Below, one piece after another: positions 1 to 46,167 of a DNA stretch of 46,167 nt. Below the pieces are notes generated by a model. That model did not search any database and was not told the DNA's origin. It saw only the letters and a list, made by a program, of their open reading frames with translations. Where the stretch lies: contig JALOQB010000005.1 in NCBI GenBank assembly GCA_025453595.1, forward strand, positions 1-46,167, in the 5' to 3' direction. Origin of the DNA: Polyangiaceae bacterium. Lineage in GTDB: Bacteria > Myxococcota_A > Polyangia > Polyangiales > Polyangiaceae. The translations under genes and the position numbers were made by a program. Every line of letters starts with the position of its first letter. The first letter of the stretch is position 1.

Positions 1-434
1 AATGTGAGAATTGCTAAACAAATTCACAATTTGGTTCCATAGCAAAGTGAATTTAGCTCATGAGCGCCGTAACGATTTATTTTGACGGCGCTCATGAGCT
101 AAATTTACTTGTTTTGTGCTTGAAACTGAATCGACCAGTTATTGCGTTGGATAAAAATAGGCCCAAAGCAGTTTAAATTGTATTTTTTCGAATTCGCTTA
201 CTCCTCTTTCCCAAGTTTCTGTATTGGAACTGTATTTCACTTGCGTTTTTCAACCCTAGACTGCAAATTTTTCTTTGAGTTACAATTTCAATTTCACTTA
301 TTTTGTTTTGGCAGCTGAGAGATTAAACCAGTTCTCCGTGTATTGTTTCATATTGTGGAGAAAAATAGCTTTTATGTACTTCATTTTCCAGATACACTCG
401 TTCTCGGTTGCGTAGTACCAGTCCAAGTAGGTCA
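1..434. other. AT-rich left edge of foreign composition
   Basis: This stretch is about one third G+C in the first line counted, against roughly 70% or more in the rest of the window, and it has TTT/AAA-rich runs seen nowhere else here. Composition changes within about 50 bases near the 3' end of the NmrA-like gene (roughly positions 425-480). It holds a long hairpin and the tail of an unrelated reading frame, both listed separately. No complete gene is visible. It may be a recently acquired fragment, the edge of an island, or an assembly chimera or contaminant; the sequence alone cannot separate these. Confidence 0.7.
46..109. repeat. Long inverted repeat (25-bp arms, 14-base loop)
   Basis: Arms at 46-70 and 85-109 are complementary over 25 positions with a single G-T wobble (49/106). 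Each arm contains the self-palindrome GCTCATGAGC. The loop is AT-rich. There is no T-tract on either side, so it is not a typical rho-independent terminator, although it lies downstream of the minus-strand reading-frame tail ending at 298. It could equally be a foldback mobile-element end. No attC core sites were found. Confidence 0.7.
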
Positions 435-474
435 TCATGCCGGTGCAGGCTTCGCTGATGGATCGCGCGCTAAC
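298..474 (-). CDS. Possible 3' fragment of a foreign gene
   Basis: A minus-strand frame ends with a stop at 298 and encodes a Tyr/Trp/Lys-rich tail (WYYATENECIWKMKY, ending in NLSAAKTK) whose codons are unlike those of the neighbours. It runs into the GC-rich sequence near 430-475, where it overlaps the end of the NmrA-like gene in another frame, so no credible start exists. I do not recognise the family. It reads like the C-terminus of a gene cut at the composition junction, but a chance frame in AT-rich DNA is also possible. The 5' limit given is approximate. Confidence 0.25.
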   Translation of the reverse strand, partial: VSARSISEACTGMMTYLDWYYATENECIWKMKYIKAIFLHNMKQYTENWFNLSAAKTK

Positions 475-1316
475 CCTGGCGCGCTGGCCCACGCGGCCCG
501 GTGGTCGCGCGCGTACTCCTCGAAGGTGCCCGGTCGGCGCCCGGTGATCACCTGCACCGCGTCCGTGGTGCGCTCCGCGTAGCCGGCCTTGAAGAAGCCC
601 AGGATCATCAGCAAGAACTCGGCGTAATCCCGCGGTAGCTTCGCCTCCAGCAGCCCCGCCATCATGGCCTCCGGTGGCACGTCCTGGAACGAGATCGCCT
701 TGCCGGTCTCCCTCGACAGGATCGCCGCCACCTGGTCGTGATCGAGGGCCTCGCCCCCGGTCAGATCGAAGTCCCTGTTGTCCAGGTCGCTGCGGGTGAG
801 CAGCTCGGCGGCCACCGCCGCGATGTCCCGCGTGTCGATGAAGCTGCCCTTCGCCTTGCCCACCGGCAGGAAGATCTTGCCCTGGGACAGGATGCCCTGG
901 ATCCAGAAAGTATGGAAGTTCTGCATGAACCAGTTGGGGCGCAGGATGTTGAAGGGGACACCGGAGGACTCGAGGTGGAGCTCGGCGCGGCGCATGGGGG
1001 CCGAGGGGTCGGCGTTGGCGCCCATGGCGGTCATGAAGACGACCTTGCGGAGGCCGCGGGCGCGGGCGAGGTCGATGGCAGGGCCCAGCAGCTCGTGCTG
1101 GTTGGTGTGGCCCGGCGGGGACATGAGGAACAGCCGGTCGACCCCCTCGAAGGCGGTCTCGAGGCCGCTGCGCGCCACCAGGTCGAGGTGAACCTGGGAG
1201 GGCAGGGAGGGCTTCTTGCTGGTCGCCTGGGCGACCTGCTGCCCCTTCTTCTCCAGGAGCCGAACCACCTCGGAACCCACCAACCCGCTCGCACCGATCA
1301 CCAGAGTCTTGGCCAT
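435..1316 (-). CDS. NmrA-like NAD(P)-binding oxidoreductase
   Basis: A Rossmann-fold protein of 293 residues in the NmrA/atypical short-chain dehydrogenase group. The N-terminus carries the glycine-rich cofactor motif (TLVIGASGLVGS), followed by a region typical of NmrA/azoreductase-like proteins (FNILRPNWFMQNF). Members act as NAD(P)H-dependent quinone/azo reductases or as redox sensors; the substrate cannot be told. The ATG at 1316 is preferred over the upstream GTG at 1322 because GAAAGGA lies eight bases before it. A TAGAGT -10-like hexamer at 1350-1355 fits a leadered transcript. The gene is divergent from an AraC-type regulator, a common arrangement in which the regulator controls the reductase. 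Its last residues, after RDHRAAWA, may be an unnatural extension because the composition break falls there. Confidence 0.8.
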   Translation of the reverse strand: MAKTLVIGASGLVGSEVVRLLEKKGQQVAQATSKKPSLPSQVHLDLVARSGLETAFEGVDRLFLMSPPGHTNQHELLGPAIDLARARGLRKVVFMTAMGANADPSAPMRRAELHLESSGVPFNILRPNWFMQNFHTFWIQGILSQGKIFLPVGKAKGSFIDTRDIAAVAAELLTRSDLDNRDFDLTGGEALDHDQVAAILSRETGKAISFQDVPPEAMMAGLLEAKLPRDYAEFLLMILGFFKAGYAERTTDAVQVITGRRPGTFEEYARDHRAAWASAPGLARDPSAKPAPA

Positions 1317-1349
1317 GAACACGATCCTTTCTTCGTCGCTGACAGCCTC

Positions 1350-1355
1350 ACTCTA
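1350..1355 (-). promoter_or_regulatory. Candidate -10 element of the NmrA-like gene
   Basis: TAGAGT read on the minus strand, 39 bases upstream of the ATG at 1316. Unlike most genes in this window this one has a recognisable ribosome-binding site (GAAAGGA), so a leader is expected. No clear -35 was seen. Confidence 0.3.
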
Positions 1356-1441
1356 GGCACCCGTCCGGGACGGAGAATGGCAGAACGTTCATGATTCATG
1401 TTCAACCGTACAGAAGCAGCATCTTCCGGGACATGCGATGC

Positions 1442-1447
1442 TACGGT
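1442..1447 (+). promoter_or_regulatory. Candidate -10 element of the AraC-type gene
   Basis: GCTACGGT contains TACGGT starting 15 bases before the ATG at 1457. There is no convincing Shine-Dalgarno sequence, so transcription probably begins within a few bases of the start codon. Confidence 0.4.
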
Positions 1448-1456
1448 GGTTGCGGC

Positions 1457-2401
1457 ATGGACTTGCTCTCGGACATCCTCCTGCAGGCGGGGTTGAAGGG
1501 TCGTGTGCTGGACCTGCGGCACCTGGAGGCGCCGGTCTGGCTCCAGTTCCCGTGCGAGCGGAGCATCGGGTTTCACGTGGTGACGGCGGGCCACGTGTAC
1601 CTGCACGGGGGCAGCCTGGAGCAGCCGGTGAGGCTCCAGACCGGTGATGCGGCGCTGATGGCGCGGGGCCAGGACCACGTGGTCAGCACCGAGGCGCGGC
1701 TGAAGAGGGGCCAGCTACGGCGCGTGACGAGCCGGTGGGGGGAGGCGGGGCAAGGCGCCCCCGCGGAGCAGCCTGTGGCCTCGGTGGTGAGCGGCGCCTA
1801 CCAGCTCTGGAACGCCCCGGTGCACCCGCTCTTTCGCGAGCTCCCGGACTGGTACGTGGTCCGCGCGGAGCAGCGGCCCCGGCTGAACCCGATGGGGCTC
1901 GCCATCGCCCTGCTCGGGGAGGAGGCCAGCAAGCCCGATCTGGGCTCGGAGACCCTGGTGCACGGCCTGCTGGATGTGATCTTCACCTACCTGCTCCGGG
2001 AGATCGTCGTGCACCGGGGGCTGAGCGGCGCCAGCTTCTGCCAGGCGATCCAGGACACGCAGGTGCGGCAGGTGGTCGAGCGGATGCACCAGGACTGCGC
2101 CCACCCCTGGACCCTGGAAGACCTGGCCCGGAGCGCAGGGCTCTCGCGGACCGGGCTCGCGGAGCGGTTCCGGGCGTCGATGGGGGACACGCCGCTGAGC
2201 TACCTGCGCTCGGTGCGCATGCAGCGCGCCATGCGCCTGCTGAGTGAGAGCGAGGCCACGCTGGAGGCCGTGGCGGCGGAGGTCGGGTACCAGGACGCGT
2301 TCAGTTTTTCCAGGGTGTTCAAGAAGACCGTCGGGGTGCCCCCTCGCGACTTCCGGCGGCAGGACGCGGCGGATCGGGCCTCGCCCTGGCGGGTCCCCTG
2401 A
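1457..2401 (+). CDS. AraC-family regulator with Cupin_6 domain
   Basis: A transcription factor of 314 residues. The N-terminus (MDLLSDILLQAGLKG) matches the start of the Cupin_6 ligand-sensing domain of AraC-type regulators (residues 1 to about 190). The C-terminal ~100 residues hold the two helix-turn-helix motifs of the AraC/XylS domain (DLARSAGLSRTGLAERF; EAVAAEVGYQDAFSFSRVFK; GVPPRDFRR). The frame is open from 1391, but the ATG at 1457 is preferred: it matches the family start and has a -10-like hexamer 15 bases upstream. It is divergent from the NmrA-like reductase, which is its most likely target. Confidence 0.88.
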   Translation: MDLLSDILLQAGLKGRVLDLRHLEAPVWLQFPCERSIGFHVVTAGHVYLHGGSLEQPVRLQTGDAALMARGQDHVVSTEARLKRGQLRRVTSRWGEAGQGAPAEQPVASVVSGAYQLWNAPVHPLFRELPDWYVVRAEQRPRLNPMGLAIALLGEEASKPDLGSETLVHGLLDVIFTYLLREIVVHRGLSGASFCQAIQDTQVRQVVERMHQDCAHPWTLEDLARSAGLSRTGLAERFRASMGDTPLSYLRSVRMQRAMRLLSESEATLEAVAAEVGYQDAFSFSRVFKKTVGVPPRDFRRQDAADRASPWRVP

Positions 2402-2435
2402 GGCCACCGGGGCTCACCGGCGGCGCGTCGAGCGG

Positions 2436-2861
2436 CTACCAGCTCCCCTCGTTGGGCATGCTGATCCAGGGCTCGCAGGGCGCGAGGGCCCGGCCTCGCT
2501 GGAGCAGCTCGACGGAGTGACCATCGGGCGACTTCACGAAGGCCATGCGCCCGTCGCGCGGGGGCCGGTGGATGGTGACGCCTGCCGCGCGCAGGCGGGC
2601 GCAGACGGCGTGGATGTCGTCGACCTCGTAGGCGAGGTGACCGAAGAAGCGGCCGGTCGGGTAGGGCTCGTCTTGATCCCAGTTGTAGGTGAGCTCGACC
2701 TCGGCGCTGTCCCCCTCGGCGCCGCTGGACAGGAAGATCAGGGTGAACCGCCCCTGCTCGCTCGTCGAGCGGCGCACCTCGCGCAGGCCGAGCTTGTTCA
2801 CGAAGAAATCCAGGGCTGCGTCCAGGTCCCGGACGCGGAGCATGGTGTGGAGAAACCGCAT
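2436..2861 (-). CDS. gloA: Lactoylglutathione lyase (glyoxalase I)
   Basis: A 141-residue vicinal-oxygen-chelate enzyme that converts the hemithioacetal of methylglyoxal and glutathione to S-lactoylglutathione. The four metal ligands of the bacterial enzyme are at the expected places: H5 (LHTMLRV), E56 (AEVELTYNW), H75 (FGHLAYEV) and E118 (SVELLQ). The repeated beta-alpha-beta-beta-beta layout and the length match Ni-type GloA. The C-terminus is slightly longer than in the E. coli enzyme. A -10-like TAGGAT starts 12 bases upstream of the ATG, with no Shine-Dalgarno sequence. It is convergent with the AraC gene and probably a single transcription unit. Confidence 0.93.
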
Positions 2862-2867
2862 GGATTC

Positions 2868-2873
2868 ATCCTA
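2868..2873 (-). promoter_or_regulatory. Candidate -10 element of gloA
   Basis: GCTAGGAT on the minus strand gives TAGGAT starting 12 bases before the ATG at 2861. This is one of the clearest examples of the start-proximal hexamer in this window. Confidence 0.45.
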
Positions 2874-2905
2874 GCGAATTCGCTGCCCTGGCTCGATGAG
2901 CAGGA

Positions 2906-3757
2906 TCAGTCGCAGCGGATCTGGTGCTCGGCGGCCTGCTTGACGTAGTGCTTGTAGAGCCCTTTGCAGCTGGCATCCCCCCGGTCGCTCGGGATCACGC
3001 AACGCTCGGTGAAGAGCCCCGGAGTCAGCTGCTTCACCACGGCCTCCACCCCGGGGTCCTGCGGGATTCGCTCGCAGCAGCGCGCCGCCGCGGCGCAGAA
3101 CCCGCCGGGAGGCGGGGACAGGGCCTCCCAGTCGACGCCGAAGCGCAGGGCGATGAAGATCATGGCGAGCGACAGCAGGCCGAACGCGAGGACCACGGCC
3201 AGGTCGCTCTGCCGGAGGCGATCCGTATGGAAGAGGGGCGTCGCTGCACCGACCGAGGGGTTCTTGCCGCCACCGGGGGCCTCACGGTAGCTCGGGTCGA
3301 CCTCTTCGCCGGGCGTATCCGTGAGGGCGATCTGCTTGCGGTTCTTGCGGTCCACGCGCAGGAAGACGATCTGCCGCGGCTGCACGGACGCGAGCCGGTG
3401 CTGATCGACGAGCTGGCGGGTCTTGACCATGTAAGGGTCCATCCCTGGCAGCTGGACTTCCACGTCCAGCGAGAGCTCAAGGATGGGGAAGGCCTTCGTG
3501 CCCCCCATTTTTCCCGTCGGTTCCATGCGCAGGATCTGACCGCTCGCGGCCTGCCCGGTCGCAAGGACCCGCAGGAGCCTCCGCTGCAGCCGTGCGCGAG
3601 CCCTCGTATCCCGCCAGAAGAAGAGAAATACCCCGATCATGACCAGGGTCGGAACAACCGCGAGGAGGAGCGTCACTCCGGCAGAATCGCAGGGTCCCCA
3701 GGCCGGCGGAAGACGTACGACCAGGGGGCCTCGTTCTTGCGTCGAAGCTTGCCTCAT
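2906..3757 (-). CDS. Hypothetical two-helix membrane protein
   Basis: 283 residues, family not recognised. One strong membrane helix lies near residues 28-48 (LLLAVVPTLVMIGVFLFFW) and a second near 187-205 (LAVVLAFGLLSLAMIFIAL). The loop between them, about 135 residues, contains a beta-rich segment (SGQILRMEPTGKMGG; LDVEVQLPGM; VFLRVDRKNRKQIAL) that resembles the short beta domains of DUF3592-like membrane proteins. The C-terminal ~75 residues have several cysteines and would be on the same side as the N-terminus. The start is uncertain: the ATG at 3757 has no visible ribosome-binding site, and a GTG just before the first helix (codon 28) is an alternative. Confidence 0.6.
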   Translation of the reverse strand: MRQASTQERGPLVVRLPPAWGPCDSAGVTLLLAVVPTLVMIGVFLFFWRDTRARARLQRRLLRVLATGQAASGQILRMEPTGKMGGTKAFPILELSLDVEVQLPGMDPYMVKTRQLVDQHRLASVQPRQIVFLRVDRKNRKQIALTDTPGEEVDPSYREAPGGGKNPSVGAATPLFHTDRLRQSDLAVVLAFGLLSLAMIFIALRFGVDWEALSPPPGGFCAAAARCCERIPQDPGVEAVVKQLTPGLFTERCVIPSDRGDASCKGLYKHYVKQAAEHQIRCD

Positions 3758-3785
3758 CCGGGAGGCTCGACGGGGTCACGAGAAC

Positions 3786-4373
3786 CTACGGGGCCGGGGG
3801 AGGGCTCCAGGGGCGCCCGGTCTCGCAATCGATGTGAGCGAGGGAGACGCGCTCCGGGCTGATGTCGAGGGTGCCCAGCACGATGGGCAGGTGAAAGCGC
3901 CGGGGGCCCACGGAGCCAGGGTTGAAGACCGTGAGGCCGCGCTCCTGGGTGATGAACGGAACGTGGGAGTGTCCGCAGACGATCAGCGAGGCCTTCGCCT
4001 CCCGGGCCATGCGGGCCGCGTCGGCCCGGAGGCGGGGCCCGGCCACGGCGATATGGAGGAGCAGGACACGCAGCAGGTGCTTGTCCCCCTGGGTCAGGTC
4101 GAGGGTCAGCACGTCGGGCAGGTAAGGCGCCCGGCTGTCGATGTTGCCCCGGACCGCGAAGACCGGCGCATGGCGGGTCAGCGCGTCCAGCACCGCGAGG
4201 TCACCGATATCGCCCGCGTGGAGGATCGCGTCGGGGCGGAGCTCGTCGAGGCGCTGGCGGAGCGCGGAGTGGGGCAACGAGTGGGTGTCCGCGACCGCCA
4301 CGATGCGAGCCCCCTCGGGCCGGGATGGGAGCGGGATCGTCTCGGATTTCTGCACAAGCCGGGCCGTTGCCAT
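3786..4373 (-). CDS. YfcE/MJ0936-type metallophosphoesterase
   Basis: A 195-residue calcineurin-like phosphoesterase of the YfcE/MJ0936 subgroup. Metal and catalytic motifs occur in order: D29-x-H31 (VADTH), GD55, GN77 (VRGNID), H107 and GH135-S-H137 (CGHSH). Family members hydrolyse phosphodiesters; the natural substrate is unknown. The frame is open to 4751, but everything upstream of 4373 is antisense to the next gene's promoter and 5' end. The ATG at 4373 gives the family length and has a TACCGT hexamer 15 bases upstream. About 15-20 residues precede the first motif strand, slightly more than usual. Confidence 0.85.
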
Positions 4374-4382
4374 GGAGGGGCC

Positions 4383-4388
4383 ACGGTA
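4383..4388 (-). promoter_or_regulatory. Candidate -10 element of the phosphoesterase gene
   Basis: GCTACCGT on the minus strand; TACCGT starts 15 bases before the ATG at 4373. No Shine-Dalgarno sequence is present. Confidence 0.4.
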
Positions 4389-4571
4389 GCGCAGCAGCGT
4401 ACGAGGCGAGAGCCCCTTGCGCCGGTGATTCCTCGAGGAAGCACCTGGACTGGCGACCGGCATCAGGGAGGGGCACCCAGGATGCAGGCCGTTCATCATG
4501 GATGAATATTTCTCGCGACTCGCTGCATCCAGAAGGCGTCCATGTCGATGAATTCCCGGAGAATCGGCCCG

Positions 4572-4587
4572 GGGCACGCCCCTTGCG
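4572..4587 (+). promoter_or_regulatory. Candidate sigma-54 (-24/-12) promoter
   Basis: GGGCACGCCCCTTGCG differs from the -24/-12 consensus (TGGCACG-N4-TTGCW) only at its first and last bases and has the exact GG-to-GC spacing (4573-4574 to 4585-4586). The predicted start of transcription would be about 4597-4598, immediately before the ATG at 4600. Sigma-54 promoters are frequent in myxobacteria. No enhancer-binding site was identified. Confidence 0.35.
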
Positions 4588-4599
4588 TTTGCCACGGGA

Positions 4600-6597
4600 A
4601 TGGTGCGTGTTGTTTCCCGGAGACCCCGGACGGTCCTCGCCTCGTCGCTTTGCCTCGCCACCCTGGTGCTCGCCGATGCGGCTCCAGCGCAGGCAAAACT
4701 CCCCAAGAAGGGGGAGATCCACCTCACCAACGTCCAGCTCGGGGAGTGCAAGGCCGCGAAGCTGCGGGTCAGCTACAACGTCGGAGCGATCGCAAATCAG
4801 CCGTCGGTCAGCGGAGGTTTTTCGTGGGAGCAAGAGGGGAAAGAGGACTGCGAATTGCCGCTGGAAGTGGCCATCTTGCTCGAGATCGATAGCAAGGAAG
4901 GTCACGGCTGGATCTGGCACACCTTTCTCGAGAACACCCGCCGCGGCAAGGTCACCGGGTTGCCCACGATCCCGGACTGGGACAAGGCCATCTGCAAGGC
5001 GAACGCCCCCAGGCAGGGCTGTTTCGATGAAACAACGGCGAAGAAGATCTGGAAGAACGGGGAGATCCTGGGCGCCCGGATTTACTACGACCAGGAGAAA
5101 TTCAACGCCAGGATGCAGAAGAAGAAGGAGCGGGAGGCCAGGGAAAAGGAGAGAGAAGAGAGAAGGAAAAACGACAAGAACACCGACAACAAGGAGAAGG
5201 AAAGCGCACCCAAGGAGCAGGACACGCAAGCCCACCTCGAGGCCCGCGAGGGGACCGTGGAGATGGAGCACGTCGTGCTTGGCGGGTGCAAGGCCCGGAA
5301 GATCACGATCTGGTACAAGCTTGACACCATGGCCAGGGAGCCCCTCCTGTTCACCAGGTTTCAGTGGGAGGGCCCGGATGACAAATGCAAGCGCCCCTCG
5401 CAGCTGAATGTGCTCCTGGAGCTTGCCTCGCAGGCGGGGCGAGGGTGGGTATGGTCAGGGTTGATTTCTCCCGCCAAGAGCGGGGCGAAGGTGAGCAATT
5501 TCAACTCACCAGGCTGGGAAACGACGGTCTGCGGCGCCCAGGCCCCCAGAGCGACCTGTCTGGAGCCGCAGGTGGCGAGGCAGGTCTGGAAGCATGGCCA
5601 CGTGGTGGGCGCAGCCCTGTTTCATGACAACAAGCTGGTGCAAAAGGAGGACAGCAGCATCCGATCCATCGGGGAAAGTCGCCCGGATGCCAGCCCTCCG
5701 GAGAACAAGGGCGGCGAAGCGGCCCCACGGAGCGCGGAGCAAGGCAAGAAAGATGCGCCCGACGGCGCAGGATCCTCACCGGGCCAGGGGCCATCGAACG
5801 AGGGGCCGCCCCCTTTCAATCCCCCTGGCGGAACAGGCAAACCTGCCGATCCGGTCAAACCTGCCGATCCGGTCAAACCTGCCGATCCGGTCAAACCTGC
5901 CGATCCCCAGGGGCCTGCCAGCCCACCCCGAGCCCCCGGGAAAACCTTGCCCCCCGCGGGCGTGGTGGTCCCAGGGGTGCGTCCTCCGGAGCAGGAGCGC
6001 AAGGGCAACCCGCCATCACCTCGTGTACCACCGGGGGGTCGCGGGCCGGACGTTGCGAGGCAAATCCAGGAGCAAAGAGAGCAAGAACGCAGGCTGGAGG
6101 CCCAGCGGAAGCTGGAGGTGCAGCGCCAGGCCGAGGCCCAGCGAAGGCAGGAAGAACAGCGACGGCAGGAGGTGCAACGAAGCAGAGACGCCCAGAAGGC
6201 GCCTCCCAAGGCCCGGGAGGAGGAGCAACGACGTCAGCAGGAACGCCAGCGGGTAGAGCAGCAACAGCAGCAACGCGCAGAGGAGCAGCGACGTCAGCAG
6301 CAGGAGCAAGAGCAAGAGCAGCGCCGCCAGCAGGAGCGTCAGCGGGCAGAAGAGCAACGGCGTCAGCAGCAGCAACGGGAGCAAGAGCAGCGCCGCCAGC
6401 AGGAGCAAGAGCAGCGCCGTCAGCAGGAGCGTCAGCGGGTAGAAGAGCAGCGGCGCCAGCAGGAACGAGAGCAGGAGCGAGAGCGCGCGGAGCAACAGCG
6501 GCGCCAGCAGGAGCGTCAGCGAGCGGACGAGCGACGCAAGCAGGAAGAGCGGAGGAAACCCTCGGAGAGCCGGCCTCCGCCGAAGAGAGGCCGCTGA
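4600..6597 (+). CDS. Secreted protein with duplicated four-Cys domain
   Basis: 665 residues, family not recognised. A signal peptide is likely (hydrophobic 12-26, AQA-K near 32). Two copies of a ~130-residue domain follow, at about 37-170 and 217-346, with cysteines C50, C84, C132, C141 and C230, C263, C311, C320; the spacings 34/48/9 and 33/48/9 are almost identical. Shared motifs are LGxC, GxGWxW, (I/V)WKxG and GAxxxxD. A Lys/Glu-rich linker separates the copies. Residues ~350-480 are Pro/Gly-rich and include four PADPVK-type repeats. The last ~180 residues are almost only Q, R and E (coiled-coil-like). Disulfide-stabilised periplasmic or surface domains on a long charged stalk are an inference. 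A near-consensus sigma-54 promoter abuts the start. Confidence 0.7.
5839..5907 (+). repeat. 18-bp in-frame tandem repeat
   Basis: Unit AAACCTGCCGATCCGGTC, three identical copies (5839-5892) plus most of a fourth. It encodes KPADPV repeats in the proline-rich linker of the four-Cys protein. The copies are identical at DNA level, suggesting recent expansion by slippage. Confidence 0.9.
6220..6570 (+). repeat. Degenerate Q/R/E codon repeat tract
   Basis: Imperfect short repeats built from CAG, GAG, CGC and CGT codons ([20 protein letters not shown]). They encode the charged C-terminal tail of the four-Cys protein. The antisense strand is open too and looks Leu-rich; that frame is an artefact of the repeat. 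Confidence 0.7.
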
Positions 6598-6628
6598 AGG
6601 GCGGCGGGGCCGGGGTCGCGGAGGGGGA

Positions 6629-7867
6629 TCAGAACTGGGCTTTTTCGGTGGAACCGACGAGGGCGAGGGTCGAGGCCTTGCCGCCGGTGATGACCTCGGA
6701 GACCTGGTCGAAGTAGCCGGTGCCGACCTCGCGCTGGTGGCGGGTGGCGGTGTAGCCGTTGGCCTCGGAGGCGAACTCGTTCTGCTGGAACTCGGAGTAA
6801 GCCTTCATGCCCTCGGCCTTGTACTTGCGGGCGAGCTCGAAGATGCCGTGGTTGAGGCTGTGGAAGCCGGCGAGGGTGACGAACTGGAACTTGTACCCCA
6901 TGGCGCCGAGCTCGCGCTGGAACTTGGCGATGGTGGCGTCGTCGAGGTTCTTCTTCCAGTTGAAGGAGGGGGAGCAGTTGTAGGCAAGCATCTTGCCGGG
7001 GAACTTGGCGTGGATGCCCTCGGCGAACTGCCTGGCCTCGTGGAGGTCGGGGGTCGAGGTCTCGCACCAGACGAGGTCGGCGAAGGGGGCGTAGGCGAGG
7101 CCGCGGGCGATGGCGGCCTCGATGCCGCCCTTGAAGAGGAAGAAGCCCTCGGGGGTGCGCTCGCCCTTCACGACGAAGGGCTGGTCGCGCTCGTCGATGT
7201 CGCTGGTGAGGAGCTTGGCGCTGTCGGCGTCGGTGCGGGCGACCAGGAGGGTGGGGACGTCGAGGACGTCGGCGGCGAGGCGGGCGGCGACGAGGGTACG
7301 GATGAAGTGGGCGGTGGGGATGAGCACCTTGCCGCCCATGTGGCCGCACTTCTTCTCGGAGGCCAGTTGGTCCTCGAAGTGAACGCCCGCGGCGCCGGCC
7401 TCGATCATCGCCTTCATCAGCTCGAAGGCGTTGAGGGGCCCGCCGAAGCCGGCCTCGGCGTCGGCCATGATGGGGACGAACCAGTCGCGGGAGAGCTTGC
7501 CCTCGGCGTGCTCGATCTGATCGGCTCGGCGCAGCGAGGCGTTGATGCGCCGGACCACGTTGGGGACGCTGTCGACGGGGTAGAGGCTCTGGTCCGGGTA
7601 CATCTGGCCCGAGGTGTTGGCGTCCGCGGCCACCTGCCAGCCCGAGAGGTAGATGGCCTCGAGGCCAGCGCGGGCCATCTGGACCGCCATGTTGCCGGTG
7701 AGGGCGCCGAGGGCCTGGACGTAATCGCGGGTGTGGAGGAGCTCCCAGAGGCGCCGCGCGCCGCGGCTGGCCAGGGTGTACTCGACCTTGAGGGAGCCGC
7801 GGAGGCGCTCGACGTCGGCGGTGGAATAGGGGCGGGTGATACCGGCAAAACGATCGGGGGTGGTCAT
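6629..7867 (-). CDS. aceA: Isocitrate lyase
   Basis: A 412-residue isocitrate lyase that cleaves isocitrate to glyoxylate and succinate, the first step of the glyoxylate bypass. The catalytic signature KKCGHMGGK lies at 172-180 with the active-site cysteine C174. Other family blocks are visible: [10 protein letters not shown] (75-84), ADAEAGFGG (135-143), WCETSTPD and [10 protein letters not shown]. The length is close to short bacterial AceA. GGAG sits about eight to ten bases before the ATG, so this gene has a ribosome-binding site. It follows aceB by 40 bases on the same strand and is probably cotranscribed with it. Confidence 0.96.
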
Positions 7868-7907
7868 GATGGGTGCTCCAGGGAGAGAGGGACAGCAGGC
7901 AGAGACC

Positions 7908-9512
7908 TCAGCGCACAGGCTCGGGGGCGATGAGCTGACGGTAGGCAGGGAGGGTGAGAAATTCCTCGAAGGAGTCGGCCACGGAGAGCCGCTCGAAGAG
8001 GGCAGTGGCCCGGGGGAAATGGCCGGAGGCGAAGCGCGTCTCGCCGACCTCGCGGCGTACCCGCTGCATCTCCTCGGCGATCAGGCGGGCGAGCAGCTCA
8101 CGGGTGACACGCTGGCCGTCGGCGAGGGTGACCCCGTGGTGGAGCCACTGCCACACCTGGGCGCGGGAGATCTCGGCGGTCGCGGCGTCTTCCATCAGGT
8201 TGTAGATGGGCACGCAGCCCTGGCCGCCGAGCCAGGCCTCGATGTACTGGACGCCGACGCGGATGTTGTGGCGCAGGCCCTCCTCGGTGCGGGTCCCCTC
8301 GATGGGGCGGAGGAGATCGACCTCGGTGATGCGCTCGTCGCGGCGGCGCTCGATCTGGTGAGGCCCGCTCATGTGGGCGTCGAAGATCTCGCGGGCGGTG
8401 GCGACGAGGCCAGGGTGGGCCACCCAGGTGCCGTCGTGGCCGTCCCGCACCTCGCGGAGCTTGTCCGCCCGGACCTTCGCCATCGCCGCCTCGTTGGCCT
8501 CCGGATCGTTCTTGATCGGGATCTGCGCCGCCATGCCGCCCATCGCGTGGACCCCGCGGCGGTGGCACGTCTCGATCAGCAGCAGCGAGTAGGCCCGCAG
8601 AAACCCCTTGTCCATCGAGACCTGCCCCCGGTCCGGGAGCACGTAGGCCCCGTGGGAGCGCAGCTTCTTGATGTAGCTGAAGATGTAATCCCAGCGGCCG
8701 CAGTTGAGGCCCGCCGAGTGATCGCGCAGCTCGTACAGGATCTCATCCATCTCGAAGGCCGCGGTGAGCGTCTCGATGAGGACCGTGGCCTTGATCGTCC
8801 CCACCGGGAGGCCGAGGGCCTCCTGGGAGGCCACGAACACGTCGTTCCAGAGCCGCGCTTCGAGGTGATTCTCGAGCTTGGGCAGGTAGAAGTAGGGGCC
8901 CGCACCCCGGTCGAGGAGCTCGCGGGCGTTGTGGAAGAAATACAGCCCGAAGTCGACCAGCCCCCCCGGGGCCACCTCGCCGTCGACCCGCAGGTGCGCC
9001 TCGTCCAGGTGCCACCCGCGCGGGCGCACCAGCAGCGTCGCCACCCGCTCCTGCAGCGCGTAGCTCTTCTGCTCGGTCTCGTACCGGATGGTCCGCCGCA
9101 CCGCGTCCATCAGGTTCACCTGCCCCTGGATCTGGTTGTCCCAGGTCGGCGAGGAGGAGTCCTCGAAGTCGGCCATGAACAGGTTCGCCCCCGAATTCAG
9201 GGCGTTGATGATCATCTTGCGATCCACCGGGCCGGTGATCTCGACGCGCCGCTCGCTCAGCGCCGGAGGCAGCGGGGCCACCCGCCAGTCCCCCTCGCGG
9301 ATCGCCCGCGTCTCCGGTAGAAAAACCGGCAACTCGCCCTGATCCAGCCGCGCTTGCCGCGCCACCCGCGCCCCCAGCAGCTCGCGCCGGCGGGGCCCGA
9401 AGCGGCGCACCAGCCCCGCGACGAAGGCCAGCGCCTCCGTCGTCAACACACGCTCGAAGCCCGGCTTCACCGGCCCCTCAAGCTCGACCCCTGGCGGACG
9501 TTGCAACGACAT
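7908..9512 (-). CDS. aceB: Malate synthase A
   Basis: A 534-residue malate synthase, condensing glyoxylate with acetyl-CoA to give malate. Typical A-type blocks are present: [73 protein letters not shown] and GGMAAQIPI. The frame is open to 9656, but the upstream part lies in the control region; the ATG at 9512 gives the normal length ([13 protein letters not shown]). The 15-bp dyad GTTGCA-N3-TGCAAC begins six bases upstream of this start, a strong place for regulation. It forms an aceBA operon and is divergent from the RamB/ScfR-like regulator. Confidence 0.95.
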
Positions 9513-9517
9513 GACGC

Positions 9518-9532
9518 GTTGCAGCTTGCAAC
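9518..9532. promoter_or_regulatory. GTTGCA-N3-TGCAAC dyad upstream of aceB
   Basis: A perfect 6-bp inverted repeat with a three-base spacer, six bases from the aceB start codon. A further GTTGCAA lies at 9500-9506, just inside aceB. RamB of corynebacteria is known to bind TTTGCAAA-like boxes near aceA/aceB; this dyad shares the TTGCAA/TGCAA core, so it is a plausible binding site of the divergent regulator. That link is inference. Confidence 0.4.
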
Positions 9533-9590
9533 CCGTAGTGAACTCGGTCAAGTTCTCATGACAACCTGTTTTGCAGCCATTGTTGCCGCA

Positions 9591-9629
9591 TTTACAGGGC
9601 AAGTCTGTAAACCTGTAAATACTGTAAAT
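9591..9629. promoter_or_regulatory. CTGTAAA repeat cluster upstream of the regulator
   Basis: TTTACAG (9591-9597) faces CTGTAAA (9605-9611), which is followed by two further direct copies (9613-9619 and 9622-9628). Copy starts are 8 and 9 bases apart. The last copy overlaps the TAAATC hexamer (9625-9630) that starts 11 bases before the ATG at 9636. Bound protein would block this promoter, so autoregulation is likely. Confidence 0.5.
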
Positions 9630-9635
9630 CGCGTC

Positions 9636-11099
9636 ATGAAGGACCCCTCCCCACATCGCCCCTCCTCCGAGGCTGTCCCGGTGCGTTTTGGCGCCAAATT
9701 GCGGACGTTGCGCCGCAACGCGGGGCTGAGCCAGGCGTACGTGGCCCAGCAGCTCGACATCTCGGCGAGCTACCTGAACCTGATCGAGAACAACCGGAGG
9801 CCGCTGCCAGCGCCCCTGCTGATCAAGGTGGCGCAGCTTTTTCAGGTCGACCTGCGCGCGTTTGCGCCGGACGAAGACGCCCGGCTGCTGGGGGATCTGT
9901 ACGAGGCCTTCTCGGACTCGATGTTCGAGGAGGACCGGCTCAACAGCGGCGAGGTTCGGGAGCTGGTGGGGGCGAGCCCGGGGTGTGCGCGTGCGGTGCT
10001 GAAGCTCTACCGTGCGTACCAGGAGGCGCGGGCCTCGGCGGAGATGCTGGCGTCACGGCTGGCGGACGGGGATGGGGTCGAGGTGCGAGCGCTGATCCCC
10101 TCGGAGGAGGTGAGCGAGCTGGTGCAGCGCCACATGAACCATTTCCCGGGGCTGGAGCGGGGTGCCGAGGCGCTCTGGCGCGAGGCCAGGCTGGACGAGG
10201 ATGACCTCTACCCGGGGCTGGTGCGCTACCTGGAGCGGGGGCTCGGGGTACAGGTACGTGTGGCACGGCGCGGGGATGCGGAGGGGATGCTGCGGCGCTA
10301 CGATGCGGAGCGGCGCATCCTCACCCTGTCCGAGCTGCTGCCCACCCGCAGCCGCAACTTCCAGCTCGCCGCCCAGATCGGCCTGATGACGCAGCGGCAG
10401 GAGCTCGACGAGGTGCTGCGCGACGAACGTTTGAGCTCCGATGAATCCAGGAGCCTGGCGCGGATCGCGCTGGCCAACTACTTCGCCGGCGCGGTGCTGA
10501 TGCCCTACGAGATGTTCCTGAGGGCAGCGCGGGGGGAGCGCTACGACATCGACGTGCTGGGGCGGCGGTTCCGGGTGGGGTTCGAGCAGGTGTGCCACCG
10601 GCTGACGACGATGCGGAGGCCGGGGCAGGAGGGGGTCCCTTTTCATATGATCCGGATCGACGTCGCGGGGAACATCTCCAAGCGCTTCAGCGCCTCGGGG
10701 ATCCACTTCGCGCGATTCAGCGGCGCCTGCCCGCGCTGGAACATCTTCGCGGCCTTCCTCACCCCGGGGATGATCCGGATCCAGGTCTCTCGCATGCCGG
10801 ACGGGGCCTCTTATTTCTGCATCGCGCGCACGATCCAGCGGGACAGCGGGGGGTACCACGCGCAGCATCCGATCATGGCCATCGGCCTCGGGTGTCAGGC
10901 GCAGTTTGCCCGGGAGCTGATCTATTCAGACGGGGTCGATCTGAAGGACCCGACCACGGCGATCCCGGTGGGGGTGACCTGCCGGATGTGCGAGCGAGAC
11001 GACTGCGAGCAGCGGGCCTTCCCGTCGCTGCGGCACCCGCTGCGGGTGGACGAGAACGTGCGTCGCCTCTCGATGTACTCGTCCGGCGGATCGCGCTGA
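9636..11099 (+). CDS. RamB/ScfR-type XRE regulator of acyl metabolism
   Basis: 487 residues in three parts: an N-terminal XRE helix-turn-helix (about 12-70; LRTLRRNAGLSQAYVAQQLD, SASYLNLIENNRR), an ImmA/IrrE-like domain (about 200-330), and a C-terminal DUF2083 domain ending in CRMCERDDCEQRAFP. This is the architecture of RamB, MsrR and ScfR, which sense short-chain acyl-CoA or acetate supply and control glyoxylate and propionate genes. The HExxH protease motif is not present: the equivalent helix reads NFQLAAQIGLM, so the domain is probably a non-catalytic sensor, as usual in this family. It is divergent from aceB across 123 bases of repeats. The ATG at 9636 has no ribosome-binding site but fits a leaderless transcript. 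Confidence 0.88.
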   Translation: MKDPSPHRPSSEAVPVRFGAKLRTLRRNAGLSQAYVAQQLDISASYLNLIENNRRPLPAPLLIKVAQLFQVDLRAFAPDEDARLLGDLYEAFSDSMFEEDRLNSGEVRELVGASPGCARAVLKLYRAYQEARASAEMLASRLADGDGVEVRALIPSEEVSELVQRHMNHFPGLERGAEALWREARLDEDDLYPGLVRYLERGLGVQVRVARRGDAEGMLRRYDAERRILTLSELLPTRSRNFQLAAQIGLMTQRQELDEVLRDERLSSDESRSLARIALANYFAGAVLMPYEMFLRAARGERYDIDVLGRRFRVGFEQVCHRLTTMRRPGQEGVPFHMIRIDVAGNISKRFSASGIHFARFSGACPRWNIFAAFLTPGMIRIQVSRMPDGASYFCIARTIQRDSGGYHAQHPIMAIGLGCQAQFARELIYSDGVDLKDPTTAIPVGVTCRMCERDDCEQRAFPSLRHPLRVDENVRRLSMYSSGGSR

Positions 11100-11100
11100 G

Positions 11101-12258
11101 TCAGCGGGGGGGGGCGGGGCGCGGGGCGCACTCGAGGCGAGGGACGGTCAGGGGCACCTGCATCGAGGCGGCCCCCAGCAGCAGCGGAGAGGACAGGGAG
11201 CAATTCTGCTCGGCCGGCGGGGCTTCCCGCTGGATCTGGGCGGACGCATCCTGGGGGGTGAGGCCGCCGAGGCGCGCGCAGCCCACGGCGAGGATGGAGC
11301 GACGGGCCGCGTCGATCCCGTTGACCTGCTGCTCCGGGGGGAAGAACAGGCGACGCCGCGACTGACCGGCGCACTCAACGCGCAGGAACTGGTGGGTCAC
11401 CTCGTCGTCGAGGACCAGGCCGGCGCTGGTGTTGTGGAGCAGCATGCGGGGGCCGCGGGCGTCGCCGTCGAGGGTGCAGGGGATGGGTACGAGGAAAGGG
11501 CTCTCCAGGATCAGATCGACGCGGCCGTCCCCGTCGACGTCGGCGATCGCGTCGACCCCCTGGAGCGAATTCCTGTCGATGGGCAGCTTGAACTCTTTCA
11601 TGTCGCGGCCCTGCATCTTCAGCACCTTGCGGTGGTGCCAGGCGTCTTCTCCTCCGCCGTGGTACCCGGAGCGCTCGAGCAGCACCTCGAAGCGACCGTC
11701 CCCGTCGAGGTCGAAGGAGGCCAGCACCGCGGCCCCCTCCCGGACCCCCTCGGGGAGCTGGCCGAAAGGACCTCCCAGGCTGGTGGGGCTGACCTTGCCG
11801 TCCGCGGCGATCCGCACAAGCTGAAATTCCCCCAAGAGATTCCCCTCTCTCCGCGAGAACGTGGAGACTTCCAGCAACCAGGCCCCGGCGGCGTCCTGCT
11901 CGCAGCGGGCGATCCCGGGCCAGGCCCCTTCGAGCCAGGTCCAGGCGTCCGCGCCGACGCGCTGCACCCTGCGCATCGACGCCTCACGAAGCTTCTCGCA
12001 GGCGGCCAGGGCGGCCGCGGGGGCCCGGGTGGGCGGCGGGGCGGCGGTGTTCACCGCAGGACAGGCCGGCAGCGGACTGGACGAGGAGGACAGGGGCGGC
12101 GGGAACAGCGGCGCCGAGGAGGCCGCGAGCGCCGGGGCGGAGGCGGCCGGGGCGGAGGCGGCCGGGGCAGAGGCGGCCGGGGCAGGCGGCGGCGCAGCGG
12201 GGGAGCAGGCCAGCGGCACCGCCGCGAGCACGGTGGACAGGGTGCGCGAGGAGATCAT
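11101..12258 (-). CDS. Lipoprotein with DxDGDG repeats
   Basis: 385 residues. A signal peptide ends in the lipobox VPLAC (C18), followed by an Ala/Pro/Ser-rich spacer to about residue 80 with repeated APAAS units. The folded part contains two Ca-binding-type motifs of the VCBS/FG-GAP class (FDLDGDGRFEVLLE and DVDGDGRVDLILE) as in beta-propeller proteins, but only two are present. Probably outer-membrane anchored; ligand unknown. Its stop codon is one base from that of the convergent regulator, and the two stops form CGCTGA-G-TCAGCG. A TACCTT hexamer starts 18 bases upstream of the ATG. Confidence 0.7.
   Translation of the reverse strand: MISSRTLSTVLAAVPLACSPAAPPPAPAASAPAASAPAASAPALAASSAPLFPPPLSSSSSPLPACPAVNTAAPPPTRAPAAALAACEKLREASMRRVQRVGADAWTWLEGAWPGIARCEQDAAGAWLLEVSTFSRREGNLLGEFQLVRIAADGKVSPTSLGGPFGQLPEGVREGAAVLASFDLDGDGRFEVLLERSGYHGGGEDAWHHRKVLKMQGRDMKEFKLPIDRNSLQGVDAIADVDGDGRVDLILESPFLVPIPCTLDGDARGPRMLLHNTSAGLVLDDEVTHQFLRVECAGQSRRRLFFPPEQQVNGIDAARRSILAVGCARLGGLTPQDASAQIQREAPPAEQNCSLSSPLLLGAASMQVPLTVPRLECAPRPAPPR
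12131..12184. repeat. 15-bp tandem repeat in lipoprotein linker
   Basis: Unit GCCGGGGCGGAGGCG, three copies with one change plus part of a fourth. On the minus strand it encodes APAAS repeats of the spacer after the lipidated cysteine. Confidence 0.85.
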
Positions 12259-12270
12259 GGACAGGGAAGC

Positions 12271-12276
12271 AAGGTA
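12271..12276 (-). promoter_or_regulatory. Candidate -10 element of the VCBS-like lipoprotein gene
   Basis: GGTACCTT on the minus strand; TACCTT starts 18 bases before the ATG at 12258. Confidence 0.3.
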
Positions 12277-12331
12277 CCCCAGATCGCCGCGAGGGCGATT
12301 CGAGGAACCAACGCGCGAGGGTGGTGGGTGT

Positions 12332-12337
12332 TAAGGT
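12332..12337 (+). promoter_or_regulatory. Candidate -10 element of the epimerase gene
   Basis: GTTAAGGT gives TAAGGT starting 13 bases before the ATG at 12345. The same AAGGTGG could act as a close Shine-Dalgarno sequence, so either reading is possible. Confidence 0.3.
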
Positions 12338-12344
12338 GGGGCGT

Positions 12345-13367
12345 ATGGAGCAGCAGAGGGTGGCCATCACCGGGGTCGGTGGGTTCATCGGGCGGCGCCT
12401 CGCGGAGCGCCTGCAGCAGCGCGGGGCCCGGGTGATCGGCCTGGAGCTCTCGAAGACCGCCGCCCTGGAGGCGGAGCGGTGCTGCGAGCGCGTCCTCGTG
12501 GGCGAGATCAACGACCAGGAAGCGCTGCGGGCGCTCTGCGAGGGGGCCACCGCGGTGATCCACACCGCGGCGATCGTCGCGGAGCAGGGGGATCGGGCGC
12601 TGTTTCAGCGGGTCAACGTCGAGGGGACACGCCAGGTCGCCGAGGTGGCCCGGGCGTCCGGGGTGCGACGGATGCTCCACGTCAGCTCGGTCATGGTCTA
12701 CGGCTTTTCATTCCCCGATCAGGTGGGGGAAGATGGCCCTCTTCGCGGGGAAGGGAACCCTTACAGCGAGACCAAGATCGAGAGCGAGCGGGTCGCCTGG
12801 TCCGCCGGGCGCGCAGGTCAGTTCGAGGTCGTCGTCGCTCGCCCCGGGGATGTGTATGGCCCGCGCAGCATCCCCTGGGTGGTACGCCCCCTCACGCTGA
12901 TGAAACAAGGCCTCTTTGTCATCCCCTCGGGGGGTCAGGGGCGCATCAACCACGTCCATATCGACAACCTGGTGGACGGGATGTTGCTCTGCCTGGAGCG
13001 GGGGCGCGCGGGGCACGCCTACAACCTGTCGGACGGGGTCTCGGCGTCCGTGGAGGATTACTTCCTCCGGCTCGCCCGGCTGCTCGGTCAGCGACGGATC
13101 CGCTCGCTCCCGGCGCCGCTGCTGAAGCGCTCCTTCGCGCTGCTGGCCCGCGGAGCGCGCTGGCTCGGCAAGACACCGCCGGCCTACCCGGAGGCGGTCG
13201 ACTACCTGCTCCGTCCGGGGACCTACTCGATCGAGGCCGCGCGGGCCCTCGGCTACCGCCCTCGCCTCCTGCTCGACGAGGGCATGGCCGAGGTGGAGCG
13301 GTGGCTCGCGCAGGAGGGCTTGCCCGGGATCAGGCCGGGACCCCCAGGGTCGCGCGGACCTGCGTGA
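12345..13367 (+). CDS. NAD-dependent epimerase/dehydratase
   Basis: A 340-residue extended short-chain dehydrogenase. The cofactor motif is TGVGGFIG (9-16). The catalytic pair is Y139-x3-K143 (YSETK) with S113/S114 in HVSSVMVYG. A 3beta-HSD/epimerase-like segment (VARPGDVYGPRS) follows. Substrate specificity cannot be assigned; sugar-nucleotide, sterol-like and dihydroflavonol-like substrates are all known in this group. The ATG at 12345 is chosen over the upstream in-frame GTG because the Rossmann motif then starts at the usual distance. The 3' end overlaps the convergent TerB-Coq4 gene by 38 bases. Confidence 0.87.
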   Translation: MEQQRVAITGVGGFIGRRLAERLQQRGARVIGLELSKTAALEAERCCERVLVGEINDQEALRALCEGATAVIHTAAIVAEQGDRALFQRVNVEGTRQVAEVARASGVRRMLHVSSVMVYGFSFPDQVGEDGPLRGEGNPYSETKIESERVAWSAGRAGQFEVVVARPGDVYGPRSIPWVVRPLTLMKQGLFVIPSGGQGRINHVHIDNLVDGMLLCLERGRAGHAYNLSDGVSASVEDYFLRLARLLGQRRIRSLPAPLLKRSFALLARGARWLGKTPPAYPEAVDYLLRPGTYSIEAARALGYRPRLLLDEGMAEVERWLAQEGLPGIRPGPPGSRGPA

Positions 13368-14268
13368 GGGGGCGAGAGAAATGGGGCCAGGGGTCCCAGC
13401 CCAGGGAGAGATCAGTGTTCATCGCCATGCCACGCTCCAGGGCGCGGTAGACCAGATCCGGGCGAAAATGCCCCTTCCCTCCCATGGAGTAGGGCGACAC
13501 CCGCAGTCCCAGGTGAAACTGGAGCGCGATGGTGAAGAGCCAGAAGAAGGGGTCCTCGCGCTTGAACCCGGCGATGAAGCTCACCACCTGCACCTCCCCG
13601 TCGGGGTCGACGCCGTAGCCCCCCAGCACGTGGGCGAGGTCGTGCCACAGGCCGCTCTCGGGGACCGCGTGGGCCTCGCCCGGCAGCGGGAGCCCGTTGT
13701 TCACGAGAAATTCCCAGTAGGTACGCCCGAAGGTGCCCGCGGGGAGCTTGCCCAGATCGTTGAAGCGGCGTGCGCGCTCCGGGTCCTCGACGAGCCCGAG
13801 CAGGGGGCCCACGATGCGCCAGATCCCCAGAAACCCCTCGCGCTCCAGCACGCGCTCGACATCCATGCGGGCCGACCCGCGGCGAGCGAGCCCCAGCCAG
13901 GCGCGGGTCGTCCGCCCTTCCGCCAGCAAGCGCAGGCTCTGGACCCGGGGCTCCTCGATGGCAAGAGCGCGAGCAAATGACTCGACCACCGCGGCCTCCC
14001 GGGGGGACACGTGCTCGTCGGCCATGGCCGTGAGCATCATCAGCTGGAGCACCCGCTCCCGCGCCTGCTCCCCGTGGAGCGCCGCGGCCACCTCCTCCGG
14101 GCTCCAGGGTCGCTCCTCCCCCGGAGCCAGCTCGACGCCGAGGGCCCGGGCGGAAGCCTCGATCCAGCGGCGTTCGCCGGGGGTGATCGGCAGGTCAGCC
14201 TCGGCCACCGCCCACAGCGCGCCCAGGGCCGCCGGGCCTTCTTCCGCTCGCAAGGCAAGTCGCTCCAT
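13330..14268 (-). CDS. TerB-like/Coq4-like fusion protein
   Basis: 312 residues. The N-terminal ~130 are helical and acidic and resemble TerB-type domains (VLQLMMLTAMADEHVSPREA, VVESFARALAI). The C-terminal half resembles Coq4: LPAGTFGRTYWEFL and the zinc motif HDxxH-x11-E, here H209, D210, H213 and E225 (LWHDLAHVLGGYG). Coq4 organises or acts in ubiquinone biosynthesis in mitochondria and some bacteria; a role in quinone metabolism or membrane stress here is inference. The frame is open to 14484, but the ATG at 14268 has a TACCCT hexamer 15 bases upstream with TTACCT 17 bases further up. No other ubiquinone genes are nearby. Confidence 0.72.
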   Translation of the reverse strand: MERLALRAEEGPAALGALWAVAEADLPITPGERRWIEASARALGVELAPGEERPWSPEEVAAALHGEQARERVLQLMMLTAMADEHVSPREAAVVESFARALAIEEPRVQSLRLLAEGRTTRAWLGLARRGSARMDVERVLEREGFLGIWRIVGPLLGLVEDPERARRFNDLGKLPAGTFGRTYWEFLVNNGLPLPGEAHAVPESGLWHDLAHVLGGYGVDPDGEVQVVSFIAGFKREDPFFWLFTIALQFHLGLRVSPYSMGGKGHFRPDLVYRALERGMAMNTDLSLGWDPWPHFSRPLTQVRATLGVPA

Positions 14269-14277
14269 CGCCGCCCG

Positions 14278-14283
14278 AGGGTA
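14278..14283 (-). promoter_or_regulatory. Candidate -10 element of the TerB-Coq4 gene
   Basis: GCTACCCT on the minus strand; TACCCT starts 15 bases before the ATG at 14268. TTACCT lies 17 bases upstream as a possible -35. Confidence 0.45.
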
Positions 14284-14354
14284 GCGCCGCCGGGCGCCGG
14301 AGGTAACCTGGGTAAAGCTTGCGCCCCGGAAGGCGCGGTTCACCCGGAACCTGT

Positions 14355-15079
14355 ATGGAAAATCCTCACAGCAACTGGCCCCCGGAGGAGGAGGCGCGTG
14401 ACCCCGGCACGCCGGCGCTCCGGCTGGCGGAGCTGGCGAGGCACGAGGACCGGGGGGTGCGGGAGGAAGTCGCCCGCAACCCATCGACGCCGGTGGAGGC
14501 GCTGGAGGGGCTGGCGGAGGAGCATGCGGAGGCGCTCCTGGAGAACCCGACCGTGCCGCTGGTGTTGCTGGCGGATCCAGGGTGGCTGCGGGGGCTACCG
14601 ATCCAGGTGACCGAGGCGCTGCTGCGATCCGAGGGCGTGGAGGAGGCGTGGGTCGAGAGCGTGAAGACGCGCCCGAGGGCGCTGGAGTGCGCCGTACGGC
14701 TGGGGCGCCGCGCCATCGTCGAGCGCTGGGCGAGGGACGAGGACGTGCTGCGGGTCCAGGATCGATCGCCGCTTTTCTACGCGGTGGAGCACGACCAGGA
14801 CGACATGCTGCTGCTGCTGCTGAGCCTGGGGCACTCGCCGCTGGTCACCCGGGATTACTACGCGGACGGCGGCGTCCATCTGCTGACGCTGCTGGACGAG
14901 GCCTACGTCTGGAAGAAGCCAGGGTGCCTCCGGGTGATCCTGGAGACCGGCGCGTACCCGATGGAACGGATCCGCACGCTGCTGTCCTACAACCAGGATA
15001 CGGAGCGAGAACTGGCCGAGCTGCTGCGGGAGGCGAGGAGCAAGAAAGAGCGCTCGATGGAGGGTAAAAAGTTACCTGA
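14355..15079 (+). CDS. LRV/ankyrin-like repeat protein, 3' end uncertain
   Basis: The N-terminus has variant leucine-rich or HEAT-like repeats (ELARHEDRGVREEVARNPST, LAEEHAEALLENPTVPLVLL), followed by an ankyrin-like block (DRSPLFYAVEHDQDDMLLLL; LRVILETGAYP). Likely a cytosolic protein-binding scaffold. The start ATG at 14355 follows a weak GGA. As written, the frame has no stop until 15737 and would cover about 580 bases of the next kinase gene out of frame. Coding bias fades after about 15050 (TTA and AAA codons). One extra A in the A5 run at 15066-15070 would give a stop at 15077-15079; removing one A would give a stop at 15130. The end shown is therefore an interpretation, and a real overlap cannot be excluded. 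Confidence 0.6.
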
Positions 15080-15165
15080 AGCCACGCGAAAGCGCGCGGA
15101 AATGGAGGTTCGTGGGCAGGACGAACGGGTGAGACAGGAGGAGGTGACAGGGAGCGGTGGCCCGG

Positions 15166-16653
15166 ATGCCTTGCGGCGTGGCGCGGCTTGCAGCAGACCT
15201 GAAGCAAGTGACCACGACAGCCCTCGACCCGGGGAATCGCCCCGGCCAGGATGCAGAGAGCGCGACCTCGCAGCCCAGGGGGAGGGTGGGCCAGACGCTG
15301 GCCGAGCGGTTCGTGCTGACGCGCCAGCTCGGCAAGGGCGGCATGGCGACGGTGTACGAGGCGCAGCACCGCAATGGGAAGCGGGTGGCCATCAAGATCC
15401 TGCACCCGGAGCTGGTCCACAACGAGGAGATCCTGGGTCGTTTTCTCCGGGAAGGGTACGCGGCCAACGCGGTGAAGCACCCCGGGGTGGTGTCGGCGCT
15501 GGACGATGGGATCACCGAGGACGGGCTGCCGTACATGGTGCTCGAGTTCCTGGAGGGCGAGAGCCTGGAGGATCGGCTGGAGCGGCTCGGCGCACCGCTG
15601 GAGCTGCCGGACGTGCTATCGATCGCGGTGGCGGTGCTGAACGTCCTGGAGGCGGCCCACAGCCGCACCATCGTCCATCGCGATCTGAAGCCGGACAACC
15701 TGTTCTTGACGGTCGATGGGGAGGTAAAAGTCCTTGATTTTGGCATCGCCCGGGTCGCCGACCTGGGGCTTCCATCGACCACACGGACCGGCATCGCGAT
15801 GGGGACGGCGACGTTCATGCCGCGCGAGCAAGCCCACGGGGATCTCAAGCGCCTCGACGCCAGGGCAGACCTGTGGGCCCTGGGCGCGACGCTCTTCTAC
15901 GCCCTCACCTGCCGGTACCTCTTCGAGGCGACCACGCCGGTCGAGTTTCTGGCCAAGCTCATCACCAGCGATCCCAGGCCCATCGGCCAGGTGCTGCCCT
16001 CGCTGCCGGGGCCCATCGCCGCGGTGATCGACCGGGCCCTGCAGCACGATCTGGCGCGTCGCTGGAGCTCCGCGGTCGAGATGAAGCAGGCGCTGCTGGC
16101 GGCGGCGGCAGACGCTGGCATCGCCATCCCCCCCTCGCCTTCCCCCTGCGGGTACGTGGCGCCGACCGCCCCCCGGATCCAGGTGGCGGCGGCGCTGCCC
16201 TCGCTGCGGCGCCCCTTGCCTTCGCGCCCGGAAGGGCCCGAGGCGCCCACCCAGATCGCGGCACCGGCGCCCGCCCCCAGGCCGTCCGGCCCCCTGCCCG
16301 CGGAGGCAGAGCCAGCCGCCCCCGCCCGGCCCGCCCAGAGCCCGGCCTTGCTGGGCGTCGCGGCGCTCCTGTGCCTGACCCTCGGCGCCGTCGCAGCCCT
16401 CTGGTTCCAGGGGCGCGATCGGCCCGCCCTGGTGGCGGTGGCGCAGGCTACCCCCAGCGTCAGCGCAGCCCTGCCTGTGACCTCGGCGCTCCCGGCACCG
16501 ACGCCCTCGGCTCCGATGGCCAGCGCCTCCGCGGTGACCTCCGCACTGCCCAGGCCCTCCCCGGCGACGCCACCGGCCGCTCGACCTCGCTCCACCCCTC
16601 CAGGCCCGCCTCGATCCCAGGGGGGCACCGACCTCGGCTCGGCCAGGCAGTGA
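15166..16653 (+). CDS. Membrane Ser/Thr protein kinase (first of pair)
   Basis: 495 residues with a Hanks-type kinase domain (about 48-315): glycine loop GKGGMA (57-61), K77 in VAIK, E96, catalytic HRDLKPDN (171-178) and DFG (191-193). The activation-segment APE motif is altered to MPREQ, with R220 in place of Pro. A Pro/Ala-rich segment leads to one membrane helix (GVAALLCLTLGAVAALWF, about 393-410) and a short Ala/Pro/Ser-rich tail probably outside the inner membrane. A GTG at 15157 is an alternative start; GGGAG and AGGAGG lie upstream of both. It is a close paralogue of the kinase at 17830. The target is unknown; the preceding repeat protein is a candidate partner by position. Confidence 0.9.
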   Translation: MPCGVARLAADLKQVTTTALDPGNRPGQDAESATSQPRGRVGQTLAERFVLTRQLGKGGMATVYEAQHRNGKRVAIKILHPELVHNEEILGRFLREGYAANAVKHPGVVSALDDGITEDGLPYMVLEFLEGESLEDRLERLGAPLELPDVLSIAVAVLNVLEAAHSRTIVHRDLKPDNLFLTVDGEVKVLDFGIARVADLGLPSTTRTGIAMGTATFMPREQAHGDLKRLDARADLWALGATLFYALTCRYLFEATTPVEFLAKLITSDPRPIGQVLPSLPGPIAAVIDRALQHDLARRWSSAVEMKQALLAAAADAGIAIPPSPSPCGYVAPTAPRIQVAAALPSLRRPLPSRPEGPEAPTQIAAPAPAPRPSGPLPAEAEPAAPARPAQSPALLGVAALLCLTLGAVAALWFQGRDRPALVAVAQATPSVSAALPVTSALPAPTPSAPMASASAVTSALPRPSPATPPAARPRSTPPGPPRSQGGTDLGSARQ

Positions 16654-16667
16654 CACGACCGCCCTCC

Positions 16668-16736
16668 GGTGCACCTCGTACGTGTGATTTGTGACCCCAC
16701 CTCGGAGGGTGGTCACACGGTGCGGATTGGTGCACC
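16668..16736. promoter_or_regulatory. Dyad region upstream of the TPR-type gene
   Basis: GGTGCACC occurs twice (16668-16675 and 16729-16736), flanking an imperfect inverted repeat with outer GTGACC (16691-16696) and GGTCAC (16711-16716) arms. It lies between a kinase stop codon and the next start. No -10-like hexamer is visible, so an operator or a weak terminator are both possible. Confidence 0.25.
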
Positions 16737-16744
16737 CTTGCCCG

Positions 16745-17813
16745 GTGATACGTCGGTCTGGCTGGTTGGTGGCGGCGACATGCCTTGTCGCAGCGAGCGT
16801 GTCCCCGGTAGCTAGCGCCGACAACACGGCGCTGGCCGACGCGCTCTTCCGCGAGGCGCGCTCGCTGCTCAAGGCCGGCAACTACAAGGAAGCCTGCCCC
16901 AAATTCGCCGAGAGTCACCGCCTGGAGCCGGCCCCGGGCACGCTCTACAACCTGGCAGAGTGCGAGGAGAAGCAGGGCAAGATCGCCTCGGCGCTGGAGC
17001 GCTGGCGCGCCCTCATCGACCTGCTCACCTCCTCGAACAAGCTGGCCGACGCCCGGCTCTCCGTCGCCAAGGTGCACGTGGCGGCGCTGACAAAGCGCGT
17101 GCCCCGGCTGACGCTGAAGATGAAAGGTCCCACGGCCAGGGGCATCGTGCTGCTGGACGGGGTCGAGCTGCGCGCTGCAAGCCTGGAGACCCCCCTGCCG
17201 GTCGAGCCTGGCCCCCACACGATCGTGGCCCGTGCGCCCTACCGCCATGACGGAGAATTCAAGATCACCCTCAAGGAGGCGGAGCAGCGTGAGCTCGAGA
17301 TCGAGCCCGGGGGCCCGGACGGAACCGCACCTGGAGCGGCCCCCGCAGCCTCCTCGGCGACACCAGTCTCCCCGCCCGACGCCCTGGCCTCCGCCGCGCC
17401 ACGGCCCCCCGCGCCCTCCCAGCCCCCCTCGGCGGCCCCTGCGAGCGAGCCCGCGGCAGAGGGGTCAAAAAGCACCTCATCCTGGCAACGCACGACCGGG
17501 CTTGCGATCGCGGGGGTGGGGGTGGCCTCGCTGATCGGAGCCGGCTTGACGGGGCTGATGCTGAACAGCCGACGGGACACCATCGAGCAGCGTTGCGATG
17601 CGGCGACCAGGCTCTGCGACGCCGAGGGGGCCAGGGCTGCGAGCTCGAACAGCGGTCTCCTGACCGCCAACCTGGCGTTCTGGGTGCTGGGGGCAGCGGG
17701 GGTGGGGGTCGGAGGGTACCTGTTCTTCACTGCTCCATCCGGAGTCACTGCCCGGGTGAGCGTCGGGGGGCCCGAGGGGCCCCGGTCCCTGTGGGTCCAT
17801 GGTCAGTTTTTAG
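16745..17813 (+). CDS. TPR/PEGA-like exported protein, likely frameshifted
   Basis: A signal peptide (RRSGWLVAATCLVAASV, cleavage near ASA-DN) precedes a tetratricopeptide-like region (ALFREARSLLKAGNYKEACP, GTLYNLAECEEKQGKIASAL). This is followed by a PEGA-like beta segment, a Pro/Ala linker and two hydrophobic stretches near the C-terminus. Such proteins are common beside kinases in myxobacteria. The natural ending appears to be WVHGQF, but the sequence reads CAG TTT TTA: one T too many removes the stop at 17811-17813, so the strict frame continues to 18295 inside the kinase gene out of frame. Coordinates assume one surplus T at 17806-17810. A GTG start at 16745 is chosen for the signal peptide; a GTG at 16691 is possible. 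Confidence 0.65.
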
Positions 17814-17814
17814 G

Positions 17815-17820
17815 TACCAT
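17815..17820 (+). promoter_or_regulatory. Candidate -10 element of the second kinase gene
   Basis: GGTACCAT gives TACCAT starting 15 bases before the ATG at 17830. GGGAGGG also lies two bases before the ATG, which is close for a Shine-Dalgarno sequence. Confidence 0.3.
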
Positions 17821-17829
17821 GGGAGGGTT

Positions 17830-19212
17830 ATGCAGACCTTCAAGGCGCTCGAACCAGGGACGGTGGTGGGGGAGAAGTGGTACATTTTGCGACTCATCGG
17901 GGCCGGAGGGATGGCCGCGGTGTACGAGGCGCAGCACCGCAACGGCAAGCGGGTGGCGCTCAAGATCCTCCACGAAGGTCTGCTGCCCAACACCCGGGCG
18001 GTGGAGCGTTTTCTGCGCGAGGGTTCGCTGGCCAACGTGGTTGATCATCCGGGGGTGGTCTCGGTGCTGGACGACGGGGTCGCGGAGAACGGGGCCCCTT
18101 ACCTGGTCATGGAGTTCCTGGAAGGCGAGGACCTGGGGGAGCGCCTCAAGCGGCTGGGCGGGCCCCTCGCGGTGCCGGACGCGCTGGCGATCGGATCCCT
18201 CGCGCTGGAGGCGCTGGGGGCGGCCCACGAGGCGGGGGTGGTGCACCGGGATCTCAAGCCGGACAACCTGTTCCTGTGCGTGGACGGCCGGGTGAAGATC
18301 CTCGACTTCGGAATCGCGCGGCTCATCCAGTCCGCGGGCGGTGACCTGAAGACGCTGACCGAGATCGGGATGGCGCTCGGGACGATCAAGTACATGTCGC
18401 GGGAGCAAGCTCTCGGGGATCTGGATCGGATCAACGGTCAGTCCGACCTGTGGTCCCTGGGGGCGACCCTGTACCGGGCCCTCTCTGGCCAGTTCCTCTA
18501 CGAATCGAGGAACAGCACCGAGTACCTGATGAAGCTGCTGCACGGCGCCCCGAGGCCCCTCGGGCAACTGGTCCCCTCGATGCCTGGCGCCGTCGCCGAG
18601 GTCATCGATCGGGCCTTGCTCCACGAGCAGAGCGAGCGCTGGAGCAGCGCGGGGGCCATGCGCAAGGCCCTGCTGGAGGCGGCGGAGCGCAGCGGTGTCG
18701 AGATCCCGCGGTGGCCCTCCGCGGCGGGCTTCTCGCCGCCGCAGCGGCCGCGCTCCCGCCCCCGGAACCTGCCCCCTGCCCCCTCTGGCCCCACGCCCTC
18801 GATCCCGGAGCCAGCCGCGCCTCCGCAGGCAGCGGCCCCCGCGGCAGGCGACGGCGAGCAGGAGGATCGCAACGCACCGACGGTCCAGATCCGGGCGCCA
18901 AAGACCGGCGCGGGGCCGGTGGTGGCGGTCCTGACCGGGGCGGTGGGGCTGGGGTTTGCGCTCGTCTCCCTGCTCCGGGCCCCTGCCCAGGAGCCCGCGC
19001 CCTCCGCTGGCCCGCCGACCCCGCTGGCCCTTGCCTCCACGACCTCTCTGGCGTCGACCGCCCCGGCCGTTGCCTCCCTCGCCGCCCTCGCCGCCCTCAC
19101 CCCCCTCGCCTCGAACTCGGCGGCCTCCCTGCCCTCGCCGCCGCGACACCAGGCACGCTCTTCCCCCAAGACCAGCCAGCCCCCACCGGACATCGGTACC
19201 TCACGCCACTGA
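17830..19212 (+). CDS. Membrane Ser/Thr protein kinase (second of pair)
   Basis: 460 residues. The kinase domain is at about 15-285: GAGGMA (24-29), K45 in VALK, HRDLKPDN (139-146) and DFG (159-161). As in the kinase at 15166, the APE-region Pro is Arg (YMSREQ, R191), and both share EAQHRNGKRVA-KILH, so they arose by duplication. A Pro/Ala-rich juxtamembrane part, one membrane helix (VVAVLTGAVGLGFALVSLL) and an Ala/Ser/Pro-rich tail follow. There is no recognisable external sensor domain. The frame is open from 17593, but the ATG at 17830 puts the kinase domain near the N-terminus as in relatives. Confidence 0.9.
   Translation: MQTFKALEPGTVVGEKWYILRLIGAGGMAAVYEAQHRNGKRVALKILHEGLLPNTRAVERFLREGSLANVVDHPGVVSVLDDGVAENGAPYLVMEFLEGEDLGERLKRLGGPLAVPDALAIGSLALEALGAAHEAGVVHRDLKPDNLFLCVDGRVKILDFGIARLIQSAGGDLKTLTEIGMALGTIKYMSREQALGDLDRINGQSDLWSLGATLYRALSGQFLYESRNSTEYLMKLLHGAPRPLGQLVPSMPGAVAEVIDRALLHEQSERWSSAGAMRKALLEAAERSGVEIPRWPSAAGFSPPQRPRSRPRNLPPAPSGPTPSIPEPAAPPQAAAPAAGDGEQEDRNAPTVQIRAPKTGAGPVVAVLTGAVGLGFALVSLLRAPAQEPAPSAGPPTPLALASTTSLASTAPAVASLAALAALTPLASNSAASLPSPPRHQARSSPKTSQPPPDIGTSRH
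19197..19202 (+). promoter_or_regulatory. Candidate -10 element of the MopE-like gene
   Basis: CGGTACCTC gives TACCTC starting 21 bases before the ATG at 19218, inside the 3' end of the kinase gene. Spacing is longer than at other genes here, so this is weaker. Confidence 0.2.
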
Positions 19213-19217
19213 CCCCC

Positions 19218-20213
19218 ATGCGCCACCCTTCCCTTGCCTTCACCCTCCTCCCTTCGCTCCTCCTCGCGGGCTGCCTGCTGACCGGGGAGTACGACTTTTC
19301 TACCTACAGCGAGCGCCCTGAAGCGACCGCAGGCTCCGCTGGCCTCGGAGGCGCCGGTCAGGCCGGCTCCGGCGGCGATCCGGGGGGCTCCGGCGGCGAC
19401 GGCGCGGGTGGCGCTGGCCAGGCGGGCTCCGGAGGCACCGCCGGGGACGCGGGCGTCGGGGGCACCGCGGGGGGCGCGGGGGAGTCCGGAGCTTCCGGAC
19501 AAGCAGGGGCCGGGGGCGAGGCGGGCACCGCAGGCGAGGCAGGGCAGGCGGGCGCTGCCGGCGAGGGCGGCGCCGCGGGCCAGGCAGGTGCGGGGGAGGG
19601 CGGCATATCCGGAACTTCCGGACAGGGCGGTGAGTCCGGAACTTCCGGACAGGCAGGGGAAGCAGGAGCCGGGGGAGCCGGTGCAGGCGGGGAGGCCGGC
19701 GCGGGCGCGGGCGGGGGGGCCGGAGTAAGCGGCGCAGGCGCGGGGGGCGCAGGGGCCGGCGGTGGGGGCGCGGGGGGATGCGCGAACCCGGTGATGTACT
19801 ACCAGGACAAGGACAAGGATGGTTTCGGGGACAAGGAAACCAGCATGGCGGCGTGCAGCCAGCCGGAGGGCTGGGTCACCAACAGTGCGGACTGCAACGA
19901 CGGGAACAAGGAGGTGTACCCCGGGCAGCAGGCCTATTTCGAGCAGGGGTACCCGAAGCCCGGGGCCCCCCAGGGGATCTCGTTTGACTACGACTGCAAC
20001 GGGGTGGAGGACCCGTCGCCGCTGGACACGAAGAACCCGACCTGCCCGGGGGTGGTGCTGGGCTGCGACAAGTCGGGGTATGCCCCGGGAAACCGCACGG
20101 GCCCGGGGGTGGACCCGTACTGCGGGGTCAAGACCCGGAACAGCTGCACGGTGAGCGGGCTGTCCTGCAACAGCAACATCAGCACGGTGGCCAACGGGTT
20201 CCGCTGCCGCTGA
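19218..20213 (+). CDS. Gly-rich lipoprotein with MopE-like metal-binding motif
   Basis: 331 residues. A signal peptide ends in LLAGC (C19), so the protein is lipidated. Residues ~35-190 are a collagen-like Gly/Ala/Ser run (GSGG, GAGGxAG, SGTSGQ units), probably a flexible surface spacer. The C-terminal ~140 residues begin with the metal-binding motif of the MopE group (DKDKDGFGD, then ADCNDGNKEVYPG) and contain further cysteines (FDYDCNG, GLSCNSN). Family members bind metals, including copper in methanotroph MopE; the metal here is unknown. The C-terminus ends in GFRCR. It follows the kinase after five bases, so partial cotranscription is possible. Confidence 0.78.
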   Translation: MRHPSLAFTLLPSLLLAGCLLTGEYDFSTYSERPEATAGSAGLGGAGQAGSGGDPGGSGGDGAGGAGQAGSGGTAGDAGVGGTAGGAGESGASGQAGAGGEAGTAGEAGQAGAAGEGGAAGQAGAGEGGISGTSGQGGESGTSGQAGEAGAGGAGAGGEAGAGAGGGAGVSGAGAGGAGAGGGGAGGCANPVMYYQDKDKDGFGDKETSMAACSQPEGWVTNSADCNDGNKEVYPGQQAYFEQGYPKPGAPQGISFDYDCNGVEDPSPLDTKNPTCPGVVLGCDKSGYAPGNRTGPGVDPYCGVKTRNSCTVSGLSCNSNISTVANGFRCR

Positions 20214-20263
20214 TCGAGAGGGCGATCTGGTAGGCCGGGCGCGCATGGAGCAGGATGGGGGCC

Positions 20264-21463
20264 ATGCGCGCCCTGGTGCTCGATCTCTCCATCCCCCGGT
20301 ATGCTGCGGCGCTGGTCACGCGGCGCAAGATCAAGTCGCTGCTGTACGGGCGCCTGTCGAGCCTGTCGCTGCGGGAGGTCCCGGAGCCGGCGCTGCCCGG
20401 GGCGGACTGGGTGAAGCTGGCGCCGCGGGCCACGGGGCTGTGCGGGACCGACCTGAGCGCGATCTTCCAGAAGGCGAGCCCGACGCTCAGCGTGCTGCAG
20501 CCGCTGCCGGCGGTGCTGGGGCACGAGATCCTGGCGGAGGTGGCGGAGGTGGGGCCGGGGGCGGTGGGGCGGGTGAAGGAGGGGGACCGGGTGGTGGTGG
20601 ATCCGGTGCTGCACTGCGAGACCCGGGGGCTCCCCGCCTGCGCCTGGTGCGAGCAAGGGGTCTACGGCACCTGCGAGCGGCACTTCGACGGGGGCGGGGC
20701 GATCCTGGGGTATTCGCGCCAGTACCCGGGGGGGTTCGCGGACCGGATGGTGGCGCACCGGTCCCAGCTCTTCCGGGTGCCGGACTCGGTGGACGACGAC
20801 GGCGCGGTGCTGGCCGAGCCCTTCAGCGTCGCGGTGCATGCGGTGCTGCCCAACCTGCCCCGGGACGGCGAGCAGACCCTGGTCATCGGCGGCGGCATCA
20901 TCGCCTTCGCGACCCTCTGGGCCCTCAAGCAGCTCAACCCGGCCTGCCGCGTCACGCTGTTCACCATCGAGCCTTACCAGCGGGAGATCGCCCTGGCCCT
21001 GGGGGCCGACCGGGTGCTGGGCCCCGGCGACCTGCTCCACCTCGCCGCCCAGGAGCTCGGCACCCGCGAGCTGAAGCCCATCCTGGGGCGGGGCTTCCTG
21101 GTGGGCGGCTACGACGTCGTCTTCGACTGCATCGGCACCGAGCGCAGCCTGGGCGACGCGCTCCGGGTCACCCGGCCCCGGGGGGCCATCGTGCTGGTGG
21201 GGGCCGCCGGGATCCTCGACCGTATCGACCTCAGCACCGTCTGGTCCAGGGAGCAGCGTTTGATAGGCTCCGTCTATTACGGTCACGAGGACTGGCGGGG
21301 GCAGCGGCGGCGCACCTTTGACCTGACGCTGGAGCTGCTGAGCGGGTGCTCGCCGGGGTCGAGGCTGGTGACCCACCGGCTGCCGCTGTCCAGCTACGGC
21401 GAGGCGATCGAGGTGAGCACCGACCGGAGCAAGCACCGGAGCGTGAAGGCGGTGCTGACGCCA
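20264..21463 (+). CDS. Zinc-dependent alcohol dehydrogenase-type enzyme
   Basis: A medium-chain dehydrogenase of about 400 residues. Catalytic zinc residues are visible (C60 in GLCGTD; H87-E88 in GHE), and the four structural-zinc cysteines are C118, C126, C129 and C137. The Rossmann motif is VIGGGIIAFATLWALK. A C-terminal catalytic-fold segment (FDCIGTERSL, RGAIVLVGAAG) follows. The substrate is unknown. The ATG at 20264 is preceded by GGATGGGGG, so it is preferred over the ATG at 20255. The stop codon extends to 21466 and overlaps the bioF start by four bases (ATGA), so the two are translationally coupled. The enzyme is not a known biotin-pathway step, so its place in this operon is odd. 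Confidence 0.85.
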
Positions 21464-22590
21464 TGAGGCCAGCGCTGGGCTACCTGGCGGGGGAGCTGGC
21501 GGCGCTGGAGGCGGCGGGGAGGCGCCGTCACCGGCCGGAGGAGCGCCGGGATCCGTCGGTGCTGGAGCTGTGCTCCAACGATTACCTGGGGTACGCGACG
21601 GAGCGGCTGATCGCTGCGCCCGAGGGGGCCCGGCTGGGGGCGACGGCGTCGCGGCTGATCGCGGGGGACCACCCGGAGCACCGGGCGCTGGAGCGGGAGC
21701 TGGCGGGGTGGCTGGGCCAGGAGGACGCGCTGCTGTTCTCCAGCGGGTACGCGGCGAACGTGGGGCTGCTGTCGGCGCTGCTGGGTCCGGGGGATCAGGT
21801 GATCTCGGACGCCCTCAACCACGCCTCGATCATCGACGGCATCCGGCTGAGCCGCGCCCATGCGACGGTGGTGCCGCACAACGACGTGGGGGCCGTGGAG
21901 GCGGCGCTGCAGGCCCCGGCGGCGGGGCGCCGCTGGGTGGTGACCGAGGGGTATTTCAGCATGGACGGCGACAGGCCCGACCTGGTGGCGCTCCGGGCGC
22001 TGTGCGACCGGTACGGGGCCGCGCTGCTGGTGGACGATACCCACGCGCTGGGGGTCTTCGGCGACGAAGGGCGCGGCACCTGCGCCCAGCAAGGGGTGGA
22101 GCCGGACGCGCTGGTGGGGACCTTCGGCAAGGCCCTCGGAGGCCAGGGGGCCTTCGTGGCGGGCCCCGCGGTGCTGACCGACTGGCTCTGGAACCGGGCC
22201 CGCTCCTTCGTGTTCTCGACGGGCGTCTCGCCGCTGCTGGCGGAGGCCAACCTGGCGGCGGTGCGCAAGGCCCGGTCCGACGACGCGGCGAGGGCCCGGC
22301 TGCGGGCGCTGGGCGACCGGCTCCGCGGGGCGCTGCGGGCGCAAGGGTACCGGCTGATCGAGGGGAACGAGGGGCCCATCCTGCCGGTGCTGATCGGCCC
22401 CGAGGCCGGCGCCCTGCGGCTGTCCGCGGCCCTGCTGGCGCGGGGCGTGCGGGTGCTGGCGATCCGCCCGCCGACGGTGCCGCCGGGCAGCTCTCGCCTC
22501 CGGGTGACCGTCCATGCCAGGCTCGGCGAGGAGGCGCTGGAGCGCGCCATCGAGGCGTTTCGTGGGGCTCACCAGGAGGTGTTTGGATGA
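21463..22590 (+). CDS. bioF: 8-amino-7-oxononanoate synthase
   Basis: A 375-residue PLP-dependent alpha-oxoamine synthase that joins L-alanine and pimeloyl thioester to make 8-amino-7-oxononanoate, the first ring-assembly step of biotin synthesis. The PLP lysine is K223 (GTFGKALGGQGAF); cofactor residues are D191 and H194 (VDDTHALGVFG) and H120 (DALNHASIIDG). SNDYLGYA near the N-terminus is the family hallmark. Relatives with other acyl-CoA substrates exist, but the adjacent bioD supports bioF. Both ends overlap neighbours by four bases. bioA and bioB are not in this window. Confidence 0.93.
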   Translation: MRPALGYLAGELAALEAAGRRRHRPEERRDPSVLELCSNDYLGYATERLIAAPEGARLGATASRLIAGDHPEHRALERELAGWLGQEDALLFSSGYAANVGLLSALLGPGDQVISDALNHASIIDGIRLSRAHATVVPHNDVGAVEAALQAPAAGRRWVVTEGYFSMDGDRPDLVALRALCDRYGAALLVDDTHALGVFGDEGRGTCAQQGVEPDALVGTFGKALGGQGAFVAGPAVLTDWLWNRARSFVFSTGVSPLLAEANLAAVRKARSDDAARARLRALGDRLRGALRAQGYRLIEGNEGPILPVLIGPEAGALRLSAALLARGVRVLAIRPPTVPPGSSRLRVTVHARLGEEALERAIEAFRGAHQEVFG

Positions 22591-23294
22591 TCGTCGTCGT
22601 CGCAGGGACCGGGACCGACGTGGGCAAGACCTTCGTCACCAGCGCGCTCCTGGCCGAGCTTCGGGCGCAGGGGGCCCCGGCCTCCGCCTGGAAGCCGGTG
22701 GCGAGCGGGGTCCTGCCGGGCCAGCCCTCCCCCGACAGCGCGGCCCACGCGGAGGCCCTGGGGGCGCCGGTGGAGCCGCCGCTGCATTGCTTCCAGCCCC
22801 CGCTCTCCCCCCACCTGGCGGCGCGCCGGGCCGGGGTCCACCTCACCGTCGCGGCGATCGTGGCCCGCGCCCGGGCCCTCGCGGAGCGGCCCGGGTGGCT
22901 GTTCGTCGAGACCGCGGGGGGGCTGTTCTCCCCCCTCAACGGCACCGAGACCAACGCGGACCTGGCCCGCGCCCTCGGCGGCCTCCTGCTGCTCGTGGCC
23001 CCCGATCGGCTCGGGGTCCTTCACGATGTCCTCGCCACCACCCGGGCCGCCGCCCCGATGGGGGTACATGCGGACACCATCGCGCTCTCCTGTCCGGAAG
23101 TTCCGGATGATTCGACGGGGACGAACGGGGAGGAGCTGGGGAGGCTGCTGGGGGTGCGGCCGGCGGAGTTCCCGAGGGGGGCGCCGGGGGCGGCGGGGAT
23201 GGCGGCGGCTTGTAGAGAAGTTCTCTACAGACTCGAGGCGGCGAGAGGGGCGCGTTGCGGCAGCGAGAGGGATGAGGCTAGGCTGGGCGCATGA
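22587..23294 (+). CDS. bioD: ATP-dependent dethiobiotin synthetase
   Basis: 235 residues. It closes the ureido ring of dethiobiotin from 7,8-diaminopelargonate, CO2 and ATP. The P-loop GTGTDVGKT spans 7-15, K36 is in AWKPV, and the ETAGGLFSPLN motif is intact. The start ATG overlaps the bioF stop, and the bioD stop overlaps the start of the following kinase (ATGA). The last ~20 residues are weakly conserved; this part carries the GTAGAGA-N3-TCTCTAC palindrome and the -10-like TAGGCT, both likely control sites for the kinase gene. Confidence 0.93.
   Translation: MIVVVAGTGTDVGKTFVTSALLAELRAQGAPASAWKPVASGVLPGQPSPDSAAHAEALGAPVEPPLHCFQPPLSPHLAARRAGVHLTVAAIVARARALAERPGWLFVETAGGLFSPLNGTETNADLARALGGLLLLVAPDRLGVLHDVLATTRAAAPMGVHADTIALSCPEVPDDSTGTNGEELGRLLGVRPAEFPRGAPGAAGMAAACREVLYRLEAARGARCGSERDEARLGA
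23211..23229. promoter_or_regulatory. TGTAGAGA-AGT-TCTCTACA operator-like palindrome
   Basis: Perfect 8-bp inverted repeat around AGT, 62 bases before the kinase-ATPase start and inside the 3' end of bioD. A second member of the same family (GTAGAGA-ATA-TCTCTAC) is at 45264-45280 before the pilin-like gene, which suggests a shared regulator. Confidence 0.45.
23279..23284 (+). promoter_or_regulatory. Candidate -10 element of the kinase-ATPase gene
   Basis: GGCTAGGCT gives TAGGCT starting 12 bases before the ATG at 23291. TTGCGG lies 18 bases upstream as a possible -35. It would allow expression of the kinase independently of the bio operon. Confidence 0.4.
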
Positions 23295-26200
23295 GCGGAT
23301 CCCCGGGGGTGGTGACCCCGGCGCGGCTGGGGCAGTACGAGATCCTGAGGCGGCTGGGGGCCGGGGGGATGGCGGAGGTGTTCCTGGCGAGGAAGCCGGG
23401 GGCGGAGAACACCTACAAGCAGCTGGTGATCAAGCGGGTGCTGCCGCACCACGGGAAGTCGAGGCGATTCCAGGCGATGTTCGTGGCGGAGGCGCAGCTG
23501 GCGACGCGGCTGAACCACCCGAACATCGTGCAGGTGTACGATTTCGAGGACATCGGGGAGGAGGGGCAGCTCCTGACGATGGAGCACGTGGAGGGGCCGG
23601 ATCTGGGGAGGGTGCTGAGCGCGGCGCGTGGGCGCGGGGTGAGGCTGCCGCCGTGGGTGTCCGCGTACATCATCGCGGAGGCGGCGAAGGGGCTGCATTA
23701 CGCCCACGAGCGGAAGAACGACGACGGGGCGCCGCTGGCGATCGTGCACCGGGACGTGAGTCCGCAGAACATTTTGCTCTCGTGGGAGGGGGCGGTGAAG
23801 ATCGCGGATTTTGGCATCGCGAGCGCCAACCTGTTCCGGGAAGAGGGGGGGCTGCTCAAGGGCAAATTCGGCTACATGTCGCCGGAGCAGGCCCAGGGGG
23901 AGGGGGTGGATCGGCGCAGCGACATCTACGCGCTGGGGGTGTGCCTCCACGAGATGCTGACGGGGCGCCCGCTGCACGGGGTGCTGCAGGGGGACGAGCT
24001 GCTGGAGGCGGTGCGGCGCGGGGTGGTGGAGCCGCCGAGCACCTACACCCGCGAGATCCCGGGGGAGCTGGAGGGGATCGTGATGAAGGCCCTCTCGCGG
24101 GAGAAAGGGGCGCGCTTCCAGACCTCGCGGGACCTGGCGGGGGCCATCCACCGGGCGATGCTGGCCCGGCAAGAGCTGGTGGACGCGACGGCGCTGGAGG
24201 CGGTGTTGCTCCAGGTGCCAGGGCGGGATCCGGAGCCGGCGGCAGGGACCGGGGTGGGGAGCGAGGGGCGCCCCTCGACGGCGCAGCAGACCCCCCACGA
24301 AGAGGCCCGGGGCGGCGAGGCCACGGGGGTGAACACGGCCCACGACCGGCAGCCCCAGCCGCGGGGGGCCCGGGAGGTCCGCCACGTGGCCGTGGTGACA
24401 ATGCGGCTCGAGGGCATCGGTCACCTGGAGGGGGCCGCAGGCGTCGCCCGGGCCGAGTACGTGCTGGCCCGCCTGCGGGAGACCCTCGAGGCCATCGCCT
24501 ACAAGCGCGGCGCCGCGTGGCAGTGGCAAGGCGACCGGCACGCCCAGGCCATCGTGGGGCTGCTGGCCAACTCGTCCCGGGCCGCGGTCGAGGCCGCCTG
24601 GCTCGCCGTCGACGTGCACGAGGCCATGGACGGCGCCTCGGAGGACCTGGAGGTCCCGCTCCAGGCGAGCCTCGCCATCGTCCGGGGGGTGGCCTCCGGC
24701 GAGCGCGAGGCCAGCGGACGGCTGGCGCGGCCCACGCTGCTGCCGCCGGCGGGCTACCTGGCGGGGCTCCTGGGGGAGCAGGCCCCCTGGGGCGCGACCT
24801 GGGTGGCGGGGGGGCTCTACCGCATGGTGCGGCGCGACTTTCGCTGGGGCGACGCCCCGCTGGTCGAGGTCCCGCCCCAGCCCTCCCTGCCGCTGCCGCG
24901 GGCGCTGCGGGTCTACGCCCTGCAGCGCCCCCTCAACCGCGAGGAGCGCGCCGCCGAGGCCGCCCTGGCCCCCGGCGATCTGGTGGGCCGGGACGCCGAA
25001 AAAGCCGACCTCCACGCCGCTTACCACCGGTCGGTCTCCCCGGAGAACGGCGCCCAGGGCGCCATCATCAGCCGCGCCGTCGTGGGCGAGATGGGCATCG
25101 GCAAGAGCGCCCTCGTCGCGGCCTTCCTCGCCGAGCTGCCCCCGGAGGCCCGCCTGCTGCGCCACGAGGCCAGCCACGCCCGCAGCGACCTCCCCTTCAG
25201 CGCCATCGCGGCCCTCACCCGCGAGGCCCTCGGCGTCGACACCGAGACCCCCGCCGACGAGCTGAAAGAACGGCTCGATGAGCTCTTCGACGGCCAGGCC
25301 CGCCCCTCCAGCGGGCCCTCGGTCCAGGAGCGCCTGCTCGACCTGCTCCTGGGCCGCGCCGAGATGGCCCTCGACGCCGACGACCTCGCCTTCCGTCGCC
25401 GCCAGATCGGCGGCGCGGTCCGCGCCCTGCTCGCCGAGCTCGCCTCCCGTCAGCCCCTCGTCCTCGTCTACGACGGCCTCCAGTGGATCGATCGCCCCAG
25501 CCTCGAGCTCATCGCCGAGCTGATCCGACGCGAGGATTCCCTCCCCATCCTCACCCTGCTCCTGACGCGCCCCGACGAGCGCGTCCTCGGCCAGCTCGAA
25601 GGCATCGTCCGGCTCGACCTCCAGGGCCTCTCCCGCGAGGACCAGATCCGCCTCGTGGAGGCACGGCTCGGGGTCCGTCAGGGCGTCGCCGCCGTCTGCG
25701 CCGAGCTGGCCCCCCGGGTCGCCGGAAACCCCTTTTTCCTCCTGGAGATGGTGGATGCGCTGCTGGAGCGCGGCACCCTGGAGCTGCAGCAGGCCGAGAA
25801 CGGCGAGGGCGAGCTGGTGCGGGTCGAGCAGGGGCAAGCGCCGCTGCCCTCGACGCTGGAGCAGATCCTGGGGGACCGGCTCCGGGAGCTCTCCTCGCGG
25901 GAGCGCAGCGTGGTCGAGTGGCTGGCGGTGGCGGGGACGCCGCTGACCGGCGGCGAGCTCCAGGGGCTCCAGGGGGAAGACCTGGAAGAGGGGGTCTCGC
26001 GGCTGTGCGCCCGGGGGCTGTGCGATGCGCGGGGAGAGCAGGTGGATTTCCGGCACACGATCACCCGGGACGTGGCCTACCAGGACCTGGATCCGGACCG
26101 GCGGCGCGAGCTTCACCGCCGCTTCGGGGAGCACCTGCTGGCGGTGGGTCAGGGCAAGGGCCTGGCGGCGGCCACGGTGGCCAAACACCTGGCGCGAGGC

Positions 26201-27598
26201 GGCGACGCGGACCGGGCCGCGGACCTCTACCTGGAGGCAGCCACGACGGCCCGCCAGACGTACCAGACCCCGATGACTGTGCGCTATTACCAGCGCGCCC
26301 TGCAGCTGTTGCCCGCCAGGGACCTGCGGCGCCTGGAGGCTCACGAGGCGCTGGAGGCCTCGTTCCGGGTGGTCGGGAGGCGGCGCGATCGCAAGGAGCA
26401 GCTGTCCGAGCTGCGGCGCCTGGCCCGGGCGTCAGGCCAGCCCCGGTGGGTGGCGCTGGCGCTGGTGCGCTCGGCGCGCCTCGACCTCGACGAGGGCAAC
26501 CTCACCCACGGGATCAACCTGGCCCGCAGCGCCGTCGAGGCGGCGCGCCTGGCGCGCTCGCCGAGCCTGGAGACGGAGGCGCAGACCATCGTCTCCGAGC
26601 TGCTGCGCGAGCTGGGCGACCTCCCCGGCGCCCTGGAGGCCTGCGACGCGGCCCTCGCGGTGGCCCAGCGTCACCGCGGCATCACCGCCCGCAACCGGGC
26701 CGACGTGCTCCGGTCCCGCGGGGCCATCCTGCGACGCCTGGGCCGCGTCCGCGAGGCGGTCAACGCCTACGCCGAGGCCATCGCGATCTTCCGCAGCACC
26801 GGGGCCCGGCGCATGGAGGCCCGCACCCGCAACTCCCTCGCCATGGCCATGCTGGTCTCCGAGCGCTGGGAGGACGCCATCGCCCTCGCGCTGGAGGCCA
26901 TCCAGCTCGACCTGTCGGTGGGCAGCCGCTTCCAGATCGCCAAGACCCTGACCAACATCGGCATGGCCTACGCGCGCATGGGCGACCTGCCCCGGGCCGT
27001 CGCCTACCTGCGCCGCTCCCGCGAGGCCCACGAGCGCTACGGCGACCAGGACTCCCTCGCCGACACGCTCCTGGTCTCCGCCGAGGTCGTCCTCGACAGC
27101 GGCGACTCGGACGCGGCCCACAGCTTCTGCACCGAGGCCTCCACCCTCAGCAGCCTCACCCACAACGGCTACGACGCGGTCCACGAGAAGATCGTCCGCG
27201 CCCTCATCGCCCGGGCCCACCGCGACTCCACCTCGGCCATCTCCTGCGCCTTCGAGGCCCGCCAGGAGGCCGAGAGCCAGGCGCTCTCCTCGTTCCACAT
27301 CTATGCCACCAGCATCGAGGCCCTCTCGCGGGTCGAGGCCGGCGACCTCCACACCGGCATCCTCCTCGCGTCCACCGCCCTCGGCGCGGTCTCCTCGATC
27401 CCCAGCGAGTACGGCATCGAGATCCGCGTCTTCGCCTGCGAGGCCCTCGCTCGTGCCCAGGCCCCCCTCGCCCAGGAGGCCCGCCGCGGCGTCGTCCAGC
27501 ACCTCCACGAGACCGCCGAGCGCATCCGGGACCCTCGCCTCCGCTCCCTCTTCCTCCAGCGCCCCCTCCTCCGCCCCCTCCTCGCCCCCCGCCGCTGA
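23291..27598 (+). CDS. Ser/Thr kinase-cyclase-like-ATPase-TPR protein
   Basis: A 1435-residue cytosolic signalling protein. Kinase domain about 15-290: GAGGMAEV (23-30), K48, catalytic loop HRDVSPQN (153-160, the myxobacterial variant of HRDLKPEN), DFGIAS, and a normal YMSPEQ. Residues ~360-560 resemble a degenerate class III nucleotidyl cyclase homology domain (RHVAVVTMRLEGI). An AAA/STAND-type ATPase follows, with P-loop GEMGIGKS (599-606), Walker B-like LVLVYDGLQWID and GNPFFLLEM. The rest, from about 990, is TPR repeats. No membrane helix is visible. Family role: multi-input signal integration with autoregulated phosphorylation. It is coupled to bioD by a four-base overlap but also has its own candidate promoter. 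Confidence 0.9.
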   Translation: MSGSPGVVTPARLGQYEILRRLGAGGMAEVFLARKPGAENTYKQLVIKRVLPHHGKSRRFQAMFVAEAQLATRLNHPNIVQVYDFEDIGEEGQLLTMEHVEGPDLGRVLSAARGRGVRLPPWVSAYIIAEAAKGLHYAHERKNDDGAPLAIVHRDVSPQNILLSWEGAVKIADFGIASANLFREEGGLLKGKFGYMSPEQAQGEGVDRRSDIYALGVCLHEMLTGRPLHGVLQGDELLEAVRRGVVEPPSTYTREIPGELEGIVMKALSREKGARFQTSRDLAGAIHRAMLARQELVDATALEAVLLQVPGRDPEPAAGTGVGSEGRPSTAQQTPHEEARGGEATGVNTAHDRQPQPRGAREVRHVAVVTMRLEGIGHLEGAAGVARAEYVLARLRETLEAIAYKRGAAWQWQGDRHAQAIVGLLANSSRAAVEAAWLAVDVHEAMDGASEDLEVPLQASLAIVRGVASGEREASGRLARPTLLPPAGYLAGLLGEQAPWGATWVAGGLYRMVRRDFRWGDAPLVEVPPQPSLPLPRALRVYALQRPLNREERAAEAALAPGDLVGRDAEKADLHAAYHRSVSPENGAQGAIISRAVVGEMGIGKSALVAAFLAELPPEARLLRHEASHARSDLPFSAIAALTREALGVDTETPADELKERLDELFDGQARPSSGPSVQERLLDLLLGRAEMALDADDLAFRRRQIGGAVRALLAELASRQPLVLVYDGLQWIDRPSLELIAELIRREDSLPILTLLLTRPDERVLGQLEGIVRLDLQGLSREDQIRLVEARLGVRQGVAAVCAELAPRVAGNPFFLLEMVDALLERGTLELQQAENGEGELVRVEQGQAPLPSTLEQILGDRLRELSSRERSVVEWLAVAGTPLTGGELQGLQGEDLEEGVSRLCARGLCDARGEQVDFRHTITRDVAYQDLDPDRRRELHRRFGEHLLAVGQGKGLAAATVAKHLARGGDADRAADLYLEAATTARQTYQTPMTVRYYQRALQLLPARDLRRLEAHEALEASFRVVGRRRDRKEQLSELRRLARASGQPRWVALALVRSARLDLDEGNLTHGINLARSAVEAARLARSPSLETEAQTIVSELLRELGDLPGALEACDAALAVAQRHRGITARNRADVLRSRGAILRRLGRVREAVNAYAEAIAIFRSTGARRMEARTRNSLAMAMLVSERWEDAIALALEAIQLDLSVGSRFQIAKTLTNIGMAYARMGDLPRAVAYLRRSREAHERYGDQDSLADTLLVSAEVVLDSGDSDAAHSFCTEASTLSSLTHNGYDAVHEKIVRALIARAHRDSTSAISCAFEARQEAESQALSSFHIYATSIEALSRVEAGDLHTGILLASTALGAVSSIPSEYGIEIRVFACEALARAQAPLAQEARRGVVQHLHETAERIRDPRLRSLFLQRPLLRPLLAPRR

Positions 27599-27653
27599 CC
27601 CACGCCACGATTCACGTCCAGTTGAAAGTGACCCACAAGGTCCACAGACATCC

Positions 27654-29048
27654 TCAGCCTGGCGCCTTGGGTAGCCACAGCACGAAGCGAGCGCCCGGGG
27701 CGTGGGCGCTGTCCAGCTGCACGTCGCCCCCGTGCGCCCGGGCGATCTCGCGCACGATCGCCAGCCCCAGGCCGGCCCCCTGGATCTCCCCCGATTGCTC
27801 GCGCGAGCCCCGGAAGAAAGGGGCGAAGATCCGCGGAGCATCCTCCCGCGGGACCCCGGGGCCTGGATCCACCACCGCGATCTCCACCCCCCGCTCGCTC
27901 TCCCTCAGCTCGACCCGCACCTCGCCCCCCGGGGGCGTGTGGGCCACCGCGTTGTCCAGCAGGTTGCGGATGGCACGGGTAAGGTCCGATCTCACGCCAC
28001 GGATGCGCAGGGGGTCCGCCGGGGTCAGGAGCTGGACCTGGACGTCGCGCTGGAGGGCGAAGCCCTGGGCCATGCGGAGGGCATCCTGCAGGAGGGCCTC
28101 GACGACGACCTCGGCGCCGCGAGGGGAGTGACCGTCCTGGTGGCGGGCGAGGACGAGGAGGTCCTCGGCGAGGGCCCCGAGAGCCTCGACCTCGGCGAGG
28201 GCGTCCTGGATGATCTCGCGGTACTCGTCGGGGGAGCGCTCCCTGCGGAGGGCGAGCTGGAGCTGGCCGCGGAGGGTGGCGAGGGGGGAGCGGAGCTCGT
28301 GGGCGGCGTGGGAGATGAAGATACGCTGGTTGGAGACCAGCTCCCCGAGCTGCTCGATCATCCGGTCCATGTCGTCGCTGAGGGCCCGGAGCTCGGCGCT
28401 GTCGCGGGTGCGCCCGCGGACCCGGGCGTCGAGGTCGCCGCGGGCCACGGCGCGGGCCACGCCGGCGAGCATGCCGACGTCCGCGGCGAGGCGGGCGCCG
28501 AGGAACCTGGAGAGCAGCGCCGTGACGGCGATGGCCACGAGGAAGAGGGCCAAAAAGAGCTTCTGAAGGAAGCGCAGGTCCTCGTCGACGGAGCGGCGCG
28601 TGAGGGCGTAGAGCATGCGAAAGCGGTTGCCCTCGCCGAAGGGGAGCACGACCCCCCGGAGGGGGTTCCCGCGGACCGAGAGCTCGACGACCACGCCCTC
28701 GCCGGGCAAGCTCTCGGGGACGCCCAGCTGCTCCAGCGAAGGGACGTTGCCCTCGAAGGTGCGGGTGGCCGACAGGACCTGCCCGTGGCTCGCGTAGATG
28801 GCCTCGTAGCGGCGCACAGGGGCCGGGATCTCGGGGATCTGCCCGCGAACGCCCTCGATGACCTGGGGCGCCTCCGGGGCCTTCTCGGCGACCAGCAGGA
28901 CCGCCGCCATGGCCTGCGCCAGGATCGCGCGGTCCAGGTCCTCGGTCTCGTCGCGCCGCACCAGGAGCGACACGACGAGGAAGGACACGCCCAGCACCCC
29001 GCCGGTCACGAAGGTCAGCACCAGGGAGAGCTGATCACGGAGCTTCAT
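27654..29048 (-). CDS. Sensor histidine kinase
   Basis: 464 residues. Membrane helices at about 10-30 and 163-180 enclose a ~130-residue periplasmic sensor region of no recognised family. A HAMP-like linker (LAGVARAVARGDLDARVRG) follows, then HisKA with H250 (SHAAHELRSPL) and a HATPase domain with N box (RNLLDNAVAHT), G1 (DPGPGVP) and G2 (GAGLGLAIV) motifs. It forms an operon with the response regulator, sharing a four-base ATGA overlap. It ends 55 bases from the convergent kinase-ATPase gene. The signal is unknown. Confidence 0.93.
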   Translation of the reverse strand: MKLRDQLSLVLTFVTGGVLGVSFLVVSLLVRRDETEDLDRAILAQAMAAVLLVAEKAPEAPQVIEGVRGQIPEIPAPVRRYEAIYASHGQVLSATRTFEGNVPSLEQLGVPESLPGEGVVVELSVRGNPLRGVVLPFGEGNRFRMLYALTRRSVDEDLRFLQKLFLALFLVAIAVTALLSRFLGARLAADVGMLAGVARAVARGDLDARVRGRTRDSAELRALSDDMDRMIEQLGELVSNQRIFISHAAHELRSPLATLRGQLQLALRRERSPDEYREIIQDALAEVEALGALAEDLLVLARHQDGHSPRGAEVVVEALLQDALRMAQGFALQRDVQVQLLTPADPLRIRGVRSDLTRAIRNLLDNAVAHTPPGGEVRVELRESERGVEIAVVDPGPGVPREDAPRIFAPFFRGSREQSGEIQGAGLGLAIVREIARAHGGDVQLDSAHAPGARFVLWLPKAPG

Positions 29049-29710
29049 CCTGGCGGCACGAGCCGGTAGCCGACCCCCCGCACGGTCTCGATCATCCGGG
29101 CGTGTTCCCCCAGCTTTTCTCGCAGGTTCTTCACGTGCACCTCGATGAGGTTGGAGCCCGGATCGACGCTCATCTCCCAGACCTTGGAGAGAATTTCCAT
29201 ACGGGGAGCGACGCGCCCGGGCTCACGCGCGAGGTGGGCCAGCAGGGAGAACTCCCGGGGGGTCATCTCGATCCGCTGGTCATCGAGGAGCGCCCGGCGG
29301 TTCGCCCGGTCGATGACCAGGGGGCCGACCCGCAGCGGAGCCACCGCGGGGGCACCCCGGCGAGAGAGCGCCCGGCACCGGGCCAGCAGCTCGCCCAGGT
29401 CAAAGGGCTTGGAGAGGTAGTCATCGGCGCCCGCGTCCAGCCCCTCGATCCGCTCGCACACCTCGGCGCGGGCCGTCAGCATCAGGATCGGCGTCGTCAC
29501 CCCACGGGCCCGCAGCGCCCGGCACACCGCCAGCCCATCCTGCCCCGGCAGCATCCAGTCCAGAAGCACCAGGTCAAAGGGCGCCGCGCTCGCTCGCCCC
29601 AGCGCCGCGTCGCCGTCCTCGGCCAGCTCGACCTCGTATCCCTCTTCCTGGAGGGCGCGCACCAGGAATTTCGAGAACTTCTTGTTGTCTTCGACGACCA
29701 GCACCCGCAT
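29045..29710 (-). CDS. OmpR/PhoB-type response regulator
   Basis: 221 residues: receiver domain (1 to about 115) with phospho-acceptor D51 (VLLDWMLPGQDG), acidic pair E7-D8, T79 and K101 (SKPF), followed by a winged-helix Trans_reg_C domain (EMTPREFSLLAHLAREPGR, NLIEVHVKNLREKLGE, VRGVGYRL). The frame is open far upstream, but the ATG at 29710 begins the receiver domain correctly and has a TACCAT hexamer 16 bases upstream. It is the first gene of the two-component operon and the partner of the histidine kinase. Targets are not evident. Confidence 0.95.
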   Translation of the reverse strand: MRVLVVEDNKKFSKFLVRALQEEGYEVELAEDGDAALGRASAAPFDLVLLDWMLPGQDGLAVCRALRARGVTTPILMLTARAEVCERIEGLDAGADDYLSKPFDLGELLARCRALSRRGAPAVAPLRVGPLVIDRANRRALLDDQRIEMTPREFSLLAHLAREPGRVAPRMEILSKVWEMSVDPGSNLIEVHVKNLREKLGEHARMIETVRGVGYRLVPPG

Positions 29711-29720
29711 CGCCCTGCCG

Positions 29721-29726
29721 ATGGTA
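29721..29726 (-). promoter_or_regulatory. Candidate -10 element of the two-component operon
   Basis: GCTACCAT on the minus strand; TACCAT starts 16 bases before the ATG at 29710. Confidence 0.4.
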
Positions 29727-29773
29727 GCCCACCTGCGCGGCCCCGGGTGGCTCCCTCCGACCGGGGCTCGTGC

Positions 29774-29779
29774 TAGGCA
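29774..29779 (+). promoter_or_regulatory. Candidate -10 element of the lipase-like gene
   Basis: GTGCTAGGCA gives TAGGCA starting 12 bases before the ATG at 29786. The divergent hexamer for the response regulator is about 50 bases away. Confidence 0.4.
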
Positions 29780-29785
29780 GGGGCC

Positions 29786-31285
29786 ATGCGTACGACCGCA
29801 CCTCTCCTCGCGCTTTGCCTCCCCCTGCTGCTCGCAGCCTGCTCCGACGACGAATCGCCCGGCGACCCGGGCACCGCGGCCCAGGGCGGCGCCGCAGGGT
29901 CGGGCGCGGCCGGGGCAGGGGCGACCTCCGGAAGTTCCGGACAGTCCGGGGCCGCGGGGTCGGCGGGCGGCAGCTGCGCGCCGCTGCCGGGGCCGCGGCT
30001 GGGGGCATCTCCGGAGGCGCAGGCGCTGGCGGCGTCGCCGGCGCGCTGCGGGCAGCCGGCGCATGCGTGGCAGGCGGACGCGTCGCTGGGGGAGATCACC
30101 GGGGCCACCGAGGGGCTGTCGTACAAGGCGCTGCTGCTGTCGTCGCTGGTGCAAGGGCTGGCGGGGGCGGCGGTGCCGGCGCCGAAGTGGGACGTCACGG
30201 CGTACACGATCAAGTACACGACGCAGGATCGGGGGAAGCTGATCGAGGCGACGGGGGCGGTGGTGATGCCGAGCGAGCCGACGGGGGGGCCGCTGCCGCG
30301 GGTGGCGGTGCTCCACGGGACGGCTGGTTTCACCGACGGCTGCGGTCCCTCGAAGGACAGCGACGCGGTGCTGCTGCTCGCGTACATCGCGTCGCTGGGG
30401 TACATCGCGGTGGGGCCCGACTACCTGGGCCTGCGCAACGACGATCAGAAGACCGGGTTCCCGCATCCGTACCTGGCGGGGCAGCCCACGGCGATCGCCT
30501 CGCTGGACGGGATCCGGGCCGCGGGGCGCCTGGCCGAGCAGCGGCAGCTGTGCCCCTCGCCCCAGGTGGCGGTGATCGGGGGCTCGCAGGGCGGCCACGC
30601 GGCGCTGTGGGTGGACCGGCTGGCCCCGCACTACGCCCCGGACCTGGACCTGCGGGGCGTGGTCGCCACGGTGCCCCCGGCGGACCTTCTGGGCCAGGCG
30701 GTCCGGGCCCTCAAGGAGCCGGTGAGCGCCTCGGCCAACACCGCGGCGATGATCGGCGTGACGTCGGACTGGTACGGCCACGGGGACAAGCTGGCGCAGG
30801 CCTTCGTGCCGCCGCTGGATGTCGAGATCCCCAAGGCCCTCGCGGCGAGCTGCGACCCGGGGGACGCCCTCGATGGCTTTGACTCCCTCGAACAGCTCTT
30901 CCAGCCCGCGCTGCTGGACGCGGCGAAGAACGACGCCCTGGCCCAGCAGCAGCCCTTCGGGTGCATCGTCTCGGAGAACGGGCTCACCACCACCACCGTC
31001 CCCCGGATCAACGCGCCCTCCCCGTCCTACGGCATCCTGTTCGTGCTGGGCGAGAACGACACGCTGGTCCACTCCCCCATCGAGCGGGTCGCCTACGAGA
31101 CCCTGTGCAAGCAGGGGATGCCGCTGAATTTCCTCGAGTGCGCCGGGGCCAGCCACACCCGGGCCACCACCTGGGCCCTCCCCGAGATCCTCGAGTTCAC
31201 CCAGGCGCGCCTCGACGGGCAGCCCTTCACCTCATCGTGCCAGGCCACCGCCCCGGTCACCTGCAAGGGCACGTCCGCCGACTGA
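29786..31285 (+). CDS. Secreted lipase-like alpha/beta hydrolase lipoprotein
   Basis: 499 residues. A lipoprotein signal ends in LLAAC (C19), followed by a Gly/Ala/Ser spacer (to about 63). The alpha/beta hydrolase core has LHGTAGF (oxyanion region, 176-182), nucleophile S267 in GGSQGG, a later Asp in GENDTLVHSP and a His in AGASHTRA. The layout is that of secretory lipases (LIP family) and related esterases; the substrate is unknown. It is probably anchored at the outer membrane. The convergent extensin-like gene ends seven bases downstream. Confidence 0.82.
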   Translation: MRTTAPLLALCLPLLLAACSDDESPGDPGTAAQGGAAGSGAAGAGATSGSSGQSGAAGSAGGSCAPLPGPRLGASPEAQALAASPARCGQPAHAWQADASLGEITGATEGLSYKALLLSSLVQGLAGAAVPAPKWDVTAYTIKYTTQDRGKLIEATGAVVMPSEPTGGPLPRVAVLHGTAGFTDGCGPSKDSDAVLLLAYIASLGYIAVGPDYLGLRNDDQKTGFPHPYLAGQPTAIASLDGIRAAGRLAEQRQLCPSPQVAVIGGSQGGHAALWVDRLAPHYAPDLDLRGVVATVPPADLLGQAVRALKEPVSASANTAAMIGVTSDWYGHGDKLAQAFVPPLDVEIPKALAASCDPGDALDGFDSLEQLFQPALLDAAKNDALAQQQPFGCIVSENGLTTTTVPRINAPSPSYGILFVLGENDTLVHSPIERVAYETLCKQGMPLNFLECAGASHTRATTWALPEILEFTQARLDGQPFTSSCQATAPVTCKGTSAD

Positions 31286-31291
31286 ACGGCC

Positions 31292-32173
31292 TCACTTCAC
31301 GTCCGCGTGGGTCCGCTTGGGCGCCAGATCGATGTGCAGGTGGTTGTGGTGAGCGTGGTTGAAATTGGGCGTGAGGATCAGGTGAAAGATGCCCCTCGCC
31401 CCGGCCTCGCAGACCAGCGACCGTAGCTCGCGGGCGGCGGGCGTGTCCTGCTTCGGGGGGCTCGCGTCGGGGCCGCAGGCCTTGTCCCCGATGGCCCCGT
31501 GCCAGTCCTTGAGCACATCGAGCCTGGTGCCGTCCCGCTTCACCAGCGCGCTCAGGTCCATCGCCCGCCCGGAGGCATGCTGGCTCGGCACCCCGCGGCC
31601 GGCGATCTTCGCGTTTTTCCGGTAAAAACTCGCGTGCACCACCTCGATGAAATCGCGCTCCGCCAGCAGCGCCGCGAAGTCGTCCAGCGCCAGCGCCAGC
31701 CGGCAGTCGAGGATCTCGTGCACCGACTGGTGCCAGCTGTCCTTCGCCCCCGGCGCGTGGATCTCGACCCCGCGCAGCGGACCTCGCAGCCGGATCGCCC
31801 GGTCCACCCCCTGCGCCGTCGCCAGCTCGTAGGGAACCCCCCTACGCTTGAGCTCGGCCTCGCAGGCGGCAGCATCGAGCTTCATGTAGGCGGTGGCGCG
31901 CTCGGCGCTGGCAGCCGGGGAGGGCAAGGGCGCCGGGGCCTCGGGCTTCTCGACCGCCGGCGCCGGGGCGCTCTTGGCGCGGGCGGGGGCCGCGGGGGGG
32001 AGCGGGGCGAGGGGGGGCGCGGCGGCCGCGGCCGGGGCGGAGGCGGGGGCCGGGGCCCGGGACGCGGCGCGCGACGGGGCGAGGAGGCCCATCCCGGGGC
32101 GGCTCGGGATGCACCCCGCCACCAGGGAGAGCAGCAGCGGCGCGAGGACCCGGGGCGAGGCAGGGAGGGGCAT
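31292..32173 (-). CDS. Extensin-like C-terminal domain lipoprotein
   Basis: 293 residues. The lipobox is LVAGC (C21), followed by a ~70-residue Ala/Pro-rich spacer. The C-terminal ~190 residues match the extensin-like C domain of bacteria, related to M15/LAS peptidases, with the metal motifs QHASGRAMD and HHNHLHID plus two cysteines (DCRLAL, LVCEAG) likely to pair. A role in cutting or remodelling peptidoglycan in the periplasm is inferred from the fold. The ATG at 32173 is chosen because it directly begins the signal peptide and a TAGGGC hexamer starts eight bases upstream. Confidence 0.85.
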   Translation of the reverse strand: MPLPASPRVLAPLLLSLVAGCIPSRPGMGLLAPSRAASRAPAPASAPAAAAAPPLAPLPPAAPARAKSAPAPAVEKPEAPAPLPSPAASAERATAYMKLDAAACEAELKRRGVPYELATAQGVDRAIRLRGPLRGVEIHAPGAKDSWHQSVHEILDCRLALALDDFAALLAERDFIEVVHASFYRKNAKIAGRGVPSQHASGRAMDLSALVKRDGTRLDVLKDWHGAIGDKACGPDASPPKQDTPAARELRSLVCEAGARGIFHLILTPNFNHAHHNHLHIDLAPKRTHADVK

Positions 32174-32175
32174 CG

Positions 32176-32181
32176 GCCCTA
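32176..32181 (-). promoter_or_regulatory. Candidate -10 element of the extensin-like gene
   Basis: CAATAGGGC on the minus strand; the TA lies only eight bases from the ATG at 32173. The shortest spacing in the set, so weaker than the others. Confidence 0.25.
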
Positions 32182-32270
32182 TTGTGCTTGGATCCACCGG
32201 GGTCCACAACAAAGCTACGCGCCTCGACGACCCGAGGGCGGGGCGCGGCTTGGCGGGCCGAGCAGTGTGC

Positions 32271-32276
32271 TAGAAG
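32271..32276 (+). promoter_or_regulatory. Candidate -10 element of the GldG-type gene
   Basis: GTGCTAGAAG gives TAGAAG starting 16 bases before the ATG at 32287; TTGGCG lies 15 bases upstream as a possible -35. Confidence 0.35.
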
Positions 32277-32286
32277 CCTCGGCGCC

Positions 32287-33879
32287 ATGGCGGAACGCGA
32301 CAAGAACCAGGGGCCTGATGCCGGCGGAACCAGCGCCCTGACCAAGGCGTCCTCGGCGCTGGGCCTGGCGGCGGCGCTGGCGCTGGCGGTGCTGGCCAAC
32401 GTCGCCGTCGCGCGCAACTACAAGCGCTGGGACCTAACCAGCGCCCGCCTCTACTCGCTCTCGGAGCCGACCAGGGAGACGCTCCGGGGCCTGCAGGAGC
32501 CGGTGCAAATTCACGTGCTCGCCAGCGCCAGCGATCCGCTCCAGGTGTCGATCCGCCACCTGCTGGAGGCCTACCGCTCCGAGACCTCGCGCCTCGAGGT
32601 GCGGTACCTCGACCCGGACCGGAAGCCCGCCGAATTTCTCGAGTTCAAGCAGCGCTACAACCTCCAGGTCGGCCGCACCGAGGATGGCCGCGTCGTCGCC
32701 GACGCCATCCTGGTCGTCGTCAAGGGCGACCGCCGCTGGTTCCTGACCCACAGCGACCTCGTCGACCTCAGCGAGGAGAACGAGGGCCGCGCCAGGCCCA
32801 GGCTCGAGCAGGGCCTCACCCTGGCGATCCGCAACGTCCTCGGCGGCGAGCGCCAGCGGGTCTGCTTCTCCAAGGGCCACGGCGAGCTCAGCCCCGACGA
32901 GCAGGGGCCCCGGGGCCTCGGCGAGCTGCGCCACCGCCTCGAACGCAACAACCTCGACACCACCGTCGTCGACACCTCCCTCGTCGACCTCACCAACGAG
33001 AAGAACCAGCCCTGGAAGGGCTGCTCCCTCGTGCTGGTCGCCGGCCCCCAGTCCCCCTTCTCCGCCCCCGAGGCCCGCGCCCTCCAGGCCCACTTCGAGG
33101 GCGGCGGCAGCCTCTTCTTGCTGCTCAACCCCATGCTCGACGGCGACCGCAAGCGCGTCATCCCCTCGGGCCTCGAGCCGGTCCTGGCCCGCGGCGGCAT
33201 CGAGGCCCACGGCGACGTCGTCTTCGAGCAGGACAAGCTCGCGCGCCTCCCGGGGAGCTTTGGCGAGACCTTCCTCGCCCAGCCCCGCGTTCACCCCGTC
33301 ACCGAGGCCCTCGTCAAGCTCGAGCGCCCTCGCCTCCTCCTCATCCTCGCCCAGACCCTCGGCCGCGTCCCCTCCAGCAGCGTCCAGCCCACCGACCTCC
33401 TGGTCACCAGCAAGGACGCCTTCTCCATGGCCGACTTCCTCTCCTGGGCCAGCGACCAGGGACCCCCGGAAAAACGCCCCGGCGACCGCTCCGGCGAGCT
33501 CCCCGTCGCCATGGCCGCCGAGCTCCCCAAGCTCGGCGACAAGGACCCCCGCGGCCCTCGCCTCCTCGTCCTCGGCTCTGCCGCCATCGTCCAGGGCCAG
33601 GTATGGCAAGACCCATCCCTGCGCCCCTCGGCTTATTTCGTGGAGAGTGCGGTGTCATGGTTGACCTCAAGGCCCCAGCTGGTGGATGTCCCGGCGAAGC
33701 CAGCGGTGATGGCGGGGCTGCGCCTGACGGAAGAGTCGCTGTCGCAGGTGACGAACTACGTGACGCTGTACATCCCGCTGGCGGGCGCGCTGGTGGGGCT
33801 GGCGGTGTACCTGAGGCGGCGGAGCACGGAGCGGCGTGGGGACGCGCACCTGCGGACCCGGGACGGAGACAAGGGGTGA
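32287..33879 (+). CDS. GldG-type ABC-auxiliary membrane protein
   Basis: 530 residues, one N-terminal membrane helix (LGLAAALALAVLANVAVA, about 20-37) and one near the C-terminus (VTLYIPLAGALVGLAVYL). Between them is the extracytoplasmic ABC_transp_aux/GldG domain (RWDLTSARLYSLSEPTRETL is the family hallmark; GHGELSPDEQ; LLNPML). GldG works with the ATPase GldA and permease GldF in gliding Bacteroidetes; in delta-proteobacteria such pairs are part of uncharacterised ABC exporters. Here the usual ATPase and permease genes are not adjacent. The next gene (DUF4340) starts five bases downstream and is certainly cotranscribed. The ATG at 32287 is chosen over upstream frame. Confidence 0.87.
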   Translation: MAERDKNQGPDAGGTSALTKASSALGLAAALALAVLANVAVARNYKRWDLTSARLYSLSEPTRETLRGLQEPVQIHVLASASDPLQVSIRHLLEAYRSETSRLEVRYLDPDRKPAEFLEFKQRYNLQVGRTEDGRVVADAILVVVKGDRRWFLTHSDLVDLSEENEGRARPRLEQGLTLAIRNVLGGERQRVCFSKGHGELSPDEQGPRGLGELRHRLERNNLDTTVVDTSLVDLTNEKNQPWKGCSLVLVAGPQSPFSAPEARALQAHFEGGGSLFLLLNPMLDGDRKRVIPSGLEPVLARGGIEAHGDVVFEQDKLARLPGSFGETFLAQPRVHPVTEALVKLERPRLLLILAQTLGRVPSSSVQPTDLLVTSKDAFSMADFLSWASDQGPPEKRPGDRSGELPVAMAAELPKLGDKDPRGPRLLVLGSAAIVQGQVWQDPSLRPSAYFVESAVSWLTSRPQLVDVPAKPAVMAGLRLTEESLSQVTNYVTLYIPLAGALVGLAVYLRRRSTERRGDAHLRTRDGDKG

Positions 33880-33883
33880 TCGC

Positions 33884-36055
33884 ATGGCGGCGCGCCAGCA
33901 TCTGACGAACGTGTTGCTCCTGGGGGCGCTGTCGGCGACGGCGCTGTACCTTGTGTTCACGCGAGAAGCGCCGACGACCCAGGAGATCAGCGCCCGCGAG
34001 TCGAGCGCGGTGCGGGTGTTCCGGCGGGACGCGCTGACGGAGCTGATCTTCGAGCGGGAGGGGCAGACGTTCCGGCTGACACGGGGGGTCGGCGGGGACG
34101 CGGGCGGGGAGCCCCGGCCGTGGGTGCTGCGGTGGTCGGACCGGAGCGAGCAGGCGGACGCCTTCGCGGTGGACCGTGCGCTGAACAGCCTGGATCACGC
34201 GGCGCAGGAGCGCACCATCAAGCCGGAGGAGGTGAACCGGGGCCAGTTCGGGCTGGGGAAGCCGCGGCTGCGGGTGACGCTGGTGGCCGGGGGCCTCCGC
34301 ACGACGCTGGCGGTGGGGGGGGCGGCGCCGAGGCCGGAGGGGGCGGTGTACCTCGACGACAACGGGGCGGTGCGGGTGGTGAAGGCCAGCGCGCTGGAGG
34401 CCCTGGACACGGCCCCCGAGGGGTTCCTGTCGCGGAACATCGCGCCGTACATCTCGTCGGAGCTGAGGCAGATGAAGATCCAGCACGGGGGCGGCGAGGT
34501 GACCCTGGAGCGGCTGGTGGGGCTGAGCTGGAAGCTGGCCAGCGGCGAGCTGGCGGGGGCCCGCGCCGATCGCTTCCTGCTGGAGCGGCTGGTCACCAGC
34601 TTCCCGGACCTCAAGGCCGACCACTTCCTGCCGGAGGCCGAGGCGCAGAAGATTCACCAGGAGAACCGGCCCGTGCTGGTGACCATGGTGCCCTCCGACG
34701 AGGGCAAGCCCCGGGGCCTCTTCGCCGTCGGCGGCCCCTGCCCCGGCCACCCGGACGAGGTGGTGGCGCTGCGCACCGAGCCGACCCGGCTCGCCGCCTG
34801 CTCCGGCAAGGGCGCCCTCGACGTGCTCCAGCGCACCGCCGAGCAGCTCGCTGACACCCGGGTCTTCTCCCTGCGGGACGACGAGATCGAGGAGGTCGCG
34901 ATGGAGCAGGGGGACCGCAAGATCGACCTCGCCCGCAAGGGCAAGGACTGGAAGCAGCGCGCCCCCGTCGAGGCGGACGTGGCCGCGGATCAGGCCCGCG
35001 CCCTGGTCAAGGCGCTGGGGACGACCCGGGGGGACCAGCTTCGTAGGGAAGTTCCGGATGGGTTCAGCGCGACGGCGAAGGTGACGATCCGGGGCCCGAG
35101 GGAGAACGAGGACGCGCGGCCGGCGGAGACGGTGGAGCTGGGCAAGCCGGGGGAAGAGGGGTTCGTGTGGCTGCGGCGCCAGCAGGACGGGACGTTCGTG
35201 AGGCTGAACCGGGACCAGGCGCGCCCCTTCTTCCCGAGGACGACGGCGCTGCGCTCCACGAGGCTGATCGAGCATGCGATCGACCAGGCCCGGGAGATCC
35301 GGGTATGGCAGGGCGGGGAGCCGCTGCAACAGCTGCGGCGCAGGGCGGACGGCTCGTGGTCCCTGGAGCAGCCGAAGGGGTACGGGGTCGACGTGGGGGT
35401 GGTGGCGGATCTGGCGGAGAACCTGCTGCACCTGTCGGCGGAGCAGTGGGTGGCGGACGCGGACGACGGGTCCTTCGGGCTGGCGCGCCCCCGGTTCCGG
35501 GCCGAGGTGGTGGTCAACGAGGGCGACGGCGGCGCGAGGACCTACGACCTGACGCTGGGCGAGGTGGCCCCGGGGGGCGGGACGTACGGGCGGCTGGGGG
35601 GCTCCGAGGGCGTCTTCCTGGTGCCTCGGGCCCTGGAGACGGCGCTGTCCTCCCTGGCCATCGACCTCGCGGTGTTCATGCTCGACCTCGACGCCCTCGA
35701 CGAGCTCACCTTCCGGCTGGCGGATCGCGTGGTGACGCTCCCGGTCAAGAACGGCCAGCTGCTGCCGCCGCGGGGGGTCGACCTGCCGCCCTCGCGGCTG
35801 GAGAAGCTGAAGGCTGCCCTCCTCGATCTGCGGGCCCAGCGGGTGGTGCACCTGGGCGGCGCTCGCAAGGAAGAGGGCCTCGAAAAACCCTCGCTGGAGA
35901 TCACGCCCAAGGGCGCCGGGAAGCCCCGGAAGATCGTCATCGGAGCGAGCGACGTCGCCCAGAACACGAGCATCTACTACGCGAGGGCCGAGGGGGTGGA
36001 CGCGACCTACGCGATCCCGGCGGCGCGGGTCCGCGCGATGCTCGACGCGCTCTGA
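33884..36055 (+). CDS. DUF4340 domain protein
   Basis: 723 residues. An N-terminal membrane helix (LTNVLLLGALSATALYLVF, about 7-25) is followed by a long extracytoplasmic part with repeated DUF4340-type beta modules (AVDRALNSLDHAAQERTIKP, FGLGKPRLRVTLVAGG, SRNIAPYISSELRQMKI; a second set around LARPRFRAEVVVNEGDGG). DUF4340 proteins regularly follow GldG-type genes and are thought to be periplasmic partners of the same transporter; the molecular role is unknown. AAGGGGTG before the ATG can serve as a ribosome-binding site. No stand-alone promoter was seen. Confidence 0.85.
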   Translation: MAARQHLTNVLLLGALSATALYLVFTREAPTTQEISARESSAVRVFRRDALTELIFEREGQTFRLTRGVGGDAGGEPRPWVLRWSDRSEQADAFAVDRALNSLDHAAQERTIKPEEVNRGQFGLGKPRLRVTLVAGGLRTTLAVGGAAPRPEGAVYLDDNGAVRVVKASALEALDTAPEGFLSRNIAPYISSELRQMKIQHGGGEVTLERLVGLSWKLASGELAGARADRFLLERLVTSFPDLKADHFLPEAEAQKIHQENRPVLVTMVPSDEGKPRGLFAVGGPCPGHPDEVVALRTEPTRLAACSGKGALDVLQRTAEQLADTRVFSLRDDEIEEVAMEQGDRKIDLARKGKDWKQRAPVEADVAADQARALVKALGTTRGDQLRREVPDGFSATAKVTIRGPRENEDARPAETVELGKPGEEGFVWLRRQQDGTFVRLNRDQARPFFPRTTALRSTRLIEHAIDQAREIRVWQGGEPLQQLRRRADGSWSLEQPKGYGVDVGVVADLAENLLHLSAEQWVADADDGSFGLARPRFRAEVVVNEGDGGARTYDLTLGEVAPGGGTYGRLGGSEGVFLVPRALETALSSLAIDLAVFMLDLDALDELTFRLADRVVTLPVKNGQLLPPRGVDLPPSRLEKLKAALLDLRAQRVVHLGGARKEEGLEKPSLEITPKGAGKPRKIVIGASDVAQNTSIYYARAEGVDATYAIPAARVRAMLDAL

Positions 36056-36132
36056 GCGGGCCTGGGGCGAGGCGTCGGGGCCTCCTTTGCGGGGGTCGGG
36101 CGTCGGTCGCGGCGGCAAGCGCCCGGATGGAC

Positions 36133-36138
36133 TACGAT
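36133..36138 (+). promoter_or_regulatory. Candidate -10 element of the small lipoprotein gene
   Basis: GACTACGAT gives TACGAT, which overlaps the first in-frame ATG (36137) and lies 13 bases before the GTG at 36146, favouring the GTG as the true start. Confidence 0.3.
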
Positions 36139-36145
36139 GAGGGCG

Positions 36146-36793
36146 GTGAGGACCAGGTCAGGACAAACCCAGAAATCCTCCGCGCCCCCGGCTCCACCCT
36201 TCGCGTCGTGGGGCCGATGGAGTGCGTGCCTCGTGAGCCTGTCCCTGCTGTCCTGCCACCCGGGGCCTCCCGGGTTCCCGGAGGTCGAGGCCGAGGAGGT
36301 CGAAGGCCCTCTGCCGGGGGTGAGCGAGGCCCGACCGGAGCCCCGGAGCCACCCGCCGGTGGAGGCGAAGGCGACCGCACTCCCCCGCGCCGCGCCCCCG
36401 CCGGTGGCGAGCAAGCCGCCGTGTGATCCCTCGGATTTCGCCGGTACGCCGCCGAACCTCCGGGCCCTGGTGGGTCTCTGGAAGAACGAGGAGAACGGGC
36501 GGCTGCTGGTGCGCTCCGACCGGGCGGGTCGGCTCTCGCTGAGCTACGAGGCGCGGGGCGACCGGAGCCCCTGGCTGGCCTCCCTGGCGGGCGAGAAGGC
36601 GCCGAGGGAGGCGCTCGATTTTTACCTGGCGGTGCCCGCGGTGCCGGAGCGCAAGTGGCGCTACGAGGTGAAGGCGGAGGGGAAGAGCAGGCTGGTGGGC
36701 ATCGTGACCGAGATCACCCTGCACACGGACGGGGACGGGCCCGAGAGCAGCGTGCCGCAGCCGGTGAGCCTGGTGCGGCTGTGCGGGCCGTGA
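36146..36793 (+). CDS. Hypothetical lipoprotein
   Basis: About 215 residues, family not recognised. A long basic N-region precedes a hydrophobic stretch ending in the lipobox LLSC (C37 counted from the GTG). A Pro/Glu-rich spacer leads to a compact C-terminal domain of about 110 residues (LRALVGLWKNEENGRLLVRS, WRYEVKAEGKSRLVGIVTEI) with alternating hydrophobic residues suggesting a small beta-barrel or lipocalin-like fold. The ATG at 36137 is the alternative start; the GTG at 36146 fits the promoter spacing seen elsewhere. It ends four bases before the convergent sulfatase gene. Confidence 0.6.
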   Translation: MRTRSGQTQKSSAPPAPPFASWGRWSACLVSLSLLSCHPGPPGFPEVEAEEVEGPLPGVSEARPEPRSHPPVEAKATALPRAAPPPVASKPPCDPSDFAGTPPNLRALVGLWKNEENGRLLVRSDRAGRLSLSYEARGDRSPWLASLAGEKAPREALDFYLAVPAVPERKWRYEVKAEGKSRLVGIVTEITLHTDGDGPESSVPQPVSLVRLCGP

Positions 36794-36796
36794 AGG

Positions 36797-38185
36797 TCAG
36801 GGCTTGCGCTTGGTGACGCCGCCCTTGACGGGGGCCTCGATGATGGTGCGCGAGGCGGCCTTGTAGAGGTCGATCATCTCGCGGGCCTTGTCCGGGTTCT
36901 TCTTGATGAGGTTGTCCTTCTCTTCCGGGTCGTCCTTGAGGTTGTAAAGCTCGTAACGGAAGTCGTTGGCGAAGGCGATGATCTTCCACGAGTCGTGGAT
37001 GAAGGCGCGGCGGCGCTCGTTGTGGGAATCCTCGGGGAGATCGCAGATGACATCGCGGGCGTCCGGCGTCTCGCCGAAGAGCTCGGGGGCGAAGCTCTTG
37101 CCGCGGTGCTCCGGGTCCTTCTTGGCGCCGAGCAGGTCGAAGAGGGTGGGCACCAGGTCGATGTGGCTGCGGTAGGCGTCGACGGTGCGGGCGGGCTGGC
37201 CAGGGATGTAGATGAACATCGGCACGTGGACCAGGACCTCGTACAGCTCGAAGGCGTGGCGGTAGATCTTGTGCTCGCCGAAGGCCTCGCCGTGGTCCGC
37301 GGTGATGACGATGGCGGTCTCCTTGCTCCAGGGCTGCTCCTCGACCCACTTCAGCAGCTTGCCCACCCAGAGGTCGGTGTAGAACATCTCCTCGTCGTAG
37401 TAGTCGCGGGCCTTCTTGCCGAACTTCGGCGACTCCTCGTGGGACTGGTACCGCTCGTGCGGATCCATGTAGTGAAACCACGCGAAGAAGCGCCCCGAGG
37501 TGTTCTTTTGATCCCCGAGCATCTCGATGGCCATGGGGGTCATCTTCTGGCTGGTGATGAAGGGATCGGTGTTGTAATCAAACGAGATCCCCGGCACGAG
37601 CTTCCATACATCGAAGCCCTGCTCGAAGCCGCCTTCGCCCTTGCCCAGGTAGGCGTGGGCCTGGCCCGCCAGCGTCCTGATTTTCTGCTCCTGGAGCGAT
37701 TCGGCGAACATCTTGTTCGCGTCCAGGTACTTGGTGAAGAAGGGGGCCGTGCGCTTGAGCTCGGAGGGGTATTTCCCCCCCAGAAAGCCCCCCAGGCTCT
37801 TGGAGGTGAAGGACGAGATGGCGTAGGCGTGGGTGTAGGCGGTCGATTTCTTGTAGAGCGCGGTCAGGTTGGGGGCGATGTCGCGGGGGTACCCGGCCCA
37901 GGGCATGTCGTAGCGCATGCTGTCGATGCTGATCATCAGCACGTTGAAGGGGCCGCGGGCCGCCGGGGCCGGGGCCGCCGGGGCGCTGCTGGCCGCCGGG
38001 GCCGGGGCGCTGGACGCCGCCGGGGCGACGGGGGCGCTGGACGTCGCCGGGGGCGGCGCGACGGGGGTCGTGGCCGAGGGAGCGGGCCCCGCGGGAGGCC
38101 GGGTCTCCGGCGCGCTGGACGTGCAGGCCGCGAGCGCCGCCGTCGCCGCCAGCACCGCAGAAACCACCTTGGAACGAGGGCTCAT
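36797..38185 (-). CDS. Sulfatase-like hydrolase, lipoprotein-type
   Basis: 462 residues. Signal peptide with LAAC (C21), Ala/Pro/Ser spacer (22-77), then an alkaline-phosphatase-superfamily domain: metal ligand D88 in ISIDSMRYD, PNLTAL, and ADHGEAFGEH. The formylglycine motif CxPxR is absent; the nucleophile region reads SSFTSKSLGGFLGG, with T127 a candidate, so this is a phosphatase, phosphodiesterase or phosphoglycerol/ethanolamine transferase-like enzyme more than a true sulfatase. It probably acts in the periplasm or on the outer membrane. It is the last gene of the minus-strand set after the flippase-like protein and also has its own TACCGC hexamer 13 bases upstream. Confidence 0.85.
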   Translation of the reverse strand: MSPRSKVVSAVLAATAALAACTSSAPETRPPAGPAPSATTPVAPPPATSSAPVAPAASSAPAPAASSAPAAPAPAARGPFNVLMISIDSMRYDMPWAGYPRDIAPNLTALYKKSTAYTHAYAISSFTSKSLGGFLGGKYPSELKRTAPFFTKYLDANKMFAESLQEQKIRTLAGQAHAYLGKGEGGFEQGFDVWKLVPGISFDYNTDPFITSQKMTPMAIEMLGDQKNTSGRFFAWFHYMDPHERYQSHEESPKFGKKARDYYDEEMFYTDLWVGKLLKWVEEQPWSKETAIVITADHGEAFGEHKIYRHAFELYEVLVHVPMFIYIPGQPARTVDAYRSHIDLVPTLFDLLGAKKDPEHRGKSFAPELFGETPDARDVICDLPEDSHNERRRAFIHDSWKIIAFANDFRYELYNLKDDPEEKDNLIKKNPDKAREMIDLYKAASRTIIEAPVKGGVTKRKP

Positions 38186-38192
38186 GCCCTGC

Positions 38193-38198
38193 GCGGTA
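38193..38198 (-). promoter_or_regulatory. Candidate -10 element of the sulfatase-like gene
   Basis: GGTACCGC on the minus strand; TACCGC starts 13 bases before the ATG at 38185. Confidence 0.3.
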
Positions 38199-38223
38199 CC
38201 ACGCCCGTTCTCGACAGGCCAAA

Positions 38224-39189
38224 CTAACGCCCGGGTGCTTCGGGCCCTGCCGGCTCGCCCCCGCGCCCCTCCAGCAGCACCAGCGCCACCCCGGGGATCG
38301 CCAGCAGGAAATAGGTCGCCAGCCAGAGCAGGCCGAGGGCCAGCGCCACGCCGCGCTCGACGCCGAGGCGCCCCAGCACCAGCACGAAGAGGGACTCGCG
38401 CAGGCCCACGCCGCCCAGCGAGACCGGCAGCATCGAGCCGATCACGATCAGCGGCACCCCAGCGTAGATGGCGCCCAGCAGGGCCCGGTCGCCCAGCGGC
38501 GCCGCCACCGCCGCCAGGATCGAGATCCCGGCGGCCTGGTAGAGCAAGGTCCAGAGCAGCGCCTCGGCCCGGGCCCGCGCGGTCCCGAGGGGCCCCTGGA
38601 GGTCCGCCGCGATGCCGTCGCCCAGGGCCGCGATCTGCGGCGCCCTCGCCAGCAGCAACCGCGAGGCCCACCGCAGCGGCCCGCTGGCCAGCACCAGGCC
38701 CCCGGCCCCCAGCAAGGCCACCGCCACCGCCACCCCCAGCAGCGCCTGCCCCCCAGGCAGCACCAGCACCCCCGGCGCCGCCACCAGCGTCAGGCACGGG
38801 AACCCGATCATGCGCTCGAAGAACACCGTGGACCAGGCGTGCTGGGGCCTCTCCAGCCCACGGCCGCAGCGCAGCGCCCGGATCACGTCGCCGCCCACCG
38901 ACGAGGGGAGGATCATCGTGTACGCCGCCGCTACCAGGGTGTGCCGGAGCAGCGAGGAGAGGGGCACGTCCGCCCCGGCGAGGCGCAGCAGGCGGCGCCA
39001 GCGCATCGCCCCCGCGAGCTGCTGGAGCACCAGGACCAGCGACCCCAGCGCCAGGCCGCCCCGCGGGAAGGTCGCCAGCGCCGCGCGCAGCTCCCCCAGC
39101 GGGATCTTCCAGGCCAGCGCCCCCAGCAAGCCCAGCGAGATCAGCACCTTGAGGGCAGCCAGCGCCCGGGCCCGGGCCTTGGCGCTCAT
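38224..39189 (-). CDS. Flippase-like (LPG synthase TM/UPF0104) protein
   Basis: A 321-residue integral membrane protein with about seven to eight helices (for example VLISLGLLGALAWKI, LALGSLVLVLQQLAGA, LTLVAAPGVLVLP). Hallmarks of the lysylphosphatidylglycerol-synthase transmembrane/dolichol-P-mannose-type flippase family are AYTMILPSSVGGDVIRAL and MLPVSLGGVGLRESLFV. No cytosolic aminoacyl-transfer domain follows, so it probably moves a lipid or lipid-linked precursor. The start ATG overlaps the methyltransferase stop by four bases (ATGA). The frame is open far upstream, but that is the methyltransferase region. Confidence 0.87.
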   Translation of the reverse strand: MSAKARARALAALKVLISLGLLGALAWKIPLGELRAALATFPRGGLALGSLVLVLQQLAGAMRWRRLLRLAGADVPLSSLLRHTLVAAAYTMILPSSVGGDVIRALRCGRGLERPQHAWSTVFFERMIGFPCLTLVAAPGVLVLPGGQALLGVAVAVALLGAGGLVLASGPLRWASRLLLARAPQIAALGDGIAADLQGPLGTARARAEALLWTLLYQAAGISILAAVAAPLGDRALLGAIYAGVPLIVIGSMLPVSLGGVGLRESLFVLVLGRLGVERGVALALGLLWLATYFLLAIPGVALVLLEGRGGEPAGPEAPGR

Positions 39190-39977
39190 GCCTCCGGGCG
39201 GCGGAAGGTCAGCAGGTGATAGTCGGCGGCCCGCTCCATCGCCGGCACCGCGTCCAGCAGCCGCTCCCCGGCGCCAAAGGCCGGGTCGACCAGCCATGAG
39301 GGCGCGTCCAGGCTCGAGAACAGGAGCCGCACCGGCAAAAACCCCATGCCCTTCGAGAACTCGAGGCGCAGCCCCGCGGCCTGCCCCTCCCGCACCCAGT
39401 CCTCGACGCTGGCCCGCAGCACGCGGCCCACGAAGCGGCTGCGGTGGATCGGCTCCAGCAGCACCACCCGGCCCCCGGGGCGCGTCGCCCGGGCCATCGC
39501 CCCCAGGCAGCTCCAGAGCGCCGGCAGGTCGCGGCAGGCCACCGCGAGGCACCCCACGGTCAGCGTCAGGTCAAAGCTCCCGGGGTCGCAGGGCAAGGTG
39601 CCGGAGGTGACGTCCGCCACCTCGAAGCTCAGGCCCCCTCCCTGCATCTCCCGCTCGCTCTCCCCTCGCGCCGCATCCACCGTGGCCGGGCTGAAATCGT
39701 AGCCCACCACCCGCGCCCGTTCCCCCGCCAGGAACCGGCTGATCCGCCCCGTCCCGCAGCCCACGTCCGCCACCCGCTGCCCCTCGAAGGGCCCCAGCTC
39801 CCGCCGCAGCAGCTCGCGCTGTCGCTGATCCCAGGCCAGGCTGAAGGCCTCGGCATGCCAGACCGAGCGGGCAAAGCCCGAGCGCGTCTTCGCGCGCTCG
39901 TCCCAGTACGCGGCGTCGGCCATCGCCTGCTTGCGGTTACGATCCTGGAGCACCTGAAACATTCTGCGGAGCGGCAC
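39186..39977 (-). CDS. Class I SAM-dependent methyltransferase
   Basis: 263 residues. SAM-binding motif I is VADVGCGTGRISR (about 69-81); later class I blocks are GYDFSPATVDAA, SFDLTLTVGCLA and ATRPGGRVVLLEPIH. Substrate unknown; the operon with a flippase and a sulfatase-like hydrolase suggests a lipid or lipid-linked glycan. The GTG at 39977 is chosen because TAAGAG starts 12 bases upstream, as in other genes here; the ATG at 39962 (five codons later) lacks both a promoter and a ribosome-binding site. First gene of the operon. Confidence 0.86.
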   Translation of the reverse strand: MPLRRMFQVLQDRNRKQAMADAAYWDERAKTRSGFARSVWHAEAFSLAWDQRQRELLRRELGPFEGQRVADVGCGTGRISRFLAGERARVVGYDFSPATVDAARGESEREMQGGGLSFEVADVTSGTLPCDPGSFDLTLTVGCLAVACRDLPALWSCLGAMARATRPGGRVVLLEPIHRSRFVGRVLRASVEDWVREGQAAGLRLEFSKGMGFLPVRLLFSSLDAPSWLVDPAFGAGERLLDAVPAMERAADYHLLTFRRPEA

Positions 39978-39983
39978 CGGCGC

Positions 39984-39989
39984 CTCTTA
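39984..39989 (-). promoter_or_regulatory. Candidate -10 element of the methyltransferase operon
   Basis: GTGGTAAGAG on the minus strand; TAAGAG starts 12 bases before the GTG at 39977. Confidence 0.35.
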
Positions 39990-40027
39990 CCACAAAGCCT
40001 CCCCCGACCGCCCCCCTCCGCATCCCC

Positions 40028-40615
40028 TCAGCGCGCCGGCGACGGCGTCTCCAGCAGGATCCGGTACGCCTGCGTCAGCCTCGCAAACGCCCTCGACAGC
40101 TCGGCCCGGCGCTCCTCGCTCGCCCCGCTATGCCGATCCGGATGCAGCGCCAGCGCCTGCGCCCGGAACGCCCGCTGCACCTCCCTCGCCGTCGCCCCGG
40201 CCCCCAGCCCCAGCGCCGCCAGCGCCTGGCGCCGCGCCGGGTTCTCCACCACCCTCCGGACCCCCTCCCGCCCCTCCCGATCTCGCCCCCGGGGGCGGCC
40301 ATGCAAGAACTCGGGGGGGGTCAGCGGAACCTCCAGCTCGGCCCCGGGCCGCGCCACATGAAAGCTCAGCTCTGCGTCCTGGAGGAGGAACAGCCGATCA
40401 AGGTATTTTTTAACCCCATCCCGGTCCACGATGACCTCTCCTTCGCTGGCGGAGACGCCGACGATGAGGCCGCGGCGGAGGTGGATCCGGTGGCGCCGTC
40501 CGGCAGCAGTCCCCTGGAGTTCACGGAGCGCCAGCACACCGGAGACGCCTGCGCGGTGGAGCGAGCCAAGGAGGTCCCCGAGGGTGGAGAGCCGTAGCTT
40601 GCCAGGGAGCTGCAT
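40028..40615 (-). CDS. DUF4388-like/DnaJ-domain protein
   Basis: 195 residues. The N-terminal ~95 resemble DUF4388/PATAN-type modules (TLGDLLGSLHRAGVSGVLAL; IHLRRGLIVGVSAS), which occur in myxobacterial signalling proteins and mediate protein contacts. A linker with charged residues leads to a C-terminal J domain (about 130-192) with the HPD motif at 158-160 (LALHPDRH) that stimulates DnaK ATPase. No zinc-finger or substrate domain is present, so it would recruit Hsp70 to a DUF4388 partner; that is inference. A TACCGC hexamer starts 14 bases before the ATG, with TTGGCC 18 bases further upstream. Confidence 0.8.
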   Translation of the reverse strand: MQLPGKLRLSTLGDLLGSLHRAGVSGVLALRELQGTAAGRRHRIHLRRGLIVGVSASEGEVIVDRDGVKKYLDRLFLLQDAELSFHVARPGAELEVPLTPPEFLHGRPRGRDREGREGVRRVVENPARRQALAALGLGAGATAREVQRAFRAQALALHPDRHSGASEERRAELSRAFARLTQAYRILLETPSPAR

Positions 40616-40928
40616 GGAGCGGTGCGGTACCGCGTCAGAGGGGGAAGGGCCAAGATTTGTGAAGAAGGGTGAGTGCGCGGGGGGGAGGGGGGTGCTAGAA
40701 GAAGGAGCAAGAGAAGAGTGGACAGGATGCCCCAGGTGTGGCTAAAGGAGCCGGTGCGGTGGACTGCCCCCAGAATCCGGATGATTCCCGCGAGAGGGTG
40801 GGGGCTGGGCATGGTCGACGGAAGCGGCCCCCATCGCATGCTCCTGGCACATCAGGGGGAGGCCGCATTGCGGAGGGCTTACAGCGTCTCGCGCCGCGGG
40901 ATGGCTGTTGATTGTGGGAGTTTAGGCC
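40616..40928. other. Intergenic region between divergent genes
   Basis: 313 bases between the DUF4388-DnaJ gene (minus) and the decapeptide-repeat gene (plus). Apart from the TACCGC hexamer of the minus-strand gene and a GGGAG ten bases before the ATG at 40929, I see no clear promoter or structured RNA. GTGCTAGAAG at 40689-40698 resembles the sequence before the GldG-type gene but has no start codon nearby, so it could drive a long-leader transcript of the plus-strand gene. Confidence 0.4.
40624..40629 (-). promoter_or_regulatory. Candidate -10 element of the DUF4388-DnaJ gene
   Basis: GGTACCGC on the minus strand; TACCGC starts 14 bases before the ATG at 40615. Confidence 0.35.
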
Positions 40929-41888
40929 ATGAACAAGTCCAAGGAGAAGAGCAAAGAGGGCAGCAAATCGTCCTCGAAGATCCCGGTGGCCCGCGAGTCG
41001 TCCTCGAAGATCCCGGTGGCCCGCGAGTCGTCCACCAAGATCCCGGTGGCCCGCGAGTCTTCTTCCAAGATGCCGGCGGCACGAGAATCCTCGTCGAAGA
41101 TGCCGGTGGCCCGCGACTCTTCTGCTCGAATCCCGGCGGCCCGCGAGTCGTCCACCAAGATCCCGGCGGCCCGCGAGTCGTCGACCAAGATCCCGGCGGC
41201 GCGCCCCAGCACCGGCGAGGGGCGAGGCTCCGCGGGGAAGATGAAGGCCGCCGAGGCCCGCGAGAGCGTGAAGGGGCGCGCGGCGAAGGCGGCCGAGCCG
41301 GCCGAGGCGCCGGAGCTCCTCGAGGGCGAGGACGGCGAGGACGGCGATCAGCCCAAGCGCGCCATGGGGCTCCGCGGGGCCGCGCCCTGGGCCGCTCGCC
41401 ACGCGGCCAAGCATGCCGCCGAGGCCCGCAAGCGAGCCGCCGAGCCCCCTCCCCCGGGCAGCGCCCGCGCCACCATCCGCACGCCGACCGGCATCGAGGC
41501 CATCAAGGCCCGCATCGGCGAGCTCCACAACGCCGTCGAGCGCGTGAAGAGCCTGCGCAAGAACCTGAACAAATCGTTCTTCGAGCTGGGCCTGGTGCTC
41601 CGTGAAATCCAGGAGCAACGCATGTTCGAGGCCAAGGGGTTCCAGAACTTCGAGGCCTTCGTCGAGCGCGAGATCGACCTGAGCAAGTCCATCGCGCTGC
41701 GGCTGGTCAAGCTGGTCACCACCTTCACCCGCGAGCAGGCGCTGGCGCAGGGCTACGACCGGGCCCTCGAGACGCTGGCGCAGATGGAAGGCGCCGAGGG
41801 GGCCCAGGCCATCAGCGACTCGAAGCTACCGATCGCCAAGCCGGTCATGCCGACCAGCGTGACCCGCGGCCCGATCGTCGGCCGGTGA
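40929..41888 (+). CDS. Decapeptide-repeat basic protein, DNA-binding-like C-terminus
   Basis: 319 residues. Residues 14-93 are eight tandem ten-residue repeats (SSSKIPVARE and variants SSTKIPAARE, SSARIPAARE), each with a Lys/Arg, a Pro and a conserved Ala-Arg. A Lys/Ala-rich stretch (~100-185) resembles histone H1-like tails. The C-terminal ~120 residues are helical (ELHNAVERVKSLRKNLNKSF, FQNFEAFVEREIDLSKSIAL) and resemble ParB/phage-type helix-turn-helix segments of the type xxFEAYVxREFxLSxxxA. Function unknown; nucleic-acid binding with a multivalent tail is an inference. GGGAG lies ten bases before the ATG. Its last 63 bases overlap the convergent REC-histidine kinase gene. Confidence 0.75.
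   Translation: MNKSKEKSKEGSKSSSKIPVARESSSKIPVARESSTKIPVARESSSKMPAARESSSKMPVARDSSARIPAARESSTKIPAARESSTKIPAARPSTGEGRGSAGKMKAAEARESVKGRAAKAAEPAEAPELLEGEDGEDGDQPKRAMGLRGAAPWAARHAAKHAAEARKRAAEPPPPGSARATIRTPTGIEAIKARIGELHNAVERVKSLRKNLNKSFFELGLVLREIQEQRMFEAKGFQNFEAFVEREIDLSKSIALRLVKLVTTFTREQALAQGYDRALETLAQMEGAEGAQAISDSKLPIAKPVMPTSVTRGPIVGR
40968..41207 (+). repeat. 30-bp in-frame tandem repeat, eight copies
   Basis: Eight copies of a 30-bp unit (first two identical in DNA) encoding SSSKIPVARE-type decapeptides. Later copies differ at the Ser/Thr, Ile/Met and Val/Ala positions, while the Arg and Pro positions are constant. Copy number is likely to vary between strains. Confidence 0.95.
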
Positions 41889-43355
41889 GAGCAAGCGCTC
41901 GCTGCCCCGCCACCGCGGGAGCTTGAGCGTGATCCGGGTGCCCCGGCCCAGCGTCGAGTCGACCTCGATCTGCCCCCGGTGCTGATCCAGAATTTTCCGG
42001 ACAATCGCCAGCCCCAGCCCGGTCCCTGCCTCCTTGGTCGTGAAGAACGGGTCGAACACGCTGTCCAGGATGGCAGGCTCGATGCCGGGGCCCGTGTCGC
42101 TCACCTCGATCGCGGGCTCTTCTCCGCCGTACACCCGCAGCTTCAACCGGCCGCCGGAGGGCATCGCGTCCCGGGCGTTGGCGATCAGGTTGAGCAGCAC
42201 CTGCTTGAGCTTCTCCGGGTCCCCCGCCGCCGGGGCGCAGGGCTCCAGGCTCTGCGTGAGCAGGATGTTCTTCAGCGCCAGCGTCTCTTCTTCCAGCGCG
42301 ACCACCGCGTCCACCAGCCGGGGCAGCTCGACCGCCTCGATCAGGATGCCGCGGGGCCGGGCCAGCTCCAGGAACTCGGTCAGCAGCCGCTCCAGCCGCC
42401 CGATCTCGGACTCGACGATGGTGACGCGGCGCTTCATCTGCCCCCGGAGCCCCTCGTCCAGCCGGTCGATGGAGCGCCCCAGCAGGTGGAGCTGGAGCAC
42501 CGCGGCGTTGAGCGGGTTGCGGATCTCGTGGGCCAGGCCCAGCGCCAGGGTGCCCATGGTCGAGAGGGCCTCGGCCTCCGCGGCCCGGCGCTCCAGGGCC
42601 CGGCGCTCGGTCACGTCCACGCCGATGCCGTAGACCAGGCCCGGCTGGTCGTCGCTGTTCTGCACCGCCGAGAGGTGCCAGTGGATACGGCGGGCGGGGT
42701 TGAAGTCACCACCGTCGATGAAGCCGGCCTCGACCTCGACCCCGGGCTGCCCTTCCCGGGCGCGGCGCAGGGCGCTGGTGACGCGCTCGCGGCTGTCCTC
42801 GCTCACCCAGCTCAGCACCACCGACCGCCCCTGCGCCGCCGGGATCCCCTGGGCGGTCATCTCGGCGACCTTGGGGTTGAAGAGCACCAGCCGATCTTCC
42901 CGGTCGACCGCGACGATGAGCACGCCGGCGGTGTCGATGAGGGCGCGCTGGCGCCGCTGGAGCTCTTCCCGCTCGCGCTTGAGCTGCACCTTGGCGCAGG
43001 CCTGCTCCACCGTGGAGAGCAATTCCTCGGGGCGGAACGACTTGAGCAGGAAGGCAAAGGCCCCCGCCTTGAGCGCCGCCACCGCGCTGTCCACGGTCGC
43101 GAAGCCGGTGATCAGCACCACCTCCCCGAGGGGACAGGTCTCCCGCAGGGCGCGCACCACGTCCACGCCGCTGCCGTCCGGTAGCTTCACGTCGACCAGC
43201 GCCACGTCGAAGCCCTCGTTCCGGGCCAGGCGCACGCCGCTCTGCCCGTCCATCGCGGTGGAGACGCGCGCCTCCAGCCCCGGGGCCCCTTCGAGAATTT
43301 CTCGAAAATTCTCGGTCAGGAGCTTGTTGTCGTCCACGATCAGGATCCGCGCCAT
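41826..43355 (-). CDS. REC-PAS-histidine kinase
   Basis: 509 residues: receiver domain at 1-120 (D8-D9, D55 in ALVDVKLPDG; the conserved lysine is K105, but the following Pro is Ser, KSF), a short coiled coil, a PAS domain at about 133-250, HisKA with H276 (LGLAHEIRNPLN), and HATPase with NLIANARDAMP, DTGPGIEP and GTGLGLAIV. No membrane segment; a cytosolic kinase that takes a phosphoryl input at its N-terminus. The last ~25 residues are poorly conserved and overlap the convergent decapeptide gene. The ATG at 43355 is preferred over the GTG at 43367; TAGGTG starts 15 bases upstream. Confidence 0.92.
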   Translation of the reverse strand: MARILIVDDNKLLTENFREILEGAPGLEARVSTAMDGQSGVRLARNEGFDVALVDVKLPDGSGVDVVRALRETCPLGEVVLITGFATVDSAVAALKAGAFAFLLKSFRPEELLSTVEQACAKVQLKREREELQRRQRALIDTAGVLIVAVDREDRLVLFNPKVAEMTAQGIPAAQGRSVVLSWVSEDSRERVTSALRRAREGQPGVEVEAGFIDGGDFNPARRIHWHLSAVQNSDDQPGLVYGIGVDVTERRALERRAAEAEALSTMGTLALGLAHEIRNPLNAAVLQLHLLGRSIDRLDEGLRGQMKRRVTIVESEIGRLERLLTEFLELARPRGILIEAVELPRLVDAVVALEEETLALKNILLTQSLEPCAPAAGDPEKLKQVLLNLIANARDAMPSGGRLKLRVYGGEEPAIEVSDTGPGIEPAILDSVFDPFFTTKEAGTGLGLAIVRKILDQHRGQIEVDSTLGRGTRITLKLPRWRGSERLLSPADDRAAGHAGRHDRLGDR

Positions 43356-43364
43356 CGACGGGGT

Positions 43365-43370
43365 CACCTA
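43365..43370 (-). promoter_or_regulatory. Candidate -10 element of the REC-histidine kinase gene
   Basis: CCCTAGGTG on the minus strand; TAGGTG starts 15 bases before the ATG at 43355. Confidence 0.3.
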
Positions 43371-43431
43371 GGGCCTCCCCGGGGCCTGCTGCAAGGCCCC
43401 TCCCCTGCCCTCTGCCCGCGGCCCCTCGATT

Positions 43432-43442
43432 CTGTGACACAG
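43432..43442. promoter_or_regulatory. CTGTG-A-CACAG dyad before the MBL-fold gene
   Basis: Perfect 5-bp inverted repeat seven bases upstream of the ATG at 43450. It could be an operator; no -10-like TA hexamer is present for this gene. Short enough to occur by chance. Confidence 0.2.
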
Positions 43443-43449
43443 TGCGCCC

Positions 43450-44280
43450 ATGAGTCTCCGCGTACACCACCTGAATTGCGGCTCCCTTTGCCCGGTCGGC
43501 GGGCGCCTGCTCACGGGCCAGGGCTCCCTGCTGGAGCGCGGCTTGATGGTCTGCCACTGCCTGCTGATCGAGACCAGCGAGGGCCTGGTGCTCGTCGATA
43601 CGGGCTTCGGGACCGCCGACATCGCGGACCCAAAGGGCAAGCTCGGCGGCGCATTTGTGGCCATCTCCGCGCCCCGGTGCCTGCCCTCGGAGACGGCCCT
43701 GGAGCAGGTGAAGCGCCTCGGGTTCTCCCCGGACGACGTGCGTCACCTGCTCGTCACCCACCTCGACCTGGACCACGCCGGGGGGCTCGCGGATTTTCCC
43801 CGCGCGCAGGTCCACGTCCACGAGAAGGAGCACCGCGCCGCCATGGCCCCGACCTGGCGCGAGAGCCAGCGCTACAAGGCTCATCAGTGGGCTCACCACC
43901 CGCACTGGTCCCTCTACACCGAGGGTTCCGGCGAACCCTGGTTCGGCTTCCCCTGCGCGCGGCAGCTCCGCGGCTTGCCCCCCGAGATCCTCTCGATCCC
44001 GCTCCACGGTCACTCCCGCGGGCACGCCGCCATCGCCGTCGAGACCCCCGGCGGGTGGCTGCTTCACGCGGGCGATGCGTACTTCTTCCGCGGCGAGATC
44101 CACGAGCAAGAGCCCCCCTGCCCCGGCGGTCTGCGCGTCTTCCAGAGCCTCGTCGAGATCGATCACCAGCAGCGCATCGCCAACCAGCAGCGGCTCCGCG
44201 AGCTGAGCCGCGCCCACGGCTCGCAGGTCCGGATCTTCTGCGCCCACGACCCGGTGGAGCTCGAGCGCCTGCAGCACTGA
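43450..44280 (+). CDS. MBL-fold metallo-hydrolase
   Basis: 276 residues. The metallo-beta-lactamase-fold motif is THLDLDHAGG with H104, D106, D108 and H109; the second His of the classic HxHxDH is Asp, a variant seen in many uncharacterised members. Later metal residues are GHSRGHAAI, HAGDAYFF and CAHDP. The length and layout resemble the AHL-lactonase/hydrolase branch, but the HxDxDH variant makes a lactonase assignment unsafe. Cytosolic; substrate unknown. It is the first of three plus-strand genes at the right end. Confidence 0.85.
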   Translation: MSLRVHHLNCGSLCPVGGRLLTGQGSLLERGLMVCHCLLIETSEGLVLVDTGFGTADIADPKGKLGGAFVAISAPRCLPSETALEQVKRLGFSPDDVRHLLVTHLDLDHAGGLADFPRAQVHVHEKEHRAAMAPTWRESQRYKAHQWAHHPHWSLYTEGSGEPWFGFPCARQLRGLPPEILSIPLHGHSRGHAAIAVETPGGWLLHAGDAYFFRGEIHEQEPPCPGGLRVFQSLVEIDHQQRIANQQRLRELSRAHGSQVRIFCAHDPVELERLQH

Positions 44281-44321
44281 TCCCCCGCGGCCCGGGGCTC
44301 CGCGTCCGCCCTGGCCCATGC

Positions 44322-44327
44322 TAGACG
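44322..44327 (+). promoter_or_regulatory. Candidate -10 element of the thioesterase-like gene
   Basis: ATGCTAGACG gives TAGACG starting 11 bases before the ATG at 44333, which favours that start over the ATG at 44318. Confidence 0.35.
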
Positions 44328-44332
44328 GCGCC

Positions 44333-45235
44333 ATGCGCTTGCCCCTGCCCCCCTGGCCTGCCTTGCCCGCCGCGCAGCAGGCCACCCTCCCGGTGCCTCT
44401 TCGCTACGAGGATCTGGCCCAGGACGGGCGTCTCCTGGTCTCCACCCTCGGCCCCCTCTACGGCGCCGTCGCCTGGAGGGAGCTGCTCCAGAAGAGCCCT
44501 GTCGCCGAGACCGCCCAGGGGCAAGGGCTCGTGCCCATCCTGACCCGCCTGGTCCTCGATGGAGGCGCCGGACCGTTCTCCCCGGCGCGCCCGCTCGACG
44601 TCACCGCCGGCTACCAGCTCGCCCACTCCTGCGACGCCCAGGACCAGGTCGCCCGCATTCATCTCCAGATCTGGGCCGAGGCGCGGGGCCGCTCGGGGCA
44701 TGCGTACGACCTCCTCGCCTCCCCTGGCCCCGAGCTGCTCGCGGGCCGCGTCTACGCCGAGCACGTCTTCACGCGGCTCTTCGCCCCGGCCACGGAGCGA
44801 AAGGTCCTGCGGCTCGACCTCCCGGGCTTCCCCCCGGTCCCGCCGGAGCGTATCGACCCGGCCACCGCCGACCAGCTCCTCGCCCTGCCCGAGGGCGCCG
44901 AGCCCCTCGGGGACGACCACCTCGACCCCTCCCCCGTGCTCTTCTCCCTCGGCCACACCGACAGCAACCAGCACGTCAACTCCCTGGTCTACCCTCGCCT
45001 CTTCGAGGAGTCGGTGCTCCGGAAGCTCCATACAAGCGGCGAGGGGCACCAGCTCCTGGTGCGGTACGCGGACTGCATGTACCGCAAGCCCTTCTTCGCG
45101 GGGGAGGCGGCGCGGGTGCGGCTCCGGGCCTTCCGGCTCGGGGCCGAGCGCGGGGCCGTGGGCGTCTTCCTGCCCGAGAGCGAGGGGCCCCAGGGTCGCC
45201 CCAGCGTCATCGTCCGGATGCTGCTCGCGCCGTGA
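44333..45235 (+). CDS. Thioesterase-like (double hotdog) protein
   Basis: 300 residues with two hotdog-like halves. The second contains HTDSNQHVNSLVYPRLFEES, similar to the DxNxHVNN-Y signature of acyl-ACP and 4-hydroxybenzoyl-CoA thioesterases. The first half (LTRLVLDGGAGPFSPARPLD, ARIHLQIWAEARGRSGHAYD) is weaker. A role in cleaving or binding acyl thioesters is likely, the substrate unknown. The ATG at 44333 is chosen for its promoter-like hexamer; 44318 is possible. It follows the MBL-fold gene by about 50 bases. Confidence 0.72.
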   Translation: MRLPLPPWPALPAAQQATLPVPLRYEDLAQDGRLLVSTLGPLYGAVAWRELLQKSPVAETAQGQGLVPILTRLVLDGGAGPFSPARPLDVTAGYQLAHSCDAQDQVARIHLQIWAEARGRSGHAYDLLASPGPELLAGRVYAEHVFTRLFAPATERKVLRLDLPGFPPVPPERIDPATADQLLALPEGAEPLGDDHLDPSPVLFSLGHTDSNQHVNSLVYPRLFEESVLRKLHTSGEGHQLLVRYADCMYRKPFFAGEAARVRLRAFRLGAERGAVGVFLPESEGPQGRPSVIVRMLLAP

Positions 45236-45263
45236 AAAAGATCGCCATCGCGTCCCCGTTCTC

Positions 45264-45280
45264 GTAGAGAATATCTCTAC
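45264..45280. promoter_or_regulatory. GTAGAGA-ATA-TCTCTAC operator-like palindrome
   Basis: Perfect 7-bp inverted repeat, 13 bases before the ATG at 45294 and downstream of the previous stop codon. It shares both half-sites with the palindrome at 23211-23229. Confidence 0.5.
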
Positions 45281-45293
45281 AAGGTAGGCCAAG

Positions 45294-45878
45294 ATGCACG
45301 ATCAAGGGGCAGCGGGCGCGGAGAAGAAGATGAGCGGCTGCATGATCGCGGCCCTCATCGCGGGCGGGGTCGGTGCCTTGCTGCTGGTGGGCTTCGGGGT
45401 CCTGGCGGTCCTCGGGGTATCCGGGATGCGGCGCTTCATCGCCGCGTCCAAGGTGGCCGAGGCCCGCGCCAACCTCGGGTCCATCAGCCGCGCCGCGGTC
45501 CTGGCCTTCGAGAGCGCGCAAGAAGCCCCGGGGCGCCTGTGCGGCTCCGCCACCCCGGTGCCGGCCAGGGCCCCCAGAGGCACCAAGTACATGCCCAGCG
45601 CAGCCGAGGGGCAGGATTACCAGACCGGCGACGCCAAAAACGGCTGGAAATGCCTGAAATTCTCGCTCAACAGCCCGTCCTTTTACCAGTACCATTACAA
45701 CGCCGGATCGGGCTACCTGATGCCCGCCGCCGCGCCGAAGGCCGCGGGCTTCGAGGCCGCAGCGGTCGGCGATCTCGACGGCGACGGCGTGCAGAGCCTT
45801 TTCTCGATGAGCGGCCAGATCGAAGGGCTCACCCTCAAGATCGCCCCCTCCATCACGACCCGCGACGAGAACGAATAA
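45294..45878 (+). CDS. Pilin-like membrane protein
   Basis: 194 residues. A charged N-terminus of ~13 residues precedes a hydrophobic helix (CMIAALIAGGVGALLLVGFG, about 16-40) and then MRRFIAASKVAEARANLGSI, closely resembling the helix of type IV pilins and pseudopilins (KxxEAxxNLGxI). The prepilin peptidase motif G-F-T-L-x-E is missing; the helix starts with GCMIAAL, so it may be an uncleaved, membrane-anchored relative. The C-terminal part has two cysteines (LCGSAT and WKCLKF) and a Ca-site-like DLDGDGVQSLF. AAGGTAGG before the ATG is a good ribosome-binding site. The palindrome at 45264-45280 just upstream is likely regulatory. Confidence 0.7.
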   Translation: MHDQGAAGAEKKMSGCMIAALIAGGVGALLLVGFGVLAVLGVSGMRRFIAASKVAEARANLGSISRAAVLAFESAQEAPGRLCGSATPVPARAPRGTKYMPSAAEGQDYQTGDAKNGWKCLKFSLNSPSFYQYHYNAGSGYLMPAAAPKAAGFEAAAVGDLDGDGVQSLFSMSGQIEGLTLKIAPSITTRDENE

Positions 45879-45920
45879 CCTCCCCCGACGCCACATCCCC
45901 CTCTCCCTGCCCCGCGCCGC

Positions 45921-45950
45921 TGCCCTGCCCTGCCCTGCCCTGCCCTGCCC
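45921..45950. repeat. TGCCC tandem repeat, six copies
   Basis: Six perfect TGCCC units just downstream of the pilin-like gene. A likely slippage-prone microsatellite; non-coding. Confidence 0.9.
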
Positions 45951-46095
45951 CTTCGCCTTTCACCTACCTTTTGACCTCAAAAGAACGAGCCCCGCGGGTC
46001 CCGTCCCGAAGGGATGGGCAAGGGGCGCTTCTGAGATCGTTCCGTTGCTCCGCGTCTCGCCCGGATGCCTGCTGATGGAGGGGGAGCCGGGGGAT

Positions 46096-46163
46096 GCAAG
46101 GGGGCCGCGCGGGGCGCAGCCCCATCGGCCCCCTTGCCGCGGGCGTGGGCTGCGCAAGCCCAC
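46096..46163. repeat. Nested and adjacent hairpins
   Basis: GCAAGGGGGCCG (46096-46107) pairs perfectly with 46126-46137 over 12 bases; its loop contains a second hairpin GGGGC-GCA-GCCCC (46111-46123). Immediately after, GTGGGCT (46145-46151) pairs with AGCCCAC (46157-46163). This layout suggests a dispersed palindromic (REP-like) element or a structured RNA; the window ends four bases later. Confidence 0.6.
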
Positions 46164-46167
46164 CGTT

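Follow-up and report, generated by a model that had tools for sequence, protein, structure and literature searches.

The gene at positions 4600 to 6597 lies on the forward strand of a 46,167-nucleotide stretch of Polyangiaceae bacterium DNA (contig JALOQB010000005.1) that is called the window here. It encodes a 665-residue protein that is laid out as follows:

4600-6597, forward strand: whole gene, 665-residue protein (from the ORF list; in-frame GC3 0.84 in the domains)
4600-4695, forward strand: predicted Sec signal peptide, residues 1-32, cleavage after AQA (translation, by eye)
4705-5091, forward strand: domain copy 1, residues 36-164, cysteines 50, 84, 132 and 141 (pairwise alignment, cysteine count)
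5092-5241, forward strand: charged E/K/R linker of ~50 residues between the two domains (composition)
5242-5628, forward strand: domain copy 2, residues 215-343, cysteines 230, 263, 311 and 320 (pairwise alignment, cysteine count)
5629-6039, forward strand: Pro/Gly-rich linker of ~137 residues with KPADPV repeats (composition, tandem repeats)
6040-6594, forward strand: Q/R/E-rich tail of 185 residues, net charge +14 (charge-pattern test; overlapping tandem DNA repeats)

Gene Organization and Genomic Context

The N-terminus of the protein, read by eye from the translation, has an Arg-rich start followed by a hydrophobic stretch and an AQA cleavage site, and a ninth cysteine (C18) sits within this segment. 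It thus resembles a cleavable Sec-type signal peptide, and the protein is predicted to be exported, as a sequence-only reading of this DNA had already proposed. By eye the signal peptide holds no lipobox, and as the protein also has neither a C-terminal hydrophobic stretch nor a C-terminal cysteine, no outer-membrane anchor is visible and a surface location is unproven. The C-terminal tag of MYXO-CTERM surface proteins starts with a short motif holding an invariant cysteine (PMC11980579); the present protein has no cysteine beyond residue 350 and finishes in charged and Pro residues. Each domain has a GC3 of 0.84 in the frame of the gene, as coding DNA would be expected to, with higher values in the neighbouring genes (0.905-0.959), and the GC of the two domain copies is 0.604 and 0.636 compared to 0.709 for the window. 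The KPADPV repeats of the Pro/Gly-rich linker are encoded by an 18-bp tandem array (5838-5906, 3.8 copies).

The gene appears to stand alone. Its divergent upstream neighbour encodes a calcineurin-like phosphoesterase and its convergent downstream neighbour an isocitrate lyase. The latter belongs to a compact cluster for the glyoxylate bypass that includes the likely regulator (6629-11099). Here the isocitrate lyase gene (reverse strand) is followed by an ORF that by eye resembles malate synthase (reverse strand) and by a divergently oriented gene for a RamB-like acetate regulator (NCBIfam E 8.9e-133, below its cut-off). The family search covered just one other genome of the same genus, G042, which encodes an isocitrate lyase that is 93% identical; the twin-domain gene is missing beside it and an unrelated, exported-looking ORF follows the lyase gene instead, so the locus is variable. 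A recent gain of the gene, with which the lower GC of the domains would agree, is possible, as is loss in G042.

Elsewhere in the window, an ORF at 2906-3757 (reverse strand) seems by eye to contain two membrane stretches and has a C-terminus rich in cysteine, with nothing above the cut-off in Pfam and no match in NCBIfam. A 1435-residue Ser/Thr kinase with a long regulatory part (23291-27598) resembles the TOMM kinase/cyclase fusion (E 1.6e-55, below the cut-off), and an ORF at 40929-41888 contains about eight 30-bp tandem repeats (40968-41204) encoding ten-residue units like SSKIPVARES.

An Old Internal Duplication

The sequence-only reading had described two copies of a ~130-residue domain, similar in cysteine spacing and low in identity, as the product of an old duplication, and both the repeat and its age are borne out. 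Copies 1 and 2 share 42 of 128 aligned residues, BLASTP pairs them over 130 columns (E 3e-31), and their local alignment score of 240 compares to a maximum of 47 in 1000 shuffles. The cysteine spacings, counted from residue positions, are 34/48/9 in copy 1 and 33/48/9 in copy 2, exactly as had been claimed. Over the aligned codons the two copies have a DNA identity of 0.508, and the same codon is used at 25 of the 42 identical residues, so the internal duplication is old.

A Charged, Predicted Helical Tail

The C-terminal region differs from its earlier description as a tail of Q, R and E only that is joined to the domains. These three residues make up 145 of its 185 positions (56 Q and 50 R), the others including 11 A, 7 P and 6 K, and the Pro/Gly-rich linker separates it from domain 2. 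The proposal that the tail forms a stalk fared better as regards its charge patterning, with helicity a matter of prediction. Pairs of opposite charge at i,i+3/i+4 number 90 (50.3, sd 5.5, in shuffles) and pairs of like charge 19 (51.1, sd 5.5), with none of 5000 composition shuffles as high or as extreme, respectively; the DNA of the tail is a patchwork of tandem repeats that could spread one good unit, and composition shuffles do not preserve such repeats. The tail thus has the regular opposite charges over a long stretch that define the single alpha-helix charge pattern, and we infer a long helical stalk of the single-alpha-helix type. When the same genome was searched with the tail, no match at E up to 1e-5 turned up apart from the tail itself, with 150 of 660 candidates scored.

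Searches for Related Domains

Each repeat was searched separately against protein families, as the earlier reading had advised, and neither half matched Pfam, NCBIfam, PHROGs or the PDB sequences. Pfam and NCBIfam gave no family for either copy at E up to 10 and PHROGs none at E up to 1, in searches whose HMMER filters discard weak matches. A long construct gave ten weak rows in Pfam and five in NCBIfam, all of which overlap the charged linker and were set aside as composition matches; a PDB sequence match to a cyanate hydratase chain (E 0.6) was taken as chance, and the PDB search with the domain copies yielded no meaningful match. In the same genome the only match is the gene itself, with no second locus for the domain, and a 324-residue query against the family matched 1 of 108 genomes, its own, and none of the other 107. 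Pattern matches in genome contigs (21 with a single sequence, 72 with the two-copy alignment) and in viral contigs (31) yielded none that was confirmed, and tblastn on plasmids gave nothing for the domain. A literature search found no description of it, which is not proof of its being unpublished. Judged by these searches, the domain is undescribed in the libraries covered and sparsely distributed, within a familiar architecture. The novelty claimed for the protein therefore holds for the domain as a described family and not for the architecture, since exported paired heads on a low-complexity stalk are familiar.

A Distant Relative in the Same Phylum

A two-copy profile run against 377 genomes of the same phylum found one convincing match outside the window, in genome G240 (E 4.8e-7; profile positions 5-125 of 146, without a stop). 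This domain scores 33.4 bits, compared to 5.5 for the best of 5000 shuffles of itself, and lies at the extreme C-terminal end of a Cys-rich protein of 1194 residues that starts like a lipoprotein (L060:4273-7857). A weak fusolisin row at the N-terminus of that protein, with E 0.00098 where the cut-off is 999 bits, was rejected. One relative is accepted among the 376 other genomes, leaving aside the lower-scoring rows (E 0.007 to 9.5) of this search and of another one. Among the candidates discarded, the match in G403 (E 0.0176 with the two-copy profile, 5.0e-4 with a three-row profile that includes the G240 domain) runs antisense to a 467-residue ORF that by eye encodes an S41-type protease lipoprotein, and those in G216, G125 and G140 (E 0.0015 to 0.0093) are short and contain an internal stop. 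The three-row profile revealed no further credible member in 317 genomes of the class to which the window belongs, in 52 from the class of G240, in 71 from a third class or in 377 of the phylum (apparently the same draw as before); the first pass of the large searches scored only some candidates per genome, and absence from them is not proof.

The gene of the relative adjoins one (L060:2287-3909) whose product carries a choice-of-anchor L domain (NCBIfam E 3.4e-39) and TSP3 repeats (Pfam TSP_3 E 1.8e-10), which places the relative in a cell-surface setting. The same neighbour is partly similar to the cell-cohesion protein MtsC.

Cysteine Pairing and Predicted Fold

The three-row alignment places I and V of the G240 domain at the positions of C1 and C2, and shows that the domain retains C3 and C4, nine residues apart. 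All four cysteines are therefore not a trait of the domain family, and the earlier proposal that the cysteine frame is under selection is consistent with the two window copies, which keep all four, but has to be narrowed to C3-C4 for the relative. If C1 and C2 formed a disulfide, they would be expected to be lost or gained jointly, and together with the topology of the structural models it suggests that the domain pairs C1 with C2 and C3 with C4; the joint absence is seen in one relative and counts as one event.

AlphaFold2 models started from each of the two window copies, and based on an alignment of these two sequences only, reached medium confidence (pLDDT 67.5 and pTM 0.63 for model 1; pLDDT 66.7 and pTM 0.67 for model 2). 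Although started from different copies, both show five long serial strands, a poorly predicted Cys-bearing loop, a helix and a last strand. On this up-down path C1 comes after the first hairpin turn and C2 falls in the loop joining strands 3 and 4, with C3 and C4 in the loop that precedes the helix. To judge from the secondary structure as listed, all four cysteines would then be found at the same end of the sheet. The fold may be described as a beta sandwich or meander plus one helix, which we assign to no known fold.

One candidate for such a fold would be a highly diverged bacterial TRAF-C/MATH-like, peptide-binding beta sandwich. TRAF/MATH chains lead the Foldseek results for both models, with best E values of 0.15 and 0.23 that are not significant, as Foldseek gave no match below E 0.001 for either. 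In VIA-align most rows for model 1 are likewise TRAF/MATH (Z up to 4.5, rmsd 3.7, 102 aligned), but the best match of model 2 (Z 3.1) goes to a non-TRAF chain, with the best TRAF/MATH chain at Z 2.9. According to the notes of the tool, Z values of up to 4.5 and 3.1 possibly reflect only a common arrangement, and no fold in the lists reaches a Z of 5, which does not show the fold to be new. As the MATH family is also unmatched by sequence, we regard this assignment as very unlikely.

Possible Function

We favour, at a probability of roughly 35%, an exported protein, probably of the surface or matrix, that would bind or adhere by means of all-beta twin heads, stapled by disulfides and carried on a long stalk. 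The protein would leave the cell by the Sec route and reach the surface or matrix, where two small disulfide-stapled all-beta domains at its N-terminal end would form the heads, held off by the flexible Pro-rich linker and the long charged helical stalk. With two similar heads it could bind at two sites to a polymer or protein in the envelope or extracellular matrix, or cross-link it, and the tail, which is basic (+14), may anchor the protein to, or space it from, an anionic surface. The surface part of this proposal draws on the cell-surface setting of the G240 relative, and a binding or adhesive role, for whatever ligand, is a guess.

The Pro-rich region, the long charged Q/R/E helix-like region and the absence of a visible surface anchor would also suit a periplasmic spacer or load-bearing protein, whose heads would attach to one layer of the envelope while its charged helix reached across the periplasm. 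TolA has a long helical middle part, to which the protein could be likened. The N-terminus, however, looks like a signal peptide that is cleaved off and not like an anchor, and no TolA/TonB-type model was matched in Pfam and NCBIfam (domain region) or in NCBIfam (whole protein), which leaves the spacer a tentative and rather unlikely alternative. Designed Arg-rich helices aggregated instead of acting as single helices (PMC5347031), so the tail might self-associate. Given that finding and the very high Q and R content of the tail, the protein might be a secreted matrix or coat component whose tail drives self-assembly while the twin domains merely stabilise it. This is unlikely, as two folded domains of old, conserved sequence would then be superfluous and no matrix genes were recognised in the direct neighbourhood. 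That the gene is not real or is an assembly artefact, as overlapping ORFs on both strands, the lack of matches in the 107 other family genomes and the low domain GC might hint, is barely credible given the protein-level conservation of the repeat (E 3e-31), the in-frame GC3 of 0.84 and the independent relative in G240.

A bolder reading would see an extracellular domain superfamily with a small all-beta fold of its own, in which the C3-C4 clamp is ancestral and the C1-C2 staple is gained or lost as a unit, and whose paired heads on a bacterial single-alpha-helix stalk make up an exported binding device of an undescribed type; we consider this quite unlikely. If the interpretation of the protein as a whole is right, it would provide a secreted domain that is small, testable and undescribed, in which the joint absence of two of the four cysteines from the relative serves as a natural experiment on how the disulfides pair, as well as a candidate for a single-helix stalk that a bacterium exports. 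At present the protein contributes one sparsely distributed domain to the many exported proteins that are restricted to single lineages in large genomes.

Comparison With Known Systems

The C-terminal domain of the G240 protein matches the profile over nearly its full length and shares the C3-C4 spacing of nine, and is thus the same domain as the window copies, but it is single and only 20.5% and 26.2% identical to the two, and the protein that carries it has a different N-terminal part and no Q/R/E tail. The TRAF-C/MATH beta sandwich shows a weak overall likeness to the predicted domain model, with scores below significance and no MATH model found for the domain copies in Pfam at E up to 10. 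The tail resembles the SAH (ER/K) stalks of proteins such as myosin-6, as these are described in PMC5347031 and PMC5378345, in having few hydrophobic residues and regular opposite charges at i,i+3/i+4, and differs from them in being very Gln-rich, in using Arg for Lys and in belonging to an exported bacterial protein, with its helicity here a prediction.
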